From NCBI RefSeq assembly GCF_038397735.1, contig NZ_CP151635.1, positions 3,658,001 through 3,722,000 of the forward strand: 64,000 bases of DNA, written 5' to 3'. Positions within the stretch are counted from its first letter, which is position 1, and each line of letters starts with the position of its first letter. Source of the DNA: Microbacterium sp. LWH13-1.2. Its GTDB lineage: Bacteria; Actinomycetota; Actinomycetes; Actinomycetales; Microbacteriaceae. The notes under the pieces are model-generated. The model was not told where the DNA came from and ran no database searches. It saw only the letters and a list, made by a program, of their open reading frames with translations. This document shows positions 1 to 64,000 of this stretch, piece by piece. The translations under genes were made by a program, and so were the position numbers.

Positions 1-2
1 TT

Positions 3-236
3 CTGATGTTCGTCCCGGTTCTCACGATGCTGGTCTATCTGATCGTTCGCGGCGACGGGATGGGCCACCGCCTCGTCGACGAGACGACTCGCTTCCAAGA
101 GGAGCAGGACAACTACATCAGGTCGGTGGCGTCAACGGGTCCCGCCGCTGAGATCGCCCACGCAAAGTCCCTGCTCACCGACGGCGCGATCACTCAGGCG
201 GAGTACGAAACGCTCAAGACGAAGGCGCTCAGCTGA
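3..236 (+). CDS. SHOCT-domain membrane-anchored protein (5' end outside window)
   Basis: The frame is open at the left edge, so the true start lies outside the window; 76 residues follow the first visible Met. A short hydrophobic stretch (about residues 2-14) is followed by a polar region and a C-terminal segment, LLTDGAITQAEYETLK, with the pattern of a SHOCT domain (L-x-x-G-x-I-T-x-x-E-Y). SHOCT tails occur on many small actinobacterial membrane proteins, often after a phospholipase-D-nuclease-like N-terminal membrane region; that part is not visible. No specific role can be assigned. The stop is TGA at 234-236, followed by more than 400 bp without a supported gene. Confidence 0.6.
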   Translation: MMFVPVLTMLVYLIVRGDGMGHRLVDETTRFQEEQDNYIRSVASTGPAAEIAHAKSLLTDGAITQAEYETLKTKALS

Positions 237-550
237 CATAAGGCGCGCTCGCCTGCGGACTGCCGATATCGATCGTTTGCGGCCGGGTAACTGTGGTGGT
301 GCTTGGGAAGCGCGACACGCCGAGCGTCGCCCCGCCGTAACCCCCTGTCGAAACCATAGGGCACCGAAACGGGTGGTGTATGGGTTTCGGCGTACGTTCT
401 GCCAACCACCATCCCACCCGTATCCGGGTCCAGAGATTGCCCTTTCGACCGTCGTCGTGCATGAGTCCGCCTGACGATCTGAGTTTCCCCGCGATCCCAG
501 CTGGCGTCATTGCCGATTCGAGCTGAGGCTGCCCCAGCGCTCTGCTTTAG
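237..550. other. Intergenic stretch without supported gene
   Basis: About 310 bp with noticeably lower G+C than the flanking genes. Short open frames exist on both strands, but none has a convincing ribosome binding site, codon bias or recognisable product. I see no RNA gene. The regulatory elements nearer the ArsR gene (551-677) are listed separately. Confidence 0.5.
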
Positions 551-606
551 ATCGGACTCAGTCCGGTTCAACGTCGTGTAGTCCGATGTAAAGCGTCTAG
601 TCCGAT
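551..606. promoter_or_regulatory. Phased AGTCCGRT half-site array
   Basis: The octamer AGTCCGRT occurs as direct copies at 560-567 (AGTCCGGT), 580-587 and 599-606, spaced 20 and 19 bp, and as an inverted copy at 551-558 (ATCGGACT). The inverted and first direct copies form a tight palindrome. Spacing near two helical turns puts the sites on one DNA face. The array ends 28 bp before the -35 box of the ArsR promoter. No binding protein is identified. Confidence 0.4.
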
Positions 607-633
607 CCAAAGACGCGATTCACACGAAATCTC

Positions 634-677
634 TTGACATCCATCTCACTCAGGCATAACGTACAACCAAATGGTTG
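634..677 (+). promoter_or_regulatory. ArsR-gene promoter and operator, leaderless start
   Basis: A TTGACA -35 box (634-639) is followed after 17 nt by TAACGT (657-662), placing the transcription start at or next to the ATG at 671. A perfect 6+6 palindrome, CAACCA-AA-TGGTTG (664-677), covers the start codon. This position is typical for an autorepressing ArsR-type regulator; palindromes of this CAACCA..TGGTTG type are common in front of ArsR-SRPBCC pairs. Binding is inferred. Confidence 0.6.
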
Positions 678-1066
678 CACAAAGAGAACTGAGCGAAGCG
701 GAGGTCGACCGTGTGTTCCACGCACTGGCGACGTCGACCCGGCGAGACATCCTGCGCCGGACGATCGAGCGGGAGCAGTCGGTCTCGACCCTCGCCTCCG
801 AGTACGAGATGTCGTTCGCCGCGGTGCAGAAGCACGTGGCCGTGCTCGAAGCGGCGGATCTCATCGTCAAGCGCGCCGAGGGACGCGAGCGGCTCGTCCG
901 CGCGAACCCCGAGATGATCGCCCGCGCCAGCGCGCTCCTCGCCCGATACGAAGAGCTGTGGCGGTCGCGCATCGCACGGCTCGATGACCTGCTGGCCGAG
1001 AAGCCGGCGGATCGCACCAGCAACACCGACACCACCGAAGATCCACGAACCGAAGAAGGAGACTGA
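671..1066 (+). CDS. ArsR family winged-helix transcriptional regulator
   Basis: The 131-residue protein has the winged-helix pattern of ArsR/SmtB regulators: a first helix containing FHALATSTRRDILR, a recognition region around EYEMSFAAVQKHVAVLEAADL, and a wing with GRERLVRANPE. No metal-binding cysteine pair is visible, so this is the non-metal ArsR type that is usually paired with an SRPBCC (AHSA1) gene. Here that partner starts 1 nt after the stop, so the two form an operon. The start codon lies inside a palindromic operator, suggesting autorepression from a leaderless transcript. Its effector is unknown. Confidence 0.88.
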   Translation: MVAQRELSEAEVDRVFHALATSTRRDILRRTIEREQSVSTLASEYEMSFAAVQKHVAVLEAADLIVKRAEGRERLVRANPEMIARASALLARYEELWRSRIARLDDLLAEKPADRTSNTDTTEDPRTEEGD

Positions 1067-1067
1067 C

Positions 1068-2045
1068 ATGCCCGTCACGGATGTCACCACCGATGCCGAC
1101 AACCTCACCATGACCGTCGTCGCCGATTTCGCGGCGCCGATCGAGCGGGTCTGGGCCGCGTACAGCGACCCGCGCCAGCTCGAGCGCTTCTGGGGTCCTC
1201 CCGGATGGCCGGCCACCTTCACGAAGTGGGACCACACGGTGGGCGGCAAGGCCAACTACACGATGAACGGCCCCCGCGGCGAGAAGGCCTCGGGCACGTG
1301 GGAGTTCCTGCGCATCGATGCCCCGCGCGGCTTCGAGGTGCTCGACGCGTTCGCCGACGAACAGGGCACGCCCGACCCCGACCTGCCCTCGATGAGGATG
1401 GTCTTCTCGTTCGAATCGACCGCCGAGGGCACGCGCATGGTCACCACGAGCCACTTCGCGTCTGCCGATGCGCTGGAGCAGGTCGTGTCGATGGGCGCGG
1501 TCGAAGGCACGAAGCTCGCGATGAGCCAGATCGACGCCGTGCTGCAGGACCTTCGCGACTACGCACAGGGCAGGGGCACGCAGGTCGAACTGCTCGACGA
1601 CACCCACGTGCGCATCACCCGGCTCGTCGAGGGTCCGCGCGAGCTGGTCTGGCGTGCCCACAACGAGCCCGAGCTCATGAAGCAGTGGCTGCTCGGCCCC
1701 GACGGGTGGGAGATGACCGAGTGCATCGTCGCCGCCGAGGTCGGCCAGACGTACCGCAACTCGTGGGCGCCGGTGGGCGACACCGAGGGGCAGCCGTTCG
1801 GCTTCGAGGGGGAGGCGCTGCTGATCGACGCACCTCGCCGGTCGGTGCAGACCGAGCGGATGATCGGGATGCCGGTCGAGACGTTGAACGACCTCAACCT
1901 CTACGAAGAGGACGGCGCGACGCTGATCACCCTGCTGATCGAGTACCCCGACAAGGAGACGCGCGACATGATCCTCGCCACCGGCATGGCCGACGGCATG
2001 GAGACGTCGTACGAGCGCCTCGAGCGGGAGCTGCTCGCAGTCTGA
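1068..2045 (+). CDS. Tandem SRPBCC (AHSA1/START-like) domain protein
   Basis: The 325-residue protein starts at ATG 1068, one base after the ArsR stop and behind GAAGGAG. It contains two copies of the AHSA1-type SRPBCC fold: the first about residues 10-160 (AAPIERVWAAYSDPRQLERFWGP) and the second about 175-320 (EGPRELVWRAHNEPELMKQWLLGP). Each has the typical W-x-x-pro-gly start of the ligand cavity. Single-domain members are the rule, so this is a fusion or tandem duplication. Family members bind hydrophobic ligands or act as cyclase/stress proteins; no substrate can be read from sequence. It is probably controlled by the preceding ArsR. Confidence 0.85.
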   Translation: MPVTDVTTDADNLTMTVVADFAAPIERVWAAYSDPRQLERFWGPPGWPATFTKWDHTVGGKANYTMNGPRGEKASGTWEFLRIDAPRGFEVLDAFADEQGTPDPDLPSMRMVFSFESTAEGTRMVTTSHFASADALEQVVSMGAVEGTKLAMSQIDAVLQDLRDYAQGRGTQVELLDDTHVRITRLVEGPRELVWRAHNEPELMKQWLLGPDGWEMTECIVAAEVGQTYRNSWAPVGDTEGQPFGFEGEALLIDAPRRSVQTERMIGMPVETLNDLNLYEEDGATLITLLIEYPDKETRDMILATGMADGMETSYERLERELLAV

Positions 2046-2046
2046 C

Positions 2047-2132
2047 GTTCACAATTCAGCAAGAGGAGGCGGTTCTCTCGAGAACCGCCTCCTCTTCTGC
2101 CGTTCTGCTCACGTTCATGCTGAATTGTGAAC
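2047..2132. repeat. Inverted-repeat element, copy A
   Basis: Bounded by GTTCACAATTCAGCA (2047-2061) and its perfect reverse complement TGCTGAATTGTGAAC (2118-2132). Length is 86 bp. It lies between the convergent ends of the SRPBCC gene and the DoxX gene and encloses a strong hairpin. Related copies are at 5499, 17134, 18870 and 44923. No target-site duplication and no coding content are visible. Confidence 0.85.
2062..2095. terminator. Strong bidirectional hairpin inside element A
   Basis: A perfect 15-bp stem (2062-2076 with 2081-2095) closes a CTCG loop; the right side runs into TTCTG. It lies between convergent genes ending at 2045 and 2145 and could terminate both. Confidence 0.75.
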
Positions 2133-2144
2133 GAGAGGCCGCTG

Positions 2145-2564
2145 CTACGAGTCGGAAGAACCGGCGGATGTGCGCCGCCGAGTGCGCGTCGACCAGAGCG
2201 CGAGGGCGATGAGCACCGGCTGGAAGAACAGTCGCACGAAGCGCTTGGCGTCGGTGTCGAGCCCGAAGGCGTCGCGGTGTTCCAGCCACTGGGCGATGTT
2301 GCCGGGGAAGACCGCGACGAAGAACAGCGCCGCGAGCACACCGACCAGCCCCCGACGCTTGCGTGCGACGAGGAGTGCGGCGCCGAGGCCGACCTCGACG
2401 ACTCCGGATGCGAGCACGGTCACGTCGGGGTCGAGCGGCACCCAGTCGGGCACCTGCGCTTGGAACTCCTCGCGCGCGAACGTCAGATGCGAGACGCCGG
2501 CGAAGACGAGGAAGGAACCGAGGAAGATCCGACCGACGGTGCGTGCGACATTCTTCTTCGACAT
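2145..2564 (-). CDS. DoxX family membrane protein
   Basis: The 139-residue protein starts at ATG 2564. It has four predicted membrane segments (about residues 8-28, 45-65, 70-90, 105-125) and the DoxX-like N-terminal pattern RIFLGSFLVFAGVSHLTF. The family contains small inner-membrane proteins linked to thiosulfate:quinone oxidation or redox stress, but most actinobacterial members have no proven function. It is transcribed in the same direction as rnhA, which ends 38 nt upstream of this start. Its 3' end faces the SRPBCC gene across element A. Confidence 0.8.
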   Translation of the reverse strand: MSKKNVARTVGRIFLGSFLVFAGVSHLTFAREEFQAQVPDWVPLDPDVTVLASGVVEVGLGAALLVARKRRGLVGVLAALFFVAVFPGNIAQWLEHRDAFGLDTDAKRFVRLFFQPVLIALALWSTRTRRRTSAGSSDS

Positions 2565-2602
2565 GGTGCGAGTGTACGCGGGCGCACTGAGGTCGAGACT
2601 CG

Positions 2603-3340
2603 TCAGATCAGGCGGCGGAGCGCTTCTTCGAGCGTGACGCCCTGCGCCTCGGCGCGGTCGCGCAGTCGCGCATGCTCGTCGCTCGAGAGCGCGAGTCGCA
2701 CCTCGATCGGGTCGTCGATCGGAGCGTAGAGGCTGTCGAGCAGATCGGACGGCTCGGCCCACAGCGGCTCGGCGATCGCCGTCGCGACGGTCGGCGACGC
2801 AGCGGGTGCATCGTCTGCGCGCGTGGCCGCGGCGGCGATCGGAGCGGATGCTGCCGCGGCTGCGCCGGCATCCGTCGCCAGCGTGAATCCGGGCCCTCGG
2901 CGCGGCTCCTGCTTCGCCTGGTAGGCCTTGGCCGCGGCATTCGCACGTTCGTCGGCCGCCTCGTTCAGCGGATGGCCGGCGTGGCCCTTGACCCAGGAGA
3001 ACTCGACGTCTCGTCCGCGGATCGCCTCGTCGATACCCTCGAGCAGGTCGCGGTTGAGCACCGGTCCGCCGTCGGACTTGCGCCAGCCCTTGCGCTTCCA
3101 CCCCGGCATCCACTTGGTCACCGAATCGATCACATAGCGGCTGTCGCACTCGATCATGAGCTTCTCGGAGATGCCCGCCGTCGCCTGCAGCAGCTCGAGC
3201 ACAGCCCGAAGCTCACCCTGGTTGTTGGTGCCGTGCGGGGATCCGCCCGCGGCCCAGTTGTCGTCGTCGATGTACCAGGCCCAGCCGTTGGGGCCGGGAT
3301 TGCCCAGGGCGGAGCCGTCTGCGGCGGCGGTGATCGTCAT
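2603..3340 (-). CDS. rnhA: Ribonuclease HI with C-terminal extension
   Basis: The 245-residue protein carries a complete RNase HI domain in residues 1-140. Catalytic acids are visible at D8 (AADGSALGNPGP), E43 (NNQGELRA), D66 (IECDSRY) and D130 (NEAADERAN), with the KGHAGH loop near 119-123. It degrades the RNA strand of RNA-DNA hybrids. Residues 140-210 are an Ala/Pro-rich linker. The last 35 residues (VRLALSSDEHARLRDRAEAQ then GVTLEEALRRLI) resemble a ribbon-helix-helix or CopG-like module. Standard RNase HI is about 150 residues, so the tail is an addition. Confidence 0.93.
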   Translation of the reverse strand: MTITAAADGSALGNPGPNGWAWYIDDDNWAAGGSPHGTNNQGELRAVLELLQATAGISEKLMIECDSRYVIDSVTKWMPGWKRKGWRKSDGGPVLNRDLLEGIDEAIRGRDVEFSWVKGHAGHPLNEAADERANAAAKAYQAKQEPRRGPGFTLATDAGAAAAASAPIAAAATRADDAPAASPTVATAIAEPLWAEPSDLLDSLYAPIDDPIEVRLALSSDEHARLRDRAEAQGVTLEEALRRLI

Positions 3341-3398
3341 CTCTCAACCGTAGCCGCGACGGGCGACATCGCCCGTGCCGCAGCCGGTCGGTTCGGCG

Positions 3399-3641
3399 TC
3401 AGTCGTCGTTCTCGGGTTCGCGGTTCTCGATCGAGAACGCCTCCGGTGCGGGCGGTGCCACGGGGAAGGCGACGGAGCTCACCGAGGCGTCGGGGCCCAG
3501 CCCCAGGCCGATCGACAGGGGGTCCACAGAAGGAGCCTCGTCGAGCACCTCGGACTCCGAGCGTTCGAGCGGCTCAGAGGGCAGAGTCCACTGGTTCTCT
3601 TCTTCGTCGGATCGCTGCTGGAAAAGTCCCATGGGTCCCAT
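3399..3641 (-). CDS. Small acidic hypothetical protein
   Basis: An 80-residue protein, if read from ATG 3641 (MGPMGLFQQR); a second ATG at 3632 (MGLFQQR) is equally possible. The N-terminus MGLFQQRSDEEENQW followed by SEPLER is a pattern I associate with short Microbacteriaceae hypotheticals. The rest is acidic and proline-rich with no membrane segment, and is probably disordered. It lies in the same direction as rnhA and its neighbours. No function is known. Confidence 0.55.
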   Translation of the reverse strand: MGPMGLFQQRSDEEENQWTLPSEPLERSESEVLDEAPSVDPLSIGLGLGPDASVSSVAFPVAPPAPEAFSIENREPENDD

Positions 3642-3692
3642 TCTGATCCCGCCCGTCAGCGGGATCGCCGGATTCACACCGGATTGCTCGGT

Positions 3693-4031
3693 TCAGGCCG
3701 ACGGCGTGATGCGACGGAACGTGAAGTAGCCCGCGACGTGGCCATGATTGACGACGCCGGTTCCGGTGCTCAGCATGCGCGCCGAGGTCGTCGCGCCCGA
3801 CTCCACGAAGGTGTATCCGGTCTGCTCGAGGCGCCAGCCGATGCGTTCGACTTCGCTCAGGAAGTACCCGACGTGGTCGTCGCTCACGAAGTCGTTCTCT
3901 GACGAGCCCCATGACGATGGCTGTCCGGTGAGGCGACTGACCTCGACCTGCAGATGCAGTACCGAATCGCCCCGGTCGAACGCGTCGCGTGACAGCTGCA
4001 GCAGTCGCGTGGCCTCTTCGCTCGTCGGCAT
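3693..4031 (-). CDS. Hypothetical protein, possibly ribonuclease E inhibitor-like fold
   Basis: The 112-residue protein reads MPTSEEATRLLQLSRDAFDR at its start, has no signal peptide or membrane segment and has an alternating alpha/beta composition. The acidic core ENDFVSDDHVGYFLSEVERI followed by GWRLEQTGYTFV is loosely reminiscent of the RraB-like (ribonuclease E inhibitor) fold, but I do not consider this established. It lies between two unknown genes on the same strand, with a 51-nt gap to the gene on its 3' side and 79 nt to the inhibitor gene on its 5' side. Confidence 0.6.
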   Translation of the reverse strand: MPTSEEATRLLQLSRDAFDRGDSVLHLQVEVSRLTGQPSSWGSSENDFVSDDHVGYFLSEVERIGWRLEQTGYTFVESGATTSARMLSTGTGVVNHGHVAGYFTFRRITPSA

Positions 4032-4110
4032 GGTGTTCTCCCTCGTGTCGTCGCTCCATCCTGCGCGATGGCGGCGGATTCTCGCGGTCGCCTCGCCTGA
4101 GGACGGCTTT

Positions 4111-4422
4111 CTAGCCGGATGCCGCGCGGACGGCGTCGACGAGCTGCCGCCACGGGCCGTCGAGCGCGGAGTCGGGCAGTTCTCGCTCGCGCTTCTCCGA
4201 CGGTGTGCGCACCCGGATCAGCCACACGAACCGGTCGGCTCCCGTGGTGGCATCCGCGTCGGCATCCCACGGGCAGCTATCGATCATGGCGATCCAGTCG
4301 TGGGATTCGGCAGGATCCGCTTCCACCCGCCATTGACGACGGATGCCGGCGATGCCGCCCGTGCGCACCACCGCGATGACGACCGGTGCGTCAGTCGGTG
4401 GAGGGGACTCGCTCATCTTCAT
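4111..4422 (-). CDS. Emfourin-like protealysin inhibitor
   Basis: About 103 residues from ATG 4422; a second in-frame ATG at 4416 is better spaced from the GGGAG upstream, so the exact start is open. The pattern PVVIAVVRTGGIAGIRRQW, then DSCPW, then DRFVWLIRV matches the small emfourin family found next to protealysin-like M4 peptidases. Members bind and block the partner peptidase inside the cell. The gene starts inside the last 32 nt of the M4 peptidase gene, so the two are translationally coupled. Context and sequence agree well; inhibition itself is inferred. Confidence 0.78.
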   Translation of the reverse strand: MKMSESPPPTDAPVVIAVVRTGGIAGIRRQWRVEADPAESHDWIAMIDSCPWDADADATTGADRFVWLIRVRTPSEKRERELPDSALDGPWRQLVDAVRAASG

Positions 4423-5455
4423 AGACTCCCACGGTCGTCCACGCACGTCGAGCGGCTGCGCCTGTGGCCTCGTCGATCGCGGATGCCGCGGCGACCGTCG
4501 CGTCGGCGAACTCGGTGAAGTTCGCGGTGCTCGACAACCCTCCGGTGAGCGCCCGGTACCAGACGGTGCCCGCGGTCTCCCAGGCGTTGCCGCCGAGGTC
4601 GATCGCGAACAGGGCGAACGCGCGATTCGGGATGCCGGAGTTGATGTGCACTCCGCCGTTGTCCTCGGTCGTGCGCACGAACCCGCTCATGTGGGCGGGC
4701 TGCGGATCCTTGCCGAGCTCGTCGTCGTCGTAGGCGGTGCCCGGCTCGATCATCGACCGCAGCGCCTTGCCCTGCACCGCATCGGTGAAGATCTCGGCAC
4801 CGATGAGCCACGTCGCATCGGCCGCGCTCTGCTCGAGGAGGAACTGCTCGGTGAGTGCGCCGAAGACGTCGGCGATCGACTCGTTCAACGCGCCGGGCTG
4901 GCCTTGATACTCGAGGTTCGCGGTGTACTGCACGACGCCGTGCGCGAGCTCGTGACCGATGACCGTGGTCGAGGAGGTGAAGCCGACGAACACCTCGCCG
5001 TCGCCGTCGCCGAAGACCATGCGCTCGCCGTCCCAGAAGGCGTTGTCGTAGTCGACGCCGTAGTGCACCGTGGCGTCGAGCGGAGCCCCGGCGTCGTTCA
5101 GCGAGTTGCGGCCGAAGGCCGAGAGCAGCATCTCGAACGTGGCCCCGAGCCCGTCGAACGCCTCGTTGACGGAGGCGTCGGCGACGGGCTCATCGTCTTC
5201 GCTGCGGACGATCGCACCGGGGAGGGTCTGCGTGTTGCCCGCGTCGCTGATCGTGCGGTTGGGCGCGTCGGAGAGCTCGGCCACCAGGTCGCCGTTCTCG
5301 TCGATCGACAGGTCTATGCGCGCACGGAACGGCGGTCTGCCCGCCGTCAGCGTCTGCCTCGCGGCGGCGGCGGCGCGAGGGTAGCGGCCCGACTCCGCCA
5401 GGCGCGCGAGCAGGTAGGACGGGACGACTCCAGGGGTTTCGGTGTGGCTGCTCAT
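4391..5455 (-). CDS. M4 family (protealysin-like) metallopeptidase
   Basis: The 354-residue zinc protease has HELAH at residues 168-172 (two zinc His and the catalytic Glu), the third ligand E192 in NESIADVFG, and the substrate-side His in VHINSGIPNRAF. There is no signal peptide; a short N-terminal propeptide-like part (about residues 1-40) precedes the peptidase domain. This is the protealysin type, shorter than secreted thermolysins and probably cytoplasmic or released by another route. The emfourin-like inhibitor overlaps its 3' end. The region upstream (5456-5664) is shared with the divergent SDR gene and holds element B. Confidence 0.93.
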   Translation of the reverse strand: MSSHTETPGVVPSYLLARLAESGRYPRAAAAARQTLTAGRPPFRARIDLSIDENGDLVAELSDAPNRTISDAGNTQTLPGAIVRSEDDEPVADASVNEAFDGLGATFEMLLSAFGRNSLNDAGAPLDATVHYGVDYDNAFWDGERMVFGDGDGEVFVGFTSSTTVIGHELAHGVVQYTANLEYQGQPGALNESIADVFGALTEQFLLEQSAADATWLIGAEIFTDAVQGKALRSMIEPGTAYDDDELGKDPQPAHMSGFVRTTEDNGGVHINSGIPNRAFALFAIDLGGNAWETAGTVWYRALTGGLSSTANFTEFADATVAAASAIDEATGAAARRAWTTVGVYEDERVPSTD

Positions 5456-5498
5456 GTTCAGACCCTACGCCGAGGGTGCGACGTTACAGCCCTTCGTC

Positions 5499-5596
5499 GT
5501 TCACGACTCAGCATGATCCTGAGGCACGGGGTTCGTCGATCCCGCCGTTCCAAGGCGCTGGTGATCGAGCGCACGACCTCCTGCTGAGTCATGAAC
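5499..5596. repeat. Inverted-repeat element, copy B
   Basis: Bounded by GTTCACGACTCAGCA (5499-5513) and TGCTGAGTCATGAAC (5582-5596), a 15-bp inverted repeat with one mismatch. Length is 98 bp. Unlike the other full copies it lies between divergent genes. The arms differ from copies A, D and E at the position of the A/G that follows GTTCAC, so it is the most diverged full copy. Confidence 0.75.
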
Positions 5597-5651
5597 GGCG
5601 ACCGGCGGCGCCACCCCCGGGGCTCCCAGGAAATGACCCCGAGAACTCGCG

Positions 5652-5657
5652 TAAAAT
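5652..5657 (+). promoter_or_regulatory. -10 box of the SDR gene, leaderless
   Basis: TAAAAT lies 7 nt before the ATG at 5665, so transcription would begin at or beside the start codon. No good -35 box is visible at 17 nt. No ribosome binding site precedes the ATG, which fits a leaderless mRNA. Confidence 0.5.
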
Positions 5658-5664
5658 CGGCACA

Positions 5665-7182
5665 ATGACCGACGCACCCGACGCCACCTCCGACCTGGGT
5701 GCCGGCATCGACCCCGAAGACCTGGCCACCACGCTGCGGGTGCTCTCGGAGCTGCACCAGATCGACAACGAGCACCCCGACTTCGTCGCCGTGCGTCACG
5801 CGACCGCCGCGATGTTCAAGGCTGTCAAGCGCGTGCGCCGCAAGGAGATCCGCGATGCGATCGCCGAGGCCGACAAGGCCGTCGTCGCCCGCACCGCCAC
5901 CGGCGCCCCCGACCGCATCGACGACGAGACCCGCGGCCACGACCTGGCGACCAGCGTCGTCGACGCCCCGATCGCGGGCGAGCTGCTGAAGCCCCGCAAC
6001 TGCTACATCTGCAAGCAGCCGTACACGGTGGTCGACGCGTTCTACCACCAGCTCTGTCCCGACTGCGCGCGCTTCAGCCACGGCAAGCGCAACGCCCGCA
6101 CCGACCTCACCGGCAAGCGCGCGCTGCTCACCGGAGGCCGCGCCAAGATCGGCATGCACATCGCTCTGCGGCTGCTGCGCGACGGTGCCCACACGACGAT
6201 CACGACGCGCTTCCCCCGCGACGCCGTGCGTCGGTTCTCGGCTCTGCCCGATTCGGCAGACTGGCTGCACCGCCTGCGCGTGGTCGGCATCGACCTGCGC
6301 GACCCGGCCCAGGTCATCGGGCTCGCCGATTCCGTCGCGGCGCAGGGCCCGCTCGACATCCTGATCAACAACGCCGCACAGACCGTGCGCCGCTCGCCCG
6401 GGTCGTACTCGCTGCTGGCGGATGCCGAGCTGCAGCCCCTTCCTGACGGACCGCTGCCCGAGATGGAGACGTTCGGGCACACCGCCGATCCGCATCCGCA
6501 GGCGCTGCAGGCATCCGTCGATGCGCACCCGCTGCTGTCGGTCGCGGCCCTCGGCGGCACCGTCGCCGAGCAGGGCGGTCAGGCGCTCACCGCCGAAGAC
6601 CTCGCGCGGCTCGCAATGGCCCCCGGGTCGTCGTCACTCGAGAAGCACGCCGACGGCACCGCGATCGACGCCGGCGGCCTCGTGCCCGACGTCAACCGCA
6701 CCAACAGCTGGGTGCAGTCGATCGATCAGGTCGACCCGCTCGAGATGCTCGAGGTGCAGCTCGCCAACACGACCGCGCCGTTCCTGCTCATCAGTCGCCT
6801 CCGTGCGTCGATGGCCGCATCCTCGGCTCGTCGCAAGTACGTGGTGAACGTCTCGGCCATGGAGGGTCAGTTCTCGCGCCGGTACAAGGGTCCCGGCCAC
6901 CCGCACACCAACATGGCGAAGGCTGCCCTGAACATGCTCACGCGCACGAGTGCGGGCGAGATGCTCGAGACCGACGGCATCCTGATGACCGCCGTCGACA
7001 CCGGATGGATCACCGACGAGCGCCCGCACTACACGAAGGTGCGCCTCGCGGAGGAGGGCTTCCATGCCCCGCTCGACCTCGTGGACGGTGCGGCCCGCGT
7101 GTACGACCCGATCGTGCGCGGCGAGGCGGGCGACGACATCCACGGCGTCTTCCTGAAGGACTACGAGCCCAGCCCCTGGTGA
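5665..7182 (+). CDS. SDR-fold protein with N-terminal Cys4 module and altered active site
   Basis: The 505-residue protein has a helical N-terminal part (1-105), a four-cysteine module at C113, C116, C131 and C134 (CYIC and CPDC) that probably binds zinc, then an NAD(P)-binding Rossmann fold. The glycine motif is TGGRAKIG (156-163), followed by NNAAQTVRR. About 100 residues are inserted before the active-site region. There the Ser is present (NVSAMEGQF), but the usual YxxxK reads TNMAK: Lys is kept and the Tyr is Thr. Ordinary SDR oxidoreductases are about 250 residues with this Tyr. Catalysis by the standard mechanism is therefore doubtful; it may bind rather than convert a substrate. Start ATG 5665 follows a leaderless -10 box. 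Confidence 0.85.
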   Translation: MTDAPDATSDLGAGIDPEDLATTLRVLSELHQIDNEHPDFVAVRHATAAMFKAVKRVRRKEIRDAIAEADKAVVARTATGAPDRIDDETRGHDLATSVVDAPIAGELLKPRNCYICKQPYTVVDAFYHQLCPDCARFSHGKRNARTDLTGKRALLTGGRAKIGMHIALRLLRDGAHTTITTRFPRDAVRRFSALPDSADWLHRLRVVGIDLRDPAQVIGLADSVAAQGPLDILINNAAQTVRRSPGSYSLLADAELQPLPDGPLPEMETFGHTADPHPQALQASVDAHPLLSVAALGGTVAEQGGQALTAEDLARLAMAPGSSSLEKHADGTAIDAGGLVPDVNRTNSWVQSIDQVDPLEMLEVQLANTTAPFLLISRLRASMAASSARRKYVVNVSAMEGQFSRRYKGPGHPHTNMAKAALNMLTRTSAGEMLETDGILMTAVDTGWITDERPHYTKVRLAEEGFHAPLDLVDGAARVYDPIVRGEAGDDIHGVFLKDYEPSPW

Positions 7183-7211
7183 GTCCGGGAGCGTGAGTTC
7201 GGCGGTCTGAT

Positions 7212-7709
7212 CTACGGACGCCGAGACTGCACGGCTCCGACGACCACGCCGGCGATCACGAGCAGGATGCCGGGGATGGCGAGGAGCACGGCGCCGACGA
7301 CCGTGAAGAAGGTCATCACCGGGCCGACCGTGAACCGACCGTCGGCGACAGGCCCGTCGCACGTGATCGTGCCGGGGGAGGCGACGCCCAGCGAGAAGCT
7401 CCCTTGTGCATCCCACTGCTCGGGGATCACGATCGCCTGCTGCAACATGTCGGGTCGCAGCTTCAGCACGCCGCCGGCGGGGAACGTGCCGGTGCACTCG
7501 ATCTCGCTCCACTGGTCCGACGGGGTCACATAGATCGCGTGATCCCCTTCGGTGAGATCGATCGTGAGCTCCTCGCCGAAGGCGACGGGCGGTTCGAGGC
7601 GGAACCCGGGGCTGAACGCGAGTGCGGCGGCGCCGGCCAAGACGAGCGCGCCGAGCAGCAGCAGGATCCACCAGGCGCGGCGGGGTCGTCGTGCCTGGGG
7701 CGTCGTCAT
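7212..7709 (-). CDS. Two-helix membrane protein of unknown function
   Basis: The 165-residue protein starts at ATG 7709 and overlaps the end of the HxlR gene by 4 nt, so it is the second gene of that operon. It has one membrane helix at about 13-33, an extracytoplasmic region of about 95 residues rich in beta-strand pattern with two cysteines (EIECTG and TITCDG) that could form a disulfide, and a second helix near 133-158. I do not recognise a family. Coupling to the regulator suggests shared control. Confidence 0.7.
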   Translation of the reverse strand: MTTPQARRPRRAWWILLLLGALVLAGAAALAFSPGFRLEPPVAFGEELTIDLTEGDHAIYVTPSDQWSEIECTGTFPAGGVLKLRPDMLQQAIVIPEQWDAQGSFSLGVASPGTITCDGPVADGRFTVGPVMTFFTVVGAVLLAIPGILLVIAGVVVGAVQSRRP

Positions 7710-8044
7710 CGGGCTCGGATCTCGAGATTCGCAGATGCCCAGGCGCCGAGCTGGTCGAGGATCGGCAGAAGCCCGCGGCCGCTGTCGGTGAGGGCGTAGG
7801 AGACGGCGACGGGCGGCCCGGGGTCGACGGCGCGGGAGACGAGGCCGGCGTCGGCGAGTTCGGCGAGGCGGTCGGAGAGCACGGTGTCGCTGATGCCGGC
7901 GACCGCGCGGCGCAGCGCGACGAATGTCGACGGGCCTCCACCCAGTGACGAGACGATCATGCCGTTCCAGCGCTTTCCGAGCACGCTGAAAGCCAGTGTG
8001 ACGGCGGCGTCGCACACGTGACTCTCTTCGTCGATCTCGGCCAT
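7706..8044 (-). CDS. HxlR family transcriptional regulator
   Basis: The 112-residue winged-helix protein has the HxlR hallmarks: an N-terminal Cys (SHVCDAAVTLAF), GKRWNGMIVSSLGGGPSTF, and ISDTVLSDRLAELADAGLVSR. Members often sense quinones, aldehydes or oxidants through the N-terminal cysteine. The divergent azoreductase gene (start 8122) is a common partner, so this protein probably represses it and itself from the 77-bp region between them. That region contains CGTTAACG (8066-8073) as a short palindrome. The transcript is probably leaderless (TATGAT 6 nt upstream). Confidence 0.9.
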   Translation of the reverse strand: MAEIDEESHVCDAAVTLAFSVLGKRWNGMIVSSLGGGPSTFVALRRAVAGISDTVLSDRLAELADAGLVSRAVDPGPPVAVSYALTDSGRGLLPILDQLGAWASANLEIRAR

Positions 8045-8050
8045 GCGCCC

Positions 8051-8056
8051 ATCATA
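8051..8056 (-). promoter_or_regulatory. -10 box of HxlR gene, leaderless
   Basis: On the minus strand TATGAT lies 6 nt before the ATG at 8044. The same -10/N6/start arrangement is seen for the TetR gene and the ArsB-like gene in this window. No clear -35 box. Confidence 0.5.
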
Positions 8057-8121
8057 CCTGTGCTACGTTAACGCGAGTCGCTAAGAAAAACAGAGTGACA
8101 CGTAAACGAAAGGCACTTCTC

Positions 8122-8778
8122 ATGTCCCTGTTCCGCCTGGATGCCAGCATCCTTCCCGCGTCGTCCGCCAGCCGCTCGCTCGCCGATCTGGTCGAAGCCG
8201 AGTGGACTGCATCCCACCCCGACTCCACGGTCACGCGTCGCGATCTGGCCGCTGACCCCGTGCCCGCCACGGCCTGGGCGGATGCCGTCACCGGAGGCTT
8301 CGTCGACGAGGCGCAGCGCACCGACGCCCAGCGCGCCGCGCGCGCCCTCGCCACCAGCTTCGCCGACGAGCTGATCGGCGCCGATGCGCTGCTGTTCGCC
8401 GTGCCGCTCTACAACTACGGTGTCTCGCAGCACTTCAAGACCTGGTTCGATCTGGCCTACACCGACCCGCGCATCGACCCGCAGGGCACGGCGCTTCGCG
8501 GCAAGCCGGCGACCCTCGTCACCGTGCTCGGCGGCAACTACGCTCCGGGAACCCCCAAGGAGGGCTGGGACCACTCGACCGCATGGCTGCGCCGCGTGCT
8601 CGAGGATGTCTGGGGCCTCGACCTGCGCATCGTCGAGCGTCCGTTCACCCTCGTGGGAGTGAACCCGGCACTGGATGCCTTCGCCGACACCGCCCGCGAG
8701 CTCAAGGAGAACGCCGAGCAGTCGGCCCGCACGTACGGCCGCGAGCTCGCCGCTCTCCGGGGCGAGCAGGTCGCCTGA
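8122..8778 (+). CDS. FMN-dependent NADH:quinone oxidoreductase / azoreductase (flavodoxin-like fold)
   Basis: The 218-residue protein starts at ATG 8122. The N-terminus FRLDASILPASSASRSLADL matches the phosphate-binding start of AzoR/AcpD enzymes, and PLYNYGVSQHFKTWFDL is the conserved FMN-binding PxYNF-like loop. Family enzymes are cytoplasmic homodimers that reduce quinones and azo dyes with two electrons from NAD(P)H. The divergent HxlR gene suggests induction by electrophiles or quinones. Length is usual for the family (about 200-215). Confidence 0.88.
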   Translation: MSLFRLDASILPASSASRSLADLVEAEWTASHPDSTVTRRDLAADPVPATAWADAVTGGFVDEAQRTDAQRAARALATSFADELIGADALLFAVPLYNYGVSQHFKTWFDLAYTDPRIDPQGTALRGKPATLVTVLGGNYAPGTPKEGWDHSTAWLRRVLEDVWGLDLRIVERPFTLVGVNPALDAFADTARELKENAEQSARTYGRELAALRGEQVA

Positions 8779-8785
8779 CCAGCAT

Positions 8786-9904
8786 TCAGGCGAGGGGGCG
8801 GGGGAACGGATGCGGCAGCCACACCGTCACGTTCAACCCGCCGCCTCTGCGGGGCGTGAGCACGAGCGATCCGTCGTGCGTCTGGGCGATGCGCTGCACG
8901 ATGGCGAGCCCGAGGCCCACGCCCGCGTGGTCATCGTCTCGCGTGCGGTCGGTGCCCCTCTGGAACGGTTCGGCCAGGGTCGCGACCCTATCCGCGGGCA
9001 GCGCCGCACCGGTGTTCTCGACCACGAGCGCGACCGCCTCGGGGAGCATATGAGTGCGGACGGTCACAGTGCCATCCGCGGGCAGATTGTGCACGATCGC
9101 GTTGTGCACGAGGTTGGTGATCAGCTGCTGCAGCAATGCGGGGGATCCGAGGACGTTCGCCGTGTCGCCGCCCACATCGAGGGTCACGCCGCGGCGCTCG
9201 GCGAGGGGCAGCAGTGTCTCGGCGGATTCCTCGGCCAGCAGCGAGAGATCGATCGGCTCGCGCGTGAACGTGCGGCGCTCGGCGCGGCTGAGCATCAGCA
9301 GCGCCTCGGTCAGCTCGATGGCCCGTGCATTGACCTCGTGCAGTCGGGCGATCAGGGCATCGACGTCGCGGTCGGGGTCGTTGCGGGCGACCTCGAGCAT
9401 GGTCTGCGAGATCGCGAGCGGGGTGCGCAGCTCGTGCGAGGCGTTGGCGGCGAACCGCTGCTGCTCGGAGATGTGCGCCTCGAGCTGCTCGAGCATCGAG
9501 TCGAACACGTCGGCCAGGTCGCGGAACTCGTCGCGAGGTCCTTCGAGGGCGACGCGGTGCGACAGCGACCCTTGGGCTGCGAGCTGGGCCGCGCGCCCGA
9601 TGCGGTCGAGGGGCGCCAGCATGCGCCCTGCGATGAGCCATCCGCCGCCCAGCCCCAGAGCGAGCAGCACCAGCATCATCACGATCGCGACCGGGACGAA
9701 TGCGCGGATGAGGTCGGAGCGGTTCGGCACGAAGAAGTCGCTGATGATGTTCACGTCGGGCACATACCGCAGCAGGTAGAAGGCGACCGCGGCGAGCAGC
9801 CCGATTCCGGACACGACGACGACGCCCGCATAGCTCAGAGTGAGCTTCCAGCGGGCGCTCATGCCGCGGCGCCTGGTCGGGCGGATCCGGTCAGTCATCG
9901 GCAT
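8786..9904 (-). CDS. Sensor histidine kinase (VanS-like) of the D-Ala cluster
   Basis: The 372-residue kinase has two membrane helices (about 20-45 and 68-92) with a short external loop of about 22 residues between them, a HAMP-like segment (GRMLAPLDRIGRAAQLAAQG), the phospho-acceptor box ASHELRTPLA with H157, and a HATPase domain (N-box LVHNAIVHN, G-box GVGLGLAIVQ). A small external loop favours sensing at the membrane itself. Its start lies inside the last 14 nt of the response-regulator gene. It faces the carboxypeptidase-racemase-ligase operon, as vanS does in many glycopeptide-resistance loci. The signal is not known. Confidence 0.88.
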   Translation of the reverse strand: MPMTDRIRPTRRRGMSARWKLTLSYAGVVVVSGIGLLAAVAFYLLRYVPDVNIISDFFVPNRSDLIRAFVPVAIVMMLVLLALGLGGGWLIAGRMLAPLDRIGRAAQLAAQGSLSHRVALEGPRDEFRDLADVFDSMLEQLEAHISEQQRFAANASHELRTPLAISQTMLEVARNDPDRDVDALIARLHEVNARAIELTEALLMLSRAERRTFTREPIDLSLLAEESAETLLPLAERRGVTLDVGGDTANVLGSPALLQQLITNLVHNAIVHNLPADGTVTVRTHMLPEAVALVVENTGAALPADRVATLAEPFQRGTDRTRDDDHAGVGLGLAIVQRIAQTHDGSLVLTPRRGGGLNVTVWLPHPFPRPLA

Positions 9905-10562
9905 CCGTGCCGATGCGATAGCCGACGCCCGGCACGGTGAGGATCAGCCACGGCTCCCCGAGCCGCTTGCGCAGCGACGAGACGGTGATGCGCACGGCGT
10001 TCGTGAACGGGTCGGCGTTCTCGTCCCACGCGCGCTCGAGCAGCTGCTCGGCGCTCACGACACCGCCGCCCGCATCGACGAGCACTTCGAGCACGGCGAA
10101 CTGCTTGCGGGTGAGGGCGACGTACCGTCCGTCGCGATAGACCTCGCGGCGGAACGGATCGAGCCGCAGCCCGTCGATCTCGAGCACGGGCGGACGCACG
10201 CGCTGACGACGGCGGTCGAGGGCACGCAGGCGCAGCACGAGCTCTCGCAGCTCGAACGGCTTGGTCAGGTAGTCGTCGGCCCCGATCTCGAAGCCCGTCT
10301 CCTTGTCGTCGAGCCGGTCGGCCGCGGTGAGCATGAGGATCGGGATGCCGCTGCCAGACGCCACGATCGAGCGGGCGACGTCGTCACCGGAGGGGCCGGG
10401 GATGTCGCGGTCGAGGACGGCCAGATCGTAGGAGTTGACGCTCAGGAGTTCGAGCGCCGTGTCGCCGTCTCCTGCGATGTCGGCGGCGATCGCCTCGAGG
10501 CGCAATCCGTCGCGCACGGCCTCGGCCAGGTACGGCTCGTCCTCGACGATCAGCACACGCAC
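9891..10562 (-). CDS. OmpR-family response regulator (VanR-like)
   Basis: The 223-residue protein has a receiver domain (acidic pocket EDE at residues 7-9, phospho-acceptor D51, TA pair in LMLTAAD, K in LTKPF) and an OmpR/PhoB winged-helix domain ending GEPWLILTVPGVGYRIG. It is co-transcribed with the kinase and divergent from the operon starting at 10665. The 102-bp region between them holds a palindrome (10611-10632) that is a candidate binding site for autoregulation and control of the operon. Confidence 0.92.
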   Translation of the reverse strand: MRVLIVEDEPYLAEAVRDGLRLEAIAADIAGDGDTALELLSVNSYDLAVLDRDIPGPSGDDVARSIVASGSGIPILMLTAADRLDDKETGFEIGADDYLTKPFELRELVLRLRALDRRRQRVRPPVLEIDGLRLDPFRREVYRDGRYVALTRKQFAVLEVLVDAGGGVVSAEQLLERAWDENADPFTNAVRITVSSLRKRLGEPWLILTVPGVGYRIGTDADD

Positions 10563-10610
10563 GGCACAGCTCTCATGTGCTCAGAGCTTACGCACCCGGG
10601 CATATCGGGA

Positions 10611-10632
10611 GCGTATGCAAAAGCGCATACGC
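10611..10632. promoter_or_regulatory. Candidate operator between VanRS-like genes and VanY-like operon
   Basis: GCGTATGC (10611-10618), a 6-nt spacer AAAAGC, and GCATACGC (10625-10632) form a perfect 8+8 inverted repeat, 32 bp before the carboxypeptidase ATG. It is the only strong palindrome in the divergent region. Which protein binds is inferred. Confidence 0.45.
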
Positions 10633-10664
10633 CGTGGCAACAGGACTCTGAATTGACTGAGGGC

Positions 10665-11273
10665 ATGAACACACGCACTGCCCTCAGTCGGCGCCGCCTC
10701 ACCGCGATCATCGGTGTCGCGCTGCTCGCCGCCGCCATCGCCGGATCGGCCGTCATTATCGGCCAGCAGTCGCTGGCGTCGGCATCCGTCGCTCCTCAGC
10801 TCTCGGCTGCCTCTCTCACCGAGTCCGACGGCGTCATCCGCGAGGAGGGCGCGGTGTCGGTGTTCGACGAGGTGCCTGCCGTCACGAACCTCGACCCCGA
10901 TCTGCTCGCGGCGGTGCGCTCCGCCGCGACCGCCGCCGAGCTCGATGGGGTGCGGGTGCACGTGAACAGCGGCTGGCGATCGGCGGCGTATCAGCAGGTG
11001 CTGCGGCAGGATGCCGTGATCGAATACGGCTCCGCGGAGGAGGCGGCCCGCTGGGTCGCGACCCCCGAGAACTCCGAGCACGTGTCGGGAGACGCGGTCG
11101 ACCTCGGACCGGTCGCTGCGCAGGACTGGCTGTCGCGCCACGGCGCCGAGTTCGGGCTCTGCCAGATCTACGCGAACGAGCGCTGGCACTTCGAGCTGCG
11201 CCCGGCTGCGGTCGCCAACGGCTGCCCCCTCATGTACGACGACCCGACCGCCGACCCGAGGACCCAGCGATGA
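10665..11273 (+). CDS. Membrane-anchored D-alanyl-D-alanine carboxypeptidase, VanY (M15) family
   Basis: The 202-residue protein starts at ATG 10665 with an N-terminal membrane anchor (about residues 13-35). The extracellular domain shows the M15 zinc motifs: SGWRSAAYQQ, SEHVSGDAVDLGP (His and Asp ligands) and NERWHFEL (catalytic Glu and third ligand). It removes the terminal D-Ala from peptidoglycan stem peptides. It is the first gene of a four-gene operon with alanine racemase, ligase and acyltransferase, each overlapping the next by 4 nt. With VanRS-like regulators alongside, a cell-wall antibiotic response is likely but not proven. Confidence 0.88.
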   Translation: MNTRTALSRRRLTAIIGVALLAAAIAGSAVIIGQQSLASASVAPQLSAASLTESDGVIREEGAVSVFDEVPAVTNLDPDLLAAVRSAATAAELDGVRVHVNSGWRSAAYQQVLRQDAVIEYGSAEEAARWVATPENSEHVSGDAVDLGPVAAQDWLSRHGAEFGLCQIYANERWHFELRPAAVANGCPLMYDDPTADPRTQR

Positions 11274-12406
11274 GCACGACACTGACGACCCCGCCCCTCA
11301 CTCTCTCGCGCATGCATGCGCCCACTCTGCACACGATCCCCGCAGCCGTCGCGGCGAACATCGAGCGGATGCGGTCTGCGACCGACGCGCGCATCATGGC
11401 GGTCGTGAAAGCCGACGGCTACGGCCTCGGAGCCGTCACGGTCGCCCGCGCGGCGATCGACGCGGGCGCAGAGTGGCTGGGCGTGACGGATGCGGAGGAT
11501 GCGGCCGAGCTGCGCCGGGCGGGCATCGAGGTGCCGATCCTCGCGTGGCTGAATCCCTCCGGCGTCGATGCGGCACGGGCGATCGCCGATCGCGTCGACA
11601 TCGCCGTCGGATCGGTCGAGGAGCTGCGACAGCTCATCGCCGACGCCGCACCGCTCGCCGCGGGCCGCGTGCGAGTGCACCTGCATATGGACACCGGCAT
11701 GACGCGGGGCGGAGTGCCCCTGGCGGACTGGGCGGAGCTGCTGCAGGTGGCGCGTACGGGCCGAGGGTGCGTGGAGGTCGTCGGGGTCATGGGACACCTG
11801 CCGCGCGCCGACGACGCCGACCCCGCTCTCAACGCCCCCGCGGTGCTGCGGATGCGTCAGGCCCGGGATGCCGTGCTGCGCGCCGGGTTCGGTCCGCTCC
11901 TTGTACACCTCGCCGCGACATCCGGCACGCTGACCGACGCGGCGACGCACTTCGACCTCGTGCGGGTCGGCGCGGGTCTCGTGGGCATCGATCCGTCCGA
12001 GACCGTGTCGTTGCACGGGGCGGCGCGATTGACGGCGTCCGTCGTGCACAGCAGCGTCGTGCCCGCAGGTACGGCGGTGGGCTACAGCGGCGCGTTCGTG
12101 ACGGAGCGCACCAGCCGTCTGAGCGTGATCGGGGTCGGGTATGCCGACGGCATTCCGCGCGAGCTTCTGGCGGGGGCGAGCGTGGCGATCGACGGCACCC
12201 GCTGCCCGATCGTCGGACGGGTGTCGATGGATCAGATCGTCGTCGACACGGGCGATGCCATCGTGCCGCGGGGCGCCACCGCGGTCGTGTTCGGCCCCGA
12301 GGGCGGAGCGGTGCCGAGCGTGCAGGAGTGGGCGCGGTGGGCGGGGAGCATCCCCCACACGATCGTCACGGGTGTCGGCGCTCGGGTCGAGAGGGCGATC
12401 GCGTGA
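11270..12406 (+). CDS. alr: Alanine racemase (VanT-catalytic-domain-like)
   Basis: The 378-residue PLP enzyme has the PLP lysine at K47 (MAVVKADGYGLG), the second catalytic base Tyr in GVGYADGIPREL, and GRVSMDQIVVD, in which the usual Cys of GRVCMDQ is Ser. It interconverts L- and D-Ala or, in the VanT branch, L- and D-Ser; specificity cannot be settled from sequence alone. It is soluble with no membrane domain. In VanT the same racemase is fused behind an acyltransferase-like membrane domain; here such a membrane protein is encoded two genes downstream. Start overlaps the carboxypeptidase stop (ATGA). Confidence 0.9.
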   Translation: MSTTLTTPPLTLSRMHAPTLHTIPAAVAANIERMRSATDARIMAVVKADGYGLGAVTVARAAIDAGAEWLGVTDAEDAAELRRAGIEVPILAWLNPSGVDAARAIADRVDIAVGSVEELRQLIADAAPLAAGRVRVHLHMDTGMTRGGVPLADWAELLQVARTGRGCVEVVGVMGHLPRADDADPALNAPAVLRMRQARDAVLRAGFGPLLVHLAATSGTLTDAATHFDLVRVGAGLVGIDPSETVSLHGAARLTASVVHSSVVPAGTAVGYSGAFVTERTSRLSVIGVGYADGIPRELLAGASVAIDGTRCPIVGRVSMDQIVVDTGDAIVPRGATAVVFGPEGGAVPSVQEWARWAGSIPHTIVTGVGARVERAIA

Positions 12407-13359
12407 GGGTGCTCGTCATCGGAGGAGGGCAGAACGCCGAGCACGACGTCTCACTCGCCTCTGCCGCGGCGGTCGCCGAGGCATTGGGCGTCGGCGGATA
12501 CGAGGTCGACACGGTGACGATCTCGCGCGACGGGATCTGGGAGGTGGCGGGCGTCTCGGAGGGTGCCACCGCCGCCTTCTCCCTGGCTCTCGCGATGCGG
12601 CTGCTCGCGGAGGCCGACGTCGTATTCCCCGCAGTGCATGGAGCACTCGGGGAAGACGGCGTGCTCGCGGCGCTGTGTGCGCTGGCGGGAGTTCGAGTGG
12701 TCGGATCGGGGCCTCGGGTCGGGGCTATCGGCATGGACAAGTGGGCGACGAAGCTCGTCGCCGAGGCAGCGGGGCTGCGCACTGCCCGCGGACGCCTGAT
12801 CGATGCGGCGGACTGCGGGGACGCCGAGTTCGACGGCCCGGTGGTCGTCAAACCGGTGTCGGCGGGCTCGAGCTATGGCGTCTCGCTGGTGCGCGACGCG
12901 GATGAGCTCGGAGCTGCGCTGCAGGAGGCGGCGCGGTTCGACCGCCGCATCCTCGTCGAGGAGGTCGTGCAGGGACGCGAGATCGACGTCGCGGTGATCC
13001 GGGAGCCCAGCGGGGTGCGGTGGGCGGCTCCGCCGCTGGAGATCCACGCGTCAGGGCTCTTCGACACCGCCATGAAATACGACGGCAGCGCACGGTTCAC
13101 GGTGCCGGCTCGGCTCTCGGAGGACGATGCGACCGCGCTCCGTCGGGCCGCCCTGACGATGTTCGATGCGCTCGGCTGCGCCGGCGTCGCCAGGATGGAC
13201 TTCTTCCTCACGGCGGAGGGGCCGGTGCTGAACGAGATCAACACGATGCCGGGGCTGACCGCGGCATCGCAGGTCCCGCGCATGTTCGCGGCGGCCGACG
13301 TGTCATACGTCGACCTGGTGTCGCGCCTCGTGCGCGCCGCCGAGGTGCCGGGGCGGTGA
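12403..13359 (+). CDS. D-alanine--D-alanine (D-Ala-D-X) ligase
   Basis: The 318-residue ATP-grasp enzyme starts at GTG 12403, overlapping the racemase stop. The first D-Ala site is visible as GGGQNAEHDVS, ATP-grasp lysines in VVVKPVSAGSSYGVS, and the metal-binding end FLTAEGPVLNEINTMPG. The omega loop reads GLFDTAMKYDGS, with the KY pair of D-Ala-D-Ala and D-Ala-D-Ser ligases rather than the VanA/VanB D-lactate type. Together with the racemase it would make the terminal dipeptide of the peptidoglycan precursor. Whether the second residue is D-Ala or D-Ser is open. A separate housekeeping ddl probably exists elsewhere. Confidence 0.88.
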   Translation: MRVLVIGGGQNAEHDVSLASAAAVAEALGVGGYEVDTVTISRDGIWEVAGVSEGATAAFSLALAMRLLAEADVVFPAVHGALGEDGVLAALCALAGVRVVGSGPRVGAIGMDKWATKLVAEAAGLRTARGRLIDAADCGDAEFDGPVVVKPVSAGSSYGVSLVRDADELGAALQEAARFDRRILVEEVVQGREIDVAVIREPSGVRWAAPPLEIHASGLFDTAMKYDGSARFTVPARLSEDDATALRRAALTMFDALGCAGVARMDFFLTAEGPVLNEINTMPGLTAASQVPRMFAAADVSYVDLVSRLVRAAEVPGR

Positions 13360-14390
13360 CCGCGCGCGTCGGCTGGCCTGATGTCGCGAAGGGCGTCTGC
13401 ATCATCCTGGTGGTGCTGTGGCATGTGGTCACCAAACACGCGATCGAGGTCGAGGGGGCGGGGCCGATCACCGACGCCTGGGCGACGCTCAACGCCCAGC
13501 TGCTCCCATTGCGGATGCCGCTGTTCTTCCTGATCTCGGGGATGTTCGCCGGGAGCGCCGTGAATGCGCCGGCCGGGGTCTCGTGGCGTCGCCGCGCAGG
13601 GCGTCTCGCCGCGGTCTACGTCATCTGGGTCGTGATCCAGACGTTCGTGCTCGCGTGGACGCCGGACTTTGACACGGCGAGGGCCGAAAACGGATGGCAG
13701 CTGCTCGCGCAGCTCACCATCAGCCCGACGAACCTCTGGTACCTGCTGGCGCTCGCGGTGTATCTCCTGATCGCGCGCGTGGTTCGTCACGTGCCGACCG
13801 CGGTGGTGCTGCCCGTCGCGTTCGCGATCGCCGCGATCGCCGCCGCGGGACTCATCCCGGATCTGGGCAACCTGTGGCAGCTCGTGCAGAACCTTCTCTT
13901 CTTCCTTGCGGGCCTTCGGCTGAGGTCGAGCATCGAGCGCTTCGCCGCGGCATCCGGGCCCCTCCGCACTGTCATGCTCGGAGCGGCATATGTCGGCGCG
14001 GTCGGTGCCGTGGGGGTGCTGGGCATGCGGCAGTGGCCGGGCGTCTGGCCGATGCTCGCGATCGTCGCGGTCGCGTTCGGCGTCGCGGCGTGCTCTCTGC
14101 TCGACCGTCATGCGGGGGTGATCGCCCGCCCGCTGCGCCGGATCGGCCGGCGGACGCTGCCGATCTATGTGATCCATATGATCCCGCTGGCGCTGATCGA
14201 CGGTGCCCTCCGAGGCTCGGGCTGGGTCGCGACCCCGGCGGTGGAGGTCGCCTGGCCGATCGTGCTCACGGCCGTCGTGATCGCGATCTGCCTCGCGGTG
14301 CACGCGGGGCTCGTGCGTGTGGGGCTCGGGGTGCTGTTCGATCCGCTGCTTCTCGTCGACCGCGTGGCTGCTGCCCGGACGGCTGGCTGA
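13356..14390 (+). CDS. Acyltransferase-3 family membrane protein (VanT N-terminal-like)
   Basis: The 344-residue protein starts at GTG 13356, overlapping the ligase stop by 4 nt. It has about ten membrane helices and the acyltransferase-3 start pattern WPDVAKGVCIILVVLWHVV with a conserved His in helix 1, and a second motif PLFFLISGMFAG. Late in the protein IYVIHMIPL matches the family's helix-8 region. This family transfers acyl groups to extracytoplasmic sugars, and the same fold forms the N-terminal half of VanT serine racemases. Placement directly behind racemase and ligase genes suggests it works with them, as a separated VanT membrane half. Confidence 0.82.
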   Translation: MTARVGWPDVAKGVCIILVVLWHVVTKHAIEVEGAGPITDAWATLNAQLLPLRMPLFFLISGMFAGSAVNAPAGVSWRRRAGRLAAVYVIWVVIQTFVLAWTPDFDTARAENGWQLLAQLTISPTNLWYLLALAVYLLIARVVRHVPTAVVLPVAFAIAAIAAAGLIPDLGNLWQLVQNLLFFLAGLRLRSSIERFAAASGPLRTVMLGAAYVGAVGAVGVLGMRQWPGVWPMLAIVAVAFGVAACSLLDRHAGVIARPLRRIGRRTLPIYVIHMIPLALIDGALRGSGWVATPAVEVAWPIVLTAVVIAICLAVHAGLVRVGLGVLFDPLLLVDRVAAARTAG

Positions 14391-14397
14391 TACCCCT

Positions 14398-14450
14398 GGC
14401 GGTTGAGGTCCGGGCGGCTGCGGTCGGGGCGGTTGAGGTCCGGACGGCTG
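14398..14450. repeat. 23-bp tandem direct repeat
   Basis: Two 23-bp copies (14398-14420 and 14428-14450) with one mismatch, period 30 bp, directly behind the acyltransferase stop. The sequence CGGCTGGCTGA inside the gene end (near 14380) and at 14445 belongs to the same pattern. The 134-bp gap to the helicase gene contains nothing else that I can name. Confidence 0.6.
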
Positions 14451-14524
14451 GCTGAGCCCCGCCCGGCTGACTCCGCAGGCGGCAACGGTCAGCCAATCGG
14501 GCGAAAGTCAGCCATCCGAGCGAG

Positions 14525-17038
14525 TCAGAGTCGATCGACGCCCGTCACCGTGACGACAGCGGCGCCCTCCTCGTCGGAGGCGGCGAGGTCGACCGTGGCC
14601 GAGATGCCCCAGTCGTGGTCGCCGGCCGGGTCGTCGAGGATCTGACGCACGGTCCACTCGGTGGCGCCTTCTGTGAGGAGCAGCAGCTGCGAGCTGCGGG
14701 CGTTCGCGCCGGTGAGGATCTCGTCGTGATCCGCGAAGTATCCGTCGAGCGCGTCAGACCACGCATCCGCGCCGAACGACGGATCGAGCTCGGCGAGGGC
14801 GGTGACATCCTCGCGAGCCGCGAGCTGCACCCGGCGGAACAGCTCGTTGCGTACGAGGGTGCGGAACGCCCGCACGTTCGAGGTGAGGCGCTTGGGGGCC
14901 GGCGGGACGATCGGCTCCTCGTCGGGATCCTGCAGCACCCCGTTCACGAGCTCCTCCCACTCGTCGAGCAGACTCGAGTCGACCTGGCGCACGAGTTCGC
15001 CGAGCCATTCGATGAGGTCGCGCAGATCCTCGTCTTTCGCCTCTTCGGGAATCGTCTGCGAGGCCGCCCGATACGCGTCCGAGAGATAGCGCAGCACCAC
15101 ACCCTCGGAGCGCGCGATCTTGTAGAACGCGACATATTCTCCGAACGACATGGCTCGCTCGTACATGTCGCGCACGACGGACTTCGGATGCAGTTCGAAG
15201 TCGCGGATCCACGGCTGGGCCGCACTGAACGTCTCGAACGCGGCGCTCAGCAGCTCGTCGAGCGGCTTCGGATAGGTGATCTCCTCGAGCAGCTCCATAC
15301 GCTCGTCGTACTCGATGCCCTCGCGCTTCATGACGGCGACGGCTTCGCCGCGCGCCTGGAACTCCTGCTGGCCGAGGATGGCGCGGGGGTCGTCGAGCGT
15401 CGATTCGACGATCGAGATCATGTCGAGGGCGTACGAGCCTGTGCCCGTGCCGGCCGAGGGATCGGGGTCGAGCAGGTCGAACGCCGCGAGGGCGAACGGC
15501 GACAGCGGCTGGTTCAGGGCGAAGTTCGGCTGCAGATCGACCGTGAGGCGGATCTCGCCGTCATCCGTCTGCTCGACGACGCCCGACTCGAGCAGTGTCC
15601 GGTAGATGCCGATGGCGCGCAGCGCGAGCTCACGCTGCCTCTTGCGAGGCTCGTGGTTGTCGTAGACGAGGGCCCGCATATTGCCGAAGACGTCGCCGCC
15701 GCGGCCGATCACGTTGAGCATCATGGCGCTCGTGATCTGCATGTGCGAGGTCAGCGTCTCGGGTTCGGCGTCGATCAGCTTGCGGAACGACGGCTCTCCC
15801 CACGAGACGAAGCCGTCGGGCGCTTTCTTGCGGACGATCTTGCGCTTCTTCTTCGGATCGTCGCCGGCCTTCTTGATCGCGGCGACGTTCTCGCTCTCGT
15901 GCTCGGGCGCCTGCGCGACGACCGTGCCGGCGGTGTCGAACCCCGCGCGTCCTGCACGCCCCGCGATCTGGTGGAACTCGCGGGCGCTGAGCTGCCGCAT
16001 CCGGGTGCCGTCGAACTTGGTCAGGGCCGTCAGCAGCACCGTGCGGATGGGCACGTTGATGCCGACGCCGAGGGTGTCGGTGCCGCAGATCACGCGCAGC
16101 AGGCCGCGCTGGGCCAGCTGCTCGACGAGGCGCCGGTACTTCGGCAGCATCCCGGCATGGTGAACGCCGATGCCGGCCCGGAGGAACCTCGAGAGGGTCT
16201 TGCCGAAGGCTGTGGTGAATCGGAATCCGCCGATCAGGGCCGCGATCTCGTCGCGCTGCTCGCGCGTGGCGACCTTGGTGCTCGACAGCGCCTGCGCCCG
16301 TTCCATCGCCGCCGCCTGCGAGAAGTGCACGACGTAGATCGGGGCCTGGCCGGTGCCGAGCAGATCGTCGATCGTCTCGTGGATCGGCGTGGTCTCGTAG
16401 AAGTAGTGCAGCGGCACGGGACGCTCGACGCCCGTGACGGATGCCGTGTCGCGGCCTGTCCTGCGGGTGAGGTCGCTCGACAGCTGCGAGACATCGCCGA
16501 GCGTCGCGGACATCAGGATGAACTGCGCCTGTGGCAGCTCGAGCAGCGGCACCTGCCACGCCCACCCGCGGTCCGGGTCGGCGTAGAAGTGGAACTCGTC
16601 CATGACGACCTGGTGCACCGCGGCATCCGTGCCCTGGCGCAGTGCGAGGTTCGCGAGGATCTCCGCCGTGCAGCAGATGATCGGCGCATCGGGGTTGACC
16701 GACGAGTCGCCCGTGATCATGCCGACGTTCGAGGCGCCGAAGACGTCGACGAGCGCGAAGAACTTCTCACTCACCAGGGCCTTGATCGGAGCCGTGTAGA
16801 ACGAGCGGCGGCCCTCGACGAGCGCGGCGAAGTGCGCCCCGACCGCGACGAGCGACTTGCCGGTGCCGGTGGGCGTCGAGAGGATCAGGTTGTTGCCCGA
16901 GACGATCTCGATGACAGCCTCGTCCTGCGCGGGGTAGAGACTGATGCCGGTCGACTCCGCCCACTCGACGAATGCCGTGTAGACGGCATCCGCATCGGAT
17001 CCGTCGGTCAGCGTGGTGTGGTCGAGGATCGCAGGCAT
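14525..17038 (-). CDS. Ski2-like DEXH-box RNA helicase with DUF3516
   Basis: The 837-residue protein starts at ATG 17038. Helicase motifs: Walker A TPTGTGKS (55-62), DEFH box (147-150), SATLGD, and QIAGRAGRAGF in the second RecA domain. The C-terminal half (about residues 420-837) corresponds to DUF3516, which accompanies this helicase type in Actinobacteria. It probably unwinds structured RNA in decay or ribosome processing, as Ski2/Mtr4 relatives do; direct evidence is lacking. It stands alone, about 130 bp after deoD on the same strand, with the truncated element C between them. Confidence 0.9.
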   Translation of the reverse strand: MPAILDHTTLTDGSDADAVYTAFVEWAESTGISLYPAQDEAVIEIVSGNNLILSTPTGTGKSLVAVGAHFAALVEGRRSFYTAPIKALVSEKFFALVDVFGASNVGMITGDSSVNPDAPIICCTAEILANLALRQGTDAAVHQVVMDEFHFYADPDRGWAWQVPLLELPQAQFILMSATLGDVSQLSSDLTRRTGRDTASVTGVERPVPLHYFYETTPIHETIDDLLGTGQAPIYVVHFSQAAAMERAQALSSTKVATREQRDEIAALIGGFRFTTAFGKTLSRFLRAGIGVHHAGMLPKYRRLVEQLAQRGLLRVICGTDTLGVGINVPIRTVLLTALTKFDGTRMRQLSAREFHQIAGRAGRAGFDTAGTVVAQAPEHESENVAAIKKAGDDPKKKRKIVRKKAPDGFVSWGEPSFRKLIDAEPETLTSHMQITSAMMLNVIGRGGDVFGNMRALVYDNHEPRKRQRELALRAIGIYRTLLESGVVEQTDDGEIRLTVDLQPNFALNQPLSPFALAAFDLLDPDPSAGTGTGSYALDMISIVESTLDDPRAILGQQEFQARGEAVAVMKREGIEYDERMELLEEITYPKPLDELLSAAFETFSAAQPWIRDFELHPKSVVRDMYERAMSFGEYVAFYKIARSEGVVLRYLSDAYRAASQTIPEEAKDEDLRDLIEWLGELVRQVDSSLLDEWEELVNGVLQDPDEEPIVPPAPKRLTSNVRAFRTLVRNELFRRVQLAAREDVTALAELDPSFGADAWSDALDGYFADHDEILTGANARSSQLLLLTEGATEWTVRQILDDPAGDHDWGISATVDLAASDEEGAAVVTVTGVDRL

Positions 17039-17133
17039 GGTCTGTCGATCATCCCACCTCCGGCACGGGCGAACCTCGTGCAGTACTCGGCAGGGAATCG
17101 TCCGATGCGGCCGAGACCACCGGATTCGAGCGG

Positions 17134-17162
17134 TCAGCACGATCTCATGCTGAATTGTGAAC
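17134..17162. repeat. Inverted-repeat element, truncated copy C
   Basis: The complete right arm TGCTGAATTGTGAAC (17148-17162) is present, but the left side keeps only TCAGCA (17134-17139), leaving a small hairpin with an 8-nt loop. It starts 3 nt after the deoD stop codon and precedes the helicase start by about 95 bp, all on the minus strand. Confidence 0.7.
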
Positions 17163-17165
17163 GCC

Positions 17166-17879
17166 TCAGACCGAGGTCGCGGCGCGCAGCGCGATGCGGA
17201 TCATGTCGCCGAACGTCTGCTCGCGCTCCTGGGCGGTGGTCTGCTCGCCCGTGACGATGTGATCCGACACCGTGCAGATGGCCAGGGCGCGGCGCCCGTG
17301 GAACGCCGCGAGGGTGTACAGCCCTGCGGCCTCCATCTCGACGCCGAGTGCGCCGTGCTGCACGAACGGCTCGGTGAGCTCGGGGCGCGTGCTGTAGAAC
17401 TGGTCGCTCGAGAACAGCAGGCCCACGTGCACGGCGGCGTCGAGGGGCTCGGCCTCGCTCGCCTCGACCGCGGCACGCAGCAGGCCGAAGTCCGCCACGG
17501 GCGCGTAGTCGAGACCGTGGAACCGCACCCGGTTGATCCCCGAATCGGTGCAGGCGCCGTTGGCGATGATGATGTCGCGCACCTTCAGCTTCTCGGTCAG
17601 AGCGCCGCACGAGCCGACGCGCACGATGGTCTGCACGTCGTACTCCTCGAACAGCTCGTTCGCGTAGATCGCCATCGACGGCTGGCCCATGCCCGAACCC
17701 TGTACAGACACGCGGTGGCCCTCCCAGGTGCCGGTGTAGCCCAGCATCCCGCGGGTCTCGGAGTACAGCTCGGCATCGTCGAGGAAGGTCTCGGCGATCC
17801 ACTTCGCCCGCAGCGGGTCGCCCGGGAACAGGACGATGGGGGCGATCTGACCGGGCTCTGCGGCGATGTGCGTGCTCAT
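17166..17879 (-). CDS. deoD: Purine-nucleoside phosphorylase, DeoD type
   Basis: The 237-residue enzyme has the family features FPGDPLRAKWIAE near the N-terminus (phosphate and purine binding), GSGMGQPSMAIY, the glycine-rich VGSCGALTEKL, and the late VEMEAAGLYTLAA and SDHI motifs that bind ribose and base. It cleaves purine nucleosides with phosphate to free base and (deoxy)ribose-1-phosphate in the cytoplasm. Length matches the hexameric bacterial type (about 235). It is preceded by the AlkD-like gene, whose stop is 34 nt upstream. Confidence 0.95.
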   Translation of the reverse strand: MSTHIAAEPGQIAPIVLFPGDPLRAKWIAETFLDDAELYSETRGMLGYTGTWEGHRVSVQGSGMGQPSMAIYANELFEEYDVQTIVRVGSCGALTEKLKVRDIIIANGACTDSGINRVRFHGLDYAPVADFGLLRAAVEASEAEPLDAAVHVGLLFSSDQFYSTRPELTEPFVQHGALGVEMEAAGLYTLAAFHGRRALAICTVSDHIVTGEQTTAQEREQTFGDMIRIALRAATSV

Positions 17880-17913
17880 GGATTCAGCGTACTGACGCCG
17901 CTGATGAGGACGC

Positions 17914-18582
17914 TCAGCCCTCGCGCCGCCGCACGATCTCGCCGATCCAGATCGGCGCGAACGGCGAGGTGCAGCCCGGTGCCGTCGGGTAGTCGGCGAG
18001 CACCTGCAGGCGCTCGCCGATCTCGAGCGCCCTCGCGCGCAGCTCGGGGTGGAAGATGCCGATGTTCGCGAGCGTCTCGTTCATCGACCACTGCAGGCGC
18101 TTCGGAGCATCCTGCAGATCGCGCTCGATCAAGTCGAGCAGGTGCTCGAGGTCGAGGCCGTCGGCGTCCTTCGCGACGCGCACGGTCGTGAGCGACCACG
18201 CCGCGGCGGCGACCGTCGGGTCGGAGTCGCCGAACCAGCGCAGGCGCAGCTCTTCGGCGAGCGGCGTCTTCTTGGCGACGTAGTTGACGAACCAGTCGTT
18301 GACCTTGGGCGCGTGCGTCTGCCGCAGCATCGCGTCGAGCTCGTCGGCGGTGAACTCGCGGGGCTTGCAGACGAGCAGGGCGAGCAGACGTGCACCGGTG
18401 TCGCCCGTCGCCCACAGCTCCTTCGCGAGGGGCTGATCGGTCTTGATGCGCTTGGCCACCCCGCGGAGCCGGCTGAGGTTCATGCCGTGGTCGTCGCCCC
18501 GCTTCTCGTTCGCGGCGCGCATCTTCGGATCCTCGATCGCGGCCAGCTCGGCCAGTGCTTCGGCGACGGTCATGTCGGACAT
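17914..18582 (-). CDS. AlkD-like DNA alkylation repair protein
   Basis: About 222 residues from ATG 18582 (MSDMTVAEALAEL). A GGAGG lies only 1 nt before this ATG and 10 nt before the next ATG (18573), so the start may be MTVAEAL. The protein is all-helical with HEAT-like repeats and features of the AlkD/DNA alkylation repair family: NLSRLRGVAKRIK, KVNDWFVNYVAKK and WSMNETLANIGIFHP. AlkD proteins excise N3- and N7-alkylated bases without base flipping. Actinobacterial relatives of this subtype are often annotated so without direct evidence. Confidence 0.75.
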   Translation of the reverse strand: MSDMTVAEALAELAAIEDPKMRAANEKRGDDHGMNLSRLRGVAKRIKTDQPLAKELWATGDTGARLLALLVCKPREFTADELDAMLRQTHAPKVNDWFVNYVAKKTPLAEELRLRWFGDSDPTVAAAAWSLTTVRVAKDADGLDLEHLLDLIERDLQDAPKRLQWSMNETLANIGIFHPELRARALEIGERLQVLADYPTAPGCTSPFAPIWIGEIVRRREG

Positions 18583-18689
18583 GCCTCCAGGGTAGGCCTC
18601 GAGCCGCCGTGTCAAGGCCCGGGTCTGAGCGAGAGATCTCGACGTAGCCTCGCCCCCACGCAGCCCGAACGCCGACGAGAGGAACGCGC

Positions 18690-18857
18690 ATGAGCAACGA
18701 CAGCAACGACATCAGCACCGAGCAGTCGCCCGGACCCGAGGAGAACGACAATCTCGGAGCCGAGGACAACAAGGGCGAGCCGCCCACGGTGGTCCCGTCA
18801 GCGCCGGCTTCCGACGACGACGGCGACGTTCTTGCCGACGACCCCGACGACGACTGA
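18690..18857 (+). CDS. Small acidic, probably disordered protein
   Basis: A 55-residue protein starts at ATG 18690, 7 nt behind GAGAGG. The composition is dominated by Asp, Glu, Asn, Pro and Ser, starting MSNDSNDISTEQSPGPEEND and ending DVLADDPDDD, with no hydrophobic core. It is divergent from the AlkD-like gene and convergent with the FUSC gene across element D. No family is recognised. Good ribosome binding site and codon use support it as real. Confidence 0.65.
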   Translation: MSNDSNDISTEQSPGPEENDNLGAEDNKGEPPTVVPSAPASDDDGDVLADDPDDD

Positions 18858-18869
18858 CACCGCGGTCGC

Positions 18870-18954
18870 GTTCACAACTCAGCATGAGTTCCGCGAAGGG
18901 CTCGAAATAGGGCCGAAACGGCACACCGACGTCAGTCTGTGCTGAGTTGTGAAC
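18870..18954. repeat. Inverted-repeat element, copy D
   Basis: Bounded by GTTCACAACTCAGCA (18870-18884) and TGCTGAGTTGTGAAC (18940-18954), perfect complements; the match extends to flanking GC on both sides (17 bp). Length is 85 bp. It lies between the convergent ends of the 55-residue gene and the FUSC gene. The interior shows no strong hairpin. Confidence 0.85.
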
Positions 18955-18966
18955 GCGCGCTCGCGC

Positions 18967-20001
18967 TCACTCCTCCTCGACGAGCTCCCCGCGGATGCGC
19001 CGGAGGTCTTCCATCAGCGACCCGATCAGGATCCAGTGGGTCGACGACGGCGGCCGGATGACGAGCGGCGCCGTGAGCGCGGGGATCGCCGAGGTCAGGG
19101 TCTCGGGTTCGGGTGACACGTCCGCGATCTGCACGGCCAGCCGCACGTCGTGCCCCGCACGCCGCAGCTGCTCGGCGATCGCCGTGACGGCGGGCTCCTG
19201 GCCGATCGAGTCGTCGTAGTGGTCGAAGTACGCGCGGGTCATCCCGATGGTCTGCGTCACGATCGGCGACAGTCGTTCGAGCAGCGCCCGCATCTCGCGG
19301 AGCTCATCGCGGTGCGTCGAGCGACGCGGATTCAGGGTGAGCGACTCCTCGCCCGCCGCGATGGAGGCCTCAGCGGCATCCTTCATCGGGCGCAGCAGTC
19401 GGGCCTCGAGCATGAGCTCCTGCAGCTTCGCGGGCGTCTGCGGTTCGGGCAGCGAGTCGGCCAGGCGGTCGAGGCTCGCGGCGAGCTCTGCGCCGAGCAG
19501 TCCGAGGTCGCGGCGGGCGGGGGCGACCAGCACCGGCGGCACGATCAGCGCGTTCACGACGATGCCGATGACCACGCCGATCAGGGTCTCGAAGATGCGC
19601 GCGATCGCATAGTCGGGTGTCGAACCGAGGGCGAGCACGAGCATCGCCGAGATCGCGACCTGGTTGCCGGTGCCAGGGGTGGCACGGAACGCCCATGCGA
19701 CGAGCATGGCCACGACGATCGCGAGCAGCACGATCCAGCTGGGCGAACCGAGCAGAAGGCCGAGCGCGACGGCGATCACGACGCCGACGATCACGCCGAT
19801 GCTGCGCTCCAGCGCCTTCGACAGCGACTGGTTGACGCTGGGCTGCACGACCAGCAGTGCGGCGATCGCGGCGAACACGGGCAGCTGCCCCGGAACGACC
19901 CAGCCCGCGAGCAGCCACGCGGCGATCGTCGCTGCGGCGGACTTCACCACCTGCAGCAGGGGCGAGCGCTTCGAGGCGCGGATCGCGGCATGGATGCGCA
20001 T
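18967..20001 (-). CDS. FUSC family (aromatic acid exporter-like) membrane protein
   Basis: The 344-residue protein starts at ATG 20001 (MRIHAAIRASKRSPLLQVVK); an upstream in-frame extension lacks coding character. Residues 20-165 form about six membrane helices, with the FUSC pattern in PVFAAIAALLVVQPSVNQSL and RSIGVIVGVVIAVALG. The remaining 180 residues are soluble and helical. This is half the size of classic FusC/AaeB pumps, so it probably dimerises. It likely exports aromatic or related compounds; the substrate is unknown. Confidence 0.8.
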   Translation of the reverse strand: MRIHAAIRASKRSPLLQVVKSAAATIAAWLLAGWVVPGQLPVFAAIAALLVVQPSVNQSLSKALERSIGVIVGVVIAVALGLLLGSPSWIVLLAIVVAMLVAWAFRATPGTGNQVAISAMLVLALGSTPDYAIARIFETLIGVVIGIVVNALIVPPVLVAPARRDLGLLGAELAASLDRLADSLPEPQTPAKLQELMLEARLLRPMKDAAEASIAAGEESLTLNPRRSTHRDELREMRALLERLSPIVTQTIGMTRAYFDHYDDSIGQEPAVTAIAEQLRRAGHDVRLAVQIADVSPEPETLTSAIPALTAPLVIRPPSSTHWILIGSLMEDLRRIRGELVEEE

Positions 20002-20123
20002 GTACTCAAAGCTACTCGCGCGCATGCTCGGTCGCGGCGCCCTCGATGTCAACCCCATCGCGCATCCCAGGCGCATGCAGCGGAATGGGATCACAACGAA
20101 CGACGAGCAGTGAGGAGCATCAC

Positions 20124-20579
20124 ATGGTGCAGATCATCGAGACCATCGACGTCCACGTTCCGATCGACGTCGCCTACAACCAGTGGACCCAGTTCGAGAG
20201 CTTCCCCGAGTTCCTCGACGAGGTCGAGTCCATCGTCCAGATCGACGACACCCACAACCGCTGGACCGTGAAGGTGGGCGGCGCGACGCGTGAGTTCGAC
20301 GCCGAGATCACCGAGCAGCATCCTGATGAGCGGGTGGCGTGGAAGAGCGTCGGCGGCGACACGGAGCATGCCGGTGTCGTGACGTTCCACAAGATCGAGG
20401 ACCTCACGACCCGCGTGACCGTGCAGATCGACTGGGAGCCCGAAGGCTTCCTCGAGAAGGTCGGCTCCCTCGTGGGCGCAGGCTCGCACGCGGTGAAGAA
20501 GGACCTGAAGAACTTCAAGGAGTTCATGGAGAAGCGCGGTGCCGAGACCGGTGCGTGGCGCGGTGACGTAGACGCCTGA
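20124..20579 (+). CDS. SRPBCC family (polyketide cyclase/CoQ-binding-like) protein
   Basis: The 151-residue protein starts at ATG 20124, 8 nt behind GAGGAG. It is a single SRPBCC domain: ETIDVHVPIDVAYNQWTQFE, FPEFLDEVESI, then HPDERVAWKSVGGDTEHAGV, and a long C-terminal helix. The family binds hydrophobic ligands; actinobacterial members of this type are abundant and often cyclase-like by name only. It is a single-gene unit with a strong hairpin terminator immediately downstream. Confidence 0.85.
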   Translation: MVQIIETIDVHVPIDVAYNQWTQFESFPEFLDEVESIVQIDDTHNRWTVKVGGATREFDAEITEQHPDERVAWKSVGGDTEHAGVVTFHKIEDLTTRVTVQIDWEPEGFLEKVGSLVGAGSHAVKKDLKNFKEFMEKRGAETGAWRGDVDA

Positions 20580-20592
20580 CACACCCAGGTGA

Positions 20593-20633
20593 GAGGCCCG
20601 AACGGCGGTAGTCCCCGCTGTCGTTCGGGCCTC
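20593..20633 (+). terminator. Hairpin terminator after SRPBCC gene
   Basis: A 12-bp perfect stem (20593-20604 with 20622-20633, GAGGCCCGAACG type) with an inner GCGG/CCGC pairing, 14 nt behind the stop. No clear U-tract follows, as is common in Actinobacteria. Confidence 0.75.
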
Positions 20634-20738
20634 GTGCTGTGCGCCGGGGCGGTCGGGGGCGCAAAGATAGGGCATCCTCCCGATGTCGGCGGGGCACCTC
20701 AGAGCGGAGCGTAGGGACATCCCAACCGAGGAGATGTC

Positions 20739-20990
20739 ATGTACGAGCACCCCTATCTCGCCTACACGGTGACCGAGTACGAGCAGGAGCGGATCCAGCA
20801 GGCGGCCGAGCGCCGTCGCTTCATCGCCGAGCACGCCGACCAGATCGTCCCCCGCGCCGCAGGCCCGGTCCGACGAGCAGGACAGCGGATGCTGCGCGCC
20901 ATCACCGGTGCCCGCACCGCCACGACGGATGCCTCCGCACCCGCCGACCGCCGGGCCGCCGCAGGGTGCGAACCGGTCGCAGCCCGGTGA
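20739..20990 (+). CDS. Small basic helical hypothetical protein
   Basis: The 83-residue protein starts at ATG 20739, 6 nt behind GAGGAG. The first half (HPYLAYTVTEYEQERIQQAA then ERRRFIAEH) is predicted as one long amphipathic helix; the second half is Arg/Ala-rich and probably flexible. Its stop overlaps an in-frame GTG of the following LAL regulator, so the two may be translationally coupled. A similar short helical gene precedes the sigma factor at 53388. No family is recognised. Confidence 0.6.
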   Translation: MYEHPYLAYTVTEYEQERIQQAAERRRFIAEHADQIVPRAAGPVRRAGQRMLRAITGARTATTDASAPADRRAAAGCEPVAAR

Positions 20991-21058
20991 GCGCTGCTCT
21001 GCCGACGGCAGACGCGTGGAGCGCCCTGAATGTCGGACGGGGGTGGGACGATGAATCC

Positions 21059-23944
21059 ATGCCCCCGTCCGCTCCCAGCGCCGCGATGGTCGGCCGCGAC
21101 GCCGAGCTCGCGATCGTGCGCGGGTTCTTCGACCAGGTGGTCGAGGGAGTCCCGGTCGCCGTTCTGGTCGAGGGCGAGGCGGGCATCGGCAAGTCGCGCC
21201 TGCTGCGCGAGTTCGGAGCCGAGGTGGCGAACCGCGCCGACGTCCACGTCGGCTGGTGCCTCGACCTCGGGGCATCGCGCACGCCGTTCGGACCGCTGAC
21301 CGGCATCCTTCGCTCGATCGTCGCGCTCATGGGCGCCGATCGCGTGCGCGACCAGCTCGGCGTCGGTGTCGAGGCGCTGGGCATGCTGCTGCCCGAGCTC
21401 AATCCGACCGACCGGTCGCAGACCAGCCCCGATCGCCTGCGCGACGCGATCGCGTCGCTCATCGAGGCCGCCGCAGAGCTCGCTCCGCAGGTGCTGGTCG
21501 TCGAAGACCTGCACTGGGCCGACGAGTCGACCCTCGCGCTCCTCTCCTTCCTGCTCCGCACGCTGGCACGGGGCCGCATCCTGCTCGTCCTCACCTGCCG
21601 CACCGACGACGTGCGCCGGGGCGATGCCGTGAGCCGGTTCATCGGCGAGTCCACCCGTGCGCGCCTTCTCGAGCGGGTCACGGTCGAGAGGCTCGACACG
21701 GAATCCGTGCGACAGCTCGCCGAGTCGATCACCGGAGAGCCGCTCAGCGACACCGCGCTCGAGCGCATCCAGGAGCGGGCAGAGGGCGTGCCGTTCTTCG
21801 TCGAGGAGATCGCCGGCTGCTCGACAGGTCCTCTCCCCGGCAGCCTCCGAGACCTCCTGCTCGCCCGATTCGACCGGCTCGGCGACGATGCGAGGCGCGT
21901 CGTGCACGTCGTGTCGGGCGCCGAGCGTCCGCTCACGCATCCGCTCGTCACTCGGCTCGCCGGCCTTCCGGAGGCGCGACTCGACGAGGGGATCCGCGAG
22001 GCGACGCTCAGCGGCATCCTCGTCGTGGTCGACGACGACTACCGATTCCGGCATGCGCTGCTGCGCGAAGCCGTGCACGACGACCTGCTTCCCGGTGAGC
22101 GCGCTCGCCTGCACAGGGCGTACGCCGAGACGCTCGAAGAGAACGGCACCGGCACCGACAGCGGAGATCCCGCCGCGCTCGCCTACCACTGGCAGCTCGC
22201 GCAAGACGACCGTCGTGCGCTCGCCGCAGCCGTCACCGCGATGCTCGACGCCAAGTCGCGATTCGCCTTCGCGAGCGCCGCCCGATTCGGCGAGCTCGCC
22301 CTCGATCTGTGGATCCAGGTTCCCGACGCCGAGAGCGTCGTCGACATCGAGCGCTTCGAGCTGCTGCGCACCCTCGGCTCGGTGCTGCGCAACGCCGGAG
22401 ACGGCGAGAGGGCGCTGGCCGTGGTCAACGTCGCCCTCGACGAGGTCGATCCCGCGACGGTCGATCCGCGCACGTACGCGAGGCTCCTGCGCGACAAGGC
22501 GTACTACCTGATGAATCTCGGGCGCGAAGGCTCGATCGCGCTGCTTCATGAGTCGCTCGAGGTGCTCGACGGCAGGGTCGACGACGATCGGCTCCGCGCA
22601 TCGATCCTCAATCAGCTGGCGAGCAGATACATGATCGCGGGGCATCTCGATCAGGCGATCATGCTGGCGACCGAGGCCGGAGAGTGTGCGGTTCGCGCCG
22701 GGTCAGATGACGAGGCGTCGATCGCCGCGAACGTCCGGGGCGGCGCCCGCGCTCACCTCGGCGATCTCGAGGCCGGGCACCGCGAGTACGCACTCGCCCT
22801 GCGGCTGGCGAAGGGCACGAACGCCGAGATGCGGTATCGGGTGAACTACTCCGATCTGCTGGGGCTGCTCGGGCGCTACCGCGACGCGGTGCAGGTCGCT
22901 GAAGACGGCCTCGCCCCGGCGCGGGCGTTCGGCGTCGAGCGCACGACCGGTGCGCTGATGACGCAGAACATGGCGGTGCCCCTTCTCGAGATGGGTGAGA
23001 TCGACCGCGTCGAGGGGATGCTGGCGCGCGAGCTCGCGCAGCGGACGCTGCGCATCTCACACATGTACTCCACGATGACGCGGGTCCGCGTGCTGTCGTG
23101 GCGAGGTCGGCATGAGCAGGCGGCCGAGATACTGCGCGAATGGCATCCGTCGTTCGAAGAGACCGGACGCGTCGAACGGCAGATCTGGTACGACGAGGTC
23201 ATGATGCGCGTCGCCGTCGCCGAAGGGCGGGGCGATCACGCGCGAGCGCTCGCCGAAGTGAGAGCGATGCTGGCGGACGCCGGCCCCGTGTTCCTCCACC
23301 AGCGCCGTCTTCTCCTTGAAGCCTCGTGGTTGATCGCCGAGCTCCGGGCATCGGGCGTCGATGTCGCAGAGGCCATCGGCGACGTGCGGGGAGCGTGGCT
23401 CGCGCAGCCCGCCCCGTTGCAGGGCGACCGGTGGGGGATGATCCTCGAAGCGCTGCTCTCGACGTCGACCCCGTCGATGCGGGCTGCCGTCGACCTCGCC
23501 GACGACGACGACGTGCCCGTGACGTTCCGGGTGACGACACGACTCGAGCTCGCTCGGCTGCTCGTCGACGCGGGCGAGCGCGCCGAGGCCGCCGCCGTGC
23601 TCGCCCACGCCCTCGGTGAAGCCGAACGGCTCGGGCATGTTCCGCTCATGCAGACCGTCGGGGCGTTCGCCTCCGCGTCTGGCCTCGCTGCAGCATCCGA
23701 TTCGTCCCGTGCTGTCGCGGAATCCGATCCGCTCACCGCTCGGGAGAGACAGGTTCTCGAACTGATCGTCGAGGGTCTCAGCAACCGACAGATCGGTGAG
23801 CGGCTCTTCATCAGCGTGAAGACCGTGAGCGTCCACGTATCGGCCGTACTGCGAAAGCTCGGTGTCAGCACGCGCACAGAAGCGGCCGTCCTGCAGCAGA
23901 AGTCGGGGTTCGGAGCCAGCGGTCAGCCTGCCGTGGTACGTTGA
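21059..23944 (+). CDS. LAL-type (large ATP-binding LuxR) transcriptional regulator
   Basis: The 961-residue protein starts at ATG 21059; an alternative in-frame GTG at 20987 overlaps the preceding stop and would add 24 residues. Domains: an AAA-type ATPase (Walker A GEAGIGKS at 39-46, Walker [12 protein letters not shown]), a long central array of TPR-like helical repeats (about 380-860), and a LuxR/NarL helix-turn-helix at the end ([20 protein letters not shown], then [20 protein letters not shown]). LAL regulators are ATP-dependent activators of sugar or antibiotic genes. The target is not evident; neither neighbour is an obvious pathway gene. Confidence 0.92.
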
Positions 23945-23979
23945 GGACGCGCGTATGTCGGACGTTCCGTCACGGCGCG

Positions 23980-23999
23980 GGCCGCGCAAGCGGCCGTTT
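23980..23999 (+). terminator. GCAA-tetraloop hairpin before csp
   Basis: GGCCGC (23980-23985), loop GCAA, GCGGCC (23990-23995), then GTTTG. It lies 36 nt behind the LAL stop and 23 nt before the cold-shock ATG. It may end the LAL transcript or be a 5'-UTR structure of the csp mRNA. Confidence 0.5.
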
Positions 24000-24021
24000 G
24001 AAAACAGAAAGTAGAAAACAC

Positions 24022-24225
24022 ATGGCCACTGGCACTGTGAAATGGTTCAACGCGGAAAAGGGCTTCGGCTTCATCGCTCCCGATGACGGCACGGACGACC
24101 TTTTCGCCCACTACTCGGCAATCGCCGGCTCCGGTTTCAAGGAGCTCCGCGAGAACCAGAAGGTCGAATTCGACGCTGAGCGTGGCCCCAAGGGCATGCA
24201 GGCGGCGAACATCCGCGCTCTCTGA
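24022..24225 (+). CDS. Cold-shock protein, CspA family
   Basis: The 67-residue protein starts at ATG 24022 and is a complete cold-shock domain with TVKWFN, RNP1 KGFGFI (13-18) and the RNP2-like LFAHYSAI (27-34; VFVHFSAI in typical members). It binds single-stranded nucleic acid and acts as an RNA chaperone. The A-rich leader (GAAAACAGAAAGTAGAAAAC) has only a weak ribosome binding site, and a hairpin lies upstream, as is common for csp genes. A strong terminator follows. Confidence 0.95.
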
Positions 24226-24243
24226 GCGCGCGCTGACTTCCTG

Positions 24244-24278
24244 AAGCCGGTCGGATCCTCACGGATCCGGCCGGCTTT
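24244..24278 (+). terminator. Terminator of csp
   Basis: A 15-bp stem (24244-24258 with 24263-24277, one G-T wobble) with a 4-nt loop, 18 nt behind the stop, followed by TCT. Confidence 0.8.
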
Positions 24279-24321
24279 CTGCATTCCCGGGGGCCTCGCG
24301 CGGATGCCGGTTCGAGGGCCG

Positions 24322-24373
24322 GTGCGGGGTCAGTTCCGCATCCGGATGCTGTGCGGGGTCGATTCCGCATCCG
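24322..24373. repeat. 23-bp tandem direct repeat
   Basis: Two copies (24322-24344 and 24351-24373) of GTGCGGGGTC..TTCCGCATCCG differing at two positions, period 29 bp, in the 168-bp gap between the csp terminator and the convergent membrane-protein gene. The related string GCGTAATTGACCCCGC follows at 24391. No coding function is visible. Confidence 0.6.
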
Positions 24374-24446
24374 ATTCGCCCGTCCGCGATGCGTAATTGA
24401 CCCCGCTCGCCCGTCCATGTCCGGAGGCGGAGGCGGCGGCGAGGGC

Positions 24447-25226
24447 TCACCGCTCAGCGGGCGCGGTTCCATTCGGTTCACTGGGCTCCGTGCCGTCGGG
24501 CGCCGCATCGAGCAGGAGGTCGCCCAGGATCGTGTCGCCGATGCGCTCGCGAGCCGCGGGAAAAGCGCTGCACCGATCGATCAGGGCACGCAGCACTCGA
24601 GGATCTGTGGCCTGGCTCCTGAACGGGAACGACGGCTCGGTGCCGTCGGAGAGCACGAGTACGAGGTGCGATTCGGTGCCGGTCGTCAGCATGATGTCGT
24701 CCCACTCGATCAGGCGTGCCCTGCGCACCGGCGAGGAGATGTGCACGCCCTCGGCGTCGAGTCGGAGGTCGCTCGAGGTCACGGCGCCGATCAGACGCCA
24801 CGCGGCGTAGACGAAGCAGCCGATGGCGATGAGGAGGAATCCGGCGGAGCGACTGCCCGGAACCCCTCCCGGGAAGTCGAGGGCGAGAAAGTACGCGGCG
24901 CCGGTCGCCGCGGTGACGAGCAGTAGGGCGAGGCACCAGATCATGACGCGTCGCCGGGAGCGGGCGATGATCGTGCCGGTCGAGGTGAGCACATCCACGC
25001 CGCCGGGGCGGTGCGAGGGGCGCGCGATGCCGACGACCAGCGCCGCTGTCGCGATCAACCCGATCACGAGTGCTGCGCCGAACGGGTTGTCGCCGGCCGC
25101 GATGATCAGGGCGGCCCCGGCGAAGAGGAGTACCAGGATCGACAGCTTCACGACGTCGATCGCCCGGCGGCGGGCAACGCCTGCGTACTGACTCAGCGTG
25201 GTCCGACGCCGTCGACGGTCAGCCAC
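24447..25226 (-). CDS. Membrane protein of unknown function, PH-like C-terminal region
   Basis: The 259-residue protein starts at GTG 25226. It has two membrane helices at about 25-45 and 50-68, another pair at about 92-115 and 125-145, then a soluble domain of about 100 residues with alternating strands (LRLDAEGVHISSP, IEWDDIMLTTG, HLVLVLSDG) reminiscent of a bacterial PH-like domain. The N-terminus is strongly basic (MADRRRRR). No close family is recognised. It is divergent from the siderophore operon with about 225 bp between them. Confidence 0.65.
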   Translation of the reverse strand: MADRRRRRTTLSQYAGVARRRAIDVVKLSILVLLFAGAALIIAAGDNPFGAALVIGLIATAALVVGIARPSHRPGGVDVLTSTGTIIARSRRRVMIWCLALLLVTAATGAAYFLALDFPGGVPGSRSAGFLLIAIGCFVYAAWRLIGAVTSSDLRLDAEGVHISSPVRRARLIEWDDIMLTTGTESHLVLVLSDGTEPSFPFRSQATDPRVLRALIDRCSAFPAARERIGDTILGDLLLDAAPDGTEPSEPNGTAPAER

Positions 25227-25378
25227 TGTGGCTCTGACGCGCAGAGGCCGCGTATTCCATGAGTTCCCCCTCAGGCTCGGATCGAGGGTAGCGCCACATT
25301 CGTCGGCGTCGCGACCTCGGGGCGATATGCCGCCCTCAGGGGCTCCTCGAGATGAGGCTCACCTAACTTTCTGTTAGA

Positions 25379-25397
25379 TTAGGCCAGGCTTACCAAA
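25379..25397. promoter_or_regulatory. IdeR/DtxR-like iron box
   Basis: The 19-mer TTAGGCCAGGCTTACCAAA agrees at 16 of 19 positions with the known IdeR/DtxR consensus TWAGGTWAGSCTWACCTWA. It lies 54 bp before the binding-protein start. CTAAC and GTTAG just upstream (25363-25376) form another inverted pair. Iron-dependent repression of the uptake operon is the natural reading. Confidence 0.7.
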
Positions 25398-25451
25398 GCC
25401 TGGCGCCTCTCTGCGCCGCACCCCCCTCATCCCAACCCGAAGGGAACGCCT

Positions 25452-26480
25452 GTGCGCACCTCTCGTCTCATCGCCGCCGGTGTCGCCGCGGCCCTCGCCG
25501 TCGGCCTCACGGCCTGCGCGACTCCGTCGACCGGCTCCGACTCCGCCGGCGGCAACCCCGCCGATGACAGCGCCTTCCCCGTCACGATCGAGCACGCGTA
25601 CGGCGAGACCACCATCGAGTCCAAGCCCGAGCGCGTCGCGACGATCGCCTGGGCGAACCACGAGGTTCCCCTCGCGCTCGGCATCGTTCCCGTCGGCATG
25701 AGCAAGGCCACGTGGGGAGACGACGACGACAACGGCATCCTGCCCTGGGTCGAGGAGAAGCTCGACGAACTCGGCGGCGAAGAGCCCGTGCTGTTCGACG
25801 AGTCCGACGGCATCGACTACGAGGCCGTCGCCGACACGGAGCCCGACGTGATCCTCGCGTCCTACTCCGGCCTGACGCAGGAGGAGTACGACACCCTCTC
25901 GAAGATCGCTCCGGTCGTCGCGTACCCCGAGGTCAAGTGGGGAACGCCGGTCGACGAGATGATCGAGATGAATTCGAAGGCGCTCGGTCTCGAGGCCGAG
26001 GGCGAGGCATTGATCGAGGACCTGCACGCAGACGCCGAGGCCGCTCTCGAAGCGAACAGCGCGCTCAAGGACAAGAAGGTCCTCTTCGCCTACATCGACC
26101 CGAGCGACCTGAGCCAGGTCGGCTACTACACCGCGATCGACACGCGCCCCGGTTACCTGCACGACGACCTGGGGCTTCCGCTCCCGTCCGTCGTCGAGGA
26201 GAACGCCGACAGCGACCAGTTCTATCTGACCGTGAGCTCCGAAGAGGCCGACAAGTTCAATGACGTCGACGTCTTCGTGACCTACGGCGACGAGTCGCTC
26301 ATCGCGACGCTGCAGGCCGACCCGCTGCTGTCGAAGATCCCGGCCATCGCCGAGGGCCGCATCGCGATCCTTCCGGATGCCACTCCGATCGCCGCCTCCG
26401 CGAACCCCTCGCCGCTGTCGATCCCGTGGGGTCTCTCCGACTACCTCGCACTGCTGGCGGCACCGCTCGCCGCGAAGTGA
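25452..26480 (+). CDS. Iron-siderophore ABC transporter substrate-binding lipoprotein
   Basis: The 342-residue protein starts at GTG 25452 behind AAGGGA. A signal peptide ends in the lipobox LTAC with C22. The mature part is a FepB/FhuD-type (TroA-like) fold: EHAYGETTIESKPERVATIA, then a helical backbone and LPDATPIAASANPSPLSIP near the end. It captures ferric siderophores outside the membrane and delivers them to the permease encoded next. First gene of a five-gene iron operon under an IdeR-like box. Confidence 0.92.
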   Translation: MRTSRLIAAGVAAALAVGLTACATPSTGSDSAGGNPADDSAFPVTIEHAYGETTIESKPERVATIAWANHEVPLALGIVPVGMSKATWGDDDDNGILPWVEEKLDELGGEEPVLFDESDGIDYEAVADTEPDVILASYSGLTQEEYDTLSKIAPVVAYPEVKWGTPVDEMIEMNSKALGLEAEGEALIEDLHADAEAALEANSALKDKKVLFAYIDPSDLSQVGYYTAIDTRPGYLHDDLGLPLPSVVEENADSDQFYLTVSSEEADKFNDVDVFVTYGDESLIATLQADPLLSKIPAIAEGRIAILPDATPIAASANPSPLSIPWGLSDYLALLAAPLAAK

Positions 26481-26512
26481 CCTTCAGCGTCATTCTCGCG
26501 CACTGAATTCCC

Positions 26513-27556
26513 GTGACCGCCGTCACCATTCCCACGCCGGGCACCGCAGACCTGCGGCGCCCGGCGTGGGCGCGCTCGCTCTGGCTGCTCGTCGGCCTCG
26601 GAGTGCTGCTCGTGCTCTGCATCCTGTCGATCTGCTTCGGAGTGCGCGCCGTCAGCATCGACGACATCTTCGCCGCCCTTGCGGGGCAGGATGACACTCT
26701 GGCCCAGGCCGCGATCATCAAGCGCCTCCCGCGCACGGTGCTCGCTCTCCTCGTCGGGGCCGCTCTCGCGCTCTCGGGCGCCACGATGCAGGCGGTCACC
26801 CGCAACCCGATCGCCGATCCCGGCATCCTCGGCGTCTCGAACGGCGCCTCGCTCGCCGTCGTCTTCGGCCTCGCCTTCCTCGGCCTCACCGACGCCTACA
26901 GCCAGATGGCGTTCGCGATCATCGGGGCCGCCCTCGCGGCGGCTTTCGTCTACACCGTCGGCTCGCTCGGACGCGGTGGCGCGACACCCCTCAAGCTCGC
27001 TCTCGCGGGAGCCGCCACGTCGGCGGCCTTCGCCTCGCTCATCAGCGCCGTCATGCTGCCGCGCGTCGATCTGCTGCAGGCGTTCCAGTCCTGGCAGATC
27101 GGCGGGGTCGGCGGCGCCGAGTGGCCGCGCATCGCGATCACCGCTCCCGTGCTCGCCCTCGGCGCGCTGATCTGCTTCGCGAGCGCCCGCGGCATGAACT
27201 CCCTCGCGCTCGGCGACGACATGGCCAAGGGTCTCGGCGAGCACGTCTTCCGCACACGTCTCATGTCGGCGCTCGGCGCTGTGATCCTCGCCGGCGCGGC
27301 CACCGCGATAGCCGGCCCCATCGGCTTCGTCGGTCTCGTCATTCCGCACGTCTGCCGGATGCTGGTCGGCACCGACCACCGCTGGCTGCTGCCGTTCTCG
27401 GCCACGGCCGGTGCCGCACTGCTGCTCGCGAGCGACATCGTCGGCCGCGTGATCGCTCCCTCGTCGGAGGAGATCCAGGTCGGCATCATCACCGCGATCA
27501 TCGGCGCCCCGTTCTTCATCTGGATCGTCCGCCGTCAGAAGGTGCGTGAACTGTGA
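26513..27556 (+). CDS. FecCD family iron-siderophore ABC permease
   Basis: The 347-residue protein starts at GTG 26513. It has about nine to ten helices and FecCD signatures: RLPRTVLALLVGAALALSGA, TRNPIADPGILGVSNGASLA, and GPIGFVGLVIPHVCRMLVG. It forms one half of the siderophore channel. It overlaps the second permease gene by 4 nt. Confidence 0.93.
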   Translation: MTAVTIPTPGTADLRRPAWARSLWLLVGLGVLLVLCILSICFGVRAVSIDDIFAALAGQDDTLAQAAIIKRLPRTVLALLVGAALALSGATMQAVTRNPIADPGILGVSNGASLAVVFGLAFLGLTDAYSQMAFAIIGAALAAAFVYTVGSLGRGGATPLKLALAGAATSAAFASLISAVMLPRVDLLQAFQSWQIGGVGGAEWPRIAITAPVLALGALICFASARGMNSLALGDDMAKGLGEHVFRTRLMSALGAVILAGAATAIAGPIGFVGLVIPHVCRMLVGTDHRWLLPFSATAGAALLLASDIVGRVIAPSSEEIQVGIITAIIGAPFFIWIVRRQKVREL

Positions 27557-28635
27557 GCACCATCGACCGGGCTGCGGCCCAGACTCCTGCGGCATCCGAG
27601 CGCACTCACGACGCCGTCGCCGCGATCATCGCTGGGCGCCGTTCGCGCCACCGTCGCCACGCTGTCGCAACCATCGTGCTCGGCGTGATGCTCGTGGTGC
27701 TGTTCGCCGTCGCCCTGATGATCGGCAACACGTTCTATCCGCTCGACGAGGTGATCCGCGTCATCCTCGGCGAGACCGTGCCGGGCGCCTCGTTCACGGT
27801 GGGCGAGCTGCGGCTTCCTCGGGCGGTACTCGCGATCCTCGCCGGCTTCGCGTTCGGCATCGCGGGCGTCTCGTTCCAGACGCTGCTCCGCAACCCGCTC
27901 GCGTCTCCCGACATCATCGGCATCTCGAACGGCGCCGGCGCCGCTGCGGTGTTCGGCATCGTGGTGCTGTCGCTGAACGGCCCGGTGGTCTCGCTCCTGG
28001 CTCTCGTCGGCGCGATCGCGACCGCGGGCATCATCTACCTGCTGTCGATCAAGAACGGCTTCGCGGGCACGAGACTGATCCTGATCGGCATCGGCGTCGC
28101 GGCGATGCTGCAGAGCGTCATCTCGTACATGCTGTCGCGCGCAGCGAGCTGGGACATCCAGACCGCGATGCAGTGGCTCACCGGAAGCCTGAACAATGCC
28201 TCGTGGGAGCGCGTCATGCCCCTTGCGATCGCCGCGGCCGTCATCATGCCGCTGCTGCTCTCGCAGGGGCGCGCGCTCGGTGCGATGCAGCTCGGCGACG
28301 ATTCGGCGTCCGGTCTCGGCGTGCGGGTCAACACCACCCGCCTGCTGTTCATCCTGGGTGCCGTCGCCCTGCTCGCCTTCGCGACCGCCGCGTGCGGCCC
28401 CATCGCGTTCGTCGCGTTCATGGCCGGTCCCATCGCGGCCCGCATCACCGGCCCGGGTGCGAACCTGCTGCTTCCGAGCGCGTTCGTCGGTGCCGTGCTG
28501 GTGCTCGGCGGCGATCTGCTCGGTCAGTTCGCGTTCGGGGATCGCTACCCGGTCGGCGTGATCACCGGTGTGCTCGGCGCTCCCTATCTCATCTTCCTGC
28601 TCATCCGCACCAACCGCTCGGGAGGCTCACTGTGA
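27553..28635 (+). CDS. FecCD family iron-siderophore ABC permease (second subunit)
   Basis: The 360-residue protein starts at GTG 27553, overlapping the preceding stop. A longer N-terminal tail of about 45 residues precedes the first helix. FecCD motifs: ELRLPRAVLAILAGFAFGIA, RNPLASPDIIGISNGAGAAA, and CGPIAFVAFMAGPIAARI. It pairs with the preceding permease in the membrane complex. The product of a gene duplication within the family, as in other siderophore importers. Confidence 0.93.
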   Translation: MSTIDRAAAQTPAASERTHDAVAAIIAGRRSRHRRHAVATIVLGVMLVVLFAVALMIGNTFYPLDEVIRVILGETVPGASFTVGELRLPRAVLAILAGFAFGIAGVSFQTLLRNPLASPDIIGISNGAGAAAVFGIVVLSLNGPVVSLLALVGAIATAGIIYLLSIKNGFAGTRLILIGIGVAAMLQSVISYMLSRAASWDIQTAMQWLTGSLNNASWERVMPLAIAAAVIMPLLLSQGRALGAMQLGDDSASGLGVRVNTTRLLFILGAVALLAFATAACGPIAFVAFMAGPIAARITGPGANLLLPSAFVGAVLVLGGDLLGQFAFGDRYPVGVITGVLGAPYLIFLLIRTNRSGGSL

Positions 28636-29432
28636 CCGAGGCGCACACTCTGACGGCCGAGTCCGTCACGCTCGCCTACGGCGACCGCACGATCATCGAC
28701 GGCCTCGATCTCGCGATCGCCCCCGGCAAGATCACGACGATCGTCGGAGCCAACGGATGCGGCAAGTCGACGCTGCTGCGCTCGCTCGCGCGTCTGCTCT
28801 CGCCGACCGCAGGCCAGATCGTGCTCGACGGGAAGTCGGTGCATGCGCGCCCCACCAAGGAGGTCGCGCGCATCCTCGGCCTGCTGCCGCAGTCGCCGGT
28901 CGCGCCCGAGGGCATCGCCGTCGCCGACCTCGTGGGTCGTGGCCGGCATCCGCACCAGAAGATGCTCGCCCGCTGGAGCGCCCACGACTACGAGATCGTG
29001 GCGGACGCCCTCGAGGCGACCGGAACCACCGACCTCGCCGACCGCAGCGTCGACGAGCTCTCGGGTGGCCAGCGTCAGCGCGTGTGGATCGCGATGGCAC
29101 TCGCGCAGGAGACCGACATCCTGCTGCTCGACGAGCCGACCACGTTCCTCGACGTCGCGCACCAGGTCGAGGTGCTCGACCTGCTCACCGACCTGAGCGT
29201 CTCGCGCGGCACCACGATCGTCATGGTGCTGCACGACCTCAACCTCGCCGCGCGGTATTCCGACGAGCTCGTCGCGATGAAGGAGGGCAGGGTGCACGCC
29301 ACCGGCGCTCCGCAGGATGTCGTGACCGCCCAGCTCGTCGAAGAGGTCTTCGACCTCGCGAACCAGATCACCATCGACCCGGTATCGGGAAAGCCGATGG
29401 TCACCCCGATCGGAAGGCATCATGTCCGCTGA
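28632..29432 (+). CDS. Iron-siderophore ABC transporter ATP-binding protein
   Basis: The 266-residue protein starts at GTG 28632 within the permease stop. Walker A GANGCGKST (39-47), signature LSGGQRQR (143-150), Walker B ILLLDEPTTFLD and the switch His in MVLHDLNLAARY are all present. It is of the FepC/FhuC type and energises the permease pair. The last 11 nt overlap the next gene. Confidence 0.95.
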   Translation: MTEAHTLTAESVTLAYGDRTIIDGLDLAIAPGKITTIVGANGCGKSTLLRSLARLLSPTAGQIVLDGKSVHARPTKEVARILGLLPQSPVAPEGIAVADLVGRGRHPHQKMLARWSAHDYEIVADALEATGTTDLADRSVDELSGGQRQRVWIAMALAQETDILLLDEPTTFLDVAHQVEVLDLLTDLSVSRGTTIVMVLHDLNLAARYSDELVAMKEGRVHATGAPQDVVTAQLVEEVFDLANQITIDPVSGKPMVTPIGRHHVR

Positions 29433-30378
29433 GACGACGACCGAACGCCCCACCTACGTGCTGGCCCGCGCCGAGGTGCGCGCGGTCGAACGGGTGTCGC
29501 CGAACTTCGTGCGCGTCACGTTCGGCGGTGACGACCTCTTCGAGTTCGGCACGCCAGGTGACGTCTTCGACTCTCGGATCAAGATCGTGTTCCCGCCAGC
29601 ATCCGGCATCCTTCCCGAACTCGACCGCGAGACCGACGACTGGTGGGGGTCGTTCCTCGCCGTGCCCGAGGACGAGCGCGGATCCATGCGCACCTACTCG
29701 GTGCGCGAGCTTCGCGTGACGGATGCCGGCACCGAGCTCGACGTCGATTTCGTGCTGCACCTGGCGCCGGGACTCACGGGCCCCGCGTCGAGGTGGGCCG
29801 ATGCAGCCGCCGCCGGCCAGGAGCTGTTCATCGTCGGACCGCGTCGCGGGGTCGCCGCAGCGGCTCACGGCGGTGCCGAGTACGAACCCGGCACCGCGAC
29901 GTCGGTCGTTCTCGCCGGTGACGAGACGGCGGCTCCTGCGATCGCCCGCATCCTCGAAGACGCCCCGAGCGACCTCCGAGGCTGCGCGTTCATCGAGGTG
30001 CCGACTCCTGCCGACATCCTGCGCATCGACGCTCCCGCCGGCGTCGAGGTGCACTGGCTGCCCCGAGACGCGGGCGAGCCCCACGGTGTGCGCCTCATCC
30101 CCGCCGTGCTCGAGTATCTCGGCGATGCGGACGCCGCCGACGAGATCGACGTGAAGGACATCGAGTCCGAGGACCTGCTCTGGGAGACGCCCGACTACTC
30201 GGGACTCGGCGAGGAGATCGCCGCGGCGGATGCTCCGGCCGAGCGCTATTTCTGGATCGCCGGCGAGAGCGGCGTCGTCACCACGCTGCGCCGTCACCTG
30301 GTCAAGGACCTCGGCATCGACCGCTCGCAGGTCGCGTTCATGGGCTACTGGCGTCGCGGCGTCGCCATGCGCGGCTGA
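29422..30378 (+). CDS. Siderophore-interacting protein (FAD-dependent ferric-siderophore reductase)
   Basis: The 318-residue protein starts at ATG 29422 inside the ATPase gene. The N-terminal FAD-binding barrel has PNFVRVTFGGDDL and the flavin motif MRTYSVREL; the C-terminal NAD(P)H-binding part ends FWIAGESGVVTTLRRHLVKD and FMGYWRRG, typical for the SIP family (ViuB/YqjH). It reduces Fe(III) in imported siderophores so that iron is released in the cytoplasm. Last gene of the iron operon, convergent with a lipoprotein gene 11 bp away. Confidence 0.93.
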   Translation: MSAETTTERPTYVLARAEVRAVERVSPNFVRVTFGGDDLFEFGTPGDVFDSRIKIVFPPASGILPELDRETDDWWGSFLAVPEDERGSMRTYSVRELRVTDAGTELDVDFVLHLAPGLTGPASRWADAAAAGQELFIVGPRRGVAAAAHGGAEYEPGTATSVVLAGDETAAPAIARILEDAPSDLRGCAFIEVPTPADILRIDAPAGVEVHWLPRDAGEPHGVRLIPAVLEYLGDADAADEIDVKDIESEDLLWETPDYSGLGEEIAAADAPAERYFWIAGESGVVTTLRRHLVKDLGIDRSQVAFMGYWRRGVAMRG

Positions 30379-30389
30379 GCGTCGGTGAG

Positions 30390-30791
30390 CTACTCGGCGT
30401 AGACGTTGTCCGAGACGCGGGTCATGCCTTCGGGGGCGGGCCAATCGTCAGCCCGGAACTCGAATGTGAGACCGGAGCCGCTGATCCTCGTCGGCAGGCC
30501 GCCGCATCCGACCATCCAGTCGTCGTCCGGGTCGGTGATGGCCACGATGCAGACCGGTGAATCCGAGCCCTTCGTGACCCAGAGCGACACACCCTCATAC
30601 TCTCCGACGTAGTGGCTCGACTCGACATCGACCGACCCATAGGAATCATCCTCGAGCGGGGGCAGCTCGTCTTCAGCCTCTCGCTCGGTCTCGAAGACGG
30701 ACAGGGTCGTCGCCGATAGGCCGCACCCCGACAGCAGGGTGACAGCGGTCAGCCCGAGCGCGAGAACGGCGAGTCGTGAGCGATGGCGCAT
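30390..30791 (-). CDS. Small lipoprotein of unknown function
   Basis: The 133-residue protein begins with a basic signal peptide and the lipobox LLSGC (C23). The mature part is acidic (FETEREAEDELPPLEDDSYG) and then beta-rich with two cysteines (SPVCIVAITD and WMVGCGG) that may form a disulfide. No family is recognised. It is on the same strand as the secreted protein gene that ends at 30978, with a hairpin terminator between them. Confidence 0.7.
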   Translation of the reverse strand: MRHRSRLAVLALGLTAVTLLSGCGLSATTLSVFETEREAEDELPPLEDDSYGSVDVESSHYVGEYEGVSLWVTKGSDSPVCIVAITDPDDDWMVGCGGLPTRISGSGLTFEFRADDWPAPEGMTRVSDNVYAE

Positions 30792-30923
30792 CGCCCCATA
30801 CTGTCGGACTGCGGCATTGGATGGCGAGTTCGGCTACGCCGGCCAGCCCGAGGCCTTCGCCGTTCCGCGTCGCCGAGCATGCGCGGTGTGCAGGATCTCC
30901 ATCTCACGCGACAGTCTGATCCC

Positions 30924-30963
30924 GATCGACCTCGCCCTGACGTTCGGGAGAGCGAGGTCGATC
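30924..30963 (-). terminator. Hairpin terminator behind secreted-protein gene
   Basis: A 12-bp perfect stem GATCGACCTCGC / GCGAGGTCGATC (30924-30935 with 30952-30963), 14 nt downstream of the stop of the 322-residue secreted protein on the minus strand. No U-tract. Confidence 0.6.
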
Positions 30964-30977
30964 CCAGTCGGGCAGGG

Positions 30978-31946
30978 TCATCGCCCCCAGCCGCTGTATA
31001 CGTTCGTCCAGTCGGTACCGATCTGGTTGTAGCCGACGATGTCGCTGCCCACGGGGGTGTCGATGTTCTTGTCGATGTACAGCCGTGCCTCTCCACTCGC
31101 CAGAGTGCCGATCCATGGCGAGACCTGCGATGACCTCTGCTGAGTGAGATCCCAGCAGGAGCCCACCGTGAGCGACGACAGGATCTCCCATGTGGAGGGG
31201 CGGATGTCGATGCGTGTACCGGTGTTCGTCGGGTTCCCGTTCGGGATCGTGTACTCGACGAGCTGTCCGGTGGCGAGCGTGGCAAGCAGCACATGGGCAG
31301 GTTGGCCATTCGGCAGAACCGTGAGGTGGAGGAATGTCAGGTTCTTCACTCCTGCCCACCCGGAGCTCACGAAAGTGGTGTTCTGCATGTTCTCGGCTCC
31401 CGCTGGCACCGTGTAGCGGTACAGCGAGCCGTTGTCATGAATCGCGTATACATATGCGCCCGGTGTCCCTGACACCGCTGGCACGGCTGCGAGCAATCGC
31501 ACCGGCGCCCATGTCGAGTTGACGAGCTTCTTCTCGATCGTGCCGTCGATGTTCTGCCCGATGACGTACAGATCTCCCTTGACCGATGTGGCGTAGTAGT
31601 CGCGGCCGGAGTCTCCCAGCGCGTTCTCGTCGCTCGCGGATTCCTTCTTGGCGACGGCCCGCGGAGTGAAGCCCAAGGACTGCGATGAGTAGATCTCCGT
31701 GTCAACGGATGCCCGGCCCGCGTCGCTCTTGTATCGACGAGTAACGATCTGCTGGTTCGCGTTCACCGAGGTCACCGCCACCGTGCAGGACAGGTTGGAC
31801 GGCAGTGCCGTCACTGGCACCGAGGCCGTGCTCGTCTCCGTCGGGCTGCTGGTCGCGGCGAGCGAGGGAATGGCACCCCCGGTCAGCACCAGGACGGCGG
31901 CAAGCGTAACCGCCGCATGTGCGAGGCGTGGTCGTCTGTCGTTCAT
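30978..31946 (-). CDS. Secreted protein, probable tachylectin/beta-propeller-like
   Basis: The 322-residue protein starts at ATG 31946, 4 nt behind GGGGGAG. A signal peptide (about residues 1-30, ending SLAA) is followed by a Thr/Ser-rich segment and a beta-rich domain with repeating units such as GDLYVIGQNIDGTIEK, YVYAIHDNGSLYRYTVP and LLATLATGQLVEYTIP, spaced about 50 residues. This pattern suggests a tachylectin-2-like propeller, but I cannot confirm it. It contains few lysines and two cysteines. Its role may be in surface binding. Confidence 0.65.
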   Translation of the reverse strand: MNDRRPRLAHAAVTLAAVLVLTGGAIPSLAATSSPTETSTASVPVTALPSNLSCTVAVTSVNANQQIVTRRYKSDAGRASVDTEIYSSQSLGFTPRAVAKKESASDENALGDSGRDYYATSVKGDLYVIGQNIDGTIEKKLVNSTWAPVRLLAAVPAVSGTPGAYVYAIHDNGSLYRYTVPAGAENMQNTTFVSSGWAGVKNLTFLHLTVLPNGQPAHVLLATLATGQLVEYTIPNGNPTNTGTRIDIRPSTWEILSSLTVGSCWDLTQQRSSQVSPWIGTLASGEARLYIDKNIDTPVGSDIVGYNQIGTDWTNVYSGWGR

Positions 31947-32082
31947 GTTCTCCCCCTGTATCCTCGCGTCCAGCGACGCGCAGCTCGTATGAGCATGGAG
32001 AGTCTACTGATGCGCCGGCACCGTCGCCGCGAGCATCGGCCGGCGATCGTAGATGTGTGAGAGAAGGTAAGAGAGACCCGCC

Positions 32083-33090
32083 TCACGCGCTCTCGCGCAC
32101 CACGAGCTCGGTGTCGAGGATGACCGAGCGGGGCGATGCTCCGGCGATGACCTCGAGCAGCACGGCGACCATCTGCGCGCTGATCTGATCCCACGGCTGA
32201 CGCATGGTCGTGATCGGCGGTTCGTGGGTGGCCGCGAGGCCCGAGTCGTCGAACCCGGCGATCGCGATGTCCTCCGGCACGCGACGTCCGGCGCGGCGGG
32301 CGGCGGCGATGGCTCCGGCGGCCATCCGGTCGGAGGCCGCGAACACGGCGTCGACGTCGTGCTCGAGCATCCTCGTCATGGCGGCCTGCCCTGATTCATA
32401 CGAGTAGTCGCCCACCTCGACCAGCGCCTCGTCGTACAAGGCGCCGAGCTCTTCGCGGAAGCCGACGAGTCGGTAGCGCCCGCCGGGGGTGTCGTCGGGG
32501 CCGGTGATCATGCCGATGCGGCGGTGTCCCTGTGCCATGAGGTGCGCGGCCATCGTGCGGGCCGAGGCGACCTCGTCGACGGAGATCGTCGAGAGCTCGC
32601 GTTCGTGCCCGAGGGGCAGACCGCAGCAGACGGTGGGGATGCCGACCTCGATCAGCTGGTCGAGCAGCGGGTCGGACTCATGCGATGAGATCAGCATGAC
32701 GCCGTCGACGTGCCCGGCGCTGAGGAACTGGGCGACGCTCTCGCGCTCGGCGGGGGTTCCGGCCACCAGAAGCACCAGGGTCATGGCCCGTTGGGCGAGA
32801 GCTTCGGCGGCGCCGCGCAGCAGCAGCGCGAAGGTCGGGTCGTCGAACAGGAGCTGCTGCGGCTCGGTCAGCAGGAAGGCGAGAGACCCGGCGCGGCCGG
32901 TGGCGAGACTGCGCGCGTGATGGTTCGCCGTGTAGCCGGTGGCGAGGATCGCCTCTTCGACGGCCTGCCTGGCATCGGGGGACACCCAGTGCCCGCCGTT
33001 GATCACGCGCGAGACAGTGCTGCGGGACACCCCCGCCTGCGCCGCGATCTGGCGGATCGTCGGCTTGCGCTTCGCGCTGACATCACTCAT
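32083..33090 (-). CDS. LacI family regulator of the galactan locus
   Basis: The 335-residue protein starts at ATG 33090 (MSDVSAKRKPTIRQIAAQAG); an upstream in-frame ATG adds eight residues that run into the operator region. The helix-turn-helix GVSRSTVSRVINGGHWVSPD is followed by a periplasmic-binding-protein-like sensor domain ending with GFDDSGLAATHEPPITTMRQ. It is divergent from the GH42 gene. The three near-palindromes between them have the central CG typical of LacI-family operators. The likely inducer is a galacto-oligosaccharide; this is inferred from the adjacent genes. Confidence 0.92.
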   Translation of the reverse strand: MSDVSAKRKPTIRQIAAQAGVSRSTVSRVINGGHWVSPDARQAVEEAILATGYTANHHARSLATGRAGSLAFLLTEPQQLLFDDPTFALLLRGAAEALAQRAMTLVLLVAGTPAERESVAQFLSAGHVDGVMLISSHESDPLLDQLIEVGIPTVCCGLPLGHERELSTISVDEVASARTMAAHLMAQGHRRIGMITGPDDTPGGRYRLVGFREELGALYDEALVEVGDYSYESGQAAMTRMLEHDVDAVFAASDRMAAGAIAAARRAGRRVPEDIAIAGFDDSGLAATHEPPITTMRQPWDQISAQMVAVLLEVIAGASPRSVILDTELVVRESA

Positions 33091-33135
33091 CGCCTGTGAC
33101 TCTACCCACAGCATCTCGTCCAGCGGTAGTCAAAG

Positions 33136-33151
33136 CTGGGACCGGTCTCAG
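33136..33151. promoter_or_regulatory. LacI-family operator O1
   Basis: CTGGGACCGGTCTCAG, a near-perfect palindrome around a central CG, 46 bp before the regulator start. It probably serves autoregulation. Confidence 0.75.
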
Positions 33152-33165
33152 TTCGGTAACGGCGG

Positions 33166-33195
33166 TTGTGATCCCGAACGGATCTGGGGTAGAAC
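33166..33195 (+). promoter_or_regulatory. Probable promoter of the galactan operon
   Basis: TTGTGA (33166-33171) and TAGAAC (33190-33195) with an 18-nt spacer. Operator O2 begins at the last base of the -10 box, so bound repressor would block initiation. Confidence 0.55.
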
Positions 33196-33210
33196 TGAGA
33201 CCGGTCCCAG
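33195..33210. promoter_or_regulatory. LacI-family operator O2
   Basis: CTGAGACCGGTCCCAG, reverse complement of O1. It overlaps the -10/+1 region of the inferred promoter. Confidence 0.8.
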
Positions 33211-33229
33211 TCCAGTTCTGAGGAACAAC

Positions 33230-33245
33230 CTGAGACCGGTCCCAG
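33230..33245. promoter_or_regulatory. LacI-family operator O3
   Basis: Identical 16-mer to O2, 35 bp further downstream (centre to centre), 61 bp before the chosen GH42 start. Three sites allow cooperative or looped repression. Confidence 0.8.
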
Positions 33246-33306
33246 TCGAATGAGTGACAGCACCCCGGGACACGCACCACGACCGCACCGACCCGATGGA
33301 GTGCCG

Positions 33307-35313
33307 ATGACCTCCCCTCACGCCTGGCCCGCACTGAGCGGAATCGCCTATGGCGGCGACTACAACCCCGAGCAGTGGTCGCCCGAGACGTGGCGCGAAG
33401 ACGTCATCCTGATGCGCGATGCCGGGGTCAACCTGGTCAGCGTCGGCATCTTCTCGTGGGCGCTCATCGAGGTCGCCGAGGGCGAGTTCGACTTCGCCTG
33501 GCTCGACGAGCTGCTCGACCTGCTGCACGCGAACGACATCAAGGTCGACCTGGGCACGCCCACGGCATCGCCGCCCGCCTGGTTCTTCGCGAACCACCCG
33601 GACGCCCACGTGATCGACCGCGAGGGTCGCACCATGGGCTTCGGCTCGCGCGGCATGGCCTCGCACTCGTCGCCGGCCTACCGCGAGGCGATCGTGCGGA
33701 TCGCGGATGCTCTCGCGGCGCGCTATGCGCAGCATCCGGCCGTCGTGCTGTGGCACGTGCACAACGAGTACGGCGTTCCCGTCGGTGAGGACTACTCGCC
33801 GAACGCGGTCGCCGCCTTCAGGCTCTGGCTCCAGGAGAAGTACGGCTCGCTTGATGCGCTGAACAGCGCGTGGGGCACCGCCTTCTGGGGTCAGCACTAC
33901 TCGGCGTGGGAGCACGTCGGAGCGCCCGCCATCGCCCCGAGCGTCGTGAACCCGGCTCAGCGCCTCGACTTCGCGCGCTTCACCGATCACCAGCTGCGCG
34001 CGTGCTTCATCGCCGAGCGCGATGCGATCCGCGCGCACGCCACGCAGCCCGTCACGACGAACTTCATGGCCAACCAGAGCTGGACCACAGACCTGTGGGC
34101 CTGGGGCCGCGAGGTCGACATCGTCTCAGACGACCACTACCTGTGGGCCGCCGACGAAGACGCGCACATCGGTCTGGCGATCGCGGCCGACCTCAGCCGC
34201 TCGGTCGGCGGGGGCAAGCCGTGGATCCTCATGGAGCACTCGACCTCGGCCGTCAACTGGCAGCCGCGCAACATCGCCAAGCGTCGCGGCGAGATGAAGC
34301 GCAACTCCTTCACGCACCTCGGCCGCGGGGCCGACGGCATCCTGTTCTTCCAGTGGCGAGCGGGTCGCTCGGGTGCTGAGAAGTTCCACTCCGCGATGCT
34401 GCCGCACGCGGGCACCGAGTCGCGGGTCTTCCGTGAGGTCGTCGATCTCGGTGCCGCGCTCGGCCGCCTGGGCGAGGTGCAGGGCGCCGCGGTCAAGGCC
34501 GACGTCGCGATCCTCTGGGACTTCGAGTCGTTCTGGGCGCAGGACCTCGAGTGGCGCCCCTCCGAAGACGTCACGCACGCGGCCCAGGTGCGCCGCTTCT
34601 ACGAGCAGCTCTGGCGAGACGGCATCACGGTCGACTTCGCCCTGCCGGGTCAGGACCTCTCGGGCTACCGCCTGGTCGTCGCCCCGGCGCAGTACCTGCT
34701 CAGCACTGCGGACGCCGCGAACCTCACCTCCTACGTCAAGGAGGGCGGCACGCTGCTCGTGTCGTTCTTCTCGGCCATCGTCGACGAGAACGACGCCGTG
34801 CACGCCGGCGGATTCGTCGCCCCGCTGCGTGACGCGCTCGGCCTCACGGTCGAGGAGTTCCTGCCCCTTCGCGAGGGAGAGAGCCACGGCCTCGACTGGG
34901 TCGACCACGAGGGCATCGTCGCCGATGTCTGGCAGGAGGACATCGCGCTCGAAGGGGCCGAAGTCATCGCGAACTTCTCGGGTGGACCCGGTGAGGGCGA
35001 GCCCGCGATCACGCGTCACCGTCACGGAGCGGGCACCGGCTGGTACGTCGGCACCCGGCTGGATGGGGCGGGAATGCGCGCGCTCCTCCACGAGGTCTAC
35101 GCGGATGCCGACATCGCACCGTCCGGCATCGCGGAAGGCCTCGAGGTCATCACGCGTCACGGCGACGACGCGGTCTACCGCATCGCCGTGAACCACCGCG
35201 AGGACGACGTCGAACTCGAAGCCGCAGGCGTCGAGCTCCTCACCGGCGCCGAGATCTCGGGCGTCCTGACCATCGCGGCGGGCGGCGTCGCCGTCATCCG
35301 CACCTCCCACTGA
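33307..35313 (+). CDS. ganA: Beta-galactosidase, GH42
   Basis: The 668-residue enzyme is read from ATG 33307 behind GGAG; the in-frame ATG at 33250 lies 4 nt from operator O3 and adds a tail without family similarity. The GH42 barrel shows GGDYNPEQW near the start, the acid/base E154 in WHVHNEYG and the nucleophile E310 in ILMEHSTSAVNWQPRN. A trimerisation domain and a small C-terminal beta-domain follow. No signal peptide, so it acts in the cytoplasm on imported galacto-oligosaccharides. The locus order (regulator, GH42, importer, GH53) matches the content of ganSPQAB systems; the symbol is by that analogy. Confidence 0.93.
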   Translation: MTSPHAWPALSGIAYGGDYNPEQWSPETWREDVILMRDAGVNLVSVGIFSWALIEVAEGEFDFAWLDELLDLLHANDIKVDLGTPTASPPAWFFANHPDAHVIDREGRTMGFGSRGMASHSSPAYREAIVRIADALAARYAQHPAVVLWHVHNEYGVPVGEDYSPNAVAAFRLWLQEKYGSLDALNSAWGTAFWGQHYSAWEHVGAPAIAPSVVNPAQRLDFARFTDHQLRACFIAERDAIRAHATQPVTTNFMANQSWTTDLWAWGREVDIVSDDHYLWAADEDAHIGLAIAADLSRSVGGGKPWILMEHSTSAVNWQPRNIAKRRGEMKRNSFTHLGRGADGILFFQWRAGRSGAEKFHSAMLPHAGTESRVFREVVDLGAALGRLGEVQGAAVKADVAILWDFESFWAQDLEWRPSEDVTHAAQVRRFYEQLWRDGITVDFALPGQDLSGYRLVVAPAQYLLSTADAANLTSYVKEGGTLLVSFFSAIVDENDAVHAGGFVAPLRDALGLTVEEFLPLREGESHGLDWVDHEGIVADVWQEDIALEGAEVIANFSGGPGEGEPAITRHRHGAGTGWYVGTRLDGAGMRALLHEVYADADIAPSGIAEGLEVITRHGDDAVYRIAVNHREDDVELEAAGVELLTGAEISGVLTIAAGGVAVIRTSH

Positions 35314-35431
35314 CAGCACGCCCCGCACGACCCTGCACCACCTCGAACCACACAGCAACACCCTGCACCACCCACTCACCCGGTCGCGATGACGCGCAGC
35401 GCATCGTCGGCCACGACAGATAGGAAAACGC

Positions 35432-36658
35432 ATGCGCAAGCACATCGGAGTCGGCGCACTCGCTCTGGCCGCGGCCGTGGTCCTCGCGGGCTGCTCCGCC
35501 GGCGCACCCGAAGGCGGCGACGACGCCGCATCCGGCGACGGCGCTGAACTCGTCATCTGGACGGATGCCGAGCGCGAAGCCGCGATCACCGCAGCCGCCG
35601 AGGCATTCGAAGAGGAGACCGGAGCCAAGGTCACCCTCGTGCAGAAGAACTTCGAAGACCTCCGCAACGACTTCATCGCGCAGGTCCCGACCGGCGAGGG
35701 CCCCGACATCACCGTCGGCGCGCACGACTGGCTCGGCGCACTCGTCGCGGCCGGTGTCGTCGACACGATCGACCTCGGTGACAAGGCGTCGGAGTTCGAG
35801 CAGGTCGCCCTCGATGCCATGACCTACGACGGCCAGCTGTATGCCATGCCGTACTCGCTCGAGACCATCGCCCTCGTGCAGAACGTCGACCTCGTCGGCG
35901 CCGAGGCCCCGGCCACCTGGGACGACATGATCGCGAAGGGTGTCGCCGCCGGCACCGAGCGTCCGTTCGTCATCAACACCGGCGGCGAGACCGGCGACGG
36001 CTACACGATGTACGGACTGCAGACATCGTTCGGCGCCCCCGTCTTCGTGCAGGACGACACCGGCTCGTACACCAGCGAGGTCGGCATGGGCGGAGCGCCC
36101 GGCGAGGCGTTCGCCACCTGGCTCGGCGCCAACGGCTCGAGTGGCACCGGATACATCTCGACCACGATCGACTACGACATCAACAACGAGCTGTTCGCGT
36201 CGGGCAAGGCCCCGTACACGATTCAGGGCCCGTGGGCGATCAGCGCCTTCGAGGGCGTCAACGTCGCGGTGAACCCGATCCCCTCTGCGGGTGGCGAGGC
36301 CGCCGCACCGTTCGTCGGCGTGCAGGGCTTCTATCTCTCGAGCAAGAGCAAGAACGCTCTGCTCGCCCAGGAGTTCCTCACGAACTACCTCGGCACCGAA
36401 GACGCGCAGCGTGCGCTCTACGAGGCCGACCCGCGCATCCCCGCCTGGTCGACCCTCGCCGAAGAGGTCTCGTCCGACCCGATCACGGCCGGCTTCGTGG
36501 CCTCTGCGCAGTCCGGCGTGCCGATGCCGTCGATCCCCGAGATGGGTTCGGTCTGGGACCTCTGGAACGCCGCGCAGGCGCAGATCATCAACGGCGCCGA
36601 CCCCGTGTCGACGTGGAACACCATGGTCGCCGACCTCGAGACGACCCTCGCCGGTTGA
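35432..36658 (+). CDS. ganS: Maltose-type ABC substrate-binding lipoprotein (galacto-oligosaccharide)
   Basis: The 408-residue protein starts at ATG 35432 behind ATAGGAAA. A lipoprotein signal ends in LAGC (C21). The mature protein is a family-1 extracellular binding protein: ELVIWTDAEREAAITAAAEA, GEGPDITVGAHDWLG, and PYTIQGPWAISAF. It should bind galactan fragments released by the secreted GH53 enzyme. The 118-bp gap after ganA contains two copies of CCCTGCACCACC 30 bp apart but no further operator, so it is probably read from the same promoter. Confidence 0.9.
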   Translation: MRKHIGVGALALAAAVVLAGCSAGAPEGGDDAASGDGAELVIWTDAEREAAITAAAEAFEEETGAKVTLVQKNFEDLRNDFIAQVPTGEGPDITVGAHDWLGALVAAGVVDTIDLGDKASEFEQVALDAMTYDGQLYAMPYSLETIALVQNVDLVGAEAPATWDDMIAKGVAAGTERPFVINTGGETGDGYTMYGLQTSFGAPVFVQDDTGSYTSEVGMGGAPGEAFATWLGANGSSGTGYISTTIDYDINNELFASGKAPYTIQGPWAISAFEGVNVAVNPIPSAGGEAAAPFVGVQGFYLSSKSKNALLAQEFLTNYLGTEDAQRALYEADPRIPAWSTLAEEVSSDPITAGFVASAQSGVPMPSIPEMGSVWDLWNAAQAQIINGADPVSTWNTMVADLETTLAG

Positions 36659-36665
36659 TCCTGCC

Positions 36666-36697
36666 GGATGGGGAGGGGCCCGAACCCCTCCCCATCC
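36666..36697 (+). terminator. Intra-operon hairpin between binding protein and permease
   Basis: A 13-bp perfect G/C-rich stem (36666-36678 with 36685-36697), loop CCCGAA, no U-tract. It sits between the binding-protein and permease genes. It is probably an attenuator or 3'-end stabiliser that keeps binding-protein mRNA in excess, as with intra-operon hairpins behind malE. Confidence 0.65.
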
Positions 36698-36722
36698 TGC
36701 GATCCGCAGACAGGACGCACAC

Positions 36723-38344
36723 ATGACGATCCAGGCACCTCCGACCGAGGCCCCCACCCCCGTGGTGAAGCCCTCGCGCGAGTCCCACGCCCGCCGCTTC
36801 CGCGGCCTCGGCTGGGGTTTCCTCATCAAGCTCGCCCTGATGGCGTTGGTCAACGCCTTCGGCATCATGACCGCGATCTCGGCCTGGAGCGCCGAGTCGT
36901 GGATCGTCCTCGGCGTCGTCGTGCTGCTGGTGATCATCGCCGACTGGGTGTACTTCACCCGCAAGGCGCTGCCGCTGAAATACCTGCTGCCCGGGCTGAT
37001 CTTCCTGCTCGTCTTCCAGGTCTTCATCTTCGGCTACACGGCCTACATCGCCTTCACGAACTACGGCACCGGCCACGTCGGCACACAGGAGCAGGCGGTC
37101 GAGGCAGCCCTGATCCAGGGCGAGCGTCGCATCGAGGGCTCGTCGGACTACCCGCTCTCGATCGTGCAGCGCGGCGGTGAGCTCGGCTTCGCGATCGTCG
37201 ATGACGAGGGCGACGTGCAGGTCGGATCCGCGACCGAGCCGCTGACCACCGCATCCGATGCCGAGATCGGCACCACCGGCGCCCCGAGCGAGGTGCCCGG
37301 GTGGGAGGTCGTCGCGAGGGCGACCGTGCTGACCGACCCGACGCTCGGCGCGGCGATCAAGGATCTCAGGGTTCCGGTCTCGGACGACCCGAACGACGGC
37401 TCGATCCGCACCCGAGAGGGCTCGACCGGTTCGGTCTACGAACCGACGCTGGTGTGGGATGCCGAGGCGCAGACGATCACCGACACGCAGTCGGGCACGG
37501 TCTACACGGCCACGGATCTCGGTGCGTTCGTGGCTGCAGACGGCACGGCGCTGCCGACGGGGTGGTCGGTGAACGTCGGATTCGCCAACTTCCTCAAGCT
37601 CTTCACGGACGCGAACCTCGCCGGCACCCTGCTGAGCGTCACGGTCTGGACCTTCGCGTTCGCGATCCTGTCGGTCGTGCTGAGCTTCGCCGTCGGACTC
37701 GGCCTCGCGATCGTCTACAACGACCCGCGCGTCAAGGGTCGCCGGTTCCTGCGGGCGCTGTTCATCCTTCCGTACGCGTTCCCCGCGTTCATGGCCGCGC
37801 TGCTGTTCCGCGGCATGTTCAACGCCGAGTTCGGCGTGATCAACGACCTGTTGTTCTTCGGCTCGCAGATCAACTGGCTCGGCGACCCGTGGCTCACCCG
37901 AGCCGCGGTGATCTTCGTGAATGTGTGGCTGAGCTACCCGTACTGGTTCCTCGTCTGCACCGGTGCCCTGCAGTCTCTGCCAGGCGAGACGCTGGAGGCC
38001 GCCGAGATCGACGGTGCGAACAAGATCCAGCGGTTCCGAGCGATCGTGCTGCCGCTGCTGCTCGTCTCCACCGCGCCTCTGCTGATCGCGTCGTTCGCCG
38101 TCGCGTTCAACAACTTCACCGTGATCTACACCTTCAACAACGGCGGGCCGGCCATCGCCGGCGCCCCGTATGCACTGGGCTCGACCGACATCCTTGTCTC
38201 GGCCATCTACGACGTCTCGGGCGTCTCGGGTGGTGCGGCCGATTACGGCCTCGCGAGCGCACTGTCGATCATCGCCTTCATCGTGGTCGGTCTCATCTCA
38301 GCGCTGAGCTTCCGACAGACCCGCAAGCTCGAGGAGTACCAGTG

Positions 38345-38345
<1 letters not shown>
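36723..38345 (+). CDS. ganP: Carbohydrate ABC permease, MalF type
   Basis: The 540-residue protein starts at ATG 36723. The first helices lie at about 32-52, 58-78 and 88-115; a large external loop of about 160 residues (the MalF P2-like loop) follows, then the transport core with the EAA motif EAAEIDGANKIQRFRAIVLP. The external loop probably contacts the binding protein. It pairs with the next gene. No ATPase gene is in the locus, so a shared MsmK/MsiK-type ATPase elsewhere must energise it. Confidence 0.92.
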
Positions 38346-42056
<3,711 letters not shown>

Positions 42057-42088
42057 CAGCACGAGAGTCCGGCATCCGCTGACCTGCG

Positions 42089-42163
42089 GAGAACAGGACG
42101 ACCGCCCCGGATCAGGAGAATCTGCGTGATTCTGTCCTGATCGGGGGCGGTCGTCCTGTTCTC
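42089..42163. terminator. Long bidirectional hairpin between galactanase and hydrolase genes
   Basis: A nearly perfect stem of more than 30 bp, outer arms GAGAACAGGACGACCGCCCC (42089-42108) and its complement ending at 42163, with short internal bulges and a small loop near 42123-42127. It lies between convergent genes ending at 42056 and 42209. Confidence 0.85.
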
Positions 42164-42208
42164 GAACGGCGCTGAGCGGCGCGCTTGTCGCTCTCGACCG
42201 GGGCCGGA

Positions 42209-43768
<1,560 letters not shown>

Positions 43769-43812
43769 TCAAGGCTCCTGTGCACCCGCCCGCTCGCGCG
43801 TATGTTGCGAGT

Positions 43813-44607
43813 ATGGAATCCCGGACGCAGGACATCGCCCGCCAGTCGTTCATCATCGCCGCGGCGACCTTCATGCTGATAGCCGCGGCCGTCGGATCCG
43901 GTGCCTTCGGCGGCACCTCGGTCAGTGAGCTGCAGGACGGAGCTCTGTCGGCGCAGGGGTCGTACCTGGCCCCGGCCGGCCCTGCCTTCTCGATCTGGTC
44001 GCTCATCTACATCGGCCTCATCGCGTACACCGTGTGGCAGGCGCTGCCGGCGCAGCGGGCCGACGAACGCCAGCGCGCGGTCGGCGGATGGATCGCCGCA
44101 TCGATGATCCTCAACGGACTGTGGCTCGTGACCGCTCAGTTCCTGTCGCTGCCGCTGACGGTCATCGTCATCGCCCTGCTGCTCGCGACCCTCGCCCGGG
44201 TGATCGTGATCCTCGGCCGCAGCCGTGCACGTACCTGGCCAGAGCGCATCGTCGTCGACGGAGCGAACGGCCTGCACTTCGGCTGGGTCACCATCGCGAC
44301 CGTCGCCAACACCACGGCCTGGTTCACACAGATCGCCCCCGAGAGCTGGGCCGACCAGGCCGAGATCTGGGCGGTCGCCGTGCTCGCCGTCGTGCTCGTG
44401 ATCGGCGTCGCAAGTGCCCTCGTGACCAAGCGCATCGCTCCCGCCCTGGCGACGGCGTGGGGTCTCGGCTGGCTCGCAGTCGGCCGCTTCACCGGCGAGC
44501 CCGAGAGCACCGTCACCGGAATCGCCGCCATCATCGTCGCGGTCGCCCTCGTCGCGGCAGGCGTCTGGGGAGTGCTGCGCCGCCCGCGCGCCGACATCGC
44601 GCTCTGA
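43813..44607 (+). CDS. Tryptophan-rich sensory protein (TspO-related) membrane protein
   Basis: The 264-residue protein starts at ATG 43813 (MESRTQDIARQ). It has about eight helices and repeated Trp-containing motifs such as SIWSLIYIGLIAYTVWQ, GGWIAASMILNGLWLVTAQ and LHFGWVTIATVANTTAW, the signature of actinobacterial proteins annotated as tryptophan-rich sensory proteins. It is longer than classical TspO (about 160) and its ligand is unknown; tetrapyrrole or pigment links are only by family. Single-gene unit. Confidence 0.75.
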   Translation: MESRTQDIARQSFIIAAATFMLIAAAVGSGAFGGTSVSELQDGALSAQGSYLAPAGPAFSIWSLIYIGLIAYTVWQALPAQRADERQRAVGGWIAASMILNGLWLVTAQFLSLPLTVIVIALLLATLARVIVILGRSRARTWPERIVVDGANGLHFGWVTIATVANTTAWFTQIAPESWADQAEIWAVAVLAVVLVIGVASALVTKRIAPALATAWGLGWLAVGRFTGEPESTVTGIAAIIVAVALVAAGVWGVLRRPRADIAL

Positions 44608-44638
44608 TTCAGCGCTCGGTCGCGAATAGCCTGTTCTC

Positions 44639-44911
44639 ATGAGTACGGATCAGCTGAGCTTTCACACCACGATCGGTGTCGAGGTCAAGGGCGAGACGTG
44701 GAGTTGCGTCGAGATACCCGGCTCCGCCGAGTTCTTCGGAACCGGGAAGACGGTCAGGGTCGACGCCCTGATAGACGATGTGAAGCTCGAGAACGTCGGC
44801 GCGATGGTGACCGGTACGGGTGGACACATGGTGTCGCTGAACGCGAAGGCGCGGAAGTCGCTGGGCAAGGACATCGGTGACACCGTCGAGGTCACCATCA
44901 TGAAGCGTTGA
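44639..44911 (+). CDS. DUF1905 domain protein
   Basis: The 90-residue protein starts at ATG 44639. It is all beta with EVKGETWSCVEIPGSAEFFG and ends with the family-typical LNAKARKSLGKDIGDTVEVT. DUF1905 proteins have an AbrB-distant small barrel; no biochemical role is known. It is a single gene, convergent with the kdp operon across element E. Confidence 0.8.
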   Translation: MSTDQLSFHTTIGVEVKGETWSCVEIPGSAEFFGTGKTVRVDALIDDVKLENVGAMVTGTGGHMVSLNAKARKSLGKDIGDTVEVTIMKR

Positions 44912-44922
44912 TCACGCACACC

Positions 44923-44999
44923 GTTCACAATTCAGCAGGAACCGCGTGCACGACGCCGCGAACCCGCCGGCCGCCGCAAGTTCATGCTGAGTTGTGAAC
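44923..44999. repeat. Inverted-repeat element, copy E
   Basis: Bounded by GTTCACAATTCAGCA (44923-44937) and TGCTGAGTTGTGAAC (44985-44999), with one T/G-type mismatch between arms. Length is 77 bp, the shortest full copy. It lies between the convergent DUF1905 and kdpE genes. The interior is G/C-rich with GCCGCGAACCCGCCGGCCG near its middle. Confidence 0.82.
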
Positions 45000-45027
45000 C
45001 GGGAATGACGAGAACGGCAGACCTGCC

Positions 45028-45699
45028 TCAGAGGACGAGCCGGTAACCCATCCCCGACTCGGTCAGCAGGTGTGCCGGTGCGCTCGGTTCGGCCTCGAGC
45101 TTCTTGCGCAGCTGCGACATGTAGAGCCGCAGATAGCCCGAGTCCGACACCTGCTCGCTGCCCCAGATCTCCTTCAGCAGATCCTGCCGGGTGACCAGGG
45201 CTCCGGGGTGCCGGGCGAGGTGCTCGAGCATGCGCCATTCGGTCGGCGTCAGGTGCACGCGCGCACCGGCGCGGGTGACGGTCTTGGTCGCAAGGTCGAC
45301 CACGACGTCGCCGAATCCGACGGTCGATTCGCCACCGGCCGGAACCGATCGACGAGACAGGGCCCGTAACCGCGCGAGCAGCTCGTCGACCTGGAACGGC
45401 TTGGTGACGAAGTCGTCGGCTCCGGCATCCAGCGCCTCGACCTTGTCGGCCGACCCGGTGCGGCCAGACACGACGATGATCGGCACGTTCGTCCATCCGC
45501 GCAGCGCCTGGATCACCTCGATGCCGTCGAGCCGAGGCATCCCGAGGTCGAGCATGATGAGGTCGGGGTGCGTCTGCGCGGCGGCCGCCACGGCGGCGGC
45601 ACCGTCGGGGGCGACGACGACCTCGTAACCGTGGGCGGCGAGCGTGATTCGCAATGCCCGCACCATCTGGGGGTCGTCGTCGGCGATGAGGAGCTTCAC
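45028..45699 (-). CDS. kdpE: KdpE response regulator
   Basis: The 223-residue protein has a receiver (DDD at residues 7-9, phospho-acceptor D51, K in FVTKPF) and an OmpR/PhoB DNA-binding wing ending LLTESGMGYRLVL. It overlaps the end of kdpD by 4 nt and closes the operon. It should activate kdp at low potassium or high osmolarity. OmpR-family proteins bind direct repeats about 11 bp apart; such a repeat lies upstream of this operon and upstream of the KimA-like gene. Confidence 0.95.
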   Translation of the reverse strand: MKLLIADDDPQMVRALRITLAAHGYEVVVAPDGAAAVAAAAQTHPDLIMLDLGMPRLDGIEVIQALRGWTNVPIIVVSGRTGSADKVEALDAGADDFVTKPFQVDELLARLRALSRRSVPAGGESTVGFGDVVVDLATKTVTRAGARVHLTPTEWRMLEHLARHPGALVTRQDLLKEIWGSEQVSDSGYLRLYMSQLRKKLEAEPSAPAHLLTESGMGYRLVL

Positions 45700-48230
45700 T
45701 CCGTCTCCTCCTGCGTGAGATCGGGCTCTGCCGCCAGGGGCAGCGAGATGACCATGGTGAGTCCACCGCCGGGGGTGTCCTCGGGTGTCAGGGTACCGCC
45801 CATGCCCTCGGCGAATCCGCGCGACAGGGCGAGGCCGAGGCCGAGGCCGGTGGTGTTGTCGGTGTCGCCGAGCCGCTGGAACGGCTGGAAGATCTCGTCG
45901 CGCTTCTCGGCGGGAACCCCCGAGCCGCGGTCGATGACACGGATTTCGACGTGGTCGCCGATCGTGCTCGTCGACACGATCACGCGGCTGTCGGCGGGCG
46001 AGTGACGGTGCGCGTTCGCGATGACGTTGACGAGCACCCGTTGCAGCAGCACCGGGTCGGCCGAGACGGCGGGCAGCCCGGCATCCAGCGCCAGCTCGAC
46101 GTCCGACGGACCGAGTCCGAGCTCGTCGACCGCGGCGAGCACGGGGCCTGCGACATCGAGTCGCATGGTCGAGACCGCCAGAACACCGGCCTGCACTCGG
46201 CTGACGTCGAGCAGGTCGGTCACGAGCGACGACAGGGTCGCGAGGCTCTCGTCGGCGGTGGCGAGCAGCTCTTCGCGATCGGATGCCGACAGGGAGTGCG
46301 CCCCGCGGAGCCCGCCGATCGCGGCGACGGCCGAGGCCAGAGGCCGACGCAGATCGTGACTGACGGCCGAGAGCAGCGCGCTGCGCACCTGATCGGTCTC
46401 GGCGAGGGCGGCCACCTCGCGGGCCGTCGCACGCAGGTCGGTGTGCTCGATGGCTGCGGCGAGCTGCGCGACGATCGCGTCGAGCAGGCGCCGGGCCGGA
46501 GTGTCAAGCGGTTCTCCGTGCAGTTCGAGCACCGCGGGCGCAGGCCCGGAGTCGACAGCGATCGTCGTGGAGCGGCCGTCGGGAACCGGTTCGCCGTCGC
46601 TCGCCAGCACCTCGCCGTCGGCGGCGAGCAGTCGCACCCCGGTGAGTCCGAACGCCTCGCGGGTGCGGCTGACCAGGGCGAGCACGGCATTGTCTCCGCG
46701 CAGAACGTTGCCGGCCACGGCGGCGAGAAGCTCGGCCTCGGCGGCTGCTCGCTGGGCGGTGCGGGCACGCCGGGCAGCCTGGTCGACGATGATGCTCACG
46801 AGAATGGCGATCACGACATACAGTGCAAGCGCGAGCACGTGCAGCGGATGCGCGATCGTGATCGTGAAGATCGGCGAGACGAACAGGAAGTCCAGCGTGA
46901 TGCCCGACAGCACCGCCGCGAAGACGGCCGGTCGCAGGCCTCCCACGAGGGCTACGATCACGACGAGCAGTTGGAAGGCCAGCACCTCGACCGTGATCGA
47001 CTCGGGACTGCGGAATGCGAACATCGCCCACGACAGCAGCGGTCCGACGACGAGTGCGATCACGAATCCGAGCACCTGACGACGCCACCCCAGCGCACCG
47101 CCGGTGATGCGGGGGAGTGCGACGCGTCCGCCCGCGGCGGCGTGCGTCACGATGTGCACGTCGATGTCGCCGGAACGGCGGATGACTTCGGATCCGATGC
47201 CCGGTCCGGTGAGTGCCGCTGCGAGACGACCGCGCCGGCTGACGCCGATCACGAGCTGCGTGGCGTCGGCCCCGTGCGCGAACTCGACGAGTGTGCCGGG
47301 GATGTCGTCGCCGATGATCTGGTGGAAGCTGCCGCCGAGCGACTCGACCAGCGAACGCTGTGCTGCGAGAGCACCAGGCGTCTCGTCGCGGAGTCCGTCT
47401 TGTGCTGCGACATGCACCGCGAGCAGCTCGCCGCCCGCCGACCGGGCGGCGATCCGGGCACCGCGCCGCAGCAGCGTCTCTCCCTCGGGTCCACCGGTGA
47501 GCGCCACGACCACGCGCTCGCGCGCCTGCCACGTGCCCTCGATGCCGTGGTCGGCGCGGTAGCTGCGCAGCGCGCTGTCGACCTCGTCGGCCAGCCACAG
47601 CAGTGCGAGTTCGCGGAGCGCCGTGAGGTTGCCGAGACGGAAGTAGTTCGACAGGGCGGCGTCGATCCGCTCGGCGGGGTAGACGAGTCCTGCCGACAGA
47701 CGGTCGCGCAGCGACTGCGGCGCCAGGTCGACGACCTCGATCTCGTCGGCGGCGCGCACCACGGCATCCGGGATCGTCTCCTGCTGCGCGATGCCGGTGA
47801 TCTTCTCGACCACGGCGTTCAGCGATTCGATGTGCTGCACGTTGACCGTCGTGACGACGTCTATGCCCGCGTCCAGCAGAATCCCGACGTCCTGCCAGCG
47901 CTTGGCGTTCTGCGAGCCGGGGGTGTTCGTGTGGGCGAGCTCGTCGACCAGGGCGATCTCGGGGTGCCGAGCGAGCACCGCATCCAGATCCATCTCGCTC
48001 AGCGGCACGCCCCGGTGCAGGTCGGTGCGACGGGGGACCTCGGGGATGCCGATGGTCTGCGCCGCGGTGGCCGCACGCTCGTGCGTCTCGACGATCGCGA
48101 TCACCACGTCGCGGCCCTCATCGAGCAGCCGGCGCCCTTCGACGAGCATCTCGAATGTCTTGCCGACCCCGGGGGCTGCACCGAGCAGCACGCGGAGTCG
48201 GCCGCGCCGCGGCATCCGCTCTGGCGTCAT
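45696..48230 (-). CDS. kdpD: KdpD sensor kinase
   Basis: The 844-residue kinase has the N-terminal KdpD domain with P-loop GAAPGVGKT (17-25) and DELAHTN (96-102), a Usp-like domain (about 235-365), four DUF4118 helices (about 383-482), a GAF-like region, the H-box SAVSHDLRRPLAS with H625, and a HATPase domain (GLGLGLALSRGF). It senses potassium limitation and ionic strength and phosphorylates KdpE. Start ATG 48230 shares a base with the kdpC stop. Confidence 0.96.
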   Translation of the reverse strand: MTPERMPRRGRLRVLLGAAPGVGKTFEMLVEGRRLLDEGRDVVIAIVETHERAATAAQTIGIPEVPRRTDLHRGVPLSEMDLDAVLARHPEIALVDELAHTNTPGSQNAKRWQDVGILLDAGIDVVTTVNVQHIESLNAVVEKITGIAQQETIPDAVVRAADEIEVVDLAPQSLRDRLSAGLVYPAERIDAALSNYFRLGNLTALRELALLWLADEVDSALRSYRADHGIEGTWQARERVVVALTGGPEGETLLRRGARIAARSAGGELLAVHVAAQDGLRDETPGALAAQRSLVESLGGSFHQIIGDDIPGTLVEFAHGADATQLVIGVSRRGRLAAALTGPGIGSEVIRRSGDIDVHIVTHAAAGGRVALPRITGGALGWRRQVLGFVIALVVGPLLSWAMFAFRSPESITVEVLAFQLLVVIVALVGGLRPAVFAAVLSGITLDFLFVSPIFTITIAHPLHVLALALYVVIAILVSIIVDQAARRARTAQRAAAEAELLAAVAGNVLRGDNAVLALVSRTREAFGLTGVRLLAADGEVLASDGEPVPDGRSTTIAVDSGPAPAVLELHGEPLDTPARRLLDAIVAQLAAAIEHTDLRATAREVAALAETDQVRSALLSAVSHDLRRPLASAVAAIGGLRGAHSLSASDREELLATADESLATLSSLVTDLLDVSRVQAGVLAVSTMRLDVAGPVLAAVDELGLGPSDVELALDAGLPAVSADPVLLQRVLVNVIANAHRHSPADSRVIVSTSTIGDHVEIRVIDRGSGVPAEKRDEIFQPFQRLGDTDNTTGLGLGLALSRGFAEGMGGTLTPEDTPGGGLTMVISLPLAAEPDLTQEETE

Positions 48231-48829
48231 CAGCCCTCCTGCTCATCGAGCGCGAGATTGAGTTCGGCGACGTTGATGCGTTCTTCGCCGAGGAATCCCA
48301 GATCCCGCCCTTGAATCCTAGACTCCACGAGGTCACGCACCTGCTGCTCTGGCAGGCCTCGCTCGGCTGCCACCCGCGGCACCTGCAGCAGGGCGTATGC
48401 GACGCTGATGTGCGGGTCGAGGCCCGAGCCCGAAGCGGTCACCGCATCGGCGGGCACGGCGTCGGCGCTCACTCCTTCACGCTCGGCGATGGCCGCCTGG
48501 CGCTCGCCGATCGCGGCGACGAGGTCGGTGTTCTCCGGCCCGAGGTTGCTGCCGCTCGAGCCGGCGCCGTCATAGCCGTCGCCGGCGGCAGACGGGCGCG
48601 ACTGGAAGTACTCGGGAAGCGCCTCGCCGTCGGCGTCCGTGAAGGACTGACCGATCAGCGAGCTGCCCTTGCCGTCGGCCAGCGGAGAGCCGTTCGCCTG
48701 GAACGGCAGCAGCAGCTGGCCGATGCCGGTGACGACGAGCGTGTAGCCGACGCCGAGTACGAGGGTGAGCACGAGCATTGCGCGGATCGCGACCCCGGTG
48801 GTGCGGGCCACGGTGCGGGAGGAGGACAT
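48230..48829 (-). CDS. kdpC: Potassium-transporting ATPase subunit KdpC
   Basis: The 199-residue subunit has one N-terminal membrane helix (about 13-38) with the KdpC signature SRPSAAGDGYDGAGSSGSNL and the late SGLDPHISVAYALLQVPRVA. It stabilises the KdpA-KdpB complex and raises ATP affinity. It is separated from kdpB by 52 bp, the only sizeable gap in the operon. Confidence 0.95.
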   Translation of the reverse strand: MSSSRTVARTTGVAIRAMLVLTLVLGVGYTLVVTGIGQLLLPFQANGSPLADGKGSSLIGQSFTDADGEALPEYFQSRPSAAGDGYDGAGSSGSNLGPENTDLVAAIGERQAAIAEREGVSADAVPADAVTASGSGLDPHISVAYALLQVPRVAAERGLPEQQVRDLVESRIQGRDLGFLGEERINVAELNLALDEQEG

Positions 48830-48849
48830 GGGATGCCTTTCGAAGTCTG

Positions 48850-48880
48850 TCGTTGAGCGAGCGGAGCGAGACGAGACGCG
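48850..48880. repeat. Probable dispersed intergenic sequence in kdpB-kdpC gap
   Basis: The segment TCGTTGAGCGAGCGGAGCG followed by AGACGAGACGCG fills most of the 52-bp gap. I recall similar strings (CGTTTCGTCTCGCT..CGCTCGCTCAACGA on the other strand) scattered between genes of Microbacteriaceae. Only one copy is in this window. Confidence 0.35.
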
Positions 48881-48881
48881 C

Positions 48882-51038
48882 TCAGAAACCGGGGATGAGG
48901 GTGATCAGGAGGTCGATCAGCTTGATGCCGATGAACGGCGCGATCACTCCGCCCAGGCCGTAGACGAGCAGGTTGCGCTGCAGGATCTGCGAGGCGCTCG
49001 CCGGGCGGTACTTCACCCCGCGGAGTGCGAGCGGGATCAGGAAGACGATCACGATCGCGTTGAAGATGATCGCGCTGGTCACGGCGGATGCCGGCGAGTG
49101 CAGCTGCATGACGTTGAGCGCAGCGAGCCCTGGGAAGACGCCCATGAACATCGCCGGGATGATGGCGAAGTACTTGGCGATGTCGTTCGCGAGCGAGAAC
49201 GTCGTGAGTGCTCCGCGGGTGATGAGCAGCTGCTTGCCGATGCGCACGATGTCGATGAGCTTGGTCGGATCCGAGTCGAGGTCGACCATGTTGCCGGCCT
49301 CTTTCGCGGCCGACGTGCCGGTGTTCATCGCGACGCCGACGTCGGCCTGGGCGAGAGCCGGGGCGTCGTTCGTGCCGTCGCCGGTCATGGCGACGAGTCG
49401 GCCGCCCTCCTGTTCGCGCTTGATCAGCTCGAGCTTCTGCTCGGGGGTCGCCTCGGCGAGGAAGTCGTCGACGCCTGCCTCCTTCGCGATGGCCGCGGCG
49501 GTCAGCGGGTTGTCGCCGGTGATCATGACCGTGCGGATGCCCATGCTGCGGAGCTCTTCGAACCGCTCGCGCAGGCCGTCCTTCACGATGTCCTTGAGGT
49601 GCACGACGCCGAGCACCTGGCCGGAGCCGGCCGCATGCTTCACGGCGACCACCAGCGGGGTGCCGCCGCTCGAGGCGACGCCGTCGACGAGGCCGGTGAG
49701 TTCGGCATCCGTGTCGAGCCCGAGCCAGGCGTTGATCGCCGAGCCTGCGCCCTTGCGGATCTGCGTGCCGTCGGCCAGGTCGAGGCCCGACATGCGGGTC
49801 TGGGCGGTGAACGGCACGACCACGGCATCCGCCGGCTCGTCGACCCGGATGCCGCGGCTCAGCGCCAGTTCGACGATCGAGGCACCTTCGGGGGTCGGGT
49901 CGGCGAGTGACGACAGGGCGGCGACGCGCAGCAGTTCGTCGGGGTCGACGCCTCCGAGTCGCAGCACCTCGTGGGCGCGGCGGTTGCCGTAGGTGATGGT
50001 GCCGGTCTTGTCGAGCAGCAGGGTCGTGACGTCGCCCGCGGCCTCGACCGCGCGGCCCGACATGGCGAGCACGTTGCGCTGCACGAGGCGGTCCATGCCG
50101 GCGATGCCGATGGCCGAGAGCAGGGCGCCGATCGTGGTCGGGATCAGGCACACGAGCAGGGCGATCAGCACCGGGATGCTGACGGGCGACGCCGCGTACG
50201 AGGCGATCGGGTTGAGCGCGAGCACCACGACGACGAACACGATCGACAGGCTCGCGAGCAGGATGTTGAGCGCGATCTCGTTGGGCGTGCGCTGACGGCT
50301 GGCGCCCTCGACGAGCGCGATCATGCGGTCGACGAACGTCTCGCCGGGCTTCGACGTGATGCGCACGACGATGCGGTCGGACAGCACTCGCGTGCCTCCG
50401 GTGACGGCACTGCGGTCACCGCCGGATTCGCGGATGACCGGGGCGCTCTCGCCCGTGATCGCCGATTCGTCGACGGTCGCGATGCCCGCGACGATGTCGC
50501 CGTCTCCGGGGATCAGCTCGCCGGCCGTGACGATCACGATGTCGTCGCGCTGCAGCTCGGCCGATGAGACGTCGACCGTCTCGGTGCGCTCTGCCGTGGC
50601 ATCCGCGCCTGCGTCGTAGCGCACCACCCGCCGGGCCATGGTGCTCGTGCGGGTCTTGCGCAGGCTCGCGGCCTGAGCTTTGCCGCGCCCCTCGGCCACC
50701 GATTCGGCGACGTTGGCGAACAGCACGGTCAGCCACAGCCAGATCGCGATGCCCCAGGTGAACGGTGCGGGCACCGGCGTTCCACCCGAGTCGGCGGGAC
50801 CGCCGAGGAAGGGCTCGGCGATCGCCAGCACGGTCGTGAACGCGGCGCCGACCCAGACGAGCAGCATCACGGGGTTGCGCACCAGAGATGCCGGGTTCAG
50901 CTTGCGCAGTGCGCCGGGAAGGGCCTGGGTCAGCTGCGCCCAGCCGAACGCGCGCGGGGCCTCGGCGGGAGCGGATTCGGATGCCCGAGCATCCTGCTGT
51001 TCCGACGGTGTCTCGGAGGGTGTGGTGATGGTGGCCAT
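48882..51038 (-). CDS. kdpB: Potassium-transporting P-type ATPase subunit KdpB
   Basis: The 718-residue P-type ATPase has the phosphorylation site DKTGT (D343), TGES in the actuator domain (195-198), and the hinge [17 protein letters not shown]. About seven membrane helices in the usual order. The first 30 residues are a variable acidic tail. ATP hydrolysis here drives potassium through KdpA. It is 1 nt from kdpA. Confidence 0.97.
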
Positions 51039-51039
51039 G

Positions 51040-52725
51040 TCAGACGAGTCCTTCAGCGAGGGGTCCCAGTGCGAGCACGGGGAAGTAGGTGAGTGCCGTG
51101 ATGATGACCGTGACGGCGGCGAGGAGGCCGACGAACTGCGGTCGGTGCGTGGGCAGTGTTCCGGTGTTCTCCGGCACGCGCTGCTGCGCGGCGAAGGACC
51201 CTGCGAGAGCCAGCACGAGCACGATCGGCAGGAACCGGCCGAGCAGCATCGCGATGCCCAGTGCGGTGTTGAACCACGGGGTGTTCGCAGTGAGGCCGGC
51301 GAAGGCCGAGCCGTTGTTGTTCGACGCCGAGGTGAAGGCGTAGAGCACCTCGCTCATGCCGTGCACACCGGGGTTCAGGATGCTGGTCGCCTCGACGTCC
51401 GCGCGGATGCCGGGGATCGCGAAGCTCAGGGCAGTGCCGATCAGCACGAGGGTGGGCGTCACGAGGATGTAGAGGCTCGCGAGCTTGATCTCCTTCGGGC
51501 CGATGCGCTTGCCGAGGTATTCGGGGGTGCGGCCGACGAGCAGTCCTCCCACGAACACCGCGATGATCGCGAGCACGAGCATGCCGTAGAGACCCGAGCC
51601 GACGCCGCCGGGGGCGACCTCGCCGAGCATCATGTTGAGCATCGGCATCATGCCGCCGAGCGCCGTGTACGAGTCGTGCATCGAGTTGACCGCACCCGTC
51701 GACGTCAGGGTGCTCGCGCTGCCGAACAGCGTCGAGCCGAGGATCCCGAAGCGCACCTCCTTGCCCTCCATGGCGGCACCCGCGAGTTCGGGGGCGCTGC
51801 CGCGGCCGGCGAGTTCGAGGGCCGAGAGCGCGAAGGTCGAGATCAGGAAGATCGTGCTCATCACGGCGGCGATCGCGTAGCCCTGGCGGTTGTCGCCGAT
51901 CATGCGGCCGAACGTGCGGGGGAGTGCGAACGGGATCAGCAGGATCAGCAGGATCTGCAGGAGGTTGGTCCAGCCGGTCGGGTTCTCGAACGGATGGGCG
52001 GAGTTGGCGTTGAAGAACCCGCCGCCGTTCGTGCCGAGCAGCTTGATGGCCTCCTGCGAGGCGACCGGTCCGCCGGGGATCGTCTGCGCGCCACCCGAGA
52101 CGGTGGTCACATCGGTGAAGCCGGCGAAGTTCTGCACCACGCCGCCCGCGATGAGGGCGATGGCCCCGAGCAGGGCGATCGGCAGCAGGATGCGTCCGAG
52201 TCCGCGGATCAGGTCGACCCAGAAGTTGCCGATCGTGGTCGAGCCCCGGCGAGCGAGTCCGCGGATCAGCGCGACCGCGACGGCGAGGCCCACAGCTGCC
52301 GAGACGAAGTTCTGCACCGTGAGGCCCGCGAGCTGCACGGTGTAGCCCATGGTCTGCTCGGGCGAGTACGACTGCCAGTTGGTGTTCGCGACGAACGACG
52401 CGGCGGTGTTGAACGCGAGGCCCTCGGGAACCGCGGGGAGACCGAGCGACTCGGGCAGGAAGCCCTGCAGACGCTGCAGGCCGTATACCAGCAGCAGGCC
52501 GACGACCGAGAACGCGAGCACGCTGCGGGCGTAGGCCCGCCAGGTCTGCTCGGATGCCGGGTCGACGCCGATCAGGCGGTAGATGCCCCTCTCGGCCTTC
52601 AGGTCACGCGGGGTGCTGAAGACGTGGGCCATGTAGTCGCCGACAGGGCGGTAGAGCAGCACGAGGGCGACGATGAGGACGGCGGCCTGAAGGATGCCGA
52701 ACCACAGTTCGGTGCCGGCGCCCAT
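51040..52725 (-). CDS. kdpA: Potassium-transporting ATPase subunit KdpA
   Basis: The 561-residue protein starts at ATG 52725 ([20 protein letters not shown]); a longer frame upstream covers kdpF and is not coding. About ten helices and repeated selectivity-filter segments including [19 protein letters not shown] and [14 protein letters not shown]. KdpA binds and channels potassium in the Kdp complex. Its ATG shares one base with the kdpF stop. Confidence 0.96.
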
Positions 52726-52814
52726 CAGAACTTCTCCGGGGCGACGAGAGCCACCACGAGGTAGACGACGGCGGCCACGGCGAGGGCGGCGGCGATGATC
52801 TCGAAGACGATCAC
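52725..52814 (-). CDS. kdpF: KdpF small membrane subunit
   Basis: A 29-residue single-helix protein starts at GTG 52814 and reads [20 protein letters not shown] in its first 20 residues, ending VAPEKF, which matches the KdpF pattern (LxxYLxxALxxPExF). Its stop TGA shares a base with the kdpA start. It stabilises the Kdp complex. Confidence 0.88.
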
Positions 52815-52894
52815 AGTCGCTCCACCCCCTTCGCAACCAGGGAGACGAGGGCGAACAGCGCGAGAGTCAGCGCGATGTAGATGATGTCGAGCAC
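52811..52894 (-). CDS. 27-residue membrane peptide preceding KdpF
   Basis: A frame from GTG 52894 to TGA at 52811 encodes 27 residues beginning [20 protein letters not shown] and ending KGVERL: a single hydrophobic helix with a charged end. Its stop overlaps the kdpF GTG (GTGA), as in a coupled operon. I recall comparable short peptides (..ALTxAxFAL..GCERL) before kdpF in other Actinobacteria. It would be the first gene of the kdp operon, read from a leaderless transcript. The role is unknown; a subunit or leader peptide are possible. Confidence 0.65.
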
Positions 52895-52902
52895 GAGACT
52901 CG

Positions 52903-52954
52903 ATACAACTCCCGTGCAGACCGGAATATGACGATCCTCACGCTTTGCCTACGG
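52903..52954 (-). promoter_or_regulatory. kdp promoter with candidate KdpE box
   Basis: On the minus strand CCGTAGGCAAAGCGTGAGGA (52935-52954) contains GTAGGCA and GTGAGGA 11 bp apart. After 26 nt comes the -10-like TTGTAT (52903-52908), then 8 nt to the GTG at 52894. The same arrangement, with 16 of 20 motif positions identical, stands before the KimA-like gene. Confidence 0.65.
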
Positions 52955-53097
52955 GGGCGTGCGCGATGCATGCGGGATGCTCACGTCTGGGGCTCGGGCG
53001 AACTTTCATCGTGCCTCGTTGTCGCATTCGGGGCCCGGCGTTCGTGGTGAAGGTGGAGGCGACCGAATCCCGGCCGCCGCACGACACGAGAGACGCG

Positions 53098-53292
53098 GTG
53101 ACGGCTGTGTACAACGACCCGATGGTGGCGAGCCTGGTCTACCGGCTCGAGGCGGAGGAAGCCGAAGAGCGGATCGCTCGACGGCGCGCGGCGTTCGAGC
53201 ATCCGGGTCTGATCCGGCGACCGTCTCTCATCGCCCGCGCTCGCCGCCTGTGGGCGCGCATCTCTTTCCGCAGGAGCGGGGAACCGGGATGA
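53098..53292 (+). CDS. Small helical hypothetical protein
   Basis: 64 residues from GTG 53098 (VTAVYNDPMVASLVYRLEAE), behind GAGAG; longer in-frame starts exist back to 52945 but lack coding character. The core EAEEAEERIARRRAAFEHPG is one charged amphipathic helix followed by an Arg-rich tail. It resembles in style the small gene at 20739. It ends 95 nt before the sigma factor start and may share its transcript. Confidence 0.5.
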   Translation: MTAVYNDPMVASLVYRLEAEEAEERIARRRAAFEHPGLIRRPSLIARARRLWARISFRRSGEPG

Positions 53293-53387
53293 TCGTCGGG
53301 AGGGCAGGCTCGGCGCAGAGCCTGCTCGATCGTGCGGACGGAGAGAGGCTGAGTGATGCAGCGCCGGAATCGGATCGAGGAGCCTCG

Positions 53388-54662
53388 ATGAACACCGACG
53401 TCGCGGCGCGCGTCACGCAGGTGTACCGCGACGAGTGGGCGCGTATCGTCGGCGGTCTCACCCGGAGGTGCGGGGACCTCGACCTGGCCGAGGAGATGGC
53501 TGCTGAGGCCTTCGCCGCAGCCTCTGAGCTCTGGCCGGAGGAGGGCGTTCCGCCGAACCCCGCCGGCTGGATCACCACCACGGCCTATCGCAAGGCCATT
53601 GATCGGCTCCGCCGGGAGTCGTTCCGCGACGCCAAGCAGCGGGAGGCTCTGATGCTGCAGGATCCCGAACCACCGGAGCCCACAGGCGTCATCGACGATG
53701 ACCGCCTGCGATTGCTGTTCACCTGCTGCCATCCGGTGCTGTCGCTCGAGGCGCGCGTCGCCCTGACGCTGCGGATCGTCGGTGGTCTCACCGTCGAGGA
53801 GATCGCACGGGCGTTCCTCATCTCGGAGTCCACGGTGCGGCAGCGCATCACCCGGGCCAAGGCGAAGATCAAGGCCGAGCGGATCCCGTATCGGATGCCC
53901 GCCGCCGACGATCTCCGGATTCGGATCGACGGGGTGCTCGCCGTGCTCTACCTCGTCTTCAACGAGGGGTATCTCGCATCCGGGGCCGGTGTGCCCGCGC
54001 TGCGTCGGGAGCTGACCGGCGAGGCCATCAGGCTCACCGGGCTGCTTCGCGAGCTGCTGCCCGACGACGCGGAGGTCGCGGGTCTGCTGGCACTGATGCT
54101 GCTCAGCGAGGCGCGCGCCGCCGCGAGAGTCACCGCCGAGGGGGAGCTTGTGCGGCTGGACGAACAGGATCGCGCGATCTGGAACTCTGAGCTCGTCGAG
54201 AAGGGGCTCGCACTTCTCGACGGGCCGCTGCCTGCGATGCCCGGTCGACATCGGCTGCTGGCCGAGATCAACGCGGTGCACGTGCGGGCGAAGGATGCCG
54301 CCGCCACCGATTGGGCGCGCATCGTCGGCCTCTACGAACAGCTCGAGCGGATCGACCCCAGTCCGGTCGTCGTCCTCAGCAAGGCGGTCGCGCTCGCAGA
54401 GCGGGACTCGCCCGAGCAGGCGCTGCCGCTCGTCGAGCAGCTGCAGGACGCGCTCGACCACTTCCACGGGTTCCACGTGACACGCGCGGAACTGCTGCGA
54501 GCCACGGGCAGCGAGGCAGAGGCCCGCGACGCGTACGCACGGGCGATCGCGCTGGCCGACAACACCGCTGAGATCATCCACCTGACCCGGCGCCGCGACG
54601 AGCTCGCGACGCCTCCCGCGCCCGGGACGCCCGGGACCGCATCGAACGGAGAGAGCAGATGA
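53388..54662 (+). CDS. ECF sigma factor with C-terminal TPR-like extension (ECF42 type)
   Basis: The 424-residue protein starts at ATG 53388, 7 nt behind AGGAG. Region 2 (DEWARIVGGLTRRCGDLDLA) and region 4 (VEEIARAFLISESTVRQRIT) occupy the first 190 residues; the remaining 230 form a helical TPR/DUF6596-like extension, e.g. VVVLSKAVALAERDSPEQAL. The extension and the directly following DGPF gene identify the ECF42 group. These sigma factors lack a classical anti-sigma gene; the C-terminal part is needed for activity. Targets usually include the DGPF genes. Confidence 0.9.
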   Translation: MNTDVAARVTQVYRDEWARIVGGLTRRCGDLDLAEEMAAEAFAAASELWPEEGVPPNPAGWITTTAYRKAIDRLRRESFRDAKQREALMLQDPEPPEPTGVIDDDRLRLLFTCCHPVLSLEARVALTLRIVGGLTVEEIARAFLISESTVRQRITRAKAKIKAERIPYRMPAADDLRIRIDGVLAVLYLVFNEGYLASGAGVPALRRELTGEAIRLTGLLRELLPDDAEVAGLLALMLLSEARAAARVTAEGELVRLDEQDRAIWNSELVEKGLALLDGPLPAMPGRHRLLAEINAVHVRAKDAAATDWARIVGLYEQLERIDPSPVVVLSKAVALAERDSPEQALPLVEQLQDALDHFHGFHVTRAELLRATGSEAEARDAYARAIALADNTAEIIHLTRRRDELATPPAPGTPGTASNGESR

Positions 54663-55015
54663 GCAACAAGTACCTCGTGATCCACATGACCGATCCGGCC
54701 GGAGGCACGATGCCTCAGGACGAGGATCAGCGCATGCTGGGGGAATGGGCGCAAGAGGGCGACGCCGCGGGGAGACTGGGCGACGGTGCCCCGGTCGCCG
54801 GTCCGGAGGAAGCGAAGTCGGTCGCCGTACGAGACGGCAAGGTGCTCGTCACCGACGGGCCGTTCCCCGAGTTCAAGGAGTGGTTCGCGGGCTATGACCT
54901 CCTCACCGCAGAGTCGATAGAAGAAGCAGCGACGTTCATGGCGAAGCATCCGACCGCCGTGATGGGCCGGATCTACATCCTGCCCGTGGTGAAGCTGCCC
55001 TGGGACCAGGACTGA
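54659..55015 (+). CDS. DGPF (YCII-related) family protein
   Basis: The 118-residue protein starts at ATG 54659, overlapping the sigma-factor stop by 4 nt. It has a ferredoxin-like YCII fold with the family motif VTDGPFPEFKEW and a C-terminal strand MGRIYILPVVK. Proteins of this family accompany ECF42 sigma factors and are their usual regulon members; biochemical function is not known. Confidence 0.9.
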   Translation: MSNKYLVIHMTDPAGGTMPQDEDQRMLGEWAQEGDAAGRLGDGAPVAGPEEAKSVAVRDGKVLVTDGPFPEFKEWFAGYDLLTAESIEEAATFMAKHPTAVMGRIYILPVVKLPWDQD

Positions 55016-55055
55016 CCAGGCAGAGTCGTGCGCGCCGACGACGACGCGACGGATC

Positions 55056-55061
55056 TACACT
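55056..55061 (+). promoter_or_regulatory. -10 box of ArsB-like permease gene, leaderless
   Basis: TACACT lies 6 nt before the GTG at 55068, identical in hexamer and spacing to the TetR gene at 43136. No ribosome binding site and no convincing -35 box. Confidence 0.45.
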
Positions 55062-55067
55062 CAGCGA

Positions 55068-56246
55068 GTGAGTGCAACGCGACGGCGACTGGGAGCAGGG
55101 ACGATCATCGTCCTGGCGCTCATCGTGGTCGCGGTGGTCTGCATCGTCTCCGGCATCCTTCCGCGGGCCGATGCCGGGGCACTCGGCGCCCGCATCGCGC
55201 CGGTGCTCGGGTTCGTCGTGGCGATCACGATCGTCGCCGAACTCGCCCGCGATGCGGCGGTGTTCGATGTGGTCGCCCAGCGCCTCGCGCGCTGGGGCCA
55301 TGGTCGCGTCATCCTGCTGTGGGTGTCGGTGGTGGTGCTCGCGGTGATCAGCACCGTGTTCCTCTCGCTCGACACCACGGCGGTGATCGTGACGCCGGTC
55401 GTCGTCGTTCTGGCGCAGAGCGTCGGCATCCCACCCCTGCCCTTCGCGCTGGTGACCGTGTGGCTCGCGAACACGGCGTCCCTCGCCCTGCCCGTCTCGA
55501 ACCTCACCAACCTGCTGGCCGCGCGCGCGATCGGCGACGACCCGCTCTCGTTCCTGGCCCTCAGCTGGGCGCCGACGCTCGTCGGCGTCCTGATCCCCGT
55601 GCTGATCCTCACCCTCCGCCATCGGCGCACGCTCTTCGGCGGCTACCGGGTGCCGTCAGGAGGGCAGCCGTCTGATCCCATGCTGTTCTGGGGAGCCGCG
55701 GCGACACTCGTGCTGCTGATGCCGCTGCTCGCGCTGACCCATGACGTCTGGATCCCCGCCACCGTCGCCGCGGTGATCCTCATCGTGCTCTTCGGCATCC
55801 GACGTCGACACGTGCTGCGACTGTCGCTCGTTCCGTGGCAGGCGATCGGTCTCGCGGCGGCGCTGTTCGTCGTGGTCGAGACGGCGCACGCGAACGGCCT
55901 CCTCGACTTCCTGTCGGTGCTGGCCACGAGCGGGCACGCACCCGCAGAGCTGCTGCGTCTCTCGGCCGCCGGAGCGCTCGCCGCGAACGGCGTTAACAAC
56001 CTGCCGGCCTACCTGATCCTCGAACCCGCGGCCGGCGACCCGGTCGCGCTCATGGCGCTGCTGATCGGTGTGAACCTCGGCCCGCTGATCACGCCGTGGG
56101 CATCTCTCGCGACCCTGCTGTGGCATCACCGGGTGGTGTCCCTCGGCGTCGAGATTCGCTGGGGAAGCCTCATGCTCTGGGGTGCGATCGTGGCCGTGCC
56201 GACAGTGCTCGTCGCGACGCTCGTGCTCGCGCTGGTCTCTGGCTGA
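55068..56246 (+). CDS. ArsB/SLC13-type ion transporter
   Basis: The 392-residue protein starts at GTG 55068. It has about eleven helices with ion-transporter-superfamily hairpin motifs: TVFLSLDTTAVIVTPVVVVL, LPVSNLTNLLA and AANGVNNLPAYLIL. ArsB-type proteins exchange arsenite or other ions; SLC13 types carry di-acids. The nearby genes give no arsenic context, so the substrate is open. Convergent with the GNAT gene 18 bp away. Confidence 0.82.
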   Translation: MSATRRRLGAGTIIVLALIVVAVVCIVSGILPRADAGALGARIAPVLGFVVAITIVAELARDAAVFDVVAQRLARWGHGRVILLWVSVVVLAVISTVFLSLDTTAVIVTPVVVVLAQSVGIPPLPFALVTVWLANTASLALPVSNLTNLLAARAIGDDPLSFLALSWAPTLVGVLIPVLILTLRHRRTLFGGYRVPSGGQPSDPMLFWGAAATLVLLMPLLALTHDVWIPATVAAVILIVLFGIRRRHVLRLSLVPWQAIGLAAALFVVVETAHANGLLDFLSVLATSGHAPAELLRLSAAGALAANGVNNLPAYLILEPAAGDPVALMALLIGVNLGPLITPWASLATLLWHHRVVSLGVEIRWGSLMLWGAIVAVPTVLVATLVLALVSG

Positions 56247-56264
56247 TGGTGACGGCCGCGACCG

Positions 56265-56855
56265 TCAGCTGACCGCCCACTCCTCCGCGAGGATGCCGTA
56301 GTTCATGCCGTCGAGCCACTCGCCCGAGCGGTGCAGGGCGGTCTTGCGGCTGAACTCCTCGCGCCGCATGCCCAGCCGCTCCATCAGGCGCCACGACGGC
56401 TCGTTGTCGGCGAAGCACCCGGCGTGCACCCGGCGCAGCCCGAGGGGGCCGAAGCAGACGTCGATCACCGCGCGGATGGCCTCGGTCGCATAGCCGCGTC
56501 CGGTGTAGCCGGGATCGAGTACCCAGCCGAGCTCCGCCTCGATGTCCTTCGCCTGGTCGGCGACCTCGAGCTGACCCCACCCGTCGCCGATCCTGATCAT
56601 GATGTCGCCGATCGGCACGGCGGGCTCGCCACCGTGCGGCAGCAGTTCGACGAGGTACATCGAGGCGAGGCGCTCAGGGTCCAGGTAGCGCTCACGGAAG
56701 GCCTCGATCGTGTCAGGTGCGAGCCCCAGCCAGCGGTTCACGTCGGGCAGCTGCCGCCACGCCCACATCGCATCGATGTCGGGTGCGGTCATCGGACGGA
56801 TCTGCAGGCGCTCGGTGCGGACGGGCCAGACATCGGCGTGCGGCATATCGGTCAT
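56265..56855 (-). CDS. GNAT family N-acetyltransferase (RimJ-like)
   Basis: The 196-residue protein has the acetyl-CoA binding region ELGWVLDPGYTGRGYATEAI and the later GLRRVHAGCFADNEPSWRLM then ERLGMRREE pattern of the RimJ/RimL group. It transfers acetyl from acetyl-CoA to an amine; the acceptor (often a ribosomal protein N-terminus or small amine) cannot be told. Separated by 38 nt from the end of the KimA-like gene, same strand. Confidence 0.88.
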   Translation of the reverse strand: MTDMPHADVWPVRTERLQIRPMTAPDIDAMWAWRQLPDVNRWLGLAPDTIEAFRERYLDPERLASMYLVELLPHGGEPAVPIGDIMIRIGDGWGQLEVADQAKDIEAELGWVLDPGYTGRGYATEAIRAVIDVCFGPLGLRRVHAGCFADNEPSWRLMERLGMRREEFSRKTALHRSGEWLDGMNYGILAEEWAVS

Positions 56856-56893
56856 CGACCCAGCCTATTGAGCGGCTGCGCGCGTGACCGGCA

Positions 56894-58969
56894 TCAGCTC
56901 TCGGGGGGACCCTCGGGCCTGTGTGCGCGGCGTCCGCTCACGACGACCGGGCGGCCTGCGCGCTCCTGCCCGGGCAGGGGCCGCGAGCGCCGACCGTAGA
57001 TGAGCTCAGACGAGTCGAGCAGCCACGGCACGAGCGTGATCGACACCCCGTGCACGAGCATCAGCTGATTGGCCAGGCGGCGGGCGCGGCGGTTGTGCAG
57101 GAACGTCTCCCACCAGTGCCCCACGATGTACTGCGGAAGGTAGACCGTGACCACAGAGGAGCCGTGCTTCTCGCGGTACTGCTTGATGAACTGCGAGACC
57201 GGCTGGGCGAACGACCGGTACGGCGACTCGACGATCACGAGCGGGATCGGCACGAGGTGGTCGGCCCAGTCCTTCTGCAGCTGAGTGGCGTCGTCGGATG
57301 CGACGGCGACGTGCACCGCGAGGGTCTTGCCGTGCTTCGCGGCGATCGCGTAGTCGATCGCCTTGACGACCGGCTTCTGCAGTCGGTTGACGAGCACGAT
57401 CGCGAGGTCGCCCGTGGCGCCGAACTTGGTGGTGTCGTCGATCGCGATCTCGTGCTCCACGTCGCGGTAGTACCGCTTGACGCCCATCATCAGGAAGGCG
57501 AGCACGGGGATCGCGAAGAACACCAGATACGCGCCGTGGGTGAACTTGGTGATCGTCACGATCAGCAGCACCGTGACCGTCATGGCGGCGCCGACCGAGT
57601 TGATGATCAGGCCCATCTTCGCCGAGCGGCGATCGGATGCCGAGGCTCCGTCGATCCCGGAGCCCGCTTTGTCTTCGACCGGTCCGCGCAGCACGCGCTT
57701 CCAGTGCCTCACCATGCCGATCTGCCCGAGCGAGAACGACACGAACACACCGATGATGTACAGCTGGATCAGCGTCGTGAGCTTCGCCTGGAAGATCACG
57801 AGCACGGCGATCGCGGCGATGCCGAGCACGATCATGCCGTTCGAGAACACGAGGCGGTCGCCGCGGGTGTTCAGCGACTTCGGCGCGTAGCCGTCGCGAG
57901 CGAGCACCGACCCGAGCAGCGGGAATCCGTTGAAGGCGGTGTTGGCCGCGAGCAGCAGCACGCACGCGGTCGCCGCCTGGATGATGAAGAACAGGATGCT
58001 GCCGCCGCCGAACGTCGCCGAGGCGATCTGCGCCATCAGGCTCGGCTGCGGGGTGGAGCAGTCGAAGCCGATCAGGTCGCACGGGTTCTCGGCGTAGTGC
58101 ACGCCGGCGATCAGGGCGAGGGCGGTGAGGCCGGCGAACAGGCAGGCAGCGATCGAGCCCATCAGGACGAGGGTGGTCTGGGCGTTGCGGACCTTGGGTG
58201 TGCGGAAGGCGGGCACGCCGTTCGACACGGCCTCGACGCCGGTGAGGGCGGAGCATCCGCTCGAGAATGCCCGAAGGATCAGAAGAATCACGGCGGCCTG
58301 GCCGAGGTCTTCGGAGTGCACTGCGAATTCGGCGCTGGAGGCGACCGGCGCATCGCCGAGGAACGTGCGGAACAGTCCGGTCACGATCATGAAGCCGACC
58401 GAGGCGATGAAGACGTATGTGGGGATCGCGAAGACGAGCGAGGCCTCGCGTACGCCGCGCAGGTTGACGATGATGATGAGGATCACGAAGCCGACAGCCA
58501 GCTCGACGCGCAGCGGATCGAGGCCCGGAACCGCCGAGATGATGTTGTCGACACCCGATGCCACCGACACGGCGACCGTCAGCACGTAGTCGACGAGCAG
58601 GGCCGCCGCCACGATGACGCCGGGGATCTCGCCGAGGTTCTTCGACGCGACCTCGTAGTCGCCGCCGCCCGACGGATAGGCCTTGATGAGCTGGCGATAG
58701 CTGAGCACCACGACGATCAGCAGCACGACGACCGCGACGGCCACGAGCGGGGTGAACGACAGGAACGTCAGACCGCCGATCAGCAGGATCATCACGAGTT
58801 CCTGCGGCGCGTAGGCGACCGAGCTCAGTGCGTCCGACGCGAAGATAGGCAGTGCCATCTTCTTCGGGAGCAGCTGGTCGTCGACCTGCGCACTCGTCAG
58901 CGGGTCGCCGATGAGGATGCGCTTGGCGCGAGGAGGGGCGTCCGTGTTGTCGCGGGTTTCATCTGACAC
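56894..58969 (-). CDS. kimA: KimA-like potassium/proton symporter (APC superfamily)
   Basis: Read from GTG 58969 the protein has 691 residues; in-frame GTGs at 58981 and 59005 would add 4 or 12, but 59005 lies inside the regulatory repeat. The N-terminal RILIGDPLTSAQVDDQLLPK, FASDALSSVAYAPQE, YRQLIKAYPSGGGDYEVASK, and FSSGCSALTGVEAVSNGVPA closely match B. subtilis KimA. Twelve helices are followed by a cytoplasmic domain of about 220 residues. KimA imports potassium with protons and is inhibited by c-di-AMP. I see no c-di-AMP riboswitch in the leader; instead two copies of the kdp motif lie upstream. Assignment as a potassium carrier is from homology. Confidence 0.85.
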   Translation of the reverse strand: MSDETRDNTDAPPRAKRILIGDPLTSAQVDDQLLPKKMALPIFASDALSSVAYAPQELVMILLIGGLTFLSFTPLVAVAVVVLLIVVVLSYRQLIKAYPSGGGDYEVASKNLGEIPGVIVAAALLVDYVLTVAVSVASGVDNIISAVPGLDPLRVELAVGFVILIIIVNLRGVREASLVFAIPTYVFIASVGFMIVTGLFRTFLGDAPVASSAEFAVHSEDLGQAAVILLILRAFSSGCSALTGVEAVSNGVPAFRTPKVRNAQTTLVLMGSIAACLFAGLTALALIAGVHYAENPCDLIGFDCSTPQPSLMAQIASATFGGGSILFFIIQAATACVLLLAANTAFNGFPLLGSVLARDGYAPKSLNTRGDRLVFSNGMIVLGIAAIAVLVIFQAKLTTLIQLYIIGVFVSFSLGQIGMVRHWKRVLRGPVEDKAGSGIDGASASDRRSAKMGLIINSVGAAMTVTVLLIVTITKFTHGAYLVFFAIPVLAFLMMGVKRYYRDVEHEIAIDDTTKFGATGDLAIVLVNRLQKPVVKAIDYAIAAKHGKTLAVHVAVASDDATQLQKDWADHLVPIPLVIVESPYRSFAQPVSQFIKQYREKHGSSVVTVYLPQYIVGHWWETFLHNRRARRLANQLMLVHGVSITLVPWLLDSSELIYGRRSRPLPGQERAGRPVVVSGRRAHRPEGPPES

Positions 58970-58977
58970 GTCGGGCG

Positions 58978-59061
58978 ACACTACGCCCGCGAACGCCTTC
59001 CTCACGCGTTCCTCACGGAATCCCTACGGGCGCACGCGCTGTCCTCACGCAATCCTTACGG
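58978..59061 (-). promoter_or_regulatory. KimA-gene promoter with two candidate KdpE boxes
   Basis: On the minus strand CCGTAAGGATTGCGTGAGGA (59042-59061) and CCGTAGGGATTCCGTGAGGA (59010-59029) differ at two positions and lie 32 bp apart. A fifth GTGAGGA is at 58999-59005. In total GTRRGGA 7-mers begin 11, 11, 21 and 11 bp apart. From the second box there are 26 nt to TAGTGT (58978-58983) and 8 nt to GTG 58969, exactly as at kdp. Confidence 0.65.
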
Positions 59062-59077
59062 CCTCTGCCGATCTCCG

Positions 59078-59437
59078 TCAGTCCTCGTGCGGACGCGGCA
59101 TGTACCACTCGGTGAACTCGGTCGCCCGCCCCTCATCGTCCAGGCGCACGATCCAGAGATTGAGGTAGTCGCGTTCGGCGGGATACTTCGTCCGCCCCTC
59201 GATCGCCACGAAACCGGCATCCTCCCGGATGATCCACCACTCGAAGGACCACGTGTCCGGGTCGTCGAGATCTTCCAGCCAGCCGGCCACGATGGCGGCT
59301 CGACCGACGCGAGGCTCGGAATCGGGGCTCGTCAGATACTTCGCATCGTCACTGAAGAGCGCCGCGATCTGCTGAGGATCGTTCGACCTCCAGGCTTCGA
59401 CGTACGCTTCGGTCCACTTCTCTCCTGCGCTGGTCAT
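59078..59437 (-). CDS. SnoaL/NTF2-like protein
   Basis: The 119-residue protein starts at ATG 59437 behind GGAGG (2-nt spacing). The pattern WTEAYVEAWRSNDPQQIAAL, FSDDAKYLTSP, VGRAAIVAGWLED and a C-terminal ATEFTEWYM fits a SnoaL-like (NTF2 fold) domain with a ligand cavity. Members range from isomerases to stress proteins; no substrate is evident. Same strand as and just upstream of the KimA-like gene. Confidence 0.8.
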   Translation of the reverse strand: MTSAGEKWTEAYVEAWRSNDPQQIAALFSDDAKYLTSPDSEPRVGRAAIVAGWLEDLDDPDTWSFEWWIIREDAGFVAIEGRTKYPAERDYLNLWIVRLDDEGRATEFTEWYMPRPHED

Positions 59438-59544
59438 GTCCTCCGTTCTAGACCCGGGCTCCGACACCGTCAACGGGGGTTCGACTCGATCTCTCATCGG
59501 CGATCCACAGCCGCTTCCGATCACGCACGCGTAACGTCGGATGC

Positions 59545-60243
59545 ATGACGTCCCTTCAGGTCACCGACGACGCCATCCAGCAGACTCGGGAGCTCCGCGA
59601 TGAGTTCCAGCGCTTCCTGCGCGAATACGAGTTCGGGATGCGGGAGGTCGAGACGAAGATCTCGATCCTTCGTGACGAGTTCACCCACCACCACGCGTAC
59701 AACCCGATCGAGCACGTCAAGAGCCGGCTGAAGACTCCCGACAGCATCGTCGAGAAGATCGCCCGCAAGGGCATCGCCGAGCCGGACTTCGAGCGCATCC
59801 GCGCCGAGATCACCGACATCGCCGGCGTGCGCGTCACCTGCAGCTTCGTCGCCGACGTCTACCGTCTGTTCGATCTGCTCACCGCGCAGGACGACGTGAC
59901 CGTCGTCACCGTCAAGGACTACATCGCGACCCCGAAGGACAACGGCTACAAGAGCCTGCACGCGATCATCGAGGTGCCGGTGTTCCTGTCGACCGGTGCC
60001 CTGTCGGTGCCGGTCGAGGTGCAGTTCCGCACCATCGCGATGGACTTCTGGGCCAGCCTCGAGCACAAGATCTACTACAAGTTCTCGAACCAGGTGCCCT
60101 CGCACCTCGTCGAGAGCCTGACGGATGCCGCCGAGGCCGCCGCCGAGCTCGACAGTCGCATGGAGCGCCTGCACCGCGAGGCCCACGGTGTGCCCCAGCG
60201 CCAGCTCGCCCCGCCGCCGCCCCCGCACGTCGTGCAGGTCTGA
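59545..60243 (+). CDS. Small alarmone synthetase (RelA/SpoT-domain GTP pyrophosphokinase)
   Basis: The 232-residue protein starts at ATG 59545. It contains only the synthetase domain: IVEKIARKGI, AEITDIAGVRVTCSFVADVY, DYIATPKDNGYKSLHAIIEV, and the acidic catalytic VEVQFRTIAMDFWASLEHKI. No hydrolase, TGS or ACT domain, so it is a RelQ/RelP-type enzyme that makes (p)ppGpp from ATP and GTP/GDP. A Pro-rich tail of about 15 residues closes it. Confidence 0.93.
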   Translation: MTSLQVTDDAIQQTRELRDEFQRFLREYEFGMREVETKISILRDEFTHHHAYNPIEHVKSRLKTPDSIVEKIARKGIAEPDFERIRAEITDIAGVRVTCSFVADVYRLFDLLTAQDDVTVVTVKDYIATPKDNGYKSLHAIIEVPVFLSTGALSVPVEVQFRTIAMDFWASLEHKIYYKFSNQVPSHLVESLTDAAEAAAELDSRMERLHREAHGVPQRQLAPPPPPHVVQV

Positions 60244-60300
60244 CGCGCCATCCGGCGCGGTGTTGCGCGGGGACGCGTGACCCTGGAGCATAGGCAGGTG

Positions 60301-60567
60301 GTGAAGACGCAGCAGCCCCCGGTCTCGGACATCGAGCGCACCCTCGTCGAACTCCCCGGGCTCGACCGAGGCCGCCAGCTGTGCGAGTGCGACCACGGCG
60401 ACGACGAGGCGTATGCCGCCTGCGGTCGCAAGGCCAAGTGGCGCGTGTCGGTCGACTGCGTGTGCGGCGAGAACCACCCGCGGCGCGTCGAGATCCTCTG
60501 CTCGAGGTGCCTGCGCACCCTGCGCGAACTGCAGGACCGTGACACCATCACCGCGCGACGCCTCTGA
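60301..60567 (+). CDS. Cysteine-rich hypothetical protein
   Basis: 88 residues from GTG 60301; the in-frame GTG at 60277 adds eight and is also possible. Seven cysteines in the pattern CEC, AACG, CVCG and CSRC suggest a zinc-ribbon-like fold, e.g. RVSVDCVCGENHPRR and EILCSRCLRTL. It lies 57 nt behind the alarmone synthetase on the same strand and may share its transcript. No family name is certain. Confidence 0.6.
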   Translation: MKTQQPPVSDIERTLVELPGLDRGRQLCECDHGDDEAYAACGRKAKWRVSVDCVCGENHPRRVEILCSRCLRTLRELQDRDTITARRL

Positions 60568-60671
60568 TCGCCGCGCGGTGATCGCGCCGCATCCGATACC
60601 GCGACCATCCGTTCTCGCGTCTGCTCCGAACAACCCGAGACCACACCGTCCTCGGTGCGAAGGAGCAGACC

Positions 60672-62327
60672 ATGGCACAGCGCAGCACCGCAGAAGACCG
60701 CGGCACGGGCACACGGCAGAGCAGGGGTAAGAGGTTCTTCTTCTGGGCGGCCGTCTCGGGCGTCATCAGCGGACTCGTCTTCCTCGCGACCGCCGAGCTG
60801 TTCGCGCTGATCTTCGCGCGCTCGGCCAGCCCCCTCCTCGCCGTCGGCGGATTCGTGATCGACATCGTGCCCCAGCCGTTCAAGGAGTTCGCGATCGCGA
60901 CCTTCGGCGAGTACGACAAGATCGCGCTGCTGGTCGGTCTCGGTCTCGCGGTGGTGATCGCGTCGGCGATCGCAGGCATCCTGCAGCTGCTCCGTCCCCC
61001 GCTCGGCGTCATCGCCCTGGTGGTCGCGGGCGCGCTCTCCACCGCGGCGATCGTGACGAGGGCCGGTGTCACGCCCCTCGCCTTCCTGCCTCCCGTGCTC
61101 GGAACCATCGCAGGATCGATCATCATCGTGCTGCTCATCCGCCGCCTCATCGCGTGGAGGGCATCCGCCGTTCCCGCCGCGATGGTCGACCGCAAGGGTG
61201 AGACCGCGGAGCCGGCGGATGCCGAGGCCGAGGCCTCCGACGGCAAGCCCGCGAAGGCGATGGGTCGTCGACAGTTCTTCATCCTCGCCGGCATCGCCAG
61301 TGTCGCAGCCGTCGTCGTCGGCGTCGCCTCGCGCACCGTGAGCATGACGGTCGCATCGGTCGCGTCGATCCGTGACGCGCTCAAGCTGCCGTCGCCGAAG
61401 TCGACGGTGACCGTCCCGAAGGGGGCCGAGCTCGACATCCCGGGCCTCACCAAGCTCATCACGCCGAACAAGGACTTCTACCGCGTCGACACCGCACTGA
61501 CCGTTCCGACGATCGACCCCGAGACCTGGCGTCTCGTGATCGACGGCATGGTCGATCAGCGCGTCGAGATGAGCTTCCAGGACATCCTCGACATGGGTCT
61601 CGACGAGTACGCGGTCACGCTGACCTGTGTCTCGAACGAGGTCGGCGGCGGCCTCGTCGGCAACGCCGTGTGGCTGGGTGTTCCGCTGCGCGACGTGCTG
61701 AAGAAGGCCGGAGTGAAGTCCGGTGCCGACATGGTGCTGTCGAAGAGCGTCGACGGCTACACCGCCAGCACTCCGCTGTCGGCGTTGACCGATGACAACC
61801 TCGACGCGATCCTCGCCGTGGGCATGAACGGCGAGCCGCTGCCCCTCGAGCACGGCTTCCCCGTGCGCATGGTGGTGCCGGGGCTCTACGGCTACGTCTC
61901 GGCGACCAAGTGGCTCACCGAGCTCAAGGTCACCACGTTCGACAAGGACGAGGCCTACTGGACGCCCCGTGGATACAGCGCAGAGGCGCCGATCAAGTTC
62001 GCCTCGCGGGTCGACACTCCCAAGGTCGGCCAGGCTGTCGATGCCGGTCGCATCCCGATCGCCGGTGTCGCGTGGGCGCAGACTGTGGGCATCGAGCGCG
62101 TCGAGGTGCGCATCGACGAGGGGGACTGGATGCCGGCGACGCTGTCGGCGCCGATCAACGAGAACACGTGGGTGCAGTGGTTCATGGAGTGGGATGCCAC
62201 ACCGGGCACGCACTACGTGGCCGTGCGCGCGATCAACAAGAACGGCGACATGCAGATCGAGGAGCGCGCACCGATCGCGCCGAACGGATCGTCGGGCTGG
62301 CAGCGTTCGCTCATCCGCGTCTCGTGA
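60672..62327 (+). CDS. Membrane-anchored molybdopterin oxidoreductase (sulfite oxidase family)
   Basis: The 551-residue protein starts at ATG 60672 behind GAAGGAG. Five or so helices (residues 20-165) form an N-terminal membrane region, then a linker and an internal twin-Arg-like anchor (MGRRQFFILAGIASVAAVVV). The catalytic domain (about 270-430) is of the sulfite-oxidase/YedY type with the Mo-ligand C319 in TLTCVSNEVGG, and a C-terminal dimerisation domain follows. The active site would face outside. Substrate is unknown; the next genes make its cofactor. Confidence 0.9.
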   Translation: MAQRSTAEDRGTGTRQSRGKRFFFWAAVSGVISGLVFLATAELFALIFARSASPLLAVGGFVIDIVPQPFKEFAIATFGEYDKIALLVGLGLAVVIASAIAGILQLLRPPLGVIALVVAGALSTAAIVTRAGVTPLAFLPPVLGTIAGSIIIVLLIRRLIAWRASAVPAAMVDRKGETAEPADAEAEASDGKPAKAMGRRQFFILAGIASVAAVVVGVASRTVSMTVASVASIRDALKLPSPKSTVTVPKGAELDIPGLTKLITPNKDFYRVDTALTVPTIDPETWRLVIDGMVDQRVEMSFQDILDMGLDEYAVTLTCVSNEVGGGLVGNAVWLGVPLRDVLKKAGVKSGADMVLSKSVDGYTASTPLSALTDDNLDAILAVGMNGEPLPLEHGFPVRMVVPGLYGYVSATKWLTELKVTTFDKDEAYWTPRGYSAEAPIKFASRVDTPKVGQAVDAGRIPIAGVAWAQTVGIERVEVRIDEGDWMPATLSAPINENTWVQWFMEWDATPGTHYVAVRAINKNGDMQIEERAPIAPNGSSGWQRSLIRVS

Positions 62328-62367
62328 TGCCCGTGCGTCGCTGCGGGGCAGCGCCTAGGGTGGAGCC

Positions 62368-62856
62368 ATGACGTCGCTCCCCGCCTGCGTGATCACCGTC
62401 TCGGACCGATCGTTCGCCGGGGAACGCGAAGACAGAGGCGGTCCGATCGCGGTGAGTCTGCTGCGGGATGCCGGGTGGCACTGCCCGGACGCCGAGGTCA
62501 TCCCCGACGGGGCCGCCTCCGTCGCCGATGCGCTGCGCCGAGCGGTCGCGCGCGGTGTACGGCTGATCGTGACGACGGGCGGCACGGGGGTCAGCCCGCG
62601 TGACGAGACCCCCGAGGGCACCCGTCAGGTGATCACCCGCGAGGTGCCGGGCATCGCCGAGGAGCTGCGTCGCAGCGGTCTCTCCGACACCCCGCTGTCG
62701 GTGCTCTCCCGCGGACTCGCCGGTGTCGTCGACCCGGCAGGATCGCTCGTCGTGAACCTTCCGGGATCCACGCGTGCTGTCGCATCCGGAGTCCCCGTGG
62801 TGCTGACCGTCGCGAGACACGTGGTCGACCAGGTCGAGGGCGGTGACCACGCGTGA
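62368..62856 (+). CDS. mogA: Molybdopterin adenylyltransferase (MogA/MoaB)
   Basis: The 162-residue protein starts at ATG 62368. The MoCF-binding fold shows VITVSDRSFAGEREDRGGP, LIVTTGGTGVSPRDETPEGT and VVNLPGSTRAV. It adenylylates molybdopterin before molybdate insertion. It lies 40 nt behind the oxidoreductase, and moaE overlaps its end by 4 nt. Confidence 0.93.
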   Translation: MTSLPACVITVSDRSFAGEREDRGGPIAVSLLRDAGWHCPDAEVIPDGAASVADALRRAVARGVRLIVTTGGTGVSPRDETPEGTRQVITREVPGIAEELRRSGLSDTPLSVLSRGLAGVVDPAGSLVVNLPGSTRAVASGVPVVLTVARHVVDQVEGGDHA

Positions 62857-63293
62857 ACGAGGTGCGGATCGCCGCGATCTCCGACCAGCGTCTCGACCTC
62901 GAGGCTCATCTCGCCGCCGTCGAGGACCCCGCGCTGGGCGGCGTGACGACCTTCATCGGCCGCGTGCGCGACAATGACCCCGATGCCGAGACGCCTGTCG
63001 TCGGGCTCGAGTACAGCTCGCACCCCGACGCCGAGACCACGCTGCGACGCATCGCGGAGGAGGCAGCAGCGGATGCCGTCGGCGACGCCCGCGTGGCAGT
63101 CGCCGTGAGCCACCGCATCGGACGGCTCGACGTGGGTGATGCGGCCGTCGTGATCGCGGTCGCCGCCGAGCATCGCGCCGAGGCGTTCGAGGTGTGCCGC
63201 GCGATCATCGAGGACATCAAGACCTCGCTGCCCGTGTGGAAGCGTCAGGTCGAGTCCGACGGGTCGACGTCGTGGAAGGGCATCGGCGGCTGA
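62853..63293 (+). CDS. moaE: Molybdopterin synthase catalytic subunit MoaE
   Basis: The 146-residue protein starts at GTG 62853. MoaE motifs: GGVTTFIGRVRDND, VVGLEYSSHPDAE, SHRIGRLDVGDAAVVIAVAA and the catalytic lysines in IKTSLPVWKRQ. With MoaD it transfers two sulfurs to precursor Z to form molybdopterin. It is convergent with moaD. Confidence 0.95.
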   Translation: MNEVRIAAISDQRLDLEAHLAAVEDPALGGVTTFIGRVRDNDPDAETPVVGLEYSSHPDAETTLRRIAEEAAADAVGDARVAVAVSHRIGRLDVGDAAVVIAVAAEHRAEAFEVCRAIIEDIKTSLPVWKRQVESDGSTSWKGIGG

Positions 63294-63305
63294 GCCGCCG
63301 GCGGC

Positions 63306-63560
63306 CTAGCCTCCGGCGAACGGCGGGAGCACGTCGATCAGCTGAGCACCCTCGAGCGATCGGTCGTCGTCGCTGCGCACGCCGTCGACCATCACCGCGC
63401 ACCGCGGGAGGATGTCGGCAAGCGCCGGATGGTCGGCGATCACACCGGCGCGGAGCTGGGCGAGCGAGCGCTCGCCGCGTTCCTCGGAATCGGTGCCCGC
63501 AGCCTCCGCCGCGGCCGCGAAGTAGCGCACGCGGACGGTCGCGGTCAGCGGCGCGGTCAT
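63306..63560 (-). CDS. moaD: Molybdopterin synthase sulfur carrier MoaD
   Basis: The 84-residue ubiquitin-fold protein starts at ATG 63560 (MTAPLTATVRVRYFAAAAEA) and ends with the required Gly-Gly (PPFAGG), where the thiocarboxylate forms. Its start overlaps the end of moaC by 4 nt, so the two are one operon on the minus strand, convergent with mogA-moaE. Confidence 0.94.
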   Translation of the reverse strand: MTAPLTATVRVRYFAAAAEAAGTDSEERGERSLAQLRAGVIADHPALADILPRCAVMVDGVRSDDDRSLEGAQLIDVLPPFAGG

Positions 63561-64000
63561 CGGGTCTCGCCCTCGCGCACCCAATCGCCCGAGCGTCCGC
63601 CGGACTTCGCGACGATGCGCACGTCTTCGATGACGACCGAGCGGTCGAGCCCCTTGATCATGTCGACGATCGCGAGAGCGCTCACCGAGACGGCCGTGAG
63701 GGCCTCCATCTCGACGCCGGTGCGGTCGGCGGTGCCGACGGTCGCCTCTACGTGCACGCCGTCCTCGACGATGTCGAGCTCGACGTTCGCTCGGTGCACG
63801 CCGATCACGTGGGCGAGCGGCAGCAATGACGGCGTCGACTTGGCGGCCTGGATGCCGGCGATGCGGGCGACCGCGAGCACGTCGCCCTTGGGGGCGGTGC
63901 CGTCGCGCAGCGCCGCGATGACCTCGGGGCTGCAGCGCACGAAGCCGCGGGCGGTCGCGGTGCGGACGGTCGGCTGCTTGGCGGTCACATCGACCATGTG
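63557..64000 (-). CDS. moaC: Cyclic pyranopterin monophosphate synthase MoaC (5' end outside window)
   Basis: The 146 residues from the first visible Met (MVDVTAKQPTVRTATA) match MoaC from about residue 14 of the usual 158-160; the codon before it is His, giving the conserved HMVDV, so this Met is internal and the true start lies beyond the right edge. Conserved SLLPLAHVIGVH, VEMEALTAVSVSALAIVDM and KSGG are present. It makes cPMP, the first stable pterin intermediate, together with MoaA. Confidence 0.94.
   Translation of the reverse strand, partial: HMVDVTAKQPTVRTATARGFVRCSPEVIAALRDGTAPKGDVLAVARIAGIQAAKSTPSLLPLAHVIGVHRANVELDIVEDGVHVEATVGTADRTGVEMEALTAVSVSALAIVDMIKGLDRSVVIEDVRIVAKSGGRSGDWVREGETR

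Follow-up and report, generated by a model that had tools for sequence, protein, structure and literature searches.

The window, that is, the whole stretch of 64,000 nucleotides analysed here, comes from a soil bacterium and encodes two potassium importers, the ATP-driven Kdp pump and a KimA-like protein, and the question raised by this locus is whether the two are placed under a single regulator. KimA is commonly treated as an importer under the control of c-di-AMP. The preliminary description of this DNA had noticed a repeated 20-mer in front of both kdp and kimA and had proposed KdpE, encoded at 45028, as the regulator common to them. The analysis presented below points with high probability to the repeats being binding sites of KdpE (KdpE boxes), by way of which KdpE (45028) would induce kdpFABC and kimA together under potassium limitation. 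If true, the transcription of kimA would be set, together with that of the Kdp pump, by a potassium-sensing two-component system. No control of kimA by KdpE was reported in the titles and abstract beginnings surveyed among open-licence PMC papers, and the case would add a new member to a regulon and combine known parts in a new way.

The features of the kimA gene and its upstream region are as follows, the bit scores being those obtained with a matrix trained on kdp promoters only (described below).

56894..58969, minus strand: kimA, GTG start at 58969 (KimA, PDB 6s3k, 1.6e-115)
58978..58983, minus strand: kimA -10 element TAGTGT, with the -35 TTG absent
58999..59005, minus strand: third half-site, in phase, GTGAGGA, situated at the -35 position, its GTGAGG lying 16 bp before the -10
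59010..59029, minus strand: proximal kimA KdpE box (predicted), CCGTAGGGATTCCGTGAGGA, 31.4 bits, 26 nt before the -10
59042..59061, minus strand: distal kimA KdpE box (predicted), CCGTAAGGATTGCGTGAGGA, two 7-bp half-sites with an 11-bp period, 29.2 bits

On full-length similarity, the product of 56894..58969 is a putative KimA-family protein, the match spanning residues 15-649 of 691 (PDB 6s3k/8b70/8b71, 1.6e-115), and proton-coupled potassium uptake is predicted for it. For comparison, 80 loci were collected by KimA similarity, of which 79 had upstream DNA (L087 was without it), making 80 kimA loci together with the window. The gap between the -10 element and the GTG is 8 nt in all of these 80, the choice of the -10 having favoured 8 nt and the sequences showing the gap, and this constancy supports the start at 58969 that the preliminary description had preferred. 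If transcription starts at this GTG, the kimA mRNA would be leaderless.

The kdp operon of the window is complete, running from a 27-aa ORF through kdpF, A, B, C, D and E, all on the minus strand, and its promoter region carries a copy of the repeat.

45028..45699, minus strand: kdpE, OmpR-family response regulator adjoining kdpD, the proposed regulator of both promoters
45696..48230, minus strand: kdpD, full length, with an N-terminal PF02702 match at residues 8-217
48230..48829, minus strand: kdpC (TIGR00681)
48882..51038, minus strand: kdpB (TIGR01497)
51040..52725, minus strand: kdpA
52725..52814, minus strand: kdpF (PF09604)
52811..52894, minus strand: 27-aa ORF, first of the kdp operon, overlapping kdpF and without a Pfam match
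52903..52908, minus strand: kdp -10 element TTGTAT, at an offset conserved in kdp promoters
52935..52954, minus strand: kdp KdpE box (predicted), CCGTAGGCAAAGCGTGAGGA, 26 nt before the -10; 29.1 bits, as a member of the training set
52967..52984, minus strand: distal kdp box, degenerate, GTGAGCAtcccGCATGCA, lying 32 bp upstream of the box at 52935..52954

An ORF similar to the 27-aa ORF is present in 70 of 72 kdp operons. The KdpE of the window consists of a receiver and a wHTH domain; KdpE is its best-matching NCBIfam model, and its best structure match, over the full length, is E. coli KdpE (4kny, 1e-58). Its score of 225 bits misses the cut-off of 325 of the NCBIfam KdpE model (PRK10529), which looks tuned to enterobacterial KdpE.

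Examination of the sequence confirmed that the three 20-mers lie on the minus strand at the positions listed, that each contains two 7-bp half-sites at an 11-bp period and, on recounting, that the kdp copy is identical to each kimA copy at 16 of 20 positions. The third kimA half-site (58999-59005) and the degenerate kdp pair (52967-52984) had been overlooked in the preliminary description. The former makes the proximal kimA copy three units long, the pair formed with its neighbour (58999-59018) scoring 20.8 bits with the kdp-only matrix, while the latter is weak in the window (-5.5 bits); a spacing of 32 bp is common to the two kimA pairs and to the main and degenerate kdp pairs.

A search of the organism's own genome (one contig of 3,771,418 bases) with GTRRGGA-N4-GTRRGGA gave three exact matches, all at kimA, and a sole one-mismatch match, at kdp. 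Allowing up to two mismatches raised the number to 163, as against 152 for the reversed control, and therefore only close matches are informative. A tighter pattern returned three sites with at most one mismatch (one at kdp, the others at kimA) and six with at most three, four of which were those of kimA and kdp; the two remaining weak sites were dropped as further targets because the reversed control also gave six. When the 64-kb window was scanned with the kdp-only matrix, four sites exceeded 8 bits, three of them at kimA and one at kdp, the latter a member of the training set. Comparison of the kimA and kdp upstream regions by blastn revealed nothing in common outside the 9-mer GCGTGAGGA, which lies within the boxes. 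Across 59 genomes of the genus, CGTADGGAWWSCGTRAGGA with zero mismatches gave 30 matches in 25 genomes (own genome included, with 2 matches) and none in the reversed control. All 30 are located upstream of kimA (16 matches in 11 promoters) or kdp (14), a concentration of hits at such genes in relatives having been proposed beforehand as a check. The box motif is thus real and not a product of chance.

The training set of the matrix, which is 20 bp wide, consisted of 72 Microbacteriaceae kdp promoters, among them that of the window, and contained no kimA promoter; the promoters were the DNA upstream of the located kdpA in the kdp regions of the relatives. These regions were obtained from 58 of the 61 kdpB-positive kimA genomes (G148, G149 and G159 were left out) and from 14 of 62 further-listed kdpB-positive genomes; L180 and L187, in which the kdpA start is absent, and L198, a kdp remnant, were left out of the matrix. 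Its consensus reads CCGTAKGGAWWCCGTGAGGA. The motif, whose presence upstream of kdp in relatives had been set beforehand as a test, exceeds the 99th percentile of shuffles in all 72 promoters, two of them weak (L202, 8.6 bits; L210, 8.4 bits), the matrix having been fitted to these same promoters with near-identical species included. At exactly 26 nt from the box, a -10 element is evident from the occurrence of T, T, A and T at hexamer positions 1, 2, 5 and 6 in 64, 61, 55 and 62 of the 72 promoters, respectively. The best second box, searched for 20-44 bp upstream, has an offset of 32 bp in 60 of the 72 and exceeds 5 bits in 32 of those 60. The gaps of 26 nt and 8 nt and the GTGs at 52894 and 58969, read earlier as a geometry common to the two promoters, are correct as such, but the 26 nt are a general feature of the kdp promoters of the family. 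The 8 nt between -10 and GTG are likewise general for kimA and variable for kdp, where the gap to the start measures 6-8 nt in 29 of 70 promoters and 47-101 nt in 41, and they therefore fall outside the motif geometry.

Beyond the family, the kdp promoters examined were the best-scoring 27 of 66 genomes with KdpA. Their top site reached p <=0.02 in 16 cases, and no site did so in the other 11 (60 shuffles each). The sequence GTNNRGR-N4-GTCAAGR is shared by several of these out-of-family sites, and a spacing of 32 bp is frequent here too. Of the 16 top sites, those of L263 and L277 are exceptions, one lying on the opposite strand and the other not resembling a box.

The motif also precedes kimA in relatives, and the proposal withstood the refuting condition set for it beforehand, boxes above 10 bits being present in 35 of the 80 kimA promoters (6 of 2000 when shuffled) and the remaining 45 being box-less. 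A direct type like that of the window was seen in 24 kimA promoters, with a distance from the box end to the -10 of 26 nt (19) or 27 nt (5), and a second type in 11, in which a box precedes the -10 by 37 nt (9) or 26 nt (2). The distance of 37 nt equals 26 nt and one 11-bp turn. In six of the 11 second-type promoters, an inverted copy of the box is found beside the -10, ending about 2 bp before it. The -35 TTG occurs in one of the 35 box-bearing promoters as against 42 of the 45 box-less ones (Fisher p 5.8e-18, relatedness ignored), which suggests that a kimA promoter is either complete or dependent on the box. On the KimA tree, inferred by a quick method, the state of the box requires four changes, three of which are forced by supported branches. 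The independent pairs on supported branches number three, and in all three the box and the -35 TTG are exchanged for each other in the direction of the overall counts (sign test p 0.25), which falls short of significance because the pairs are so few.

The only mapped actinobacterial KdpE site found is that of the M. smegmatis kdpF promoter, 5'-CCGTAAAGAAACCATCAAGGCC-3' (PMC5401905). According to the available part of that paper, kdpFABC is positively regulated by KdpE, its expression responds to low potassium, and the authors saw no noticeable similarity of the site to other reported KdpE sites (PMC5401905). Aligned with the family matrix, gapless and in a single register, the footprint reaches 7.35 bits (shuffle p 5e-5); with a class matrix it reaches 23.6 bits (0 of 50,000 shuffles), the latter test being weaker than apparent because the 22 sites of the class matrix were hand-picked. 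Its half-sites, GTAAAGA-N4-ATCAAGG, are 11 bp apart in the same register as the window box, with differences in the second half-site (ATCAAGG, as against GTGAGGA here) and in the 5' UTR (120 bp, as against 8 nt here); the text available describes a single target, kdp. Judged by sequence, the M. smegmatis site belongs with the boxes on other actinobacterial kdp promoters. The operator of E. coli KdpE, as described in the accessible part of its report, likewise consists of a direct pair of half-sites to which the wHTH domain of KdpE binds, but these are AT-rich 6-bp repeats unlike the GTRNGGA found here (PMC3264566). Since the box matches both the footprinted M. smegmatis site and the kdp sites outside the family, KdpE would be its most economical reader. 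The proposal of a single regulator, KdpE (45028), for both importers is thus supported mainly by the match to this footprint and by the retention of kdpE beside kimA where kdpB is gone (see below). With the box as a motif, KdpE targets can also be searched for in Actinobacteria, whose one mapped site had seemed unrelated to any other.

The distribution of KdpE and kdpB among the genomes with kimA was compared with that of the boxes. Of the 78 genomes searched (L026 and L087 were left out), 61 have kdpB. KdpE was found in all 32 typed box-bearing genomes and in the window (L012 and L026 being untyped), as well as in 30 of the 40 typed genomes without boxes (Fisher p 0.0017, relatedness ignored); untyped for KdpE were L012, L038, L039, L049, L068 and L086. 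This co-occurrence carries little weight, since the average difference in KdpE over the three independent pairs is only 0.5 of 3. Of the 17 kdpB-less genomes, all 5 whose kimA has boxes keep KdpE, as against 2 of the remaining 12 (Fisher p 0.0034, relatedness ignored). The predicted control of kimA by KdpE is lineage-specific and not general even in Microbacterium, because 30 of the 40 typed box-less genomes possess KdpE as well and 45 of the 80 kimA promoters lack the box, 42 of these having a -35.

In the genome under study, it is very likely that kimA and kdpFABC are both under the control of KdpE, which at kimA would most likely act as an activator under low potassium. In the mechanism proposed, potassium limitation would bring phosphorylated KdpE onto the repeat pairs of 11-bp period that precede kdpFABC and kimA; the bound KdpE would recruit RNA polymerase to these promoters, which possess a -10 element and no usable -35, and the ATP-driven pump and the proton-driven KimA would be induced together. 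We infer the binding of KdpE in this species, activation in preference to repression, the low-potassium signal and the start of transcription at the GTG. The boxes could instead be read by another OmpR-family or SARP-type regulator, with KdpE a bystander. Repeats with an 11-bp period do occur in other families, as in the direct repeats of PhoP, with 7 bp and a 4-bp spacer (PMC4832192), and the heptamers of SARP-LAL regulators (PMC5930380), both as given in the available portions of these sources, and KdpE is common in box-less kimA genomes, its co-occurrence with the box being uninformative once relatedness is considered. The register shared with the M. smegmatis footprint, the presence of the box on the kdp promoters of the family and of part of the class, and the retention of KdpE in all five kdpB-less boxed genomes, with none of the 32 typed boxed genomes lacking it, nevertheless make such a regulator unlikely. 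Repression of kimA by KdpE, or a dual role in which it would cover the promoter when phosphorylated, for example, accords with the third half-site at the kimA -35, and the inverted box about 2 bp before the -10 in six relatives suits repression and activation alike. This reading has a low probability in view of the near absence of the -35 TTG from boxed promoters, as would be expected of activator-dependent ones, and of the kimA geometry in the window, whose 26 nt to the -10 are those of kdp, a target activated by KdpE in M. smegmatis according to the part of that study available.

The control of kimA by c-di-AMP through a leader RNA, the boxes being of minor importance, is known in its first part from the B. 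subtilis and B. cereus groups, as stated in the available text of PMC6488665. It is very improbable here, since no Rfam family, the c-di-AMP riboswitch included, matched positions 44-64 kb of the window at gathering thresholds, and the 8 nt between the -10 and the GTG leave no room for a riboswitch; an RNA leader at kimA was rejected on both grounds, although c-di-AMP may act on the KimA protein itself. The Bacillus system, as far as that text describes it, resembles the present one in that one signal coordinates kimA with other potassium importers (ktrAB and kdp), and differs in acting at the RNA level by c-di-AMP riboswitches, as against a predicted DNA-binding two-component regulator here (PMC6488665). 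Chance or inherited similarity of the repeats, with no common regulator, has a negligible probability: the matches with up to two mismatches hardly outnumber those of the reversed control, but the exact matches in the genus fall without exception at kimA and kdp, blastn finds nothing else common to the two upstream regions, and the box is kept while its direct and inverted arrangements differ.

The preferred reading, regulation of kimA by KdpE, is extended by genomes in which the pump itself was not found. KdpDE is probably not tied to the Kdp pump and appears to have been re-used repeatedly as a dedicated regulator of KimA, forming a self-contained and self-regulated potassium-import module. 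The cases, with kdpB not found, fall at three or four points of the Microbacterium tree, and a further one, with kdpA not found, comes from a genome of another family. Five kdpB-less genomes (L192-L196) carry kdpE after a shortened kdpD near a box-bearing kimA, the pair lying immediately downstream of kimA in four of them and separated from it by two putative Suf-like genes in L195. These genomes were searched for KdpB and KdpE, and for kdpA and kdpC in the neighbourhood of kimA. The five cases need four changes on the KimA tree, the count being given as three or four places because the branching order at the fork of L032 and L041 is unresolved and the placement of L082, on a long branch, is unsure. 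In all five, KdpD is without a PF02702 match and retains DUF4118, HisKA and HATPase. The N-terminal domain of E. coli KdpD is an atypical Ser kinase that phosphorylates KdpB, as reported in the accessible part of PMC11018627, and the loss of PF02702 is expected because KdpB is gone from these genomes. The KdpD of the window possesses an N-terminal PF02702 domain like the KdpB-phosphorylating domain of E. coli, and the short KdpDs mentioned in the same portion of that paper are without histidine-kinase domains, the truncation in the kdpB-less relatives being the opposite (PMC11018627). The kdpB-less genomes constitute a natural experiment in which the function of KdpD as a histidine kinase is set apart from its function as a Ser kinase acting on KdpB.

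KimA relatives were identified in 133 of 148 genomes across the class, and the 29 best loci besides the window, 28 of them out-of-family, were scanned for boxes. No site at p <=0.025 was found in 27 of these 29 kimA promoters. The kimA of L292 was rejected as a target, as it has a single minus-strand site and kdpDE is not nearby. A convincing paired box was present in only one of the 28 out-of-family promoters, at locus L291 of genome G364, which is absent from the 69 KdpA matches in the search for KdpA. In the genus of G364, 199 genomes were searched, 189 matched and 30 loci were inspected, with no second case of kimA beside a truncated KdpD. At L291, two boxes 32 bp apart precede kimA, and kimA, a KdpD without PF02702 and KdpE follow in a row, the boxes having been found first and the neighbourhood afterwards.

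The 5' end of the kdp operon in the window carries a small open reading frame (ORF) ahead of kdpF:

52811-52894, minus strand: membrane-like 27-aa ORF, 5' of kdpF and overlapping it

Similar ORFs were identified in 70 of the 72 kdp operons examined, and a Pfam search with the ORF of the window returned no match; the ORF may represent a second small Kdp subunit, as yet without a name. The -10 element lies 6-8 nt from this ORF in the clade of the window and 47-101 nt from it in 41 of 70 kdp operons (such as L138 and L173).

Two kdp operons, L159 and L160, were found to co-exist in one genome (G163), with KdpE proteins 63% and 83% identical to that of the window and predicted KdpE boxes scoring 21.6 and 32.5 bits. 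Another genome, G175, carries what looks like the remains of a kdp locus:

L198 2664-5119 (G175): apparent kdp remnant

The locus comprises the predicted box, a kdpA fragment (matching residues 5-76), kdpD residues 500-830 and kdpE. A search for kdpB in G175 gave no match.

Upstream of kimA in six loci (L031, L034, L046, L047, L057 and L058), the predicted KdpE box is joined by a second copy in inverted orientation, whose end lies beside the -10 element; this layout is unlike that of the direct pairs. In the window, kimA is adjoined by a further gene:

59545-60243, plus strand: small RelA/SpoT-type synthetase gene

Its top NCBIfam model is a YjbM-like GTP diphosphokinase, at 184 bits, below the model cut-off of 320.
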